DNA of 49,847 nt from Saprospiraceae bacterium (GTDB lineage Bacteria > Bacteroidota > Bacteroidia > Chitinophagales > Saprospiraceae). The translations under genes and the position numbers were made by a program. The stretch's first letter is position 1; each line of letters opens with the position of its first letter. Below the pieces are notes generated by a model. That model was not told where the DNA came from and did no database searches. It worked only from the letters and a program-made list of their open reading frames with translations. The DNA is taken from contig JAHDCK010000001.1 of the NCBI GenBank assembly GCA_020629915.1, positions 1 through 49,847 on the forward strand. Reading direction: 5' to 3'. This document shows positions 1-49,847 of this stretch, piece by piece.

Positions 1-51
1 CGACCCCCTGTTCCCAAAACAGGTGCGCTAACCGGACTGCGCTACACCCCG
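1..51 (-). tRNA. tRNA-Pro (anticodon TGG), 3' part cut by window edge
   Basis: Read on the minus strand, the sequence starts at 51 with an acceptor arm CGGGGTG, followed by a D arm and an anticodon stem closed by CTGTT/AACAG around a TGG anticodon. The variable and T arms lie beyond base 1, so the gene is partial. It sits 48 bases downstream of tRNA-Ser on the same strand and is probably co-transcribed with it. Confidence 0.9.
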
Positions 52-98
52 AACAAAGTGTAAATTTAAAAAATGCACACTTTAAAAAATATTTTTTT

Positions 99-190
99 TG
101 GCGGTGAGAGCGGGATTCGAACCCGCGGTACCTCGTTAAAAGTACGCCAGTTTAGCAAACTGGTGGTTTCAGCCACTCACCCATCTCACC
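99..190 (-). tRNA. tRNA-Ser (anticodon GCT), CCA encoded
   Basis: The minus strand folds as a class II tRNA. The acceptor stem is GGTGAGA/TCTCACC, the anticodon stem CCAGT/ACTGG encloses TTGCTAA (anticodon GCT), and a long variable arm precedes a GCGGGTTCGAATCCCGC T arm. The discriminator G is at 102, and 101-99 read CCA, so the 3' CCA appears to be genome-encoded. A good promoter match lies just upstream at 232-261. Confidence 0.95.
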
Positions 191-231
191 GTACAGAAGT
201 TGAAACTTTATCAAAATCTTTTTAAGGACTG

Positions 232-261
232 CAAATTTAGAAACTTTTTATCTTTTGACAA
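232..261 (-). promoter_or_regulatory. Bacteroidetes-type promoter for the tRNA-Ser/tRNA-Pro unit
   Basis: On the minus strand a TTG (259-261) is followed after exactly 19 bases by TAAATTTG (232-239). This matches the Bacteroidetes housekeeping promoter TTTG-N19-TAnnTTTG. The predicted transcript start is near 225, about 35 bases before the mature tRNA-Ser 5' end, as expected for a tRNA precursor. Confidence 0.7.
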
Positions 262-322
262 CCTTTATGCCATAAAAATTTGCATACTCCTTAAATAAAT
301 TTCCGAGGAAAAAAGTTCCCGG

Positions 323-1762
323 CTATCCGTGCAAACTCATTTTTATTTTTTTCTCCAGTTCATCTACCGTATCCTTAAAGAAAGGATCGGTATCCAGAAG
401 ATCGGAAACAGCCTTGCAGGAATATATAACGGTACTGTGATCCCGACCGCCAAAATTTTCTCCAATGGCTTTCAGTGATTGGTTAGTCATATTTTTAGCC
501 AGGTACATGGACAACTGACGAGCAATAACAATAGAGCGTTTCCGGGTTTTGCCCTGCAATTTTTCTACAGAAACATCAAAATGTTCTGCTACGAGTTTTT
601 GGATAAATTCTACTGTGATTTCTTTAGAAATTTGGGAGACAAATTTCTTTATCACATTTTTTGCTAAGTCAATATCAATTTCCTGTCGGTTGAGAGAGGA
701 TTGAGCAATCAGCGAAATCAAAACGCCTTCCAGCTCACGGATATTCTTTTTTATATTAAAACAAATAAATTCTGTAACATTATAAGGTAACTCTACCCCT
801 TCCCGGTTCATTTTCTTTTCTAAAATAGCGATGCGTGTTTCAAAATCCGGCGCACTAAGGTCAGCAGATAATCCCCACTTGAAACGAGAGATAAGTCTTT
901 CTTCCATTCCATCCAAATCCTTAGGCGGACGATCAGATGTAAGGATCAACTGCTTACCACTTTGGTGCAATTGATTAAAAATATGGAAGAAAATTTCCTG
1001 TGTTTTCTTTTTATTCGCCAAAAACTGAATATCATCCACAATGAGGACATCGATCATCTGGTAAAAATTTACGAAGTCATCTGTCGCATTATTTTTAAGG
1101 GACTGAATAAACTGGTTGGTAAATTTTTCAGAGGATACATATAGTACCGTCTTGTTGGGTTGATTTTGTAAAACATCATTCCCGACCGCATGGGCGAGGT
1201 GCGTTTTACCTAATCCTACATCTCCAAAAATAAAAAGCGGGTTGAAGGCCGTTTCCCCCGGCTTTTTAGCCACGGCCATCCCTGCAGAGCGAGCCAATCG
1301 GTTGCAATCGCCCTCTACATAGTTTTTAAAAGTATAAATAGGATTGAGCCTGGACTCAATTTTTAATTTTTTTATACCCGGTATAACAAATGGATTTTTG
1401 ATTTGATCCGTTGGCAGGATAGGGCCGTGATCTTCTTTTTCTGTCACCGGTTGGTTAGCAGATGGGAGCAGTACCTGATACTCCAATCGGCCCTCCGGAC
1501 CCAATTCCTGGTGGATAGATTTTTTTAGCAGATTTACGTAATGTTCTTCCAGCCATTCATAGAAAAACTTGTTAGGCACCTGTATCGTTAATACAGGTCC
1601 TTCCAGCTTGACGGGTCGGATAGGACCGAACCAGGTCTTGAAGCTTTGTTGGTTGACATTTTGCCGAATCACATTCAGGCAGCTGTCCCAAAGTTTTTCA
1701 TAATCCTTAGGCATGTGCACAGATGGTTCAGTTTGTTGGGGGCGAAATTCATTGAACATCAT
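323..1762 (-). CDS. dnaA: Chromosomal replication initiator protein DnaA
   Basis: This is the ATP-dependent initiator that binds DnaA boxes, melts oriC and recruits the replicative helicase. At 479 aa it is of normal family length. Visible features are an N-terminal helicase-interaction domain (residues about 20-100), a variable linker, an AAA+ domain with Walker A GDVGLGKT (180-187) and Walker B LIVDDIQFL (near 240), and a C-terminal DNA-binding domain with the DnaA signature GRDHSTVIYSC. The reading frame starts with two Met codons. The family N-terminus aligns best from YEKLWDSCL, so Met17 (base 1714) is a possible alternative start. It is transcribed alone, toward the tRNA genes. Confidence 0.98.
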   Translation of the reverse strand: MMFNEFRPQQTEPSVHMPKDYEKLWDSCLNVIRQNVNQQSFKTWFGPIRPVKLEGPVLTIQVPNKFFYEWLEEHYVNLLKKSIHQELGPEGRLEYQVLLPSANQPVTEKEDHGPILPTDQIKNPFVIPGIKKLKIESRLNPIYTFKNYVEGDCNRLARSAGMAVAKKPGETAFNPLFIFGDVGLGKTHLAHAVGNDVLQNQPNKTVLYVSSEKFTNQFIQSLKNNATDDFVNFYQMIDVLIVDDIQFLANKKKTQEIFFHIFNQLHQSGKQLILTSDRPPKDLDGMEERLISRFKWGLSADLSAPDFETRIAILEKKMNREGVELPYNVTEFICFNIKKNIRELEGVLISLIAQSSLNRQEIDIDLAKNVIKKFVSQISKEITVEFIQKLVAEHFDVSVEKLQGKTRKRSIVIARQLSMYLAKNMTNQSLKAIGENFGGRDHSTVIYSCKAVSDLLDTDPFFKDTVDELEKKIKMSLHG

Positions 1763-2099
1763 AAAGGTACTTTTTAATTGGTGGCCAAAAGTTATTTTTT
1801 AGTTTTTTTCTTCCTGCGTTCAGGAATTTGCCAAACCAACCGGGGACAGGAAGCCCTTTTAAATAATGAAACCTTCCATTTCATTATTTAAAAAGGTAAG
1901 TACCTGAATCCACGTTGGATTGGTTTCAGTTTAGATATTGTCCTATTAGGAACAATACAAATTTGAGGAGCGCAAGTTAAATGTGTGGTTATGTAGATTG
2001 CTCTCCAAAGAACGAAAATTTTGAGGCAGGAAAAAAATAAAATTTAAACTTTTTGCTAAAATTTAACACTTTTATAAACAAAAAAGTTAAACTAATCAA
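1763..2099. other. dnaA upstream spacer (337 bases) with a long inverted repeat
   Basis: No coding sequence is supported here. The stretch must hold the dnaA promoter and the end of the metallophosphatase transcript. I found only a one-mismatch -10-like TAACTTTT on the minus strand near 1786-1793, without a good partner. The notable element is the inverted repeat at 1855-1896. A smaller dyad, ATTGTCCT/AGGAACAAT, lies near 1937-1956. Confidence 0.5.
1855..1896. repeat. 17-18 bp inverted repeat between ushA half and dnaA
   Basis: CCTTTTAAATAATGAAA (1855-1871) is the reverse complement of TTTCATTATTTAAAAAGG (1879-1896) apart from one extra A, around a 7-base loop. It lies about 200 bases past the stop of the metallophosphatase gene and about 90 bases upstream of dnaA. 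It could terminate the incoming minus-strand transcript, since A/T-rich flanks surround a CCTTTT/AAAAGG base. It could instead be a regulatory dyad for dnaA; the sequence does not decide. Confidence 0.6.
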
Positions 2100-3029
2100 T
2101 TACCTTATAAATTGATTTTTACAGGTAACACAATTCTTTTTCTTGCTCTTTTCAAAGTAAATATCCAGTCGTCCAAGCATAATACCTGCCCAGCCAGCCT
2201 GATTGATAATTACCGGGTGCCCGTTTTTATTTTTTACCGTGGAGTCAGGCTGCTCCATGAATGTGTGGGTGTGTCCGCCTAGAATTAGATCGATGTGATA
2301 ACTATTTTCGGCAAGCACTTTATCAGAAATTTTATCTGATTTATATTCGTAACCCAGATGAGAAAGACATATAATAAAATCACATTTCTCTTCTTCTTTC
2401 AAAATCCGGGCGATTTCGTTAACTTGAGTAATGGGGTCGAGGTATTGGGTATCTCCATATAAGTTACCAGGCACGAGACCTTTTAGCTCAATTCCCACAC
2501 CGGTAACTCCAATTTTTATTTTATCAATATTAAAAATCGTGTAGGGTTTTGTTTTTCCATTCAGGGGTGTATCTGAAAAGTTATAATTACAATTGATAAA
2601 GGGGAATTGGGCGTGGGGTAGTTGTTTAATTAAACCGTCAAGACCAGCATCAAAATCATGATTGCCGAGAGTGGCAGCATCGTATTGCATCAGGGACATC
2701 AGTTTGATTTCCGGCTCTCCTCCAAAGAAATTGAAGTAGGGCGTTCCCTGAAAAATATCTCCGCAGTCAAACAGTAAAACGTGGGGTTCTGCTTGGCGGA
2801 TTTTTTTGATTAAAGCCGCTCGTTTAGCAACTCCTCCCAGACCCTGCCTTTTGCCACCATCCATTGGAAAGGGGTCCAATCGACTGTGAACATCGTTGGT
2901 ATGCAGGACGGTAATTTTGACCATGTCCGGGGCAGCAAGGGCAGCAAAAGGCCAACCTGCAAGTCCGGCTCCGAGGGTCAACCCTCCGGCAGTTTTGAGA
3001 AATGATCGTCTGTTAAGTAAATGCTTCAT
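2100..3029 (-). CDS. Tat-exported metallophosphatase, catalytic half of a split 5'-nucleotidase (UshA-like)
   Basis: This calcineurin-like metallophosphoesterase has the motifs of the UshA/5'-nucleotidase catalytic domain: HTNDVHS (43-49), DCGDIFQG (88-95), GNHDFDAG (122-129) and GGHTHTF (near 252). These bind the di-metal centre that hydrolyses nucleotide phosphate esters. The N-terminus has a twin-arginine signal (RRSFLK, residues 7-12, then a hydrophobic stretch ending ALAA), implying export after folding and metal loading. The protein is 309 aa and lacks the C-terminal substrate-binding domain of full-length UshA. That domain is encoded separately at 3385-4134, upstream on the same strand. 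Substrate specificity cannot be told from sequence. Confidence 0.9.
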   Translation of the reverse strand: MKHLLNRRSFLKTAGGLTLGAGLAGWPFAALAAPDMVKITVLHTNDVHSRLDPFPMDGGKRQGLGGVAKRAALIKKIRQAEPHVLLFDCGDIFQGTPYFNFFGGEPEIKLMSLMQYDAATLGNHDFDAGLDGLIKQLPHAQFPFINCNYNFSDTPLNGKTKPYTIFNIDKIKIGVTGVGIELKGLVPGNLYGDTQYLDPITQVNEIARILKEEEKCDFIICLSHLGYEYKSDKISDKVLAENSYHIDLILGGHTHTFMEQPDSTVKNKNGHPVIINQAGWAGIMLGRLDIYFEKSKKKNCVTCKNQFIR

Positions 3030-3384
3030 TTAAGATTTACCTATGAGGTTTTAGTTTATATAATCAAACTTGGGATGAATATGGGATGTGTAGTAAGAAA
3101 CCTATTTGTAAACTTTTTTGGGATATGGGGGTTTCGCTACGGCCCGATTTCTTTCGTGAGTATAAAGTTACAAAAAGGCCAAAGGAATCAAAAAAGGAAA
3201 TTGAAAATTGCTTGTTAACCACTCGGAGAAGTATTGTTGATAAGTTGTGGAGAAGTAAGATAGCAATTTTTAATTTAAATTGTATTGAGTTGATTGTCAG
3301 CTAGTTGAAAGGGGTAGTAAAATTCACATTAGAAAAAAATCATGGTGGATAAAAACAATGTATTTTTTTTATAGTAATAATGTT
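3030..3384. other. Spacer between the two 5'-nucleotidase halves (355 bases)
   Basis: No convincing gene lies here. Short plus-strand frames of 65-72 codons have no signal, no family resemblance and poor start context. The spacer contains two 8-of-9 matches to the DnaA box on the plus strand (TGTGGAGAA at 3246-3254 and GGTGGATAA at 3344-3352) and a weaker TTAACCACT near 3215. No promoter matching the Bacteroidetes consensus was found for the metallophosphatase, so read-through from the upstream gene is likely. Confidence 0.45.
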
Positions 3385-4134
3385 TTATCGAATTTTTACG
3401 CGCTCGTCCAATTGGCTTTGCAGCTTTCTGCCGGCCTTGTTTTCTGCTGTTACAAATTCAAGAAAGGAGTCCCGCAATAATCGGCCTGTGTTGTCGGTGG
3501 GCCTCGATTTTAAGAAGTCACAACCATCGCCCCCATTTGCGATGTAATCAGATATGCCCATTTTATAAATAGAATTTTTATCAATAGATTTACCCTTGAT
3601 TGTGATGTTTTTAGCTTTTCCATTTGCGATTTCGTAGCGTACCTCGGCACTTATCGGCCAGCCGCCCTTCTCTGCCATCTTATCAAACATCTTTTGCATC
3701 GTAGCAAAATCCAGATGAACGACGACGATCATATTGTCAAAAGGCATTAGTTCATATATTTTTCCTTTAGTTATGTTTCCTTTCGGAAGAGTAGGGATTC
3801 GTAGCCCGCCATAATTTACTACGGCAAAATCAATATCCTGACCATAATAGTCCTCTGTTTTTTGCTTCAGGAGATCACTAACCCAATTGCCTAAGGTAGA
3901 TTCCGGTTTGGCCTTGGTGAGGTTCATTTCAGAAATACCAATTACCTCGTTCATCTCTGCATCGAGTTTTTCCTTATAAGGTTGAATGACTTTTACAATT
4001 TCTTGGTCAGGTTTTATTTCAGATTCAGCAGAGAGTTTATAGGGACCAGATTCAATATTCGAGAGGTAGGTATACTGCTTGCAGGAGGAGAACCCCAATA
4101 TCACAAGCAAAAGGAAAAGGGGAAAACGTTTCAT
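3385..4134 (-). CDS. Lipoprotein with 5'-nucleotidase C-terminal domain (substrate-binding half)
   Basis: This 249-aa protein has a lipoprotein signal peptide (hydrophobic stretch then GFSSC, lipidated Cys18). Its body matches the 5'-nucleotidase C-terminal domain, the part of UshA that binds the nucleotide base: GNWVSDLL, VNYGGLR, GKIYELMPFDN, MGISDYIANGGDG and a C-terminal RL.DSFLEFV segment. It has no metallophosphatase motifs, so it presumably works with the Tat-exported catalytic half 355 bases downstream. Its start lies 47 bases after the stop of the membrane protein gene at 4182-4709, suggesting co-transcription. The split arrangement recurs in Bacteroidetes to my knowledge; the pairing here is inferred from adjacency. 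Confidence 0.88.
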   Translation of the reverse strand: MKRFPLFLLLVILGFSSCKQYTYLSNIESGPYKLSAESEIKPDQEIVKVIQPYKEKLDAEMNEVIGISEMNLTKAKPESTLGNWVSDLLKQKTEDYYGQDIDFAVVNYGGLRIPTLPKGNITKGKIYELMPFDNMIVVVHLDFATMQKMFDKMAEKGGWPISAEVRYEIANGKAKNITIKGKSIDKNSIYKMGISDYIANGGDGCDFLKSRPTDNTGRLLRDSFLEFVTAENKAGRKLQSQLDERVKIR

Positions 4135-4181
4135 TTTATATGTGTTTTATTTTTATAAAAATAACAAAACGAGAAAAAGCT

Positions 4182-4709
4182 CTAAAGGAGAATAGCAGCC
4201 TCTTTTTTAATAGCAGCCAGAGCTTTGTCTGTAGGGGTAACTTGTAACTCCTCCACCCGCACCAGTAATTCCCGGCTAAATTCAAGGCTGTCCGAATCTG
4301 CTGTCATCCTGGAGGCCACCTCATTGATAACATCAACAGTTGTATTGCGAGCCAGTTTTATAATTTGCCAAAGGGTAGGAGAGACGTAAACCTGTTGGGT
4401 AACATTATGTTCATATTCCTGCTGAATAGCGATGAGCAAGGCAAGCCTCAATTCAGCTGTGGTGGTCTCCTTTGCCCGTAGTCGCAAAATAAGGTTAGGT
4501 ATGCTAATTCGTTCGCAATATAGTGATAGTCTTTCATAGGCTTGTAAGCGGAGCGGGACAGTCGCATTTTGCCTGTTTTGCTTCATATCCAGCATGCGCA
4601 CCTGATATTCCTTATTAAAAAAGCTTTTGATTAGATAATAGGCCGTTGCAAACACAACGATGGCCGGGAGGGTTATTTTTACTATTTCTAAAATGGTTTC
4701 TAAAAACAT
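4182..4709 (-). CDS. Conserved Bacteroidetes membrane-anchored protein of unknown function
   Basis: This 175-aa protein has one N-terminal membrane helix (residues about 8-27, IVKITLPAIVVFATAYYLI), then a helical soluble part rich in Arg, Glu and Leu. It ends in a segment containing LATPTDKAL-like residues. It resembles a hypothetical family I have seen only in Bacteroidetes; no function is known to me. The frame extends 17 codons upstream to a TTG, but I chose the ATG at 4709. A well-matched promoter (4748-4778) overlaps the would-be extension, and an inverted repeat GCAAAGC/GCTTTGC sits there too. It is the likely first gene of an operon with the two 5'-nucleotidase halves. Confidence 0.75.
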   Translation of the reverse strand: MFLETILEIVKITLPAIVVFATAYYLIKSFFNKEYQVRMLDMKQNRQNATVPLRLQAYERLSLYCERISIPNLILRLRAKETTTAELRLALLIAIQQEYEHNVTQQVYVSPTLWQIIKLARNTTVDVINEVASRMTADSDSLEFSRELLVRVEELQVTPTDKALAAIKKEAAILL

Positions 4710-4747
4710 ATAATTTTTCTTTATTGCTGTCAGGATGAACAGCGCCG

Positions 4748-4778
4748 CAAAAATAAGCAAAGCCTTTTGCTTTGCAAA
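4748..4778 (-). promoter_or_regulatory. Bacteroidetes-type promoter for the 4709-to-2100 operon
   Basis: On the minus strand TTTG (4775-4778) is followed by exactly 19 bases and then TATTTTTG (4748-4755), a full match to TTTG-N19-TAnnTTTG. Transcription would begin near 4741, about 30 bases before the ATG at 4709. This supports that start over the upstream TTG. Confidence 0.8.
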
Positions 4779-4832
4779 TGATCAATTCGGCAACTTATTT
4801 GTTTATTATAATGTTATTGTACTAAAAAAATA

Positions 4833-4848
4833 CACCTCCCCTGAGGTG
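4833..4848. repeat. Dyad CACCTC-N4-GAGGTG next to the Fe-S carrier promoter
   Basis: CACCTC (4833-4838) and GAGGTG (4843-4848) form a perfect 6-bp inverted repeat ending four bases before the -33 element at 4852. It is the only G+C-rich word in an A/T-rich divergent promoter region, so it could be an operator for an Fe-S or metal regulator. This is inference from position only. Confidence 0.4.
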
Positions 4849-4851
4849 AAA

Positions 4852-4882
4852 TTTGTCAAAGCATCATTTTTCCTTAAATTTG
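4852..4882 (+). promoter_or_regulatory. Bacteroidetes-type promoter for the Fe-S carrier gene
   Basis: TTTG (4852-4855), 19 bases, then TAAATTTG (4875-4882) is an exact match to the Bacteroidetes consensus. A start near 4889 leaves a leader of about 15 bases before the ATG at 4904. It rules out the upstream TTG at 4853, which lies inside the promoter. Confidence 0.85.
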
Positions 4883-4903
4883 CAGAACGATAATAATAAT
4901 AAA

Positions 4904-5260
4904 ATGACAAAAAATACAAATCCTAAAACCGCTCAACCTATAACTTTGACCTTAGGAGCTGTTGAGCAGCTTAAAGCTATTGCCACCGAACAAAATATTC
5001 CGGAGGATCACGGCTTGCGTGTAGGTGTCAAAGGCGGAGGTTGTGCAGGGTTTTCTTATATCCTGGGCTTTGATGTTCAGAAGGAAAAGGATGAGGTTTA
5101 CGAAATTAGTGGCATCAGGGTATTTATGGAAAAGGCTCATGCCATTTATCTGTTGGGTATGGAAATTGATTTTGTATCCGGATTGAATAACCGGGGGTTT
5201 TCCTTTAACAATCCCAATGCAAAAGATTCCTGTGGTTGCGGGACCTCTTTTTCTGCCTAG
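4904..5260 (+). CDS. A-type iron-sulfur carrier protein (IscA/SufA/ErpA family)
   Basis: This 118-aa protein is a typical HesB/IscA-family protein that receives or delivers Fe-S clusters to apo-proteins in the cytoplasm. The three conserved cluster-binding cysteines are present: Cys47 in GGGCAGFSY, and Cys110 and Cys112 in the C-terminal CGCG. The start was set at the ATG preceded by an A/T-rich leader; the longer frame begins with a TTG inside the promoter. It stands alone between a divergent operon and an intrinsic terminator, with no isc or suf partners in the window, so which A-type carrier it is (IscA, SufA or ErpA) cannot be decided. Fe-S subunits such as ActB in this window are plausible clients (inference). 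Confidence 0.93.
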   Translation: MTKNTNPKTAQPITLTLGAVEQLKAIATEQNIPEDHGLRVGVKGGGCAGFSYILGFDVQKEKDEVYEISGIRVFMEKAHAIYLLGMEIDFVSGLNNRGFSFNNPNAKDSCGCGTSFSA

Positions 5261-5278
5261 AATAAAAATTTTCTAATT

Positions 5279-5316
5279 AAAAACGGGTATTTGCACATTG
5301 CAGATACCCGTTTTTA
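5279..5316 (+). terminator. Intrinsic terminator after the Fe-S carrier gene
   Basis: AAAACGGGTAT (5280-5290) pairs with ATACCCGTTTT (5304-5314) around a 13-base loop and is followed by a T-rich run. It begins 19 bases after the stop codon. Confidence 0.85.
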
Positions 5317-5499
5317 TTATAAAAATTCTGTATTTGTTAAGATAACATAAAAAAATCCAATTTCTTTGAAGGAAATTCTTAATAAAATGTTACTAAAGCA
5401 TTTTTTTGTCGTCAAAAGTGACATGACAGTATCTATAAAATCTCCACTAAATCAATTTTAGTAACCAAAACTTAATTTCTTCATTTTAAAACACACATA

Positions 5500-6687
5500 A
5501 TGGATAACTTTTTAGGAACAATTAAAGGATTTTTTGAATATACAGGTTTAAACAATTCTGTAAGTACCATTCTTACAGCATTGTTAATTCTTTTTATAGG
5601 TTGGATTATTGCCAACGCTATTAGAGGACTGGTTCGCAATATGCTGAAGAAAACGAACTGGGACGAAAAATTAATGGGAGGAGCCACCGGAAGTGTTTCT
5701 CCAAATAACTTTTTTGCCAATTTGGTTTATTATCTGATTATGTTGGTCGTCCTACTGACTGTTCTCGAAGTAATGGGAATCAGCCAGGTACTCGATCCAC
5801 TCAAAAATATGCTGAATGAGTTCTTTGGATTTATTCCAAATCTTGTAGCAGCAGGTGTAATCGGATTTATCGGATATATTATCGCTACATTTGTTTCTAA
5901 CCTGATTTCTATGGGCGGAAGCGTAGTAGATAATATTGCGCTTAAATCGGGAATCAAAGACACTAATCGCTTAGTGGACATCCTGAAGAAAGTAGCTTTT
6001 ATTCTGATTCTTTTCCCTTTCATCATTCAGGCATTAAACGCACTTCAATTGGATGCCATCACAGGCCCGGCTAACGAAGTATTGAGTTCTATGTTTAATA
6101 TTCTACCTAACCTGTTAGGAGCAGCAGCCGTCATTGGTTTGTTTGTAATTGGTGGTCGCTTCGTGACTTCTTTCCTACAGGATTTATTGGTAAGCCTGGG
6201 TACGGATACCCTACCTGAGCGTATGCAATTAGGTAGCGTAATGGGGCAAGGACAATCTTTATCCCGCATCATCAGCGGATTGGTTTTCTTTTTCCTCGTT
6301 GCCTTTGGTATCATCACCGGAGTAGAAATGTTACAATTTGACCGCTTGTCTGAAATCCTGAACAATATTTTGGAAATGACCGGACATATCTTGTTTGGAT
6401 TATTGATTATGGTATTGGGTAACTTCATCGCCACAACGGTTCACGGAGCATTGTCTAAGTCAGAAGATAATAAAACGATTGCTACAATAGCAAGATGGGC
6501 TATCCTTGGATTATTCCTGGCTATTTCTCTACGTACAATGGGCATCGCCAACAGCATTGTTGAGTTGGCCTTTGGTTTGACATTAGGAGCTATTGCTATC
6601 GCAGTTGCCCTGGCTTACGGGTTAGGTGGTCGCGAAGCTGCCGGAGAGCACGCAAAAGATATTTTGAATCGCTTTAGAAAGAAATAA
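5500..6687 (+). CDS. MscS-related membrane protein (conserved TM-helix family)
   Basis: This 395-aa, strongly hydrophobic integral membrane protein has about ten predicted helices arranged as repeated units. Each unit has a glycine-rich helix such as LLILFIGWIIANAIRGLVR, LVAAGVIGFIGYIIATF, LLGAAAVIGLFVIGGRF and LLIMVLGNFIA. This repeat is the 'conserved TM helix' found in CmpX-like and other MscS-related proteins. The C-terminal part (FGLTLGAIAIAVALAYGLGG) resembles the MscS pore helix, and the protein ends shortly after in REAAGEHAKDIL. The cytoplasmic beta and mixed domains of true MscS are absent. It probably acts in osmotic or membrane-tension response, but channel activity is inference. 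It is a single-gene unit with its own terminator. Confidence 0.82.
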   Translation: MDNFLGTIKGFFEYTGLNNSVSTILTALLILFIGWIIANAIRGLVRNMLKKTNWDEKLMGGATGSVSPNNFFANLVYYLIMLVVLLTVLEVMGISQVLDPLKNMLNEFFGFIPNLVAAGVIGFIGYIIATFVSNLISMGGSVVDNIALKSGIKDTNRLVDILKKVAFILILFPFIIQALNALQLDAITGPANEVLSSMFNILPNLLGAAAVIGLFVIGGRFVTSFLQDLLVSLGTDTLPERMQLGSVMGQGQSLSRIISGLVFFFLVAFGIITGVEMLQFDRLSEILNNILEMTGHILFGLLIMVLGNFIATTVHGALSKSEDNKTIATIARWAILGLFLAISLRTMGIANSIVELAFGLTLGAIAIAVALAYGLGGREAAGEHAKDILNRFRKK

Positions 6688-6713
6688 TCTTTCATATATT
6701 TAATTAGAAAATT

Positions 6714-6746
6714 AAAAAAGCCGATCCGTCAGGGTCGGCTTTTTTG
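6714..6746 (+). terminator. Intrinsic terminator after the MscS-related gene
   Basis: AAAAAAGCCGATCC (6714-6727) pairs with GGGTCGGCTTTTTT (6732-6745), with one G-T wobble, around a 4-base loop. It lies 26 bases after the stop codon. Confidence 0.9.
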
Positions 6747-6903
6747 TTTTATCTTCTAACCTATGTTTTATTAAAACAACAGAGGTTTTATCTTTACGGG
6801 ATAAATGGTTCTAATGATTTTTCAATTAGAACGGATCCAAGGGTTCAAGTAATAAGAAATTGAATCGCTAGTGTATTTTTAAAATATTTAAAACCAATTT
6901 ATC

Positions 6904-8637
6904 TTGTCGTCAAAATTAATTCTGGACGGACATTCCCTGACGCCTGAGATTGTCATAAAAATTGCAGTCGAGAGGCAATCTTTTGAAATAAATACCACTC
7001 AACTGGAAAGCAGTCGGCAGTTTATCCAAAAAGTCATTGATCAGAATGAGGTGGTTTATGGAGTAACGACAGGTTTCGGGCCTAATGTTTCAACCGTCAT
7101 TGATGCTAAAGATGCGGTAGAATTGCAACGTCGTTTATTACTTTCCCATGCCGTAGGGACAGGGGCGCCTTTTTCTGCAGAAATCGTCCGGGCGATTCTC
7201 GTTATTCGGCTCAATACATTACTCGCCGGGTTCTCCGGTATTCAGGAAGAAACCGTTCGCAAAATGCAATTTCTGCTTCAGGAAAATATCCTGCCCTGGA
7301 TTCCGCAGCAAGGTTCCGTAGGAGCAAGCGGAGATCTTTGCCCCCTGGCACACATGGCACTTCCCTTGATCGGAGAGGGATATGTTGTATTAGAAGAAAA
7401 AGAATGCAATGAATTAAATTTAGATACAACAAATATTTCTTTTTATATTGAAAATAAAAAAGGTAAAATTATAAAATACTATAAATTCCAATCTAAGGAA
7501 GTTCTTCTAAAAACAAAATGGGCAGAAAAAGGCTTTGGATTCGAATTGAGTTACAAGGAAGGATTAGCTCTCACTAACGGGACAACTATCATGGCGGCCC
7601 TCGGCGTTTTAGCCACCCACAAAACCCGGCAACTTCTGGAACTGGCTGTCAAAGGTTCCGCGCTGATAATGGAAGGCCTTTGCGCCCGCTCGGATGCTTT
7701 TGATGAAAAACTGCACTTGGTAAGACGACATTCCGGCCAGCAAATTATCGCTTCTAAAATACGAGACTGTTTAAAAAATTCTGATTTTTTTGGAATACGA
7801 AAAAATAATATTCTTTGTCAGTTAGAAAATGCCCCGGAGGAAAATGAAAATCCAAATTGGCGTTCAATACAATCTTTGAAAACATTTGCTCACCTAAAAT
7901 CCATCCCTCAGGATGCCTATTCCATCCGATGCGTTCCTCAGGTTCTGGGAGCGAGCTGGAAAGCAATGGAACACGTCCAGTCCGTAGTAGCTGACGAACT
8001 CAACGCCGTGGTGGACAATCCCATTATTTTTACAGCAGGTAAAAAATTACCCAACGGAGAAAGCGTTCAACCAGAAATGGAACGGGCCTATTCCGGCGGT
8101 AATTTTCACGGTCAGCCTATCGCCTTAGTTTTAGATTATTTAAAAATTGCCATTGCAGAAATTGGAAATCTCGTAGAGCGTCAGGTCGCAAAAATGGTGG
8201 ACAAAGATCACAACCACGGTCTTCCGGCTTTTCTGGCAGAAGACCCCGGACTCAATTCCGGGTTAATGATTTTGCAATATGTCGCTGCGGGTTTGGTTTC
8301 TGAAAATAAGGTGCTGAGCCATCCGGCCTCGGTGGATTCCATCCCTACTTCCGCCAATCAGGAAGACCACGTTAGCATGGGCCCCATCGCCGGAAGACAA
8401 GCCTTGGAAATGATCGCCAACGTAGAAAAAATTCTGGCCATTCAGTTGATCGTCGGAGCGCAGGCTGTTGATTTGCGTAAGAAACAGTTTGATAAAAAAC
8501 TGAATATAAAGGTAGCAGATTCTACAAAAGAATTTTTGTTAAATATTAGAAAAATAGTTCCTTACGTGGGAGAAGATCGCTTCCTGCATCAGGATTTAGA
8601 AAATCTGTTAAATCGTATAAGTGAATTTTATAATTAA
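6904..8637 (+). CDS. hutH: Histidine ammonia-lyase (MIO family), with two insertions
   Basis: This enzyme deaminates L-histidine to urocanate, the first step of histidine degradation. The MIO cofactor forms from Ala-Ser-Gly at 141-143 (GSVGASGDL). The catalytic Tyr52 is in YGVTTGFG. Ser81-His82 in LLLSHAVGTG is the selectivity pair typical of histidine lyases rather than phenylalanine (FL) or tyrosine (HL) lyases. NQEDHVSM carries the HAL-type glutamate. At 577 aa it exceeds the usual 500-510, through two roughly 30-residue insertions (about 160-215 and 285-320) with A/T-rich codons. No ATG exists near the family N-terminus, and an in-frame stop lies four codons upstream, so TTG at 6904 is the likely start. 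No hutU, hutI or hutG is nearby, so the specific assignment rests on residues, not context. Confidence 0.87.
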   Translation: MSSKLILDGHSLTPEIVIKIAVERQSFEINTTQLESSRQFIQKVIDQNEVVYGVTTGFGPNVSTVIDAKDAVELQRRLLLSHAVGTGAPFSAEIVRAILVIRLNTLLAGFSGIQEETVRKMQFLLQENILPWIPQQGSVGASGDLCPLAHMALPLIGEGYVVLEEKECNELNLDTTNISFYIENKKGKIIKYYKFQSKEVLLKTKWAEKGFGFELSYKEGLALTNGTTIMAALGVLATHKTRQLLELAVKGSALIMEGLCARSDAFDEKLHLVRRHSGQQIIASKIRDCLKNSDFFGIRKNNILCQLENAPEENENPNWRSIQSLKTFAHLKSIPQDAYSIRCVPQVLGASWKAMEHVQSVVADELNAVVDNPIIFTAGKKLPNGESVQPEMERAYSGGNFHGQPIALVLDYLKIAIAEIGNLVERQVAKMVDKDHNHGLPAFLAEDPGLNSGLMILQYVAAGLVSENKVLSHPASVDSIPTSANQEDHVSMGPIAGRQALEMIANVEKILAIQLIVGAQAVDLRKKQFDKKLNIKVADSTKEFLLNIRKIVPYVGEDRFLHQDLENLLNRISEFYN

Positions 8638-8645
8638 ATTCTGCA

Positions 8646-8670
8646 AGGTTGTAGCTTAAAACTACAACCT
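8646..8670. terminator. Hairpin between convergent hutH and kbl
   Basis: AGGTTGTAG (8646-8654) is a perfect reverse complement of CTACAACCT (8662-8670) around a 7-base loop. It lies in the 56-base gap between convergent genes and probably terminates both, although T-runs are weak on either side. Confidence 0.65.
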
Positions 8671-8693
8671 CACCTATAAAAATTCTAAAACTA

Positions 8694-9875
8694 TTACAAC
8701 AACTCCTGCTTCACTTCCGTAAATGCCTGAATCGCCTTATCCAGATGCTCGCGCTCATGGACAGCAGAAATCTGTACCCGGATTCTGGCTTCTCCTCTTG
8801 GCACAACAGGGAAGTAAAATCCAATAACATAAATGCCTTTTTCTAATAATTTTTCTGCAAATTGTTGAGCGAGCTTGGCCTCGTACAACATGATGGGAAC
8901 GATGGGATGTTCTCCCGGTTTTATGTCAAAACCGGCGGCTGTCATTTCCTCCCGGAAGTATTTGGTATTGGCTTCCAGCTTGTCGCGAAGGGCAGTCGTC
9001 TCGGAAAGCAAATCCAAAACGGCAATAGAGGCCCCGGCAATCGAAGGAGCCAGCGTATTGGAAAATAAATAGGGCCGTGATTTTTGGCGGAGCATTTCCA
9101 CAATTTCCTTGCGGCCAGAGGTGAAACCGCCAGAGGCTCCGCCCAACGCTTTTCCAAGCGTTCCGGTGATAATATCCACCCGATCCATGACGCCCCGAAG
9201 CTCGTGAACCCCGCGCCCCGTTTTTCCCATAAATCCCGTAGAATGACATTCATCTGTCATTACGAGTGCGTCGTATTTATCGGCCAGGTCACAAATTTTA
9301 TCCAGTTGTGCAATTGTTCCATCCATAGAAAAAACACCATCTGTCACGATGATTTTTCTGCGACAGTCCGCTGCTGCTTTGAGTTGCTCCTCCAGGTCAG
9401 CCATGTCATTGTGCTTGTAGCGGAATCGTTGCGCCTTGCACAAGCGCACCCCGTCAATGATGGAAGCATGGTTCAAGGCATCCGAAATAATCGCATCTTC
9501 CTTGTGCAGGATCGGTTCAAAAACGCCACCGTTGGCATCGAAGGCTGCGGCATACAAAATGGTGTCTTCCGTACCTAGAAATTTTGAGATTTTAGCTTCC
9601 AGTTTTTTATGAATGGTTTGGGTGCCGCAGATAAAACGCACGGAAGATAATCCGTAACCATATTCATCAATGGTTTGTTTGGCCGCTTCAATGACCTTGG
9701 GATGAGAGGAGAGTCCAAGGTAGTTATTCGCACAGAAGTTGATGACTTCGGGCGTAGATTCTGTTTTTATAACGGCACTTTGAGGAGTGGTGATAATTCT
9801 TTCTTTTTTATATAAGCCAGAATCTTTTATGTCCTGAAGTTCGGTTTGCAAGTCAGATTTGATTTTTCCGTACAT
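8694..9875 (-). CDS. kbl: Glycine C-acetyltransferase (2-amino-3-ketobutyrate CoA ligase)
   Basis: This is a PLP-dependent alpha-oxoamine synthase that cleaves 2-amino-3-oxobutyrate with CoA to glycine and acetyl-CoA, the second step of threonine degradation. The length of 393 aa matches the E. coli enzyme closely. Visible features are the conserved N-terminal block ([14 protein letters not shown]), the cofactor-contacting [10 protein letters not shown], and the Schiff-base lysine Lys242 in [10 protein letters not shown]. The related AONS, KBL and ALAS enzymes share this fold. The [10 protein letters not shown] segment and overall similarity favour KBL. Threonine dehydrogenase (tdh) is not in the window. 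It is transcribed toward hutH; no Bacteroidetes-consensus promoter was found upstream, only an A/T inverted repeat at 9909-9940. Confidence 0.93.
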
Positions 9876-9908
9876 GATTTTTTTATTATAATTAAAATTT
9901 TATTTGAA

Positions 9909-9940
9909 ATATATTTTAATGAAATTATTATAAAATATAT
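9909..9940. repeat. A/T inverted repeat upstream of kbl
   Basis: ATATATTTTA (9909-9918) is the reverse complement of TAAAATATAT (9931-9940) across a 12-base loop. It lies 34 bases upstream of the kbl start and is one of many A/T-only dyads in the leaders of this window. Confidence 0.5.
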
Positions 9941-10041
9941 CAGAGAACTATTTAAGTTCGAGGAGTCTTTATGCCAGGCAACCAGACCAAAACCCTAAAT
10001 TAAAAATAGTTTTAAAAGGAAAGAGTTTTTTAGAAATAAAA

Positions 10042-10079
10042 AAATGCGACCTCCTAAAAAGAAAGTCGCATTTTAAAAA
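10042..10079. terminator. Terminator after the first giant adhesin gene
   Basis: AAAATGCGAC (10042-10051) pairs perfectly with GTCGCATTTT (10066-10075) around a 14-base loop, with T-rich sequence on the outgoing minus strand. It begins 16 bases past the adhesin stop. Confidence 0.85.
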
Positions 10080-10094
10080 TTTTTATAAAAATAA

Positions 10095-13000
10095 TTATCG
10101 AATTATCGTAATCGCTCCTTGTAAAATTCTATTCTCCCCGTCCGGGAATTCTACCTCTGTATAATAAACAAAAGTGCCCTGATTGACATCTTTGCCATTA
10201 AAAGTTCCATCCCATCCGAAGGCTGGGTTGTTTGCAGGGACTTCCAGTATTTCATAGACCAACTCACCCCAGCGATCATAAATCCGAAGTGTTTTTACCA
10301 TTAACCTTTCCGGCCCCTGTACATAGAAAACATCATTATAGGCATCTCCATTGGGAGAGAATCCGGATGGAATATAAACGACCCGATTGGCATAAATATC
10401 AATTTTGATTTGAGCCGTATCGGTACAACCAAATTCATCTGTTACCAGAATTTCATAAATCGTTACATCATTGGGTTGTGCCCAGGGGTTGGGGCAGTCA
10501 TAACAACTCAGGGAGGAAGGACCAATATGCGACCATTGGTAAGTCAAAACAGAAGGAGAATTGACAAATATATTCAGTAAAGTAGAATCCCCGCGGTGGA
10601 TGAGTTCCTCGCCTGTAATGGTTATTGCTAATGCATCTGGTTCTCCAACCGTTACACCATTGGTGGAAATAATACAACCATTGTTATCACGGATATAGGT
10701 TGTATAATCATCCGCAGTCAACCCGAGGAAAATATTGGGATCGAAAAACCGGACACTATCCAAACTATATTGATAGGGTGGTTCTCCACCGGATACAGTA
10801 ATATCTATCATTCCATCCGCCCCACTATTACAAGTTGCATCTTCTGAAACAGCAAACCCGGAAAGGCTTTCTGCTGGTTCTGAAATAGCAGCTTCTGTTA
10901 CATTGGTACACCCCTGGCTATCTGTAATGGTTACATCATAGGCTCCAATACCCAGATCCCGAATAGAAAAATCAGTACTTCCCGTATTCCATAGAATGGA
11001 GTAATCACCACTGCCTCCGGCAGCTTCTGCACTGATGCTTCCCGTTTCTTCTCCTTTACAATTGACATTTTCTATGGTTAAATCAATATCAATATCCTGA
11101 GGCTGATCAATAACGACTTGTCTCTCAGTGGTGCATCCATTAATATCTGTAACAATAATATTATAGGCACCTGCTCTTAAATTATAAATAGAATCTGAGG
11201 AAGCAGTCGTTGCGCCGTTGTTAAGCGCATAGGAATAAGGTTGATTTCCTCCATTTAAATTATCAATCCAGACTATCCCATTTTCTTCATTAAAACAAAC
11301 GGCAGCCTGAGAATTAGTTTGATAAGTTATTGGCTCGGGATGAGGAACGGTGGCTTGTCCAACCGCAGAGCATCCTTCCAGATCGGTGACGGTTACCTGA
11401 TAGGTTTGTCCGCCTTGCAAATTAATAGCCGTTGTCCCGGTCTGAGGAACGGGGAATGTACTCCATTGATAAATATAATCTGAAATGGCAAACCCATTGC
11501 CGCCGGAAGGCATCACTTCTAATGAACCATCAATACTTTCATAACATAAGCTACTGGTAGAATCCAGACTCAAAACAATCGGAGGGGGTTCTGAAATAGA
11601 AATAGAAACATCATCAAAAGAACAACCACGCGAATCTGTTATTGTAACCCGGTAGGTTCCTGCAGATAGGTTTGCAGGGGTCAATTCAGTAGAAATAATT
11701 GTTGAATCACCATCCAGGGACCAGGCATAAGAATAACCCGGAGAACCTCCAAAGCCAAATACCGTTAAGGAACCATCTGACATTCCATTGCAGGTAACAT
11801 TATTGACGATAGATAAACTGGCAATAACAGCTTCCGGTGGTTCTGTTACTTCTACGTTTTGAACATAGGAGCAGCCATTTTCGTCGGCTATAGTTACGGG
11901 GTAAATACCCGCAGCCAGATTATTAACAGTCGGATTTGTAGAAAATCCACCTCCCCAGTCATAACTGTATACTCCTGAACCTCCACTTGGAAAAACAGTT
12001 GCCATTCCATCATTGCCTCCTGTACATCCAACAGGAAGAACTGAAACCGAATCCACCAAAACAGAAGTCGGTTCGGTTACTTCAATTCCAATAGAGGTCG
12101 TACAGCCACCTACATCCGTTACCGTAACAGAATAAGAACCTGCTGCCACATTATATAAGGTATCGTTATCTGGACCGTTATTAGACCATTCATAGGTATA
12201 AGGCCCAAACCCTCCGGTTATGGTAACCCAAGCCGTCCCTGTTGAACTACCGCTACAATCTGCTTGTAAGGAGTCAGCGGTAGCTGTCATGCCCGCTGGT
12301 TCCAGAACTTCAATACTGGCAGCATTTATACAATTATTTCCATCCGTAACTGTTACCGTATAGATTCCGGCTCCTAAATCAGTTGCCAGGGAATCTGATT
12401 GATTGTTTGCATCATTCCATTGGTAGCTGAAAGGGCCTGTCCCTCCTGAAGGAGTAACAGATGCTGCTCCATTTGTATATCCAAAACAACTTATATTAAA
12501 AGAATCCAATTGTAAGGAAAGGGCAAGAGGTTCTATTACTTCAACCGAATCTATGACTTCGCAATTTCTGGCATCCGTTACGGTAACTGTATACCATTGT
12601 GCATTCAACATTGTTATGGAATCCACTTGTGGATTCCCCACTGCATTCCAAAGATAACTGTAAGGTCCCGTACCACCTGAGGCAAGAACAGAGGCAGAGC
12701 CTGAGTTAGCTCCAAAGCAAAGGGCTGAGGTGCTTTGCATCGTTAAGGAAAGGGCAATCGGAGGTTCATTGATATCAATATTATCAATTATAGAACAACC
12801 ATTTATATCTGAAACAGTAACCGTATAATTTCCGGCTGTTAGATTTGTAGCAACAGAATCTGCAGTCAGATTACTCCAGGCAAAAGTATAAGGTGGGCGG
12901 CCTCCCAATACAGTTGGAATTGCCGTTCCGTCATCTCCTCCATTGCAACTCACATCAGTTGAATCCAAACTAAGATTTAGAGCCGCAGGTTCATTGACCA

Positions 13001-16000
13001 GAATACTTGTTAGTGCAGTACAACCGTTTCCATCTGTAACAGTGACCTCATAGGTATCTGCCATAACATTGGACAAAAGAGAGTCTGTCACTCCTGAAGC
13101 ATTTGGAGACCAATCATAACTAAAAGGTAAAACTCCGCCAATCGGTGAAACGGAAACTGATCCGTCAGAACTTCCTGCACAAAGTGCATCTGTAGAGTCC
13201 TGACTTAGCAGAACAGGGAAAGGTTCTGTAATATTGAAGCTGGCTTGTTGTGAGCAGCCATTCATATCTGTTATAGTTACATTATAATTGCCCTGAGGAA
13301 CATTATTGACAGTTGGAGCATTCGTGCCAAGGGGAGTATTCCAGGAGTAGGTAAAGTTACCCGCACCACCTGAGGCATTCACATTGATTATTCCCGTAGA
13401 ATTTCCAAAGCAATCTACATTGGTAGAATCTTTTGTGAAAGAAACAGGAGTGGGTTCGGTTGGTGTAATATCCAAAATTTCTGAACAACCATTATTATCT
13501 GTTACCGTAACAAAGTGTTGTACAGCAGTAAGACTATCGGCAGAGGCAGTTGTTTCGCCATTATCCCAAAGATAAGTGTAAGGAGAAACACCACCAGAGG
13601 GAATAACCGTTGCTCCTCCATTCAAGCCTCCACCACAACTTACATTTTGATCCAAAGTAATGGAGGGATCAAAAAGTGGTGGTTCATTAATAGTGACTGA
13701 AGAAGTAGCCGTACAGCCATTTGCATCTGTGGCAGTTACCGGGAACGTACCCATACTCAAGGCAGCCACGATGGAATCTGTATCTGTTATCCCGCCCCAC
13801 ACAAAAGACATATCTCCAATGCCGCCAATGGTTGAAATAGTTGCAGCACCATTATTGGCACCAAAACAAACGATGTCGTCTACTTGCTCTATGACAATTC
13901 CCAGGGAATCAGGTTCAGGGAAATTGAAAATTCTCGTTTGGATACAGGAATCCTGATCCATAATTAATACATTATAAATTCCGGGTTTTAAATTAGAAGT
14001 ATCTGCATCCGGGTGAGGAATATTATTTATAAAATATGAGTACGGAGGATTACCATCTGATGGGGTTACCGTGAACGCTGCATCATCCGCTCCAAAGCAA
14101 GAGACAGGGGTTTCCTGATCCACACTTATGCTCATCGGACAAGTAGTAGTAATACAAGTTGTCGTTCCAATTCCTCCAAAACCGCAGGTGCCTCCTAGTG
14201 CCCGGACTTCAATGGAGACGGTATCACTCGTTCCCAAACCATCAATAAAATGAGAAAGAGGGCCGGGGTCTGCTGAGATCCAACCTGTTCCACCCACATT
14301 GACTTCAAATCCACTAGCACCGGGGATATCATTCCAATCAAAACTAACAGAGTTTGTTGTTACACCACTACAATTGACATTCGGTGCAGGGAAAGAAACA
14401 TTGACATTTATTGTTACAGAATCCACAACTGCGCATCCATAAGAGTCCGAAGCAGTCACGTAATAAGTTGTTGTTTGTAAGGGCTTTGCTTCAGTAATGG
14501 GGCAGGTAGAACATTCTAAACCATTTACAGGTGACCATTCATATTCTATATCAAAGGCCGGAGCAAAAGTAATAGACCAGCCTAATAAAGTTCCACCCGG
14601 CGGGGCAGAATCATCAGAGACTTGTAAAATCCATTTACCGTTAGCTGGTGCACCGTAAAGATCTGACCATGGGCCTTCCGGGGTCCATTCGCCGGGGAAA
14701 GGATTAAAGGTTGGGCAACCAGGAGGGCCACCCGGACAAGGTGGAACCGAATCAACATGGATTAAACCCGTTGGTGTAAAACAAGTCCCCGTATAATGAT
14801 TTCCATCAGCTCCATTGTCTGTAGTCAACTCAAGAAATTGCCCGTTGGGAGCTACTAAATAAATATCCAAATCCCCGGACCAGGGGTGGAATAGATCAAT
14901 GCAAACAGAAGCAATCATTCCTGGTTCGATGATCCCCGGAGTTATACCTAACACCTCAATAGGAGAGGTAATCGTGGCATAGTTGTCTACATTTATCATA
15001 GAATCACTTGTAAATGTAACACTGGATGGCAGGGTGACGGGAAGGGTAGCATTGAGATCTACCGAATCCCCGGGACATATACTGGCTCCCACTAAGTTAT
15101 CAGGAGGAACTAGCTGGTTATCATTGATGTATAAAGTTATTGTGTCATTGGTACAGGGATCAATTTCAATGACAAAAACAATGGTTTCTGTTGCTTCCGG
15201 CGTGAAATCCTCATAAGCCTCAATAGGAACCGTAATAGAAGTTTGACCAGTAGGGATGAATAAATTTGTAGGGACATTACTATAGTCTACGCCATTAGTT
15301 GCTGTTCCTAAAATTTCATAAACCAAAGGAAAATTATTTTCAGCCGGTTCTGCAATGGTAAAAGTGATAGAACCCGGATCACATCCTTCTGAAAGTTGAT
15401 CATCAAAAGTAGGCGTAGCAGCATCAGCCACCAAGCCAGCCGTCCCAAAGCTTTTGGCTTCCAGAAAAACACCTGAATCAAAAGCAGAATCTCCTCCATC
15501 ACCTATGGCTAGTTTGATTGTATATTGCAAACAAGGAGTCACCACGTATTCTGCTGTAAGAACTTTGGTATAACCATCATACTGAACATTACCTGGAGAA
15601 GTATTTCCATTGTAATAAATGCTATTGCTCGTCCAATCCGGATCAACGGCAGCACAATTGGAGGCCGTACCTGCAGCACCTGGCGTACCATTATTGACAG
15701 AGTTGATAGCCACCGGGATATTTTTACCGGGAATCAATGCGATATTTTCTCCACCATTTGAGAATGGGCCGGCGATACCCGGGCCACTTAAAAAGAATCC
15801 AAAAACATCATTAAAACCAGAACAAACATATTCATCGTATTCTTCCGAAGCAAAAACATATTTAAAACGAAGGGTGTCGGCAGCAGGGACAAACTGTATG
15901 GTAAGCACAGCGGCATCATTGACAGGGGTGGGGCTGATAAGAGAGAGCAAGTCTCCGTCCGACCCATTGTTATTACCACTTCCTGCACCTCCTGCATTAT

Positions 16001-16292
16001 TTGGGCCAAGTGCAGTTATGGCATTTCCAGTTGTCATTAAAATTCCTCGTTCTATTCCGATATCGCCCAAAGCATCGTTGAAAAAACCCATTGCAACTAA
16101 ATCATTATTATAGTTCACGCTGATTACCTCTACACCATCTCCAAGGAAAACGTTCTTTACGAGGTTTTCAGGAGAGAAGGGAGAAGGAGCAGGTTGGGAA
16201 GGGGTAACAGTCAGTTGGCCATTTACATAAACCGGGAAAAATACCAGTAAGGTAAAATAAATAGCTAGTCTTGAATTTCTTTTTAATGACAT
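10095..16292 (-). CDS. Giant T9SS-exported surface protein with 15 SprB-type repeats
   Basis: This 2065-aa protein starts with a Sec signal peptide (SRLAIYFTLLVFFPVYVNG). Next come a choice-of-anchor L type domain, a proprotein-convertase P-type beta domain (GDLDIYLVAPNG, then GKWILQVSDD) and a fibronectin III-like domain. Fifteen SprB-type repeats of about 76 residues follow, each with a core like GG.GPYTYEW...L.AG.YTVTVTD.NGC and ending in EP. It ends with a gliding-motility-type CTD, the type B T9SS sorting signal (IPSGFSPNGDAYNDVF, RIYDRWGELVYE, GWDGTFNGKDV). It is probably a cell-surface adhesin moved by or attached through the gliding/T9SS machinery; its ligand is unknown. The longer frame starts 48 codons upstream, but the signal peptide and a -7 element (16319-16326) support Met at 16292. 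A paralogue lies at 19901-25195. Confidence 0.9.
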   Translation of the reverse strand: MSLKRNSRLAIYFTLLVFFPVYVNGQLTVTPSQPAPSPFSPENLVKNVFLGDGVEVISVNYNNDLVAMGFFNDALGDIGIERGILMTTGNAITALGPNNAGGAGSGNNNGSDGDLLSLISPTPVNDAAVLTIQFVPAADTLRFKYVFASEEYDEYVCSGFNDVFGFFLSGPGIAGPFSNGGENIALIPGKNIPVAINSVNNGTPGAAGTASNCAAVDPDWTSNSIYYNGNTSPGNVQYDGYTKVLTAEYVVTPCLQYTIKLAIGDGGDSAFDSGVFLEAKSFGTAGLVADAATPTFDDQLSEGCDPGSITFTIAEPAENNFPLVYEILGTATNGVDYSNVPTNLFIPTGQTSITVPIEAYEDFTPEATETIVFVIEIDPCTNDTITLYINDNQLVPPDNLVGASICPGDSVDLNATLPVTLPSSVTFTSDSMINVDNYATITSPIEVLGITPGIIEPGMIASVCIDLFHPWSGDLDIYLVAPNGQFLELTTDNGADGNHYTGTCFTPTGLIHVDSVPPCPGGPPGCPTFNPFPGEWTPEGPWSDLYGAPANGKWILQVSDDSAPPGGTLLGWSITFAPAFDIEYEWSPVNGLECSTCPITEAKPLQTTTYYVTASDSYGCAVVDSVTINVNVSFPAPNVNCSGVTTNSVSFDWNDIPGASGFEVNVGGTGWISADPGPLSHFIDGLGTSDTVSIEVRALGGTCGFGGIGTTTCITTTCPMSISVDQETPVSCFGADDAAFTVTPSDGNPPYSYFINNIPHPDADTSNLKPGIYNVLIMDQDSCIQTRIFNFPEPDSLGIVIEQVDDIVCFGANNGAATISTIGGIGDMSFVWGGITDTDSIVAALSMGTFPVTATDANGCTATSSVTINEPPLFDPSITLDQNVSCGGGLNGGATVIPSGGVSPYTYLWDNGETTASADSLTAVQHFVTVTDNNGCSEILDITPTEPTPVSFTKDSTNVDCFGNSTGIINVNASGGAGNFTYSWNTPLGTNAPTVNNVPQGNYNVTITDMNGCSQQASFNITEPFPVLLSQDSTDALCAGSSDGSVSVSPIGGVLPFSYDWSPNASGVTDSLLSNVMADTYEVTVTDGNGCTALTSILVNEPAALNLSLDSTDVSCNGGDDGTAIPTVLGGRPPYTFAWSNLTADSVATNLTAGNYTVTVSDINGCSIIDNIDINEPPIALSLTMQSTSALCFGANSGSASVLASGGTGPYSYLWNAVGNPQVDSITMLNAQWYTVTVTDARNCEVIDSVEVIEPLALSLQLDSFNISCFGYTNGAASVTPSGGTGPFSYQWNDANNQSDSLATDLGAGIYTVTVTDGNNCINAASIEVLEPAGMTATADSLQADCSGSSTGTAWVTITGGFGPYTYEWSNNGPDNDTLYNVAAGSYSVTVTDVGGCTTSIGIEVTEPTSVLVDSVSVLPVGCTGGNDGMATVFPSGGSGVYSYDWGGGFSTNPTVNNLAAGIYPVTIADENGCSYVQNVEVTEPPEAVIASLSIVNNVTCNGMSDGSLTVFGFGGSPGYSYAWSLDGDSTIISTELTPANLSAGTYRVTITDSRGCSFDDVSISISEPPPIVLSLDSTSSLCYESIDGSLEVMPSGGNGFAISDYIYQWSTFPVPQTGTTAINLQGGQTYQVTVTDLEGCSAVGQATVPHPEPITYQTNSQAAVCFNEENGIVWIDNLNGGNQPYSYALNNGATTASSDSIYNLRAGAYNIIVTDINGCTTERQVVIDQPQDIDIDLTIENVNCKGEETGSISAEAAGGSGDYSILWNTGSTDFSIRDLGIGAYDVTITDSQGCTNVTEAAISEPAESLSGFAVSEDATCNSGADGMIDITVSGGEPPYQYSLDSVRFFDPNIFLGLTADDYTTYIRDNNGCIISTNGVTVGEPDALAITITGEELIHRGDSTLLNIFVNSPSVLTYQWSHIGPSSLSCYDCPNPWAQPNDVTIYEILVTDEFGCTDTAQIKIDIYANRVVYIPSGFSPNGDAYNDVFYVQGPERLMVKTLRIYDRWGELVYEILEVPANNPAFGWDGTFNGKDVNQGTFVYYTEVEFPDGENRILQGAITIIR
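10640..14135 (-). repeat. Array of 15 SprB-type repeats in the first giant adhesin
   Basis: Fifteen consecutive units of about 225-250 bases encode Ig-like repeats. Each has a cysteine pair: one near the start (e.g. VSCFGADD, NVNCKGEE) and one in the D.NGC motif near the end. Neighbouring units have diverged at DNA level, so the array is old rather than freshly amplified. Confidence 0.88.
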
Positions 16293-16301
16293 TCCAGGAA
16301 C

Positions 16302-16332
16302 TTGGTTTGAAAAATTCGCAAAAATAAATTTG
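16302..16332 (+). promoter_or_regulatory. Overlapping divergent promoter elements between adhesin and sppA
   Basis: On the plus strand TTG (16302-16304) is followed after 20 bases by TAAATTTG (16325-16332), pointing at sppA with a leader of about 175 bases. On the minus strand TATTTTTG (16319-16326) points at the adhesin, about 20 bases from its ATG, but its -33 partner is not clear. The two -7 elements share two bases, so the polymerases could exclude each other. A second weak plus-strand -7 match, TACTTTCG, lies at 16476-16483 nearer sppA. Confidence 0.5.
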
Positions 16333-16514
16333 CACCGAAAAATTTTATCTGTGAAAGTAGGGCAGAGAGTATTCAAATTTAATAATTTTTTGAGACAATT
16401 ATTTTTTAAAAAGGACAATTCTCTAAAGATGTGCAATTTTTGTCCAAAAAAATTCCCATTTAACAGTCAAAGACTTACTTTCGGGAGAAATTCAATTCTA
16501 AAAAAAACCATATT

Positions 16515-18296
16515 ATGAATAACTTTTTTAAAATTCTTTTTGGGTCCTGCCTGGGGACAATCCTTGCTTTAAGCGTCCTTGGATTGTTTGGAATTGGAAT
16601 GGTGACCGCCCTTTCAAGTTTAGGCGGAGGTTCTGTAGAATCCAATACCGTTTTAAAGCTGGACTTGACTCAACCCATTCCTGAACTAACGAATAATGTG
16701 CCCGTCAATCCTTATGATTTTAATCCCGGTGATAAACTTGGATTAGCGGATATTAAAGCAGCTATTGATCGGGCGGCCGAAGATGACAGAGTTGGAGGTA
16801 TTTATATGGAGATGAGTGGCACACAACTCGGTCTGGCTACTGCGGCCTCCTTGAGAGAAAGTCTTGTGAAATTTAAAGACAGCGGAAAATTTTTAATCGC
16901 ACATGGAGATTTCCTGACCCAGGGAGCCTATTATATGGCTTCAGTTTCTGATGAAATTTACCTCAATCCAATTGGGGGGGTAGATTTTCGGGGGTTTTCC
17001 AGAGAAATCGTCTTCCTGAAAGATATGCTGGATAAACTAGGAATCAAATATCAAATATTCCACGTAGGAAAATTTAAAAGTGCCACCGAACCACTCCGTT
17101 ATAATAAAATGAGTGAAGCCAATCGACTCCAAAACAGAGAGTTTATTAATGAAATATATGTCAATTTTCTGAATGAAATTTCAGAAGCTCGTGGCATCCC
17201 GGTTGCTGAATTGGATAAGGTAGCGGATAATTATCTCCTGCGAAAAGCCAAGGATGCTGTTGAATATGGATTTGTTGATTCTTTGTTATATAAAGATCAG
17301 GTATTGGATGTGATTAGATATAGATTGGGTTTGGATGAAGATGATGACATCGAAGCCATGAGTATCAATGGTTATAATACCAATAATCCAAAGAAAACGA
17401 AGACAGGGAAAAAAGTTGCCTTGGTAGTTGCTGAGGGCGGTATAGTAGATGGAAAAGGAGAAATGGGGCAAATCGGTGGAGACAAGTATGCTAAAATTCT
17501 AAGAAAAATACGTAAAAACGATAAAATTGAAGCGGTGGTCCTTCGGGTGAATTCCGGTGGAGGAAGTGCATTGGCCTCCGAAAAAATGTGGAGGGAGCTG
17601 GAGATGATCAAGGAAGCAGGCAAACCGCTCGTCGTTTCTATGGGAGATTTAGCGGCATCTGGCGGATATTATATTGCCTGTAATGCAGATACAATTTTAG
17701 CAGAACCGAATACACTTACCGGATCGATTGGTGTATTTGGAATGATTCCGAGCCTGGAAGATTTCATGAGAGAAAAAGTAGGGATTACCACAGATACCGT
17801 TAAAACAGGTAAATTTTCGGCAGGGATTTCTGCATTAAGAAATATTTCTGCTGAGGAAGGGGCGATTATTCAGGAAGGCGTAAATGAAATATATGATATT
17901 TTCCTGACTCGTGTAGGGGAAGGGAGAGGAATGGATACTTCCGCTGTTCATGAAGTCGCGCAGGGGCGTATTTGGACAGGTAGAAAAGCATTGGAATTAG
18001 GCTTGGTAGACAAGCTTGGTGGGCTGGATGATGCCATTGAAATAGCCGCAGGTATGGCCGGACTGGACAAGGATGATTATCGAATGACTACTTATCCCCG
18101 TATGAAAAAACCCATCGAACAATTGATGCAGCAAATCACCGGTCAGGGAGGAGAAAGTACAAAAGTAGATTGGGTCATTCAATCCGAACTTAGGGAGTGG
18201 TATCCGTATTACAGAGAAATAAAGAATATCAAAAACATGAAAGGCGTACAGGCTAAAGTGCCTTTTGTGGAAGGTGAAAATTTTATATTAAAATAA
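16515..18296 (+). CDS. sppA: Signal peptide peptidase SppA, long (67K) type
   Basis: SppA is a membrane-bound serine protease of family S49 that degrades signal peptides left in the membrane after processing. The 593-aa length fits the long form with two tandem S49 domains. An N-terminal membrane helix covers residues about 7-34. The catalytic pair is split between the halves as in E. coli: Lys188 in GKFKSATEP of the first half, and nucleophile Ser351 in NSGGGSALASE of the second. The oligomer core motifs SMGDLAASGGYYIA and TLTGSIGVFG follow. The gene stands alone with an intrinsic terminator 18 bases after its stop. Its position between two giant secreted proteins may be coincidence. Confidence 0.95.
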   Translation: MNNFFKILFGSCLGTILALSVLGLFGIGMVTALSSLGGGSVESNTVLKLDLTQPIPELTNNVPVNPYDFNPGDKLGLADIKAAIDRAAEDDRVGGIYMEMSGTQLGLATAASLRESLVKFKDSGKFLIAHGDFLTQGAYYMASVSDEIYLNPIGGVDFRGFSREIVFLKDMLDKLGIKYQIFHVGKFKSATEPLRYNKMSEANRLQNREFINEIYVNFLNEISEARGIPVAELDKVADNYLLRKAKDAVEYGFVDSLLYKDQVLDVIRYRLGLDEDDDIEAMSINGYNTNNPKKTKTGKKVALVVAEGGIVDGKGEMGQIGGDKYAKILRKIRKNDKIEAVVLRVNSGGGSALASEKMWRELEMIKEAGKPLVVSMGDLAASGGYYIACNADTILAEPNTLTGSIGVFGMIPSLEDFMREKVGITTDTVKTGKFSAGISALRNISAEEGAIIQEGVNEIYDIFLTRVGEGRGMDTSAVHEVAQGRIWTGRKALELGLVDKLGGLDDAIEIAAGMAGLDKDDYRMTTYPRMKKPIEQLMQQITGQGGESTKVDWVIQSELREWYPYYREIKNIKNMKGVQAKVPFVEGENFILK

Positions 18297-18314
18297 AATA
18301 TTAATATATTTTTT

Positions 18315-18348
18315 AAAAAGCTGTACTCATTTGGGTACAGCTTTTTTC
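18315..18348. terminator. Bidirectional terminator between sppA and the hydrolase gene
   Basis: AAAAAGCTGTAC (18315-18326) pairs with GTACAGCTTTTT (18335-18346) around an 8-base loop. With A's on the left and T's on the right it can serve both convergent genes. Confidence 0.9.
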
Positions 18349-18351
18349 TTT

Positions 18352-19161
18352 TTAATCTCCTAAAACCCGATTTAAAAAACCCTGAAACTCGGGAAATCGC
18401 TCCAAATCATTGTGGGTGCCATTTGGAACTGTAAAAAAGTGATCCGGGTTGGACAAAAGCTTCGAAAGTCGAACAGAGTGCTCATAAGGGATGAGTTCAT
18501 CCTCTGTGCCATGAATGATAAAAACCGGATTATTGATTTCAGGAATATAGATATGATTTTTTAAATGATATTTTAATAATAAACGCACTGGTAAAAAACC
18601 CATTTGATTTTTAGCCATTTCTTCTATACTGTAATAAGGAGTTTCCAGCAAAATTTTTTGAAAATGATACCGTGCTGCCAGCCAGGTAGCGGGGCCGGTG
18701 CCAAGTGAACGACCGTAGAGAAGAATGTTCTTAACATCGAAGTTTTTTTTCATTTCCTTATAAATGAATTCTGCATCGTGGTAAAGATCCAACTCTGAGC
18801 GGAGCTTGCCCGTGCTTTTCCCGTACCCTCTGTAATCCGGCATTATGACTTCGTAACCCATTTTTACAAGTGGAAGAGCCGCATATCCCCAGCGATCTAA
18901 TGCGCCGGTATTGCCATGAAGGTATAAAAATATTCCTTTGGGATTTTCCGTTTTAAAATGAATGGCATGAATTTTAATATCTTCCTTTACCATATAAAAT
19001 TTTTCCTCAAAGGGAACCGGAAAATCAAAAGTGTGCCCGGATGGCAGTTTTTCAGGGAAAAAAATAAATTTTTCCTGCATCAGATAAATAATAAAAGTGA
19101 TCCCGGCATAAACCACTAATGCAATTTGTAAAATGGAAAAAAATATTTTAAAATAATTCAT
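18352..19161 (-). CDS. Membrane-anchored alpha/beta hydrolase (Bem46/ABHD13-like)
   Basis: This 269-aa protein has one N-terminal membrane helix (residues about 8-28) and a serine hydrolase domain. The oxyanion region is FLYLHGNTG (78-86). The strand-turn PDYRGYGKSTG follows, and the nucleophile elbow is GRSLG with Ser152. Asp221 in HGTEDELIP and His250 in PNGTHNDLE complete the triad. This layout is that of Bem46/ABHD13-type hydrolases, whose physiological substrates are mostly unknown; esterase or thioesterase activity is likely. The frame extends four codons upstream to a TTG; I chose the ATG at 19161. It converges on sppA, sharing the terminator. Confidence 0.87.
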   Translation of the reverse strand: MNYFKIFFSILQIALVVYAGITFIIYLMQEKFIFFPEKLPSGHTFDFPVPFEEKFYMVKEDIKIHAIHFKTENPKGIFLYLHGNTGALDRWGYAALPLVKMGYEVIMPDYRGYGKSTGKLRSELDLYHDAEFIYKEMKKNFDVKNILLYGRSLGTGPATWLAARYHFQKILLETPYYSIEEMAKNQMGFLPVRLLLKYHLKNHIYIPEINNPVFIIHGTEDELIPYEHSVRLSKLLSNPDHFFTVPNGTHNDLERFPEFQGFLNRVLGD

Positions 19162-19396
19162 TAAATCAACCAAATAAGCTTTCTAAATACAGATTTTTGG
19201 AATTTCAAATTCTCAAAACAGGAAATAAAAGATAAAATTCCCTCAATTATAGTCAAAATGTAGGGTAATCCGCATTAAAAATTGCCGCGAATAGAAAAAG
19301 TGCGATAAATAGATATTAAATTAGCATTCTAAAGTATTCCCCCAATTCCACGAGGCACATTTTACCAAAAGGAATTTTCAATATCAAAGCAGTTTT

Positions 19397-19813
19397 ATGA
19401 AAACAATACTGACCCTGTTTTTAATCCTCCCGTTATTTACCATTGCTCAAAACAATCAAAAAAATACCCCAATACCGGATGAAAGGCTGTTGGAAGTCTT
19501 TGATTTGGAATATATTGAACATTTACAAGCTAAAAATCCAAGAATGATTGAATATTTCAATTATTATTTGGATTTTGGGTATCAATTGCTGGATGTTCAC
19601 TCGGATAAAATTAACGCCCTCTCTGCTACGTCCATTGCTCTGGATGATCCAAATAACCTAAACATCCTGCTACTACTACAGAATCTTAACCTGAAAAAAA
19701 AGTTTGATACGAATCAGTATTTTCAAATCAATGAAAGTAATCGGGTACTTTGTATTTTGTCCGAAAAAGCTTTTGTAAAGAAACTGAACGCTCATTTGGG
19801 CCTTTCCCACTAG
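19397..19813 (+). CDS. Small secreted protein of unknown function
   Basis: This 138-aa protein has a clean signal peptide (MKTILTLFLILPLFTIAQ, cleavage after about residue 18). The mature part is mostly helical and leucine-rich, with no cysteine pairs and no enzymatic motif that I recognise. It lies 87 bases upstream of the second giant adhesin on the same strand, with only a weak A/T hairpin (19859-19881) between them. It could therefore be co-expressed with the adhesin and PorP/SprF gene and help their export or assembly, but that is inference from position. Codon use and signal peptide make it very likely a real gene. Confidence 0.75.
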   Translation: MKTILTLFLILPLFTIAQNNQKNTPIPDERLLEVFDLEYIEHLQAKNPRMIEYFNYYLDFGYQLLDVHSDKINALSATSIALDDPNNLNILLLLQNLNLKKKFDTNQYFQINESNRVLCILSEKAFVKKLNAHLGLSH

Positions 19814-19858
19814 GGATTTTTTTCAATATTTCTAACCCTTTTGAGAATTGAATAATAG

Positions 19859-19881
19859 ATGATTTTTTAAAATCATTTTTA
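19859..19881 (+). terminator. A/T hairpin between the small secreted protein and second adhesin
   Basis: ATGATTTT (19859-19866) pairs with AAAATCAT (19869-19876), followed by TTTTT. The stem is A/T only and the loop tight, so it may be a weak terminator or attenuator. Confidence 0.35.
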
Positions 19882-19900
19882 AATAACACGACTAAGGTAA

Positions 19901-22900
19901 ATGAGAAGTTTTATTTTAATATTCTTTGTTTTTCTATCTTTTTTAGCCTCTGGCCAAATTTATGTCATGGATGGCAACCCCATATTGGATTGTGAAGGCG
20001 CACTGCTGGATCCTGGCGGTAACAATAATTATGCGCCCAGCTTAAATGTGGAAACAACCATTTGTGCACCAGTAGGAAGCCCAATGACACACATTCAACT
20101 TACCTTTAACGGGCATGCCTTGGGTAGTGGAGATGATTTGTGTATTTACGACGGGTCTACTACGGGTTCACCATTAGTGGGATGCATCACTAGTTTCTCC
20201 AGCAATGATCCCTTTATCATTCAGGCTACTGCAGCGAATTCAAGCGGATGCCTTACATTGGTATTTACTTCGGATGGAACGGATCAGGCAGCCGGATTTG
20301 AAGCTGCTATTTCCTGTATACCAAGTTGTCAAACTATTATTGCCGTATTGGACACACCTAGTGTTTACCCGCAAATGATAAACGGTTATATTGATATTTG
20401 TCCGGGTGATGTCGTTTTATTTTCTGCCTCAGGAGAATATCCACAAAATAATATCGCCTACGCTCAATCCGATTTCACTTCTACCTTTGTTTGGGACTTT
20501 GGGGATGGATATACCGGGTATGGATTAAATAATGTAGCACATATATATGAAAATCCGGGAGGGTACATTGCTCAATTGACAATTACCGATCCTATGGGCT
20601 GCACAAATTCTAATTATTTTAATATAAGGGTTAGGGTGGCTTCACCTCCTACCTTTAATATCGTAGGGGATAATCAAACCATTACGGTAGGAGATACCAT
20701 CAACTTGGCTTCTCTTTTCAATCCAACTGCAGACGGATATGTAGAGAACTTCCAGCCATTAGGAACATTTACTCCGCCGTTTTTTGGAGGAGAAGAAACC
20801 TTTCTGGATGATACGCCTTCAGGTGGAGTAGTATGTTATGAACCAACCATAAATGTAAGTGCCTTTGCGCCGGGTCAGGTACTGACCGATGTAAATGACT
20901 TGGTTGGATTATGTTTGAATATGGAACATTCCTATCTTGGAGACCTTGAAATTTCCATTATATCTCCGAATGGGGTGGAAGTAATCCTGCATGGTTACTC
21001 AGGGGGAGGCTCCTGCAATCTGGGAGTACCAGTTGCAAGTGGTGCGGTAGATGGAAATACGAGTAATCTAAACCCGGGTCAGGGATTTGATTACTGTTGG
21101 GTGCCATCTGGGGCTACCTATGGGACATTTGCTCAGGAAGCTAATAATTTTCAAAATAGTTTTCCTTCTTCAAGTGGGGGAACCTATACGGACGAGTATC
21201 TTCCTGCGGGGAGTTACACTTCCTTCAGCCCTTTGAATGCGCTTGTAGGTGAACCCTTAAATGGAGTCTGGACACTGAAAGTATGTGATCATCTAAGTTT
21301 GGATAATGGTTATATATTTTATTGGAATATTCAATTTGACCCGTCTATTTATCCAACAGTAGAAACGTTTACCCCGCAATCAGTAACAGAGGGCTGGCTG
21401 GATCAATCTACCATTGTTCAAAATGATATTGATGGAATGTTAGCGGTGCCTAATAATCCGGGAACTTCCATGTACACCTACCAAATTGTAAATGATTTCG
21501 GATGCGTTCACGATACTGTATTAAGGTTTAATGTCTTACCGGATTTAAACTTTTCCTGCGATACGCTTTTGCCTGACTTTACGGATACTTCTTATTGTTT
21601 TGATGTTGCAAATCCAGTTTCTATCAGTTATAACTTACCGGATATTGATGATACAATTGAACAAACTTTTACCTTTAATGGTAATTTTACCGTTGATAAT
21701 GCCTCTTGCCCACCAGCAACGCCTTGCTCCGTTCCGCTGCTTGTCACCATGCCCGGAGTGACATTTGATGCTAACTCCTTTGTAGAAATTTGTATCGACA
21801 GTTTTATTTTTGATACGGCTTCAGATTTGGAAATGTTCCTGCAGTCTCCTAGTGGTACGATTGTAGAATTAATGGATGATAATGGCTCAAATGGAGATAA
21901 TCTGATAGGAACTTGCTTCACCTTCAATGCAATAAATCCTATTTCAGGAACGCTTACTTCTGATGCACCCTTTACCGGAAACTGGCTGCCAAATGGAAAC
22001 CTAAATGACTTTAACGGAGAGTCCGTTGATGGTGTTTGGAACCTAATAGTGGCTGATGATTTGTTCTTAGACGGAGCTAATCAGACATTATATCAGTGGC
22101 ACATGACTTTTACTACTTCTTATACAACGAGCTATACCTGGTCCAGTTCTTCTTCTGTTCCGGGAAACCTAAGTTGTACGGATTGCTCTGATCCGGTTTT
22201 AACTCCAACTGAAACTACAACTTATAATGTAACTCTTTCCGATAATTTAGGCTGTATGGAGACGGATCAGTTTACCGTTACTATTGATACAACCTGGGAG
22301 GCTCCAACCGTAACTTGCGGAAATGTAGGAGCCACTTTCGTGGAATTTAACTGGAACGCTATTCCTAATGCAGGTTCCTATGAGGTAAATATTGATGGTT
22401 CCGGCTGGGTAAACGTAGGCAACGTAACCACCTTTACTGAAAATTTTGGGGCACCCCAGAATGTGACAATAGAAGTACGGGTTCCCGGAAATTGTAGTTC
22501 AATCGGAACCCAAACCTGTGGCTCCGTTGCTTGTGATTTAGTTGCCTCCATTCATTCTACAGATGCCTCCTGTGCTGGTGCTAACGATGGAACAGTTTGG
22601 GTGGAAGCCACTTCCAGCTTCCCGCCTTTTACTTTCCAATGGGATGCAAATGCAGGTAATGCCGCGGATTCATTGGTGACAGGTTTAGCTCCCGGAAACT
22701 ATTGTGTAACTGTAACAGACTTGATCAATTGTGATACGGTAATGTGTGTAGATGTCAATGGCCCGGCTCCGATTGCCATAAGTATGGATTCTACCAATAT
22801 ATCTTGTACGACAACAGGAACAGCCACAGTAAATGTCCTTTCTGGTGGAGTTTTACCGTTAACCTACCAATGGAATGATGCAGCAATGCAAACGACACCA

Positions 22901-25195
22901 ACTGCCTCAAATCTTAATCCCGGAACTTATATCGTAACCGTAACTGATTCTACCAATTGTTTTGTAATTGACTCTGTTATGGTAGAATCCCTTGGTGGAA
23001 TTTCGATTACCTCCGATTCCCTTCCTGCAAATTGCGCAGGGCAGGCTTCTGGCTCTGCCTGGGTAGAAGTGACGGGAGGCTCCCTGCCATTTACTTATAA
23101 TTGGTCCGGAGTACCTCAAAATAATGATACCATTATAAATGTATTAGCAGGAAATTATACCGTTACTGTTTCTGATGCCGCAGGTTGTTCAGCAGTGACG
23201 AATGTAGTTATTACAGAGCCTGCACCCTTAGTCTTGGATTCTACTCAGGTGTTACCTGTTGGATGTCCGGGAGAATCAAGTGGTGGTGCAACCGTATTTA
23301 TGAGTGGAGGAACTGGAAACCTGACCTATGCCTGGAGTAACCTGAGTACAGGTTCCTCTATTTCTAATGTAAGTGGAGGTGTTTATCAATTTACTGTTAC
23401 AGATGGTAATAATTGCACCTTTACAGATATGGTTGATATACCCGTGCCTACAGATTCCGTCAATACAACGGCAATGCTGGTTCAAAATGTTACCTGTCCT
23501 GGCGCAGGAGATGGAGCTGTAACTTCTTTTACAGTTGGCGGTACTCCGGACTACTTTTATGTCTGGACAGATGCTAATGGAGATACAGTTTCTTTTTCTA
23601 TGACAGCTATCAATCTGGTGCCTGGAACCTATAATCTCGAAACAACTGATAACCGGGGATGCTCTGACTTTTCTTCCATTGTTGTGGTAGAACCCGCACC
23701 GATTACAGTGGTGATGGATACAGTTCAAAATGCGACTTGTAGCGGAGGAATTGATGGAATTTTAAGAGCCATTGCTTCAGGTGGAAATGGCGTATTACAA
23801 TCAGATTATCAATTTGAATGGAGTACTTTCCCAACGCAGTTTGGCAATACAGCAAACGGTCTGATTGGAGGGGAAACCTATACCGTGACCGTAACGGATA
23901 TGGAAGGATGTAGTGCTGTAAATTCAGCAGTAGTTCCAATGGCGCAAGCCCTTCAGGCTACGGCTGGAAGTTTCCCGGCTGACTGCTATGGTAATTTTAC
24001 AGGAAGTGTCTTCCTTAATTTCGTAAATGGAGGCAATCCTCCCTATACTTATTCTATAGGTAATTTTACAAATGTACCTTTTGGTGATACGATTTCGGGA
24101 TTACAAGCAGGAGGGTATACCATTTTAATACAAGATAGCCTGGATTGCGAAATTGAAATTCCAATTGAAATTGATCAGCCCAGCGAAATAGAAGCAGAAT
24201 ACGATATTCAAAATGTCAATTGTCAGGGAGATACCTCCGGAACAATTGATATGACTTTGGCGGGTGGATCAGGAAATTATACAGTTGCCTGGAGTACCGG
24301 GGATACAGCGTATACCTTGCGTAATTTGCCTTCTGGTGATTATACAGTTGTGGTTACAGATGATTTGGGTTGTACTTTCACAGATCAGGTTTCCATTTCG
24401 GAACCAGATGATGTTTTAGTCGCAACAGCATTCACAGAACCAACTACTTGTAACAATGGCAGGGATGGAGTTATTCATATAGATGCAATGGGTGGAACTC
24501 AACCCTACTCCTTTAGTATAGATAGCTTAAATTATGATGGAGCCTTCACTAAAATTGGTCTGGAAGCAGGAGAGTATACTGCTTATGTTCAGGATGCCAA
24601 TGGTTGTTTATTTACAATAGATGGATTAGAGGTAGATGAACCAGTAGCTAATTCACTTGCTGCTGCTGCTCAGGACACTATCATAGAATTTGGAGATTCT
24701 ACACAGATTCTTTCTTTTATAAATGTAACTCCACCAGATACAGCTGCTTACGTTTGGTCACATCTTGGGCCGGCGAGTTTGAGTTGTTATGATTGTCCGA
24801 ATCCGGTCGCTTCTCCTATAGAAGATACAAAGTATTTTCTTGAAGTAACAGATTCTGATGGGTGTATGGCAATTGCGGAAGTAATGATTCGCGTTACCCG
24901 AAATCATATTGTTTATGTGCCCAATGGCTTTTCTCCTAATGGAGATGGTTATAATGATGTCTTTTTTGTCAACGCACCACCTCAAGCTGAACTGGAAATG
25001 TTTAGAGTATTTGACAGGTGGGGCGAAGTCATTTTTGAGCGCAGAGGTGTTCCCGCTAATGATTCTACAAATGGCTGGGATGGAAAATTCAATGGAAAGG
25101 ATGTCAATCAGGGCGTTTATACCTGGTATTGCCGTGTTCGCTTCAAAGATGGTGAAATTCAATTGTTGAAAGGACACATTACTTTGGTTAGATAG
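19901..25195 (+). CDS. Giant T9SS-exported surface protein with CUB-like, PKD and 9 SprB-type repeats
   Basis: This 1764-aa protein has a signal peptide (FILIFFVFLSFLASG) and a CUB-like domain with paired cysteines (residues about 25-145). A PKD domain follows (VWDFGDGYTGYG), then two P-type beta domains (GDLEISIISPNG; SDLEMFLQSPSG with GVWNLIVADD), a fibronectin III-like domain and nine SprB-type repeats. The C-terminus is a gliding-motility-type CTD (VPNGFSPNGDGYNDVF, RVFDRWGEVIFE, GWDGKFNGKDV), the type B sorting signal for T9SS. It is the paralogue of the protein at 10095-16292. The CTD regions share WSH.GP.SLSCYDCPNP, and the last seven repeats match in order. Function is probably adhesion or gliding at the cell surface. 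A PorP/SprF-family gene follows after 63 bases, the usual partner of type B cargo. Confidence 0.91.
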   Translation: MRSFILIFFVFLSFLASGQIYVMDGNPILDCEGALLDPGGNNNYAPSLNVETTICAPVGSPMTHIQLTFNGHALGSGDDLCIYDGSTTGSPLVGCITSFSSNDPFIIQATAANSSGCLTLVFTSDGTDQAAGFEAAISCIPSCQTIIAVLDTPSVYPQMINGYIDICPGDVVLFSASGEYPQNNIAYAQSDFTSTFVWDFGDGYTGYGLNNVAHIYENPGGYIAQLTITDPMGCTNSNYFNIRVRVASPPTFNIVGDNQTITVGDTINLASLFNPTADGYVENFQPLGTFTPPFFGGEETFLDDTPSGGVVCYEPTINVSAFAPGQVLTDVNDLVGLCLNMEHSYLGDLEISIISPNGVEVILHGYSGGGSCNLGVPVASGAVDGNTSNLNPGQGFDYCWVPSGATYGTFAQEANNFQNSFPSSSGGTYTDEYLPAGSYTSFSPLNALVGEPLNGVWTLKVCDHLSLDNGYIFYWNIQFDPSIYPTVETFTPQSVTEGWLDQSTIVQNDIDGMLAVPNNPGTSMYTYQIVNDFGCVHDTVLRFNVLPDLNFSCDTLLPDFTDTSYCFDVANPVSISYNLPDIDDTIEQTFTFNGNFTVDNASCPPATPCSVPLLVTMPGVTFDANSFVEICIDSFIFDTASDLEMFLQSPSGTIVELMDDNGSNGDNLIGTCFTFNAINPISGTLTSDAPFTGNWLPNGNLNDFNGESVDGVWNLIVADDLFLDGANQTLYQWHMTFTTSYTTSYTWSSSSSVPGNLSCTDCSDPVLTPTETTTYNVTLSDNLGCMETDQFTVTIDTTWEAPTVTCGNVGATFVEFNWNAIPNAGSYEVNIDGSGWVNVGNVTTFTENFGAPQNVTIEVRVPGNCSSIGTQTCGSVACDLVASIHSTDASCAGANDGTVWVEATSSFPPFTFQWDANAGNAADSLVTGLAPGNYCVTVTDLINCDTVMCVDVNGPAPIAISMDSTNISCTTTGTATVNVLSGGVLPLTYQWNDAAMQTTPTASNLNPGTYIVTVTDSTNCFVIDSVMVESLGGISITSDSLPANCAGQASGSAWVEVTGGSLPFTYNWSGVPQNNDTIINVLAGNYTVTVSDAAGCSAVTNVVITEPAPLVLDSTQVLPVGCPGESSGGATVFMSGGTGNLTYAWSNLSTGSSISNVSGGVYQFTVTDGNNCTFTDMVDIPVPTDSVNTTAMLVQNVTCPGAGDGAVTSFTVGGTPDYFYVWTDANGDTVSFSMTAINLVPGTYNLETTDNRGCSDFSSIVVVEPAPITVVMDTVQNATCSGGIDGILRAIASGGNGVLQSDYQFEWSTFPTQFGNTANGLIGGETYTVTVTDMEGCSAVNSAVVPMAQALQATAGSFPADCYGNFTGSVFLNFVNGGNPPYTYSIGNFTNVPFGDTISGLQAGGYTILIQDSLDCEIEIPIEIDQPSEIEAEYDIQNVNCQGDTSGTIDMTLAGGSGNYTVAWSTGDTAYTLRNLPSGDYTVVVTDDLGCTFTDQVSISEPDDVLVATAFTEPTTCNNGRDGVIHIDAMGGTQPYSFSIDSLNYDGAFTKIGLEAGEYTAYVQDANGCLFTIDGLEVDEPVANSLAAAAQDTIIEFGDSTQILSFINVTPPDTAAYVWSHLGPASLSCYDCPNPVASPIEDTKYFLEVTDSDGCMAIAEVMIRVTRNHIVYVPNGFSPNGDGYNDVFFVNAPPQAELEMFRVFDRWGEVIFERRGVPANDSTNGWDGKFNGKDVNQGVYTWYCRVRFKDGEIQLLKGHITLVR
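22528..24643 (+). repeat. Array of nine SprB-type repeats in the second giant adhesin
   Basis: Nine units of about 225-250 bases encode the same fold as in the first giant. Units 3-9 here correspond in order to units 9-15 there. Examples are VLPVGC at the start of unit 4 versus unit 10, and a WSTFP segment in unit 6 versus unit 12. Confidence 0.87.
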
Positions 25196-25258
25196 TGATT
25201 TTATATTTTTTATTATAAAATATAAAAATTGTATAAAAAGTTTTAATAAAAATAAATT

Positions 25259-26317
25259 ATGAAATTTTTGTATAAAAATTTTACCCTCTTAATTGGATTG
25301 TTGATAGCATCTTCTCTAAATGCTCAGGATCCGGTTTACTCTCAGTTTTATTCTGCACCACAAAAACTGAATCCTGCTATGACGGTGGTTTATGACGGTT
25401 CCTTTAGGGTTGGCGTAAATTATCGGGATCAGTGGGCAAGTGTACTGGGAGTCAATCCTTACCGAACCTATTCTGCTTCCTACGACATTCGCCTGAATGC
25501 TTTCAAAAGAGATTATTTTGGTGTAGGTGTAAATGTCCTGAGAGATGAGGCTGGGGAGGCTAATTATAACCAAAGTCAGGCGCACCTGAGTTTAGCTTAT
25601 ATGAAGCAACTCTCTGGAGGGCGAAGTTATCGCAGCTCACAATATCTCGTCGTAGGCGCTCAGGCAGGGCTGGGGCAAAATGGCGTTACCTGGGATAACC
25701 TTCGATACGGAAATCAATATGATCGGGAAGACCTGGAAGACGGTTATGACCCTAATTTGCCTAGCAATGAGGCAAGAGGAGAATCAAGCCAGATTTACCC
25801 GGATGTCAACGCAGGTGTGATGTGGTATGGCGTTTTTGATGAGCGAAGAAGTGTTTATGCCGGTATTGCGCTGAACCATGTTAATGGACCAGATATTTCC
25901 TTCTTTGATGATAGAAAAGAAACCCTTTATATGCGTTGGGTCGTACATGGAGGTGGAGAAATTCCTTTTGGCCGCAATTTGAGCTTGTTGCCTGGTGGTG
26001 CCCTGATGGTTCAGGGGGAAGCCAGACGGGCTGATTTGGGAGCCAACTTCCGGTACACCAATCGGGATTGGAATGAAATTGCACTTCGGGCAGGACTTTG
26101 GGGACGCATTGTAGGAAAAACTGGTGGTGGATTTGGAACAGATGCTTTGGTTGCTGTTGCGGCCTTGGAGATGGGAAGGATTCAGCTCGGTATTAGTTAT
26201 GATGTGAATACTTCGACATTAGTTGAAGTAAGTAATTCCAGAGGAGCTTTTGAGGTATCTTTAATTTATATTCACCCACCTAAACCAAGATTAGGGGTCG
26301 AATGTCCTAATTTTTAA
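25259..26317 (+). CDS. PorP/SprF-family type IX secretion outer-membrane protein
   Basis: This 352-aa protein has a signal peptide (LLIGLLIASSLNA) followed by the family hallmark QDPVYSQFYSAP..LNPAM and a predicted outer-membrane beta barrel with alternating aromatic strands. PorP/SprF proteins are T9SS-associated; SprF in Flavobacterium is needed to get the adhesin SprB to the surface, and many family members are encoded next to type B CTD cargo. Here it follows the 9-repeat adhesin by 63 bases. An 11-bp A/T inverted repeat (TTTTATATTTT/AAAATATAAAA) lies in that gap. It is most likely the dedicated partner of that adhesin and possibly also of its paralogue at 10095-16292, which has no partner gene of its own. 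Confidence 0.93.
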   Translation: MKFLYKNFTLLIGLLIASSLNAQDPVYSQFYSAPQKLNPAMTVVYDGSFRVGVNYRDQWASVLGVNPYRTYSASYDIRLNAFKRDYFGVGVNVLRDEAGEANYNQSQAHLSLAYMKQLSGGRSYRSSQYLVVGAQAGLGQNGVTWDNLRYGNQYDREDLEDGYDPNLPSNEARGESSQIYPDVNAGVMWYGVFDERRSVYAGIALNHVNGPDISFFDDRKETLYMRWVVHGGGEIPFGRNLSLLPGGALMVQGEARRADLGANFRYTNRDWNEIALRAGLWGRIVGKTGGGFGTDALVAVAALEMGRIQLGISYDVNTSTLVEVSNSRGAFEVSLIYIHPPKPRLGVECPNF

Positions 26318-26358
26318 TATAAAATTTTTCATATAAAATCTCTCTACTGCTAAAATAG

Positions 26359-26399
26359 AACAGCCACTACTAAACTCGGAGTGGCTGTTTTTCTTTTTT
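26359..26399. terminator. Intrinsic terminator after the PorP/SprF gene
   Basis: AACAGCCACT (26359-26368) pairs perfectly with AGTGGCTGTT (26380-26389) around an 11-base loop, followed by TTTCTTTTTT. It lies between convergent genes. Confidence 0.88.
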
Positions 26400-26406
26400 C
26401 CACCCT

Positions 26407-27606
26407 CTAATTTCCTACCAGAGTTTGATTACCAGTAATGGCTTCTCTGATTATTGGTTTTAACTCCTCAGCCGCAGTAAGCAACAGATCCGGATTGCTG
26501 GGAAAGGGGAGTGGTTTATTACCGAGTTTATTTTTTGTATCTGAGCTTAAAGCCCGCTTATCTCCCCGGAAAGTAGAGGCGTAATTTTCAAAAATAGCTT
26601 CAGAGGTGATAGGAATAGTTTTTATCAATTCTCCGCTTTTATTTTCATAATATTCTAATCGACCACCTACCTTAGCCGATTTAAACTGGTGAACTTCTAC
26701 GATATCCGCCTTGATAGTTTTTTTACGGGCCACTTTGATATCATTGCCATTTTCATCCTTTTTTACATTTCCGTCTTCATCTTTTACATAATCAAAACCA
26801 TCATCAATTTCTTTTTCATCCACGTACTCTTTCTGTTTTTCTTGTTCAGGGCTCACCTGAATTTTTGAAATATTTGCAATGATGTTATAATCAAATTTTT
26901 TATTTACTGAACGGGTTAAAGTGTATTTTACCCAATCGCTGTCCAGCTCTCTTACGCTCATTTGAAGCAATTCTTTTTCAAAGCCAGGAGGTAAAACAGC
27001 TCCGGAGGAGTTTTTCATTTTAAAGAAGACATGATTGGTACCCATAGTTTTAGCCTGATCCATGAGTTTGCTTCTGTCTTTATAGTTGCGATAATACTTT
27101 TTAGTTTTGTTCAGTTCATCCCAGGCTTTTCGAGCTGCCATTTTATCCCCCTGACGGGCTGAATCCATGTTCTTCTGAGCACTGGCATAAAGAAATTCCG
27201 CAGCTTTTTCTCTGGATTCCAGTTCCAAATCATCAGCTTTGACAAACTCAAAAACAGCTTCCCGATCGCCTTCGCTTTTTACGTATAGCGGAATTACTCG
27301 TTCTACAAGTCCTTGCCTCTTTTGTACTCTCTTAAAAATGGAGTTGATCTCCGTCCAGTTATCTGGTTGTCCTTCTTTTTTCAAAGAAGTAATTCTCCGC
27401 ATATCCCTGTCCATAGATTTTGAAAAAGCCTTCTCAAGTGCGAGTATGTCAGAATCCTTCTGGTTTTTTTTGACTAGTTTTTTTACAGCCAATTGAATAG
27501 CATCATCATAATCTCCCTGCCGAACCAATTTTTCAGGGGATGTACAGGAGACAAGAAATGAGGTTAAAATGAAAATAAATAACGAGGTTTTTAAAAGGTT
27601 CTTCAT
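26407..27606 (-). CDS. Lipoprotein of unknown function with TPR-like N-terminus
   Basis: This 399-aa protein begins with a lipoprotein signal (FIFILTSFLVSC). A helical stretch follows (EKLVRQGDYDDAIQLAVKKL, residues about 24-43) that looks like a TPR repeat, then long charged helices. A lysine- and aspartate-rich segment contains DEDGNVKKDENGND, a low-complexity calcium-binding-like loop. I do not recognise a function; it is probably an outer-membrane lipoprotein. The frame extends 16 codons upstream to a TTG, but the ATG at 27606 begins a textbook signal peptide and is preferred. It diverges from the respiratory operon and shares the 457-base upstream region with it. Confidence 0.78.
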   Translation of the reverse strand: MKNLLKTSLFIFILTSFLVSCTSPEKLVRQGDYDDAIQLAVKKLVKKNQKDSDILALEKAFSKSMDRDMRRITSLKKEGQPDNWTEINSIFKRVQKRQGLVERVIPLYVKSEGDREAVFEFVKADDLELESREKAAEFLYASAQKNMDSARQGDKMAARKAWDELNKTKKYYRNYKDRSKLMDQAKTMGTNHVFFKMKNSSGAVLPPGFEKELLQMSVRELDSDWVKYTLTRSVNKKFDYNIIANISKIQVSPEQEKQKEYVDEKEIDDGFDYVKDEDGNVKKDENGNDIKVARKKTIKADIVEVHQFKSAKVGGRLEYYENKSGELIKTIPITSEAIFENYASTFRGDKRALSSDTKNKLGNKPLPFPSNPDLLLTAAEELKPIIREAITGNQTLVGN

Positions 27607-28063
27607 GAAAATGGTGGTTTTGAACACAAATTTGAGTTTGAAAAATCTCCACAAAATAATTGTCCTGTCGATACATTACCAAATGAATTGACAAAAAACG
27701 ACTTTTATCTTAACTTTTATTTTAAAATACTCAACCTAAGGATTATTTCGACTGTTATTTTTTTAACCAACTCATTTTATCAATCAGGAAAACAATATCC
27801 GCATATTTCAATATTTTTTGAAATTTCAAAATTTTGCAAAATTATTGAAAATTAATGCATAATTTTGCGAAATCAACAAGCGCAGAAATAATATTGTACA
27901 AGTTAAGTTCTTTAACTTTTTCTTAACTTATTTAGACGAAATCTAAATAAGGCACAGTTTTGTGGGTTTATTGGTGAAAAGCCGTTTGTATTGTACCTTT
28001 GCGACGTTTATGACGTGGCTTTTACAAACGCATAAATTTCGATAAGTTATAAAGCTGAAAATA
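27607..28063. promoter_or_regulatory. 457-base divergent upstream region of the respiratory operon, rich in dyads
   Basis: No gene is supported here. Five dyads cluster between 27818 and 27950. They are TTGAAATTTCAA (27818-27829), AATTTTGCAAAATT (27830-27843), AAAATTA/TAATTTT (27848-27866), AAGTTAAG/CTTAACTT (around 27900-27928) and TTATTTAGA/TCTAAATAA (27928-27950). The operon promoter follows at 27971-28001. The arrangement suggests control of respiratory gene expression by one or more dyad-binding regulators, though no regulator is identified. Confidence 0.55.
27971..28001 (+). promoter_or_regulatory. Promoter of the act-cox respiratory operon
   Basis: TTG (27971-27973) is followed by 20 bases and TACCTTTG (27994-28001), a full match to the Bacteroidetes -7 element with near-ideal spacing. 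A start near 28008 gives a leader of about 55 bases before actA. Confidence 0.75.
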
Positions 28064-29506
28064 ATGACATATAGGCGATTGATTTACAGCATTTTGTGCT
28101 CAACTATTATCTTCTTCTCCCTTCAAACTACCTTTGCTCAGGGCACTCCTGAGGCCGGAGAAAAATTATTCAAAGCGAACTGTGCTAGCTGCCATGCTAA
28201 GGACATGAAGACGAAATTGACGGGGCCCGCCCTCGCCGGAGTCGTCGGCAGGTGGGAAGATGGCGGTTATCCTATGGAAGACCTCTACGGTTGGATTCGC
28301 AATTCCCAAAAATTGGTTTCCGAAGGACACCCTTACGCCGTTGCACTTTTTAATGAGTACAACAAATCCGTAATGAATGCCTTCCCCAACCTCACCGACC
28401 AAGACATCGAAAGCCTTCTGGCTTATATCGATGGCGTTTCAAACGGGACGTATGGAGTACAACCCGGAACCACCGTTGGAGATCCAGGGATTAATTCTAC
28501 AGAATCAGGAAGTAACTGGTGGGTCTATGCCGGAATTATCGGCTTACTCGCTTTACTTGCTTTTATCCTGAGCAATATTGCCTCCGGCATGTCGAGGGAT
28601 GCTGCCCTTGCCAGAGGAGAAGACTACGAAACGAAGTCCTGGTATGAAATGCTTACCAGCAAATCAACCATCGCCTTCCTTGTTTTCGCAGGTATTATAA
28701 TAGGTGGCTATACTACAGTCAATAATGCCATCGCCTTCAATCGTCAAATTAATTACGGCCCTGAACAACCTATCAATTTCTCTCACGAATTACATGCTGG
28801 AATTAATGGTATCGATTGTCAATACTGCCATGATGGAGCAAGACGCTCTAAGCACGCTGTTATTCCAGCAGTCAATACTTGTATGAATTGCCACACTGCC
28901 GTAAAAGGTAAAAAATACGAAGACTCCGAAAGAGCAGTTCAATCCAAAGTAGAAATTTCTAAAATCTATGCCGCAACCGGTTGGGATCCAATCGGTGGAA
29001 AATACATGGATGATTATAAGAATATGGCTTCTGAAGATATTTCTAAAACCTTTACAAAATGGTTTGAGGATCATTATTTAGAAAGAGCAGAACTTGACCG
29101 GGAGAAAAACAAGAAAAAAGCAGATCGCTTGTTGGAAGAAGTTAAAGGAGATGTGGCCAACCATGTAGAAACGGTGATGGGCTTTGCTCAAAAACCTGTA
29201 GAATGGGTCCGCATACACAACTTGCCAGATCATGCTTATTTCAATCACTCTCAGCACGTTACAGTGGGTGGATTGGAATGTCAGACTTGTCACGGACCCG
29301 TAGAGGAAATGGAGGTAGTTTATCAGCATTCTCCTTTATCAATGGGATGGTGTATTAACTGCCACAGAAAAACGGAAGTTAAATTTGCTGACAATGATTA
29401 CTACGATGCTTACATGAAATTACACGATGATTTAAAATCGGGTAAAATTGATAAAGTGACGGTAGAGGATATTGGCGGATTGGAATGTCAAAAATGCCAC
29501 TATTAG
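28064..29506 (+). CDS. actA: ACIII subunit ActA: multihaem cytochrome c with added N-terminal cytochrome c domain
   Basis: ActA carries electrons from the ACIII core to periplasmic acceptors. This 480-aa protein has a signal peptide (residues 1-26), a class I-type cytochrome c domain (CASCH 40-44, candidate Met ligand near VMNAFPNLTDQD), two membrane helices (about 152-172 and 202-220) and a periplasmic multihaem domain. The latter has five CxxCH motifs: 252-256, 273-277, 406-410, 430-434 and 475-479. The total is six haem sites, one more than the pentahaem ActA described from Rhodothermus marinus. The extra site is the N-terminal domain, which could hand electrons to the oxidase. It is the first gene of the operon, 63 bases downstream of the predicted transcript start. 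A start at ATG 28064 fits the signal peptide. Confidence 0.9.
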   Translation: MTYRRLIYSILCSTIIFFSLQTTFAQGTPEAGEKLFKANCASCHAKDMKTKLTGPALAGVVGRWEDGGYPMEDLYGWIRNSQKLVSEGHPYAVALFNEYNKSVMNAFPNLTDQDIESLLAYIDGVSNGTYGVQPGTTVGDPGINSTESGSNWWVYAGIIGLLALLAFILSNIASGMSRDAALARGEDYETKSWYEMLTSKSTIAFLVFAGIIIGGYTTVNNAIAFNRQINYGPEQPINFSHELHAGINGIDCQYCHDGARRSKHAVIPAVNTCMNCHTAVKGKKYEDSERAVQSKVEISKIYAATGWDPIGGKYMDDYKNMASEDISKTFTKWFEDHYLERAELDREKNKKKADRLLEEVKGDVANHVETVMGFAQKPVEWVRIHNLPDHAYFNHSQHVTVGGLECQTCHGPVEEMEVVYQHSPLSMGWCINCHRKTEVKFADNDYYDAYMKLHDDLKSGKIDKVTVEDIGGLECQKCHY

Positions 29507-29578
29507 AAAAATACCTTTTAGGAGGTTTTTATATATAATTTTATAATAACAATTAGAAACAACTATATCCGGAACCCT

Positions 29579-32500
29579 ATGAAAGATAATCATGAAGTTT
29601 GGATAGGTGCCGAAGATTTAACTCAGGACGAGTCCTATATAAAATCCGGCGAACAAGAATTTTTTGAGCTGCCCATCGCAGAAGCCCTTTCTAAGGAGGA
29701 AGCAGCCATTGAAAAGGCAACGAGCAATGCCAGTCGCCGGGACTTTTTGAAATACGTTGGATTCAGCTTGACAGCTGCGACGGTCGCTTCCGCTTGTGAG
29801 GCCCCGCTCCGTAAAGCCATTCCCTACGTTTCCAAGCCCGACGCTATCGTTCCGGGTGTAGCGACTTACTACGCTTCTACTTTTGTGCAAGGAGGGGATA
29901 TTTGTCCTATTCTTGTTAAAACAAGAGATGGCCGGCCCATCAAAATAGAAGGGAATCCCGGTTCTAAAATGACGCTCGGTGGAACGAGTGCCCGCGCGCA
30001 GGCTAGTGTCCTGAGCTTATACGATACTAATCGTCTGGAAGTTCCGGGGCAAGTAAGTGATGGGAAAGCAAGCGAAATGAACTGGGAGGAATTTGATAAA
30101 GAAATTGCAGGAAAACTGAATGCGGGGTCTAGTATAAGAATCGTTTCTCATACTATCTTAAGTCCTACCTTAAAGAAAGCTATTCAGGATTTTAGAAATA
30201 AATATCCACAAACAAAAGTAGTTCAGTATGATCCGGTATCTGCTTCCGGTTTGTTGGATGCCAACAATAAATCATTTGGATTAAGAGCTGTTCCATCCTA
30301 CAAATTCCAAAATGCGAATGTTATTGTAGGATTTGATTGCGACTTTTTAGGTACTTGGATTTCTCCTATAGAATACGCAGCTCAATATGCTCAAAATAGA
30401 AATCTGGAAAGTATCCAAGCAGGAACGAGAAGCCACCACGTCCAAGTGGAGAGCGGAATGTCCCTGACAGGTTCTAACGCAGATAACAGAATATTAGTAA
30501 AACCTTCTGAGCAGGGGGCAGCAATCTTAGCATTGTATAATGCAGTAGCTGGTGCCACGGGAGGAGCAAGTGCAGGCGGAACGCCTACTTTTTCCAATAA
30601 AAAAGCAGCTAAAGCTTTAGCAAATTTGGGTAAACGTCTGGCTGAAAACAGAGGCCGTTCGTTGGTGGTCTCCGGTTCAAATGACATCAATCAGCAAATA
30701 CTGGTCAATGGAATCAATGCCATGTTAGGAAGTTACGGAGCGACCATTGACTGGAGCCGACCTTCCAACCAAAGACAAGGAAAAGATGCGGATATTCAGG
30801 GTTTGATTAGTGAAATGAGTGGAGTAGATGCGGTCATCGTTATGGGCGGAGCCAATCCGGCTTATGATATTCCCAATGCAGATAAATTTGCAGAGGCCTT
30901 ATCTAAAGTAAAGGTTTCTATTTCTATGAATCCTTCTCTGGATGAAACAGCATCGGTATGTAAATATGTCGCTCCGGATCATCATTACTTAGAATCCTGG
31001 GGAGATGCTGAGGCTAAAGCCGGAGAATACTCCTTGATTCAGCCGACTATTGCACCACTTTTTAAAACCAGAAGTGCAGGAGAATCCCTCCTGATCTGGG
31101 CAGGAAGTGCGTCTTTAGATAAAAATGCCGAGCAGCCTTACTATGAATACCTTAAATCAAACTGGCAAGCTGGAATGTTCGGTGGCCAGTCCAAATATGC
31201 TTCTTTCCGAGGCTTCTGGGATAACGCCCTACACGATGGTTTGCTGACCACTTATGGTGGTGGAGCCGGAGCCGGAGCTTTTTCCGGTGATGTAAGTGGA
31301 GCCGCTTCTGCTATTAAAACAGGAGCTGCAGGAGAAGTAGAAATCAACTTTTATGAAACGGTAAATCTGGGAGACGGACATCATGCCAACAATCCATGGT
31401 TAATGGAAATGCCGGATCCGGTTAATCGTTGTGCCTGGCAAAACTACCTGAGCGTTCCTGTAAAATGGGATGGCGTAAATGATTATAATGGTTTTAACGG
31501 ATTAAAAGACGGAGACCTGGTAACGGTTGCTGTGAATGGAGTAGAATATACCGTCCCTGTAATCCGACAGTTTGGTCAAATGGAAGGAACAGTTTCCTTG
31601 GCTTTGGGTTATGGTAGAACAAGTGCAGGGAAGGTTGGAAACAAAGCAGGTGTAGATGTTTATAAAATGATGAAAGCGACACCTGGCGGTACTCAATATC
31701 ATGGTGTTGCTAGTGTTTCTAATAAAAAAGGAACCGTTGAGAGCTTTGCTTGTATTCAATATCACCATACCTATGGAGTAACTGGACCAGATCAGGAAGA
31801 TGGAGGTAAAACCATCAATGTGGATGAGAAAGTCCTCGGCCACAAAGGGTATCAGGGATCATTGACCGGACGTTCGGTCATGTATACTACAAATATTAAA
31901 GATCTCAAGAAATTTGAGGGCGAACTGAAGCACAAACGCGAACATGCCCAGCATTTAAATAGCAAAACATTATATCCGTTTGATGAATATACTGAGAAGT
32001 TCTATTCTCAGGGGCATCACTGGGGAATGTCTGTGGATATGAATGCTTGTATCGGTTGTGGTGCTTGCCAGGTAGCTTGTATTGCAGAAAACAATGTACC
32101 GGTGGTAGGCGAATTTGAAGTGTCTCGCCACCACGAAATGACCTGGATGCGCATCGACCGCTATTATTATGGAGATGTAGAAAACCCAAATACGGTTTAT
32201 CAACCCATGATGTGTCAGCACTGTGATAACGCACCTTGTGAAAATGTATGCCCGGTATCGGCAACGAACCATAGCTCTGAAGGATTAAATCAAATGACCT
32301 ATAACCGTTGTATCGGAACGCGATATTGTGCAAATAACTGTCCTTACAAGGTTAGAAGATTCAACTGGAAAGATTATATGACAGCGGATTTGTTCCCGGT
32401 AAACGAGGTGGATTTGAATCGTTTCCGTACGGATGAACCAGCTTACTATATGCAGGACAATCTGGAAAGAATGGTCTTGAATCCGGATGTAACGGTTCGC

Positions 32501-32791
32501 TCCCGTGGAGTCATTGAAAAATGTAGTTTCTGCGTACAGCGTATTCAGGAAGGAAAATTGACCGCCAAGAAAGAGGGAAGAAGATTAGGTGATAATGATG
32601 TAAAAACAGCGTGTCAAACAGCTTGTCCAACTGGTGCTATTGTATTTGGTGACCAGAATAATAAAGCATCTCGAATAGCTGAGCGTAATGCCTCCAGTTT
32701 AAATTATTACGTTCTGGAAGAGGTGAATACTCAATCTTCTGTAGGTTATATCGCTAAGGTGAATAGCCGGGATGAAGATTTAGACGCCTAA
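29579..32791 (+). CDS. actB: ACIII subunit ActB: Fe-S and molybdopterin-oxidoreductase-like subunit
   Basis: This 1070-aa periplasmic subunit fuses a molybdopterin oxidoreductase-like domain (residues about 85-720) with a four-cluster ferredoxin-type domain (about 815-1025). Cluster motifs are CIGCGACQVAC, CQHCDNAPCENVCP, CANNCPYK and CSFCVQ with CQTACPTG. The N-terminus carries a twin-arginine motif RRDFLK (53-58) followed by a hydrophobic stretch and Cys73 (SACEAP), so it is probably exported folded by Tat and may be lipidated. The twin-arginine motif sits unusually far in, after about 50 polar residues. In studied ACIII complexes the ActB molybdopterin domain has no cofactor, and the clusters form a wire toward ActA. 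It lies 72 bases after actA. Confidence 0.95.
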   Translation: MKDNHEVWIGAEDLTQDESYIKSGEQEFFELPIAEALSKEEAAIEKATSNASRRDFLKYVGFSLTAATVASACEAPLRKAIPYVSKPDAIVPGVATYYASTFVQGGDICPILVKTRDGRPIKIEGNPGSKMTLGGTSARAQASVLSLYDTNRLEVPGQVSDGKASEMNWEEFDKEIAGKLNAGSSIRIVSHTILSPTLKKAIQDFRNKYPQTKVVQYDPVSASGLLDANNKSFGLRAVPSYKFQNANVIVGFDCDFLGTWISPIEYAAQYAQNRNLESIQAGTRSHHVQVESGMSLTGSNADNRILVKPSEQGAAILALYNAVAGATGGASAGGTPTFSNKKAAKALANLGKRLAENRGRSLVVSGSNDINQQILVNGINAMLGSYGATIDWSRPSNQRQGKDADIQGLISEMSGVDAVIVMGGANPAYDIPNADKFAEALSKVKVSISMNPSLDETASVCKYVAPDHHYLESWGDAEAKAGEYSLIQPTIAPLFKTRSAGESLLIWAGSASLDKNAEQPYYEYLKSNWQAGMFGGQSKYASFRGFWDNALHDGLLTTYGGGAGAGAFSGDVSGAASAIKTGAAGEVEINFYETVNLGDGHHANNPWLMEMPDPVNRCAWQNYLSVPVKWDGVNDYNGFNGLKDGDLVTVAVNGVEYTVPVIRQFGQMEGTVSLALGYGRTSAGKVGNKAGVDVYKMMKATPGGTQYHGVASVSNKKGTVESFACIQYHHTYGVTGPDQEDGGKTINVDEKVLGHKGYQGSLTGRSVMYTTNIKDLKKFEGELKHKREHAQHLNSKTLYPFDEYTEKFYSQGHHWGMSVDMNACIGCGACQVACIAENNVPVVGEFEVSRHHEMTWMRIDRYYYGDVENPNTVYQPMMCQHCDNAPCENVCPVSATNHSSEGLNQMTYNRCIGTRYCANNCPYKVRRFNWKDYMTADLFPVNEVDLNRFRTDEPAYYMQDNLERMVLNPDVTVRSRGVIEKCSFCVQRIQEGKLTAKKEGRRLGDNDVKTACQTACPTGAIVFGDQNNKASRIAERNASSLNYYVLEEVNTQSSVGYIAKVNSRDEDLDA

Positions 32792-32869
32792 TTTTTTTAT
32801 AAAAAAATACTCAATCTAAAGGGTTTTTATTTTAAAATAAGTAAAAATTCTATATAAAAAGATTTTAAT

Positions 32870-34648
32870 ATGAGTGCTGTTGTAGCAAAAGTCCGTAAAC
32901 CACTAATTGAAGGGTACAAAACGTACCACGACATCACGGAGGATATTTGTTCTCCTACGGAAAAAGTGCCTAATATTTGGTGGATCGTTGGAATGGTAGC
33001 CTCCCTGTCCTTACTGGCATTTGGAGGATTCTGTCTGCTTTATACCATTTGGTTTGGTATAGGTACCTGGAATCTGAACCGAACCATCGGCTGGGGTTGG
33101 GATATTACCAACTTTGTTTGGTGGATTGGTATCGGTCACGCCGGAACCCTAATTTCCGCCATCCTCCTCCTCTTCCGTCAGAAATGGCGTACAGGAGTAA
33201 ACCGGGCAGCAGAGGCCATGACGATTTTTGCCGTAATCTGTGCAGCCATGTTTCCCGGAATTCACACAGGCCGTCCCTGGTTTGACTGGTTTATGTTCCC
33301 TTATCCAAATACGCGCGGACCGCTTTGGGTAAACTTCAACTCACCACTTCTTTGGGATCTTTTTGCAATTAGTACTTATTTTACCGTATCTCTTTTATTC
33401 TGGTACACAGGTTTAGTTCCGGATTTAGCGACTCTTAGGGATCGTTCTACTGGAATGAGAAAGAAAATATACAATTTCTTTTCATTTGGCTGGACAGGAG
33501 CCGCCAAACACTGGCAAAGATGGGAATCTCTTTCGTTGATTCTTGCCGGGCTTGCTACACCTCTTGTACTTTCAGTACACACCATCGTATCCTTTGACTT
33601 CGCCACATCGGTAATTCCCGGATGGCATACAACTATCTTCCCTCCTTATTTCGTAGCAGGAGCAATTTTCTCTGGATTCGCCATGGTACTCACACTGATG
33701 TTAATCACCAGAAAAGTATTGAAACTCGAAGAATATATTACACTCGAGCACATCGAGTCTATGAATAAAATTATCCTTCTGACGGGAACTATCGTAGGGG
33801 TGGCTTACCTCACGGAGTTGTTTATCGCCTGGTATTCTGGATATGTTTATGAGCAGTTTGCATTTTATAACAGAGCTTTAGGGCCTTATTGGTGGTCTTA
33901 CTTTGCGATGATGTCCTGCAACGTGTTATCCCCACAGTTTTTCTGGTTCAAAAAAATCAGAAGAAGTATTGTATGGACATTCGTTCTTTCTATCGTCGTA
34001 AATATTGGAATGTGGTTTGAGCGATTTGTAATTATCGCAACTACACTAGCCAGAGATTATCTCCCATCAAGTTGGAGTTACTATTCTCCAACTTGGGTTG
34101 AGGTAGGGGTTTACATATTGACCTTTGGATTATTCATGACTTTATTCCTGATCTTTTGCAGAGTTGCTCCGGTAATTGCTGTGGCTGAGGTAAAGAGTAT
34201 TTTAAAATCCAGTGGAGATCAATATGTTGGGCCGAATGCAAAAGAGCACCACCATGATGATCATCACCAGGACGAAACAATTGCAGCAAAAGTAGATGAT
34301 GTGGCAGAAGATACTACTTACAGTTCTTCATCTGGAGTGAGTGCAGAAACAGATACTCAAACCGAGACAGAAGAAGTTGTCGTAGCTCCGCCTTCTGCCA
34401 AAGACGATTTGAAAAAAGTAGAGGGCATCGGGCCAAAAATTGAAGGCCTTTTGAACGATGCCGGAATTTATACCTGGAGACAATTAGCTAATACTAAAGT
34501 AGAATTCATCAAAGAAGTTTTGGATAAAGCAGGCCCAAGATACCGCATACATGATCCGGGTACCTGGCCAAAGCAAGCAGAAATGGCTGCAGATGGTCTA
34601 TGGGATGAGCTGAAAAAATGGCAGGATGAATTAGACGGAGGTAAATAA
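32870..34648 (+). CDS. actC: ACIII subunit ActC: NrfD-like quinol-oxidising membrane subunit with C-terminal HhH domain
   Basis: The core (residues about 1-445) is a polysulfide-reductase NrfD-type integral membrane protein with around ten helices. It forms the quinol site and part of the proton path of ACIII. After it come a His/Asp-rich stretch (KEHHHDDHHQDE, about 462-473), a Thr/Glu-rich linker and a C-terminal domain (about 510-592). This domain contains the helix-hairpin-helix motif VEGIGPKIEGLLNDAGI and the segment RIHDPGTWPKQAEMAADG. That HhH module is known to me as an appendage on other Bacteroidetes proteins, including some ribosomal L21 proteins, but is unexpected on a membrane oxidoreductase. 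The protein is 592 aa, so about 120 residues are appended. It lies 78 bases after actB. Confidence 0.93.
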   Translation: MSAVVAKVRKPLIEGYKTYHDITEDICSPTEKVPNIWWIVGMVASLSLLAFGGFCLLYTIWFGIGTWNLNRTIGWGWDITNFVWWIGIGHAGTLISAILLLFRQKWRTGVNRAAEAMTIFAVICAAMFPGIHTGRPWFDWFMFPYPNTRGPLWVNFNSPLLWDLFAISTYFTVSLLFWYTGLVPDLATLRDRSTGMRKKIYNFFSFGWTGAAKHWQRWESLSLILAGLATPLVLSVHTIVSFDFATSVIPGWHTTIFPPYFVAGAIFSGFAMVLTLMLITRKVLKLEEYITLEHIESMNKIILLTGTIVGVAYLTELFIAWYSGYVYEQFAFYNRALGPYWWSYFAMMSCNVLSPQFFWFKKIRRSIVWTFVLSIVVNIGMWFERFVIIATTLARDYLPSSWSYYSPTWVEVGVYILTFGLFMTLFLIFCRVAPVIAVAEVKSILKSSGDQYVGPNAKEHHHDDHHQDETIAAKVDDVAEDTTYSSSSGVSAETDTQTETEEVVVAPPSAKDDLKKVEGIGPKIEGLLNDAGIYTWRQLANTKVEFIKEVLDKAGPRYRIHDPGTWPKQAEMAADGLWDELKKWQDELDGGK

Positions 34649-34662
34649 TCCTAGAATTAGGA

Positions 34663-34680
34663 ATTTTATTATAATAAAAT
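34663..34680. repeat. Perfect 18-bp A/T palindrome between actC and actD
   Basis: ATTTTATTATAATAAAAT reads the same on both strands and fills most of the 46-base gap between two operon genes. A second dyad, TCCTA/TAGGA, lies just before it (34649-34662). It is one of several such palindromes at gene junctions in this operon. Confidence 0.6.
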
Positions 34681-34694
34681 AATAAACCAGTAAA

Positions 34695-35219
34695 ATGGCA
34701 AAAGACATCATTTTTGGATTGTACAATGACGAGGAACACCTCATGGCCGCAGTGGACAAGGCAAATGAGGCAGGACTTGACATTTGGAATGTGTACACCC
34801 CCTTCCCGGTTCACGGTTTAGATCCCAAGTTGGGGTTGTCGGAATCCCGGTTGCACATTGCCGGATTTGTTTTCGGTATGATGGGAACGCTGACAGCATT
34901 CCTGGGGATGACCTGGATTTTTACAAGAGACTGGCCTATCATCTTTGGGGGAAAACCCTATTGGTCTGTTCCTGCATTTATACCGATTACTTTTGAGTTG
35001 ACGGTACTATTTGCATCCATTGGAATGGTAGTGGTATTTTACACCGTTTGCGGTCTTGGCCCTGGTGTAACGAATCCCGTTTTAGATGATCGAATTACAG
35101 ATGATAAATTTTGTCTGGCATTCGATGCTAACGGATTGTCTGATTCCGAACTGGATAAATACCGAGATTTCCTGAACGGGACTCGACACATAGCTGAAGT
35201 ACATTTGAAATCGATTTAA
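34695..35219 (+). CDS. actD: ACIII subunit ActD (DUF3341 family)
   Basis: This 174-aa DUF3341 membrane subunit stabilises the ACIII core. An N-terminal soluble part contains the family start (GLYNDEEHLMAAVDKANEAG, a ferredoxin-like fold). Two membrane helices follow (about 54-75, FVFGMMGTLTAFLGMTWIF; about 95-120), then a short C-terminal domain with the DDRITDDKFCLAFD segment. Its length is normal for the family. It sits between actC and actE with gaps of 46 and 28 bases, consistent with a single transcript. Confidence 0.95.
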   Translation: MAKDIIFGLYNDEEHLMAAVDKANEAGLDIWNVYTPFPVHGLDPKLGLSESRLHIAGFVFGMMGTLTAFLGMTWIFTRDWPIIFGGKPYWSVPAFIPITFELTVLFASIGMVVVFYTVCGLGPGVTNPVLDDRITDDKFCLAFDANGLSDSELDKYRDFLNGTRHIAEVHLKSI

Positions 35220-35247
35220 GAAATTAGTTGTTGATATATTATATAAA

Positions 35248-36423
35248 ATGAAAAAATTCACTCAACACACTTTATTGGCTGCGGTACTTGGTTTGTTCCT
35301 TCTTTCAGGATGTGGACAACCTGGCGGAGAATTTCCGGGGTATGAATTTATGCCGGATATGGCCCACGGTACCGCCTACGAAGCCAATTACTACGATTAT
35401 TATTTTTATAATACTTTTGGTAGCGAAGAGGAATATCGCAAATATGCGGGACCTCGTCTTCCAGTCACAGGTACCATGCCTCGCGGTTATGCCGGTGTAG
35501 TAAATGCCAAAAATCCAGAGGACAAAGCAAAAGCGATGTCTTTACTAGATGGAACCATTACACCCAATGCACTAAAGATTCCTGTGAATGGAAGTGTTCC
35601 ATTCTACTATGGGAACTCTGATGCAGAGCGCGAAAGAGCAGCAGCGGAGATTGTTGCCAATCCATACCCGATCACGGAAAAAGGATTGAAAACAGGAAAA
35701 GAATTATATGATATAAACTGTGGTATTTGTCACGGTAAAAAAGGTGAGGGGAATGGCTCAATCTACGAAAGTGGAGCTTACCCTGCTGCACCAGCTAATT
35801 TCCTGCAGGAAGATATCAAAGCTAAAACAAATGGAAGTTATTACCATACGATCATGCACGGAAAAGGTGTGATGGGAGGTTATTCCGATAAACTCTCCTA
35901 TGAAGAAAGATGGCAGGTGATTCATTATATCCGTTCAATGCAGGCCAAAGCAGACAAGCGTGAATACAAAGCTGTTTCTGCGGTAGAGCGTTTACAAAAT
36001 GATCTGGCTGGTGTAAATCTTGAGAATGATGAATTTTTAAATCAAATCCGAACAGTTGTTGGAAGAAGAGCAGGAGTAGGTCAGACTCTGGCCCTTAAAA
36101 ATGTTTTCTTTGAAACAGGGCGTTCAGATTTGAGAGTGGATTCTCAAAGAGAGTTGAATAAACTGGCTTTTGCTCTGGCCGAAAACAAGGATTTAACAAT
36201 CGAAGTAGCAGGGCATACAGATAATGTCGGTCACCCAAATGACAATCTGACTTTATCTAAAAACCGGGCAAGAACCGTTAGAAATTACCTCGTAGGAAAA
36301 GGTATCAGCAGCAATCGTCTTCGCGCAAAAGGATATGGCGAAGCTAAGCCCGTTGCTCCAAATGAGACAGATGCGGGTCGTGCACAAAACAGAAGAACAG
36401 AATTTACCATTTTAGGTCAATAA
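35248..36423 (+). CDS. actE: ACIII subunit ActE: monohaem cytochrome c lipoprotein fused to an OmpA-type peptidoglycan-binding domain
   Basis: The N-terminus is a lipoprotein signal (LLSGC, Cys22). A class I cytochrome c domain has CGICH at 158-162 and a candidate distal Met in KGVMGGYS. This is the expected monohaem ActE, normally around 200 aa. The protein continues to 391 aa with a complete OmpA C-terminal domain (residues about 280-391): VFFETGRSDL, GHTDNVG, NLTLSKNRARTVRNYL, RAKGYGEAKPV and QNRRTEF. These include the Asp and Arg positions used by OmpA domains to grip the diaminopimelate peptide of peptidoglycan. The fusion would tie ACIII to the cell wall. It lies 28 bases after actD and 20 bases before actF. 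Confidence 0.93.
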   Translation: MKKFTQHTLLAAVLGLFLLSGCGQPGGEFPGYEFMPDMAHGTAYEANYYDYYFYNTFGSEEEYRKYAGPRLPVTGTMPRGYAGVVNAKNPEDKAKAMSLLDGTITPNALKIPVNGSVPFYYGNSDAERERAAAEIVANPYPITEKGLKTGKELYDINCGICHGKKGEGNGSIYESGAYPAAPANFLQEDIKAKTNGSYYHTIMHGKGVMGGYSDKLSYEERWQVIHYIRSMQAKADKREYKAVSAVERLQNDLAGVNLENDEFLNQIRTVVGRRAGVGQTLALKNVFFETGRSDLRVDSQRELNKLAFALAENKDLTIEVAGHTDNVGHPNDNLTLSKNRARTVRNYLVGKGISSNRLRAKGYGEAKPVAPNETDAGRAQNRRTEFTILGQ

Positions 36424-36443
36424 AATAAAGATATACAAAAAAG

Positions 36444-38069
36444 ATGAATAATAATTTCACTTTTACAGGAAGCCAAAGAACATTAACCTTCGCATTAATG
36501 GCGATTGGATTATTGGCCTTATTGTTTGGAGTGTTTACTTCTCCTGAAGGGACACATCAGGCCAGAGTTTGGTCTAATATTTTACATAACACGGCATTCT
36601 TTATGGGAATTGCTTTCATTTCTACATTTCTGATTGCCTGTAAAATTTCAGCTTACTCCGGTTGGCATACCAACTTCAAGCGCATTCTGGAAGCATTCAG
36701 TATGTTCCTTCCGATAGGGTTGCTTTTGGTGCTAATTATAGTTGCAGGATTGTGGACAGGTTCTCATCACCTGTATCACTGGGCTGCAGATGGAATTACT
36801 GATCCAAATTCTGCTAATTACGATTCAATCATAGACGGAAAATCTAAGTTATTAAACCCAATAATGTACACTGTAGGGACTTTAGGAATTATTGGTCTGT
36901 GGACTTTCTTTGCTTTTAAATTCCGAAGCCTTTCAGTTTCTGAAGATAAGGATGATCATGGTGTTGGAAAACACGAAGGTTCCTCCTATTGGAGAAGCAG
37001 TAAAGTTTGGGCAGCTATCTTTTTGCCCGTTGGTGGATTCCTGAGTCCTTTTGTTATCCTTTGGTTGATTATGTCCATTGATTCCCACTGGTACAGTACC
37101 ATGTTTTTCTGGTACACATCAGCTAGTTGGTTGGTGACTGCGGTTGCATTTACTATTTTATTTATAATATACTTAAAATCACTAGGTCATTTGCAGCAAG
37201 TATCTGATGAACACTTACATGACCTTGGAAAATATTTATTTGGGTTTAGTGTGTTTTGGACGTACTTATGGTTCTCTCAATTCATGTTGATTTGGTATGC
37301 GAATGTGGGAGAGGAGACCATTTATTTCCATACCAGAACCCGACAGTTTCCGGTTTTATTTTACGGAAACTTAATTATGAATTTTGCCTTACCTTTCTTA
37401 ATTCTGGTCGCGAATTCTACCAAAAGAATGTACGGTATAATGACCTTCATGGCAGTACTCTTGATTTTTGGTCACTGGATAGATTTTTTCCAGATGATTA
37501 AACCAGGTGTATATGAAGGGTTACATCATCATTCTCATGATCATGGAGACGGACATGGAAGCATTATTGATTTGGATGGAAAACCAGTCAACGTTTCTAA
37601 GTATCAAAAAGATGGTGAACCTGTTTTAGTCCAAAATGATCATGGACATGATCACAAGGATGGAAAAACACACAACCACGATCACGATCACGGCGATGGA
37701 AAGGCTCATAACCACGACCATGGAGACGGGCATCACCATGCAGGAGATGGACATGACCATGAAGGAAAAGATGCACACGGTCACGATCATGGTGCGCACG
37801 ATGCACATGGAAAAGATAAAGGTCACGATCATGGACACGGTGAGCATGCAGCTCATGGACATGATGATGGTCATCATGGTGGTGGTCATGGAGATCACGG
37901 TGCAGGAGGATTTGAAATGGGATACCATTTGCCAGGATTTATTGAGATAGGAATGTTTCTCGGATTTTTAGGTCTGTTCCTTTATGTTGTATTTACAGCA
38001 TTAAGCAGAGCCTCATTAATTCCTGTAAATGATACCTATCATGATGAAAGTACCCATCATCACGTATAG
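36444..38069 (+). CDS. actF: ACIII subunit ActF: NrfD-like membrane subunit with a 36-histidine insertion
   Basis: This is the second NrfD-type membrane subunit of ACIII, about ten helices, paralogous to ActC. At 541 aa it is longer than the usual 400-450. The excess is a hydrophilic insertion before the last membrane helix (residues about 361-490) made of short His-Asp-Gly words such as HDHGDGHHHAGDGHDHEG, with 36 histidines by my count. The tail ends in STHHHV. Such stretches bind copper, zinc or nickel in other proteins; a role in metal supply to the oxidase encoded next is inference. The last helix (EIGMFLGFLGLFLYVVFTAL) is intact, so the subunit is probably functional. Confidence 0.92.
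   Translation: MNNNFTFTGSQRTLTFALMAIGLLALLFGVFTSPEGTHQARVWSNILHNTAFFMGIAFISTFLIACKISAYSGWHTNFKRILEAFSMFLPIGLLLVLIIVAGLWTGSHHLYHWAADGITDPNSANYDSIIDGKSKLLNPIMYTVGTLGIIGLWTFFAFKFRSLSVSEDKDDHGVGKHEGSSYWRSSKVWAAIFLPVGGFLSPFVILWLIMSIDSHWYSTMFFWYTSASWLVTAVAFTILFIIYLKSLGHLQQVSDEHLHDLGKYLFGFSVFWTYLWFSQFMLIWYANVGEETIYFHTRTRQFPVLFYGNLIMNFALPFLILVANSTKRMYGIMTFMAVLLIFGHWIDFFQMIKPGVYEGLHHHSHDHGDGHGSIIDLDGKPVNVSKYQKDGEPVLVQNDHGHDHKDGKTHNHDHDHGDGKAHNHDHGDGHHHAGDGHDHEGKDAHGHDHGAHDAHGKDKGHDHGHGEHAAHGHDDGHHGGGHGDHGAGGFEMGYHLPGFIEIGMFLGFLGLFLYVVFTALSRASLIPVNDTYHDESTHHHV
37525..37910 (+). repeat. Low-complexity His/Asp/Gly-coding repeat inside actF
   Basis: Imperfect CAT/CAC-GAT/GAC-GGx words run for about 385 bases (GATCATGGACATGATCAC and similar), encoding the His-rich insertion of ActF. 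Slippage between copies could change its length without a frameshift, because the words are in-frame multiples of three. Confidence 0.85.
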
Positions 38070-38102
38070 TAATTTTTTTAGAATTATAAAGTAATAATAA
38101 GT

Positions 38103-38116
38103 AATAATATATTATT
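38103..38116. repeat. 14-bp A/T palindrome upstream of coxB
   Basis: AATAATATATTATT is a perfect palindrome in the 61-base gap between actF and coxB, 14 bases before the coxB start. Confidence 0.5.
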
Positions 38117-38130
38117 AAAAATACTGTTCA

Positions 38131-39600
38131 ATGACACTGTTTATAATATTATTAATTGCGATTCTAATCTACATTATCTTCATCCAAATTGGACGGGTGA
38201 CGGATTTAGCGAGAAATATTCGCGGAGAGGAGCGCACACAAACTGCGGCAAATAATGCCAATGGATTTGGAATGTTGATATTTATGCCTCTCTTTTTGGG
38301 AGCATGTGTTTGGTCGGCATTATACTATAAGGATTCTATGTTGGGTTATGGGCCCCACAGCGCAGCCTCTGTTCACGGTGGTGTGTTGGATTCTATTTTT
38401 GATGTCACTTTGTTTTTTACCGGAATAGTTTTCATCGTTACGCATATTGCGTTATTCTGGTTTGCCTGGAAATATAGAGGTAAAGTGGGGCAAAAAGCGA
38501 AGTTCTTTGCACACAGTAGTCAGTTGGAGTTAATTTGGACAGTTATTCCTGCAATCGTTATGACTTTCCTTGTAATAAAAGGATTGGATGCCTGGAATGA
38601 GGCTACTGCTGATGTAGGACCAACAGAAGTTCCCGGAAAAGATTATATCGAAATCGAAGCGATGGGCTACCAGTTTGCCTGGCAATTGCGTTATCCAGGA
38701 GCAGATCACAAACTGGGATCAAGGAATTATCAGTTGATCGATTTAGCAAATAATCCTATCGGACAGGATTGGAATGACCCTAAAAACTACGATGATTTTC
38801 AACCAGATAAAATTGTACTTCCTGTCGGTAAAAAAGTGCGGGTGAGAATTTTAGCACGAGATGTGTTACACAACTTTTATTTACCTCACTTTCGGGTAAA
38901 AATGGATGCTGTTCCAGGAATGCCTACTTATTTTGTTTTTACACCAACGGTAACCACGAAAGAATACAGAAACAGATTAAAAAATTATCCTGAGTATCAG
39001 GAACCAGCAGATCCGGCTAATCCGGAAGGGCCAAGACGCTGGGAAACATTTGAATATGAATTGGCCTGCGCAGAGCTTTGTGGAAAGGGACACTACAGTA
39101 TGAGAAGAATTGTAGAAATTGTTTCTGAAGAAGAATATGAAGAGTGGTTGGCAGAGCAAAAATCCTACTTCGCTCAAAACATTATGGGAACAGATGCTGA
39201 TCCTAATAAAGAAGCTAATTTGAAGAAAATGGAAGCTGAAAAAGCTGCAGAAGAAGCCCGCAAAGCAAGAGAAGCGGCTCAAAAAGCAGCGGCAGCAGGA
39301 GCAACTACTTCTGTCGGAGGAATGGGAACAACCGGAACAACAACGGTTACAACCGGAGCTGCCGGAGGAACAGTGACAACCATTGGAACTCAAGTAGGCG
39401 GAGCTACCTCAGGTGGTGGAACGACCGTTGAAATTCCCGAAGGCATGACGGAGGAGGAAGCCAAAAAGAAAGGCTTGTTAAAGCGCATAATTGAAAAAGG
39501 AAAAGATAAGGTTGAAGATATAAAAGAAAACAGAGCAGACAGGAAGGCTAGAAAAGCTGCTGAAAAAGCAGCTAAAGAAGCAGAAAACAATAATAATTAA
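38131..39600 (+). CDS. coxB: Cytochrome c oxidase subunit II with long charged C-terminal tail
   Basis: Subunit II carries the CuA centre that takes electrons from cytochrome c. Four N-terminal membrane helices are predicted (about 1-20, 48-66, 90-113, 132-150), two more than the classical hairpin. The CuA ligands are complete: His247 (VLHNFYLPH), then Cys313, Cys317, His321 and Met324 in CAELCGKGHYSM. No cytochrome c domain is fused, so this is aa3-like rather than caa3. After the CuA domain (about residue 345) a roughly 130-residue tail follows: an Ala/Glu/Lys coiled-coil stretch, a Thr/Gly-rich stretch (about 390-430) and a highly charged end (EGMTEEEAKKKGLLKRI, DRKARKAAEKAAKEAE). The tail is on the periplasmic side and unusual. 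Confidence 0.95.
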   Translation: MTLFIILLIAILIYIIFIQIGRVTDLARNIRGEERTQTAANNANGFGMLIFMPLFLGACVWSALYYKDSMLGYGPHSAASVHGGVLDSIFDVTLFFTGIVFIVTHIALFWFAWKYRGKVGQKAKFFAHSSQLELIWTVIPAIVMTFLVIKGLDAWNEATADVGPTEVPGKDYIEIEAMGYQFAWQLRYPGADHKLGSRNYQLIDLANNPIGQDWNDPKNYDDFQPDKIVLPVGKKVRVRILARDVLHNFYLPHFRVKMDAVPGMPTYFVFTPTVTTKEYRNRLKNYPEYQEPADPANPEGPRRWETFEYELACAELCGKGHYSMRRIVEIVSEEEYEEWLAEQKSYFAQNIMGTDADPNKEANLKKMEAEKAAEEARKAREAAQKAAAAGATTSVGGMGTTGTTTVTTGAAGGTVTTIGTQVGGATSGGGTTVEIPEGMTEEEAKKKGLLKRIIEKGKDKVEDIKENRADRKARKAAEKAAKEAENNNN

Positions 39601-39663
39601 GAAATAACAATAACAAATATATTTTCTCTTATTTTAGAGTGAATCGTTATAAAAAAAAGTAAT

Positions 39664-41511
39664 ATGGCTAATATTGATGTAACCCACGAGGAACATTCGG
39701 TACACGATCATGGTCATCACGATGACTTTCACGATGAGCATCACGGTGATAAATATCAGTCGGGTTTTATCACTACGTACATTTTCAGCATGGATCACAA
39801 GATGATCGCCAAACAATTCCTCATTACGGGAATGTTCTGGGCTATCATTGGGGGATTGATGTCTTTGGTTTTCCGTTTACAATTAGGATTCCCAGAGTCT
39901 GATATGGCTTGGTTGCAACCTATCCTTCGCGGATGGATTGTAGTCGATCCTGCTACTGGAATTGGTACCCTCGATCCGGAGTTTTATTATGCTCTGGTTA
40001 CCATGCACGGAACCATTCTGGTATTTTTTGTATTGACTGCCGGGCTTTCCGGTACCTTTAGTAACCTTCTAATTCCTTTACAGTTAGGAGCACGAGATAT
40101 GGCTTCGCCATTCCTCAACATGCTGTCTTACTGGTTCTTTTTCCTTGCAGGTTTAGTCATGTTTGCATCACTATTCCTGAGTACCGGGCCTTTCTCTGGG
40201 GGATGGACAGCTTATCCGCCCTTGAGTGCTCTGCCACAGGCTAGTTCCGGTTCTGGTGCGGGGATGACCTTATGGACAGTGAGTTTGGTGCTTTTTGTGG
40301 TGTCTGTTCTCCTTGGAGGTATCAATTATATTACAACTGTATTGAACCTGAGAACAAAGGGAATGAATATGTGGAGAATGCCTTTGACGATTTGGGCTTT
40401 CTTTGTAACTGCTATACTTGGGCTTCTGTCTTTCCCGGTATTGGCATCAGCCTTTTTCCTCATCATGTTTGACAGAGGATTGGGAACGAGCTTTTATTTA
40501 AGTGAAATTTTTGTTGGTGGACAAGCCCTCGATCAGGTGGGAGGTTCTCCAATTTTATATCAACACCTTTTCTGGTTCCTTGGACACCCGGAGGTGTATA
40601 TTATTATTCTACCAGCGATGGGATTGGTATCGGAAGTATTAGCGGTACATTGTAGAAAACCCATCTTTGGTTACCGAGCGATGGTTTATTCTATCCTTGC
40701 AATTGGATTTTTATCCTTTATCGTGTGGGCACACCACATGTTTATGTCTGGAGTAAATCCATTTATTTCCAACTTCTTCGTGATTTTCACTTTGATTATT
40801 GCCGTTCCATCAGCAGTAAAAGTGTTTAACTGGATTACGACAATGTGGGGTGGAAATATTCGATTCAATGCGGCGAGTTTATTTGCGATTGGATTTGTTT
40901 CCATGTTTATTTCCGGAGGATTGACCGGGATTTTCCTGGGTAACTCAGCGATTGATATCCAGTTGCACGATACTTACTTTGTGGTTGCTCACTTCCATAT
41001 TGTAATGGGTATTGCCGCTTTCTTTGGAATGTTTGCTGGGGTATATCACTGGTATCCAAAGATGTTTGGTCGCTTCATGAATGATACTTTAGGTAAAATT
41101 CACTTCTGGATAACTTTTGCAGGAGCTTACCTGATTTTCTGGCCGATGCACTATCTCGGTATGGCAGGAGTTCCTAGAAGATATTACTCTTTTACCACCT
41201 TTGATGCCTTTGCTCACTTCGAAGCCATGAACCAGTTTATTACAGTTGCTGCAATTGTTGTTTTCGGAGCGCAATTATTATTGGTTGTCAATTTCTTCTA
41301 TAGCATGTTCTTTGGAAGAGAGCAAAAAACCAGAAACCCTTATGGTGCAACTACGTTGGAGTGGACAACACCAATCCATGCAGGCCACGGGAACTGGCCC
41401 GGAGCCATTCCGCACATTCACCGATGGGCGTATGATTACGGGAAAGATGGTAAGGAGTTTATTCCTCAAACAACACCATTGGCAGAAGGAGAAAAAGACG
41501 AAGGGCATTAA
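39664..41511 (+). CDS. coxA: Cytochrome c oxidase subunit I (haem-copper oxidase, A1 type)
   Basis: This is the catalytic subunit that reduces oxygen to water and pumps protons. Ligands seen are low-spin haem His115 (VTMHGT), CuB His308 and the cross-linked Tyr312 with the A1-type Glu310 in GHPEVY, CuB His357-His358 (AHHMF), high-spin haem His443 and low-spin haem His445 (HDTYFVVAHFH). The length of 615 aa is slightly above average. The N-terminus (residues 8-27) has nine histidines (HEEHSVHDHGHHDDFHDEHH) before the first helix. That is the cytoplasmic side, which makes metal handling there an open question. It lies 63 bases after coxB. Confidence 0.97.
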   Translation: MANIDVTHEEHSVHDHGHHDDFHDEHHGDKYQSGFITTYIFSMDHKMIAKQFLITGMFWAIIGGLMSLVFRLQLGFPESDMAWLQPILRGWIVVDPATGIGTLDPEFYYALVTMHGTILVFFVLTAGLSGTFSNLLIPLQLGARDMASPFLNMLSYWFFFLAGLVMFASLFLSTGPFSGGWTAYPPLSALPQASSGSGAGMTLWTVSLVLFVVSVLLGGINYITTVLNLRTKGMNMWRMPLTIWAFFVTAILGLLSFPVLASAFFLIMFDRGLGTSFYLSEIFVGGQALDQVGGSPILYQHLFWFLGHPEVYIIILPAMGLVSEVLAVHCRKPIFGYRAMVYSILAIGFLSFIVWAHHMFMSGVNPFISNFFVIFTLIIAVPSAVKVFNWITTMWGGNIRFNAASLFAIGFVSMFISGGLTGIFLGNSAIDIQLHDTYFVVAHFHIVMGIAAFFGMFAGVYHWYPKMFGRFMNDTLGKIHFWITFAGAYLIFWPMHYLGMAGVPRRYYSFTTFDAFAHFEAMNQFITVAAIVVFGAQLLLVVNFFYSMFFGREQKTRNPYGATTLEWTTPIHAGHGNWPGAIPHIHRWAYDYGKDGKEFIPQTTPLAEGEKDEGH

Positions 41512-41557
41512 CCTTTAAGCGATACACAAACAATAGTTTGTTATACAATAAAATAAA

Positions 41558-42457
41558 ATGAATACAAAAACATCCGGCACGGATATTTTCGCGGGACTGA
41601 GGCAAAAAATTGCTGACTACGAGATGCTGGTCAAATTTAGACTAACAATGTTAGTCATTTTTACCGCCGGATGCAGTTATATCATAACACTTGGAGTCAT
41701 CAACTGGGCAGGTTTGGTTATCCTTTGTTCAGGAGGATTTTTAATCACAGCCGCAGCTAATGCTCTGAATCAGGTACTCGAAAGAGAGTATGACAAGAAT
41801 ATGAATCGGACTGCTAACCGTCCATTGGCAACGGGTAGAATGTCCGTTTCTGAAGCGGTTTTATTTGCAGGATTTTCCAGCATGATTGGAACGGCGCTAT
41901 TATCCTTTTTTAATCCATTGACCGGATTATTAGGGATGGTTTCCTTGATTTTGTACGCGTTTATTTACACGCCGATGAAACGCATTTCACCCACGGCTGT
42001 TTTGATTGGTGCGATTCCAGGAGCTTTGCCGATGCTGATAGGTTCCGTAGCAGCAACAGGTTATTTCACGCCCCTGGCCATTGTATTGTTTGGCATTCAG
42101 TTTTTGTGGCAGTTTCCACATTTCTGGGCTATCGGTTGGGTGAGTTATGACGATTATGCCAATGCGGGTTTTTACCTGCTGCCCGGAGGGCAGGAACGAG
42201 ATGGACGGAATAAAAATACTGCCCTGCAAAGTTTGTTCTACGCATTGTTATTGCTTCCTGTGGGAATGATGCCCTGGATGTTGGGGATTACGGGAACCAT
42301 TTCAATGGTTGTGGTCGTGTTGGCAGGTCTGGGATTTTCGTATTATGCTTTTAATTTATATAAAAAATGTGACAAAAAAGCAGCTTTGGGATTGATGTTT
42401 AGTTCGTTCCTTTATTTGCCTATTGTGTTATTTGCATTTTTATTTGATATTTTATAA
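41558..42457 (+). CDS. ctaB: Protoheme IX farnesyltransferase (haem O synthase)
   Basis: This UbiA-family prenyltransferase attaches a farnesyl group to haem B to give haem O, needed for the oxidase haem. The 299-aa polytopic protein has the metal-pyrophosphate motif NALNQVLEREYDKNMNRT (residues about 68-85) with RPLATGRM after it, and a second motif YDDYANAGFYLLPGG. Nine helices are expected. Its place between coxA and the coxC genes is typical of Bacteroidetes oxidase operons. The partner haem A synthase (ctaA) is not in the window, so it must be encoded elsewhere if the oxidase uses haem A. Confidence 0.95.
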   Translation: MNTKTSGTDIFAGLRQKIADYEMLVKFRLTMLVIFTAGCSYIITLGVINWAGLVILCSGGFLITAAANALNQVLEREYDKNMNRTANRPLATGRMSVSEAVLFAGFSSMIGTALLSFFNPLTGLLGMVSLILYAFIYTPMKRISPTAVLIGAIPGALPMLIGSVAATGYFTPLAIVLFGIQFLWQFPHFWAIGWVSYDDYANAGFYLLPGGQERDGRNKNTALQSLFYALLLLPVGMMPWMLGITGTISMVVVVLAGLGFSYYAFNLYKKCDKKAALGLMFSSFLYLPIVLFAFLFDIL

Positions 42458-42477
42458 AAATTTATAATTAATAGAAT

Positions 42478-43050
42478 ATGAATTGGGCCTTGGATGAAAA
42501 AAATTACAAAATCCACCCTCAGAAGTTCGCACTTTACAGTGCCTTTGCGAGCATCATTATGATGTTTGTGGCATTGACGAGTGCTTACATCGTCCGGCAG
42601 TCAGCCGGAAACTGGTTGGAATTTCCACTCCCCAATTTGTTTTACTCTAGTACAGTCGTAATCCTTTTGAGTAGTATTACACTGCATGCGAGTTTTATAA
42701 ATTTTAAAAAGAGAAATACGAGTATGTATCGTACCTTTCTCGTTGCGACCTATGTTCTGGGTTTGGCTTTCCTTGTATTACAATATTTGGGTTGGCAGGC
42801 CATGACAGATATGGGCGTTAATTTTACGCTGAATCCATCCGGTGATTTTATATATGTTATTTCCGGTATTCACGCGGCTCATATTTTGGGTGGAATAGGA
42901 GCAATGACGGTGGCTTTAGTTCACGCATTTTCATTGCCCCATGTTCCTTCACCTGGGCGTATTTTGAGATTTGAATTAACAGCGCACTATTGGCACTTTG
43001 TCGGACTAGTGTGGTTGTATTTATTGATATTTTTTATAATTCAACAATAG
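42478..43050 (+). CDS. coxC: Haem-copper oxidase subunit III, short paralogue
   Basis: This 190-aa five-helix subunit III has the family pattern: SAFASIIMMFVALTSAYIVR in helix 1, GIHAAHILGGIGA with the conserved His pair, and a C-terminal ELTAHYWHFVGLVWLYLLIF. Subunit III stabilises proton pumping in the catalytic core. It lies 20 bases after ctaB and 33 bases before the second subunit III gene; two tandem copies are a common Bacteroidetes arrangement. Confidence 0.92.
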   Translation: MNWALDEKNYKIHPQKFALYSAFASIIMMFVALTSAYIVRQSAGNWLEFPLPNLFYSSTVVILLSSITLHASFINFKKRNTSMYRTFLVATYVLGLAFLVLQYLGWQAMTDMGVNFTLNPSGDFIYVISGIHAAHILGGIGAMTVALVHAFSLPHVPSPGRILRFELTAHYWHFVGLVWLYLLIFFIIQQ

Positions 43051-43083
43051 ATTTTATAAAAATCTTATAAGTAAATTTTACAG

Positions 43084-44067
43084 ATGGCGAACCATTCTAC
43101 CATAGAAGAAGATGTGCAGTATATAGATAATACTGTCGATCAGGGAGCCTGGTCGGGCGGGGAACGTCCTTTTAAGGCCAGTTATGGAAAACTAATGATG
43201 TGGTATTTCCTGCTCTCGGATGCCTTTACTTTTGCCGGATTCCTGATTGCTTACGGTGCCTTGCGCTTTAGCTCAGTGACCTGGCCAGTGCCAGATGCCG
43301 TATTTTCTACGGCTCCATTTAATAATCTGGGGCTGGGTATCCCTCTTCCTTTAATATTTGTAACCTTCATGACGTTCGTCCTGATCTTTAGTTCAGTCAC
43401 GATGGTACGTGCAGTGCAGGAAGGTCACCGCGAAAATAAAAACGGAGTTGTATTCTGGATGTTTCTGACGATACTCGGCGGGGCTGCTTTCCTTGGGTGT
43501 CAGGCATGGGAGTGGACGAATCTGATTTATACAGAGGGAATGACGATTACCAAAGACCCGTTCGGCACGCATATCGATAGTGGGACTTACATGACTGCTG
43601 ACGAGCTAAAAGGAGCCGGATTTGTAGAAACAAAAAAGGATGGAGCAACCTATTATCTCCCTCCTAATACATCTGATCTCGAAGAAAATCGATTTTATAC
43701 TAAAAAGGATCACCACGGTCATGATCTGACCGGAACCAAATTCAAACCGGAAGATTCATTTTTGGTTACCTACGATCATAATACGCATCATTACGAAACG
43801 AGTGCTTATAAAACCGAGGATGGTAAAATTCGCAAGGAGCAATTCGGACCAAAAGCATTTGGAGCCTTGTTCTTTTTCATAACCGGATTCCACGGGTTTC
43901 ACGTATTGTCCGGGGTAGTCTTCCTGTTGATTATCATGTTAAATGTAATGAGCGGATTGTATGTAGAACGCCGAAACGGATACGAAATGGTAGAGAAGAT
44001 TGGACTTTACTGGCACTTTGTAGATTTAGTTTGGGTGTTTGTATTTCTTGTGTTTTATTTATTGTAA
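43084..44067 (+). CDS. coxC: Haem-copper oxidase subunit III, long paralogue with inserted domain
   Basis: The flanking parts are a normal subunit III, with helices from KLMMWYFLLSDAFTFAGFLI and the C-terminal FITGFHGFHVLSGVVFLLI and GLYWHFVDLVWVFVFLVFYLL. Between helix 3 (EWTNLIY) and FGPKAFGALFFF is a polar insertion of about 95 residues (about 157-253). It contains DPFGTHIDSGTYMT, several His-rich words (DHHGHD, DHNTHHYET) and YKTEDGKIRKEQFG. The insertion lies in one loop and explains the 327-aa length. Its role is unknown; in a multi-subunit operon with other additions it may contact neighbouring subunits or metal. Confidence 0.92.
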   Translation: MANHSTIEEDVQYIDNTVDQGAWSGGERPFKASYGKLMMWYFLLSDAFTFAGFLIAYGALRFSSVTWPVPDAVFSTAPFNNLGLGIPLPLIFVTFMTFVLIFSSVTMVRAVQEGHRENKNGVVFWMFLTILGGAAFLGCQAWEWTNLIYTEGMTITKDPFGTHIDSGTYMTADELKGAGFVETKKDGATYYLPPNTSDLEENRFYTKKDHHGHDLTGTKFKPEDSFLVTYDHNTHHYETSAYKTEDGKIRKEQFGPKAFGALFFFITGFHGFHVLSGVVFLLIIMLNVMSGLYVERRNGYEMVEKIGLYWHFVDLVWVFVFLVFYLL

Positions 44068-44091
44068 AAATATTAAAATTGTCTATATAAA

Positions 44092-44502
44092 ATGGGAAAT
44101 TTAAGTTACGAAGATGCTAAAAAGGCTGTTTTCAGGGGTTTGATTCTCCTTGGAATTGTAACCATAATAGAAGTAGCCATCGCCCTTGTGGGGAAAGGAT
44201 ATATCATTCCGGGATTTCACTTGCCCTGGTGGCTGATGTATATTGCTATGATTGCCTTGAGTTTGTACAAAGCCTATTTTATCATAGGTGAATTCATGCA
44301 CATGCGGTATGAGGTAAAGGGATTAGCTATGAGTGTTCTTTTACCAACCGGGTTGTTGATTTGGGCGATTATCGCTTTTATGCAGGAAGGAGATTCCTGG
44401 AAAGATCGCCGGGAGCAAATTAACGAATGGAATTTGGACGGTACGCAGGGGATGATCGATTCTGATAAAATTTACTATTTGGATGAAACCAATATGGGAT
44501 AA
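44092..44502 (+). CDS. coxD: Cytochrome c oxidase subunit IV, bacterial type
   Basis: This 136-aa small subunit has three predicted helices (about 16-37, 45-66, 77-94) and the family motif YIAMIALSLYKAYFIIGEFMH, as in bacterial COX4/CyoD-type subunits. It assists assembly and stability of the oxidase. It is the last gene of the operon, 24 bases after coxC and 18 bases before the terminator. Confidence 0.9.
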   Translation: MGNLSYEDAKKAVFRGLILLGIVTIIEVAIALVGKGYIIPGFHLPWWLMYIAMIALSLYKAYFIIGEFMHMRYEVKGLAMSVLLPTGLLIWAIIAFMQEGDSWKDRREQINEWNLDGTQGMIDSDKIYYLDETNMG

Positions 44503-44520
44503 AATATAACGACAAAATGA

Positions 44521-44557
44521 AAAAAAGGGTAGTCATCACGATGACTACCCTTTTTTA
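44521..44557 (+). terminator. Strong intrinsic terminator of the act-cox operon
   Basis: AAAAAAGGGTAGTCAT (44521-44536) pairs perfectly with ATGACTACCCTTTTTT (44541-44556) around CACG. The 16-bp stem with a T-run ends the 16.4-kb operon. Confidence 0.95.
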
Positions 44558-44609
44558 TTGGTTTTTGGTATAGTTTTTAAACAATTGTGGTAGAACAATT
44601 TACAATGCC

Positions 44610-47600
44610 ATGAAGAAATCTACCCAACACCCAAACCAAACCTTTTGGCTACTTTTGATATTCCTGCTTTTTGGAACGACCGCAGTCAGCCAAAATCAAC
44701 CTGCAGCCGAGCAGTTTATCCGTAAATCCAGCCAAAAACTGGCTTTCGATGTAGCAGATACAGAAGAGCTTGATTTGAGAGATACCTATTTCTCAGATAA
44801 AACAGGATACCATTATTTATATTTTCAACAACAATATAAAGGCATAGATGTCTGGAATGGCATTTTTAATATTGTAATGAAGGAGGAACAAGTGGTTCAT
44901 TCAACCCATAGTTTTCAAAAAAAATTACCTGAAAAGGCCAATATCGAACAGCCGCTAGTCACTCCGCTATCAGCCATTCATTCTACCACTCAAAACCTGG
45001 GACTACCTCCCGGGATTTACAATCTGCTGGATCAACAACAAAGAAATGGAAAAACAGTCAAAGCCATTTATTCCGAAGGAGGGGTTAGTTCCCGAAACAT
45101 TGAAGTGGAATTGATTTGGTTCCCTATGGCTTCCGGTGAAGTACGCTTGGCCTGGAATGTCAATTTAAAACCCCGCAACCGAACGGATTGGTGGAATGTG
45201 CGGATCGATGCCAGCAATGGTGCTTTTTTAGAAAAAAATAACTGGACACTGCATTGCAAATTCGGACATTCGGAATGTAACCAGTCGCATCATCATTCTA
45301 ATACAATAAAAAAAGAAACGACCAATTCCGAAAAAACAGGAGCTGCCTGGTTTGATTATAAGGTAATTGCAATGCCACTGGAAAACATCAATCAGGGGCC
45401 TCGAACCATTGTGAATAGTCCCTGGACTGACCCGGATATCTGTGAAGCCAATGCCGTAACCCTGGGATGGCATAATGATGGAAGTTCTACCTATAATACC
45501 GTAACAAGAGGAAATAACACGGATACTTACGAGGATACAGATGCCACTAATACGCCAACGGGTGGAAATGCTGCCCGTGCTCAGGATGCGTCAGGCGAGT
45601 TTGATTTTCCCCTTGATCCGGGCGCAATGGGTTCTACCTATTTGGATGCGGCGATTACCAATTTATTTTACTGGACGAATATCGTTCACGATGTATTCTA
45701 TCATTATGGCTTTGATGAACCTGCGGGAAATTTTCAGCAAAACAATATGGGAAGAGGTGGACTTGGCGGAGATTTGGTTTTAGCAGAGGCGCAGGATGGA
45801 AGTGGAACGGACAATGCGAATTTTTCTGCTCCGCCGGATGGCTTTCCCGGACAGATGCAGATGTATTTGTGGTCTGCGGTTGCTCAAACCAATTTTTTGG
45901 TGAATAGTCCGACGGGAATTGCCGGAGGATATGGAGCCTTGGAATCAAATTTTAGTATTAATAATAAACTCGCCAACCTCGGCCCGGTTACTGGAGATTT
46001 GGTTCTGGCCATTGACAATTCGGGTGGAACGAGTGAGGCGTGTACTCTGAACCCTATTTCAAATGCCGCTGCAATTAATGGAAATATTGCAGTCATTGAC
46101 AGAGGAACTTGTCCTTTTACAGAAAAAGTAAAGAATGCCCAAAATGCCGGAGCCATTGCCGTTTTGGTTTGTAATAATGTTCCTGGGTTTCCGGTATATA
46201 TGTCAGGCGATGATAATACGATAACGATTCCAGCGATAATGATCAATCAAACCGATTGTAATTTGATAAAGGCCAATTTAACTGGTGTCAATGTTACAAT
46301 GGATGGTTATTTTGCCATGACGGATTCTGATTTGGATAATGGGATCATTGTCCATGAGTATGGTCATGGGATTTCCATGCGATTGACGGGAGGACCTTCC
46401 GCAGCGAGTTGTTTGTATAATGCCGAGCAGATGGGAGAGGGTTGGAGTGATTATTTTGGTCTGATGCTGACGACGGATTGGAATACGGCTTCAGCCACTG
46501 ATATTCGAGGCATTGGCACTTACGTAATCGGTGAAATTTTATATGGAGGTGGGATTCGTCCGTATCCTTATACCACAGATATGGGAATCAACCCAACAAC
46601 GTATGCGGATTTATCTAATTTGGGGTTTACTGAGCCGCATGGCGTAGGCTTTTTGTGGGGGACGATGCTTTGGGATATGACCTGGGCCATTATCGCTCAG
46701 GAAGGTGTCGATCCCAATATTTATTGTGGAACGGGTGGAAATAATATTGCCTTGCAACTTGTAGTTGAAGCCTTAAAATTACAACCTTGCAGCCCCGGAT
46801 TTGTAGATGGGCGAGATGCAATTTTAGCTGCGGATGAATTATTGTACAATGGAGAATACAGTTGTATAATTTGGGATGCTTTTGCCAATCGCGGGGTAGG
46901 GTATAGTGCCGATCAGGGATTGTCGAGCGACCGTACGGATCAGGTAGCGGCTTTTGATCTGCCAGCAACCGAACCCATGCAGGTGATAAAAACGGCGGAT
47001 AAAACCATCGTAGAGGAAGGTGATGTGATTACCTATTCTATCATAGCAAAAAACAAAAATTGTTCTAATATAAATAATGTTGTTGTATCTGATGTGCTTC
47101 CCACCGAATTGACTTATGTCAGTGGCTCTGCCAGTCATGGTGGAACCTACGACTCCGGGACAAGAACCCTGAGTTTCCCTTCTGTTGCCTCTCTGGGGAT
47201 TAACACCAGTACGGTTACTTATACCTTCCAGGCCACGGCAAATATCGGAACTTATTCCGCGCCAACGTACCCCGTAGATGATGATGTAGAAGGAGGTGCT
47301 TTGTGGACAGCAAACCCTTCTTCCGGAGCAGATCGATGGGTGATGACTAATTTTTTCCCGAATTCCCCATCTACCTCCTGGGCCATGCCTAATTCATCTA
47401 CTAAAGTTTTTACCACGATGACTTTGACCAATCCGGTAAGTTTGACGGGGTGTCCGACTTTAGAATTTATGCACTTTTATAATTTGGAATCGACCTGGGA
47501 CGGCGGTGTCGTAGAAATTTCAACGGATGCCGGAGCTTCCTGGATTGACATGGAGCCTTATTTTACCAGCAACGGATACAATTCGGCCATTGCCGGGAAC

Positions 47601-48425
47601 TCCAATAATGATATTGCTGGGCGAGCTGCCTACACAGGTTTTAGCAATTCTTATGTTCAGACGACCGCCGACCTTTCAGCTTTTTCAGGGGAGACTGTGA
47701 CGCTTCGTTTTGCTTTTGGTTCGGATGATAATACGACGGCAACAGGGCCGGTTGTAGGGTGGTTTATTGATGATATTAAAATTTCAAATATTAGTGGAAT
47801 TGCAAATACGGGTTATAGTACCTATAATTCGATTCAAGGGGAAGATGCGGTTTGTACTCAGTTAAGTGTCATCACGCCGGTTGAATTATTAGAAATAAAA
47901 GCCACCCCACTTTCGAGATCAATTGATGTAGAATGGACGACTATTTCGGAAACGGAAAATACCGGGTTTGAATTGTATCGAAGTTCGGAGGGAGAAGAAT
48001 TTGAGCCTATTGCCTGGATTCCGACACAGGGGAATGGAACGGAACTACAAACGTATCATTACGAGGATCGGGGAGTAGCTTCTAATACACGTTATTTTTA
48101 TAAATTTAAACAAATTGATTATGATAGAACGTTCAGTTGGTCTCCGGTGGCATCTGCTATGATAATCAATGAAGGGAAAGTAGATATTTATCCCAATCCT
48201 ACAGCGGATTTTTTCATATTAGAAGCATTGGAACCTTTAGGAAATACCCGCATACAAATTATTAATATGAAGGGAGAATTAGTTGAAACCTTTAATTTAA
48301 ATATAGAACAATCAAATAAATTTGAATTTGATTTAAAAGATTTGCCGGGAGGAATGTATTTTATTAATATAAATCCTTCTGTTGGTCGCAACTTTACTAA
48401 AAAATTAGTTTTACAAAAATTATAA
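44610..48425 (+). CDS. Secreted M36 (fungalysin) metallopeptidase with T9SS type A sorting domain
   Basis: This 1271-aa secreted zinc protease has a signal peptide (LLLIFLLFGTTAVSQ) and an FTP-type propeptide (residues about 40-200) that keeps it inactive. The M36 catalytic domain is interrupted by a PA domain (about 456-555, DRGTCPFTEKVKNAQNAGA). Zinc ligands are in HEYGHG (about 581-586), with the downstream glutamate in MGEGWSDYFG. A DUF11-like beta domain (DKTIVEEGDVITYSI), a jelly-roll-like domain and a type A T9SS sorting domain (VDIYPNPTADFF, MKGELVETF, LPGGMYFI, KKLVLQKL) complete it. It likely degrades external proteins for nutrition. It has its own upstream region after the operon terminator and a close paralogue 196 bases downstream. 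Confidence 0.95.
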   Translation: MKKSTQHPNQTFWLLLIFLLFGTTAVSQNQPAAEQFIRKSSQKLAFDVADTEELDLRDTYFSDKTGYHYLYFQQQYKGIDVWNGIFNIVMKEEQVVHSTHSFQKKLPEKANIEQPLVTPLSAIHSTTQNLGLPPGIYNLLDQQQRNGKTVKAIYSEGGVSSRNIEVELIWFPMASGEVRLAWNVNLKPRNRTDWWNVRIDASNGAFLEKNNWTLHCKFGHSECNQSHHHSNTIKKETTNSEKTGAAWFDYKVIAMPLENINQGPRTIVNSPWTDPDICEANAVTLGWHNDGSSTYNTVTRGNNTDTYEDTDATNTPTGGNAARAQDASGEFDFPLDPGAMGSTYLDAAITNLFYWTNIVHDVFYHYGFDEPAGNFQQNNMGRGGLGGDLVLAEAQDGSGTDNANFSAPPDGFPGQMQMYLWSAVAQTNFLVNSPTGIAGGYGALESNFSINNKLANLGPVTGDLVLAIDNSGGTSEACTLNPISNAAAINGNIAVIDRGTCPFTEKVKNAQNAGAIAVLVCNNVPGFPVYMSGDDNTITIPAIMINQTDCNLIKANLTGVNVTMDGYFAMTDSDLDNGIIVHEYGHGISMRLTGGPSAASCLYNAEQMGEGWSDYFGLMLTTDWNTASATDIRGIGTYVIGEILYGGGIRPYPYTTDMGINPTTYADLSNLGFTEPHGVGFLWGTMLWDMTWAIIAQEGVDPNIYCGTGGNNIALQLVVEALKLQPCSPGFVDGRDAILAADELLYNGEYSCIIWDAFANRGVGYSADQGLSSDRTDQVAAFDLPATEPMQVIKTADKTIVEEGDVITYSIIAKNKNCSNINNVVVSDVLPTELTYVSGSASHGGTYDSGTRTLSFPSVASLGINTSTVTYTFQATANIGTYSAPTYPVDDDVEGGALWTANPSSGADRWVMTNFFPNSPSTSWAMPNSSTKVFTTMTLTNPVSLTGCPTLEFMHFYNLESTWDGGVVEISTDAGASWIDMEPYFTSNGYNSAIAGNSNNDIAGRAAYTGFSNSYVQTTADLSAFSGETVTLRFAFGSDDNTTATGPVVGWFIDDIKISNISGIANTGYSTYNSIQGEDAVCTQLSVITPVELLEIKATPLSRSIDVEWTTISETENTGFELYRSSEGEEFEPIAWIPTQGNGTELQTYHYEDRGVASNTRYFYKFKQIDYDRTFSWSPVASAMIINEGKVDIYPNPTADFFILEALEPLGNTRIQIINMKGELVETFNLNIEQSNKFEFDLKDLPGGMYFININPSVGRNFTKKLVLQKL

Positions 48426-48451
48426 TATTATAAAATGCGTTCTGATTTTTG

Positions 48452-48491
48452 GCTTGAAGTGAAATCAAGCAGGACTTGTTTGTTAAACAAG
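48452..48491. repeat. Two adjacent hairpins after the first M36 gene
   Basis: GCTTGA/TCAAGC (48452-48457 and 48465-48470, 7-base loop) is followed by CTTGTTT/AAACAAG (48475-48481 and 48485-48491, 3-base loop). No T-run follows directly. They could be a terminator pair or a folded leader for the second protease. Confidence 0.5.
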
Positions 48492-48620
48492 GCAAGCATT
48501 TTAAAGTTAAAACCTTATATATAGGAAGTAGAAATAGTTAGCGTAACTTTTACAATAATGTAGCAAGAAAATCTAATGATTTTGCTATATTAGGTCTTTA
48601 TTCCTAAACCAAAAATTGAA

Positions 48621-49847
48621 ATGATGGACGCTAACTATTACACAAAAACCTTATCCTTTTTTATCTTATTCTTTCTCTTTGCTTGCCATTCTTTGACAGC
48701 TCAAAATATTGATGCTGCCACTGAATTTGTTAAAAATGACAAAAAAAGTAAAAATCTTACAAGTGAGGATGTCGCTGAAATAGCAGTAAAAGATGCCTAC
48801 ATTTCACCTCAAAATGGGTTTTCCTACATCTATTTTCAACAGCGTTATCAGGGAGTCGATGTTTGGAATGCTATTTATAATCTGGTTTTAGAAGGCGATC
48901 AGGTTCGTCATGCCAATACAACATTTAAAACCAACCTCTCCCTACAAACCAATAATAGTCAACCACAGATAACTTCGCTGCAAGCTGTGAGTCTCGCAGC
49001 AGCCCATCTTGGTTATACCATAAGTTCCAATCTCAAAGTATTGACCAAGGAATATCGGGCTGGCAAAGAAGTCCAAACCGTTTTTTCTGGTGCAGGTATT
49101 TCAAGAAATAACATTCCAGGTGATTTAGTTTGGATGACTCATGACGGGCAGTTAAGGCTGGCCTGGAATGTTAATATTGAATCAACTGTGGATTCAGATT
49201 GGTGGAATGTGAAAATCGATGCGGCTTCGGGAGAGTATCTAAGTAAAAATAACTGGACAGTTTACTGCAAATTTGATCATGCCGCCTGTACAAATCCAGC
49301 GCATAATGGCCAAAATATTTTTGCAAATTATAAGGAAGCTGTAGCGAGTCAACATTCAGTTGCTGCATTTGATTACCACGTTTATCCAATGCCCATTGAA
49401 TCTCCAAATCACGGAGCCAGCGCCGTTGTCAACAGCCCCTGGACAGATGCAGATATTTGTAATGCAAATGCCGTTTCACTAGGGTGGCATGATGATGGTT
49501 CTAATACTTATAACACGGCAACAAGGGGAAATAATGTGGATGCCTATGAAGATACAAATAACTCCAATGGCCCAACGGGTGGAAATAATGCCAGGGCTGT
49601 TGATGCTTCCAGTGATTTTAATTTCCCAATTGATCCCACACAGCCTCCCTCTTCTTATCAGGATGGAGCCATTACAAATTTATTTTATTGGAATAATATA
49701 ATTCATGATGTAACATACCATTATGGATTTGATGAACCAGCAGGAAACTTTCAGGAAAGTAATGAAGGACGCGGAGGAGCCGGGAGTGATTACGTAAATG
49801 CTGAGGCCCAGGACGGAGGAGGTAGTGATAATGCCAATTTTGCTACG
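48621..49847 (+). CDS. Second M36 (fungalysin) metallopeptidase, partial at window end
   Basis: The frame opens at ATGATG (48621) and runs without stop to the end of the window (409 codons). A signal peptide (TLSFFILFFLFACHSLTAQ) precedes an FTP-type propeptide (GFSYIYFQQRYQGVDVWNA) and the start of the M36 catalytic domain. It shares landmarks with the first protease: VNSPWTDADICNANAV, ITNLFYWNNIIHDV and HYGFDEPAGNFQ. The zinc motif lies past the window edge. It is clearly a tandem paralogue of the gene at 44610. Met at 48624 is an equally possible start. The 195-base gap holds two hairpins but no clear promoter match. Confidence 0.92.
   Translation, partial: MMDANYYTKTLSFFILFFLFACHSLTAQNIDAATEFVKNDKKSKNLTSEDVAEIAVKDAYISPQNGFSYIYFQQRYQGVDVWNAIYNLVLEGDQVRHANTTFKTNLSLQTNNSQPQITSLQAVSLAAAHLGYTISSNLKVLTKEYRAGKEVQTVFSGAGISRNNIPGDLVWMTHDGQLRLAWNVNIESTVDSDWWNVKIDAASGEYLSKNNWTVYCKFDHAACTNPAHNGQNIFANYKEAVASQHSVAAFDYHVYPMPIESPNHGASAVVNSPWTDADICNANAVSLGWHDDGSNTYNTATRGNNVDAYEDTNNSNGPTGGNNARAVDASSDFNFPIDPTQPPSSYQDGAITNLFYWNNIIHDVTYHYGFDEPAGNFQESNEGRGGAGSDYVNAEAQDGGGSDNANFAT

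Follow-up and report, generated by a model that had tools for sequence, protein, structure and literature searches.

An OmpA-type domain at the end of the cytochrome subunit ActE in Saprospiraceae, a probable wall tether of a respiratory supercomplex that relatives carry on CoxB

In a member of the Saprospiraceae, ActE, the monohaem cytochrome subunit of alternative complex III (ACIII), continues into a complete OmpA-type C-terminal domain. At Saprospiraceae loci where ActE is without this domain, it often ends CoxB, the oxidase subunit II encoded two genes downstream. We think it probable that the domain tethers the ACIII-oxidase supercomplex to peptidoglycan, from a place on either ActE or CoxB. 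The DNA analysed, here called the window, is a stretch of 49,847 nucleotides. Its genes run in the order actA-B-C-D-E-F-coxB-coxA, with further oxidase genes after these, an operon-like arrangement. The features are as follows.

28064..35219, + strand: actA, actB, actC and actD, the rest of the ACIII cluster upstream, with no OmpA domain (ORFs, profile search)
35248..36423, + strand: actE, lipoprotein monohaem cytochrome c plus OmpA-like domain, 391 aa (ORF, profile search)
35299..35313, + strand: lipobox LLSGC of ActE, residues 18-22 (alignment of 15 fusions, all with Cys22)
35680..35952, + strand: cytochrome c domain, about residues 145-235 (profile, alignment, fold match to 6lod_E)
35953..36084, + strand: linker, about residues 236-279, with predicted helices 245-252 and 262-272 (structure model)
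36085..36420, + strand: OmpA C-terminal domain of peptidoglycan-binding type, residues 280-391, with Asp325 and Arg340 (Pfam, fold)
36444..38069, + strand: actF, between actE and coxB, with a His/Asp-rich loop (ORF)
38131..39600, + strand: coxB, oxidase subunit II, no OmpA domain (ORFs, profile search)

The actE frame is single and continuous, encoding 391 residues with zero internal stops; the segment 36085-36423 corresponds to residues 280-391 plus the stop codon. In Pfam, OmpA (PF00691) matches residues 287-382 (E 3e-23; score 82.4 bits, curated cut-off 27.2), and cytochrome c families match residues 148-231. The motifs GHTDNVG and LSKNRARTV start at residues 322 and 336. Thus the open reading frame, the Pfam match and the motif positions confirm the preliminary description, according to which ActE runs into a complete OmpA C-terminal domain with these two motifs. 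About 42 residues separate the cytochrome from the OmpA domain; in other fusions the linker is mostly 29-76 residues. The halves on either side of the junction have the same GC content, 0.43, and similar GC3 values, 0.35 and 0.31. The same architecture is found with open frames in independent metagenome-assembled Saprospiraceae contigs (L009-L012), which encode the whole fusion and whose best segments are 46-48% identical to it. Since the fusion recurs in independent contigs with continuous frames, and since base composition is even, it is no accident of frame or assembly.

The cytochrome half is that of a normal ActE. The haem motif, CGICH at residues 158-162, is the only c-type motif, and M209 is the candidate axial methionine; across 15 aligned ActE fusions no variation is seen at Cys22, at the cysteines and histidine of the haem motif, or at M209. 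The position of actE in act clusters is established knowledge; the window gene lies between actD and actF, and relatives keep this order. The model of residues 113-235 superposes on 6lod_E with Z 14.2 and rmsd 3.2 over 114 aligned residues (VIA-align), and 6btm_E matches the cytochrome part at E 1.5e-14. The AF2 block means of residues 21-140 are 30-63, and this segment supports no conclusion here. To summarize, the protein is the normal monohaem lipoprotein subunit of ACIII plus a C-terminal OmpA-type domain, its haem ligation and its membership in ACIII being predicted from the sequence.

With the ActE chains of Flavobacterium johnsoniae (6btm), Rhodothermus marinus (6f0k) and Roseiflexus castenholzii (6lod), the window protein shares gene position, lipobox, single CXXCH motif and cytochrome fold. 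It differs from them in length, 391 residues against 162-209, and in the OmpA domain, which none of the three possesses; the solved F. johnsoniae chain, 6btm_E, is thus without it. For a laboratory strain of F. johnsoniae, an actE deletion with a complementation system exists (PMC8552683). In the four solved ActE chains listed (chain E of 6btm, 6f0k, 6lod and 8k9e; 162-209 aa) the cytochrome part alone is matched, 8k9e_E being labelled merely a cytochrome c domain protein and read here as ACIII subunit E. The earlier statement that ActE normally has about 200 residues therefore holds for the solved chains but not throughout the Saprospiraceae, where unfused ActE is often extended by a non-OmpA, frequently His-rich tail. 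Long ActE frames in this family were considered as candidate OmpA fusions and rejected where the tails proved His- or Lys-rich instead. Lys-rich, amphipathic-looking tails were seen on the window CoxB, whose low-complexity end is also Thr/Gly-rich and has no OmpA domain, and on the ActE of L091 (from the genome that also has L134), L094, L098, L112 and L115. In three genomes (G107, G078 and G223, with L091, L094 and L098), ActE has the Lys-rich tail and its partner CoxB the OmpA domain. The Lys-rich tail is possibly a second tail type swapped between ActE and CoxB.

Over residues 281-390, AF2 models the C-terminal part with block means of 90-96; its solved relatives are OmpA-family domains. 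It matches 5wtp (Foldseek TM by target 0.87; VIA-align Z 17.9) and 3td5 (0.82; Z 14.6), the latter an OmpA with bound peptidoglycan peptide. In the aligned motifs, Asp325 and Arg340 occupy the positions of OmpA's two peptidoglycan-binding residues. They stand 15 apart, and so do the DAP-binding residues D271 and R286 in OmpA from Acinetobacter (PMC6572160). Both residues are present in 15 of 15 ActE fusions in an alignment that includes no sequence of families f74 or f85. Across the operons described below, the strict pattern GHTD-x(10-16)-LSxxRA fits 68 of 78 OmpA domains, one of the 78 (L240) being an OmpA protein of its own that is not encoded in the operon. Of the remaining 10, eight still have the Asp and the Arg, by eye, and the exceptions are two of f74. 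These two (L331 and L332) have a degenerate motif, GHVSSD or GHVASD, in which the Asp motif is lost; coxB was not found in the stretches fetched for them. The preliminary description had named loss of the Asp/Arg geometry as evidence against a wall-binding domain; by sequence and fold alignment, both residues are in place. Fold, Asp and Arg, kept across most fused relatives, argue for the predicted cell-wall-binding character.

The fusion is not a peculiarity of one ActE. CoxB-OmpA occurs in 73 of 112 Saprospiraceae genomes, one per genus (52 of 80 plus 21 of 32), counted as a match in one place reaching at least position 494 of a 498-residue CoxB-OmpA query; two genomes (G043 and G087) in which the match is broken over frames or contigs are excluded from the 73. 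In all, 135 operons were annotated: those of the window and of named loci, and those of genomes selected deliberately for non-fused CoxB, for long ActE frames, or as controls, sister families and class outliers. The operons were chosen on purpose, so the counts are not a prevalence sample. In 120 operons both genes are readable: 34 have the domain on ActE only, 36 on CoxB only, 50 on neither, and none on both. The operons with neither comprise 22 in Saprospiraceae and 28 outside, the latter including seven outgroups and four of f30. Another 15 operons are incomplete: five with an ActE fusion and CoxB unseen, two with a CoxB fusion and ActE unseen, and eight whose readable part is without the domain. 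Labels were set manually for L284, L285 and L309. In one operon (L197), the CoxB tail looks by eye like an eroded OmpA domain, with GHTD and LSxxRA lost. Since 50 of the 120 readable operons are without an OmpA domain, 22 of them in Saprospiraceae, the tether is dispensable.

ActE itself is matched in 271 of 298 sampled Saprospiraceae genomes (family f1), and further ActE fusions in this family are those of L108, L119, L122-L124, L127, L131, L132, L205, L219, L220, L223 and L224. Altogether, ActE fusions occur in six families of the class: f1, f2, f12, f22, f74 and f85. Family f12 has 12 ActE-fusion operons, two in which the domain lies in a separate overlapping frame, and two with neither fusion; f2 has two ActE-fusion operons; f22 has one ActE fusion and two operons with neither. 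In the two exceptional f12 operons (L284 and L285), the overlapping ORF with the OmpA domain follows directly on actE, reflecting a split gene or a frame error. Families f85 and f74 supplied the further ActE fusions among the best matches listed for 395 genomes of the class; the f85 fusion has a DxDxDG-type repeat ahead of its OmpA domain, and the f85 CoxB, read directly, is without such a domain. CoxB fusion is found in a second family, f19, in one operon (L305). Within the same order, 13 operons of 12 families read to both genes have neither fusion (f3, f4, f5, f8, f9, f10, f13, f14, f16, f18, f20, the last represented twice, and f21), the set being confined to such operons and thus without f6, f7, f11, f15 and f17. 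Elsewhere in the class, no CoxB fusion appears in the 53 of 80 genomes that match CoxB at E 1e-60 or better, all of these matches stopping at or before model position 384 of 499. The remaining 27 genomes are uninformative. Long ActE frames in f30 (G609, G859, G877 and G893) were set aside, as the frame is open upstream of the gene and no OmpA domain is present. Given ActE fusions in six families and CoxB as carrier in 73 of 112 sampled Saprospiraceae genera, it is too narrow a view to see here a single odd ActE. According to the preliminary description, its reading would be refuted if the architecture were common in known ActE proteins; the four solved chains are without the domain, whereas the fusion does recur in six families.

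A careful IQ-TREE analysis of 116 concatenated operons separates f1, a clade of f2 and f12, f19, and f22. Within f1, the same tree has the ActE fusions branching first and most CoxB fusions forming one clade. FastTree with distant outgroups also has the ActE fusions branching first, FastTree with sister families places the CoxB fusions first, and a quick IQ-TREE leaves the base of f1 open. As the trees disagree, no direction of change within f1 is claimed. A single clade is rejected neither for the f1 ActE fusions (AU p 0.685, quick tree) nor for the f1 CoxB fusions (AU p 0.141, careful tree); therefore, one handover within f1 suffices. Multiple switches were considered, because the fixed trees require many changes, but were dropped since the AU tests do not reject one clade.

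The OmpA-domain tree (163 rows, 110 columns) is too poorly resolved to give the origin of the CoxB domain, and it offers no showing that the CoxB domain derives from that of ActE. In this tree, the f19 CoxB domain (L305) joins a different OmpA paralogue with support 99, and some ActE domains of f1 and f12 cluster with support 84. The former, together with the linker type peculiar to f85, speaks for separate gains; the latter suggests that the f1 and f12 ActE domains may share one origin. Whether the two placements exclude each other was asked in several ways. Pagel's dependent model fits better than independence (whole tree, LR 15.4, p 0.004; f1 alone, LR 13.4, p 0.009), in a test easily swayed by few events. 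An independent-pairs sign test of ActE/CoxB exclusivity is not significant. Simulated independent change leaves no tip bearing both domains in 6% of 2000 runs, and among the simulations with frequencies like those observed, this outcome is seen in 0 of 79. Only a small number of independent events underlies the exclusivity.

How would such a domain act? The OmpA-type domain of ActE would hold the meso-DAP peptide of peptidoglycan and would anchor the respiratory supercomplex of the inner membrane to the wall; the proposed benefit would be reduced mobility or a fixed membrane-to-wall spacing. Because the Asp and Arg are conserved, the simplest function that uses them is peptidoglycan binding. 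As ActE is a predicted part of ACIII, and ACIII pairs with the aa3/caa3 oxidase whose genes follow directly downstream, it would be the supercomplex that is tethered. The tether reading gains weight from the presence of the same kind of domain on CoxB, in the same assembly, in relatives. It follows from the placement on CoxB, beside ActE, that what is kept would be a supercomplex tether and not its particular bearer. The window shares its gene neighbourhood with the ACIII-aa3/caa3 supercomplexes, and in R. marinus ActE sits on top of ActA with oxidase subunit II adjoining ActE in a 20 Å map (PMC5928083); the F. johnsoniae supercomplex has a different architecture according to the same paper. 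If the R. marinus arrangement is valid here, a domain on either neighbour would keep its place in the assembly. Thus, of the earlier proposal of a wall-tethered respiratory complex, the fusion stands, the wall-binding character of the domain appears well founded, and tethering is the best reading; positioning near sites of envelope stress, also proposed there, finds no support in this analysis. Fusion, fold, aligned binding residues, recurrence and alternative placement are observed, whereas peptidoglycan binding, assembly into a single supercomplex and the benefit are inferred. A tentative generalization, to which we give slightly less than even credence, is that in several Bacteroidota families one OmpA-type domain anchors the ACIII-oxidase supercomplex to peptidoglycan, this anchor having been gained several times separately, being interchangeable between the facing subunits ActE and CoxB, and being selected at the level of the assembly instead of its bearer.

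Other explanations of the fusion can be weighed against a wall tether. OmpA domains are abundant (25 other places in the window genome match the query through this domain) and might occasionally fuse to any exported protein and be tolerated, with no role in the complex. Such neutral accretion would agree with the 50 readable operons without the domain, the degenerate f74 copies and the eroded-looking L197 tail. We nevertheless consider it unlikely, as the binding residues are retained in most domains across divergent families, two subunits of a single assembly have apparently gained the domain separately, and no OmpA domain was met on ActA, ActB, ActC, ActD, ActF or CoxA in the annotated operons. 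Slightly less probable again is a protein-protein dock or spacer that does not bind peptidoglycan, for example one that links ActE to CoxB or recruits a soluble carrier. In its favour, the ActE of R. marinus has oxidase subunit II as redox neighbour, each of the two bears the domain in different lineages, and unassigned periplasmic density lies above ActE in the R. marinus ACIII (PMC5928083). A pure dock, however, would have no need of the conserved peptidoglycan-site Asp and Arg.

It is also conceivable, but very improbable, that the fused ActE is an outer-membrane lipoprotein linking that membrane to the wall independently of ACIII. ActE does have a lipobox, and lipoproteins of the outer membrane are common among proteins of OmpA/Pal type. 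The gene nevertheless sits in the actE position inside the act operon, the cytochrome half retains ActE residues and fold, and other lineages bear the domain on CoxB, which is an inner-membrane oxidase subunit. Moreover, the N-terminus of R. marinus ActE reaches the membrane within ACIII (PMC5928083). To an assembly or frame artefact we assign a negligible probability: the separate overlapping frames of L284 and L285 indicate that frame errors may occur in such genomes, but the fusion recurs with uninterrupted frames in many independent contigs, which refutes the artefact.

The wall-tether reading brings together elements known separately. Carriers of PF00691 include porins, lipoproteins, motor stators and secretion parts. 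With the domains of OmpA, Pal, MotB and TssL, the window ActE shares the fold and the Asp/Arg binding residues; those carriers are of other kinds, whereas here the carrier is an electron-transfer subunit. Another bioenergetic membrane complex provides the nearest parallel: the photosystem I subunit PsaB in 7f4v_aB (872 aa) has an OmpA-type domain at chain residues 753-864, in a photosystem as opposed to a respiratory complex. A peptidoglycan-binding-like extension of PsaB has reportedly been described before. We infer that 7f4v_aB is Gloeobacter violaceus PsaB and that 7f4v belongs to PMC9000952, in which PsaB is modelled over residues 3-727 only; the word "peptidoglycan" is absent from that paper's main text as available. 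ActE and OmpA domains separately, and an OmpA-type end on the photosynthetic subunit PsaB, are thus already known. In the ActE and ACIII literature searched, largely by title and opening of the abstract, no such fusion with OmpA was met, the OmpA passages of the one paper that combines these subjects concerning the ompA promoter, and the sections read describe no wall tether on the ACIII-aa3/caa3 supercomplex; searches on Saprospiraceae together with alternative complex III found nothing related. As far as these searches go, what is new is the fusion of the domain to ActE and to CoxB, together with its placement on one or the other, most subscription journals lying outside the literature searched.

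Respiratory complexes are usually pictured as free to drift within the membrane. An anchor to the wall that is part of the complex, if true, would fix the site of oxygen respiration and the distance from complex to wall. Placement on ActE or CoxB would be indirect genomic evidence that both work as one physical unit here, and with the fusion one can test cleanly whether the mobility of the supercomplex is important.

Further peculiarities were seen in the neighbouring window genes. ActA (28064-29506) has an extra N-terminal CXXCH, making six in total, as in the six-haem ActA of F. johnsoniae. ActC (32870-34648) ends in an extension that by eye consists of a His-rich stretch and then a helix-hairpin-helix-like segment, with below-cut-off NCBIfam matches to extensions of NuoE, S2 and L21 entries. 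The His/Asp-rich loop of ActF, at about 37500-37950, is long and possibly metal-binding. Upstream of actA, at 27971-28001, TTG, a 20-base spacer and TACCTTTG resemble the Bacteroidota promoter consensus.
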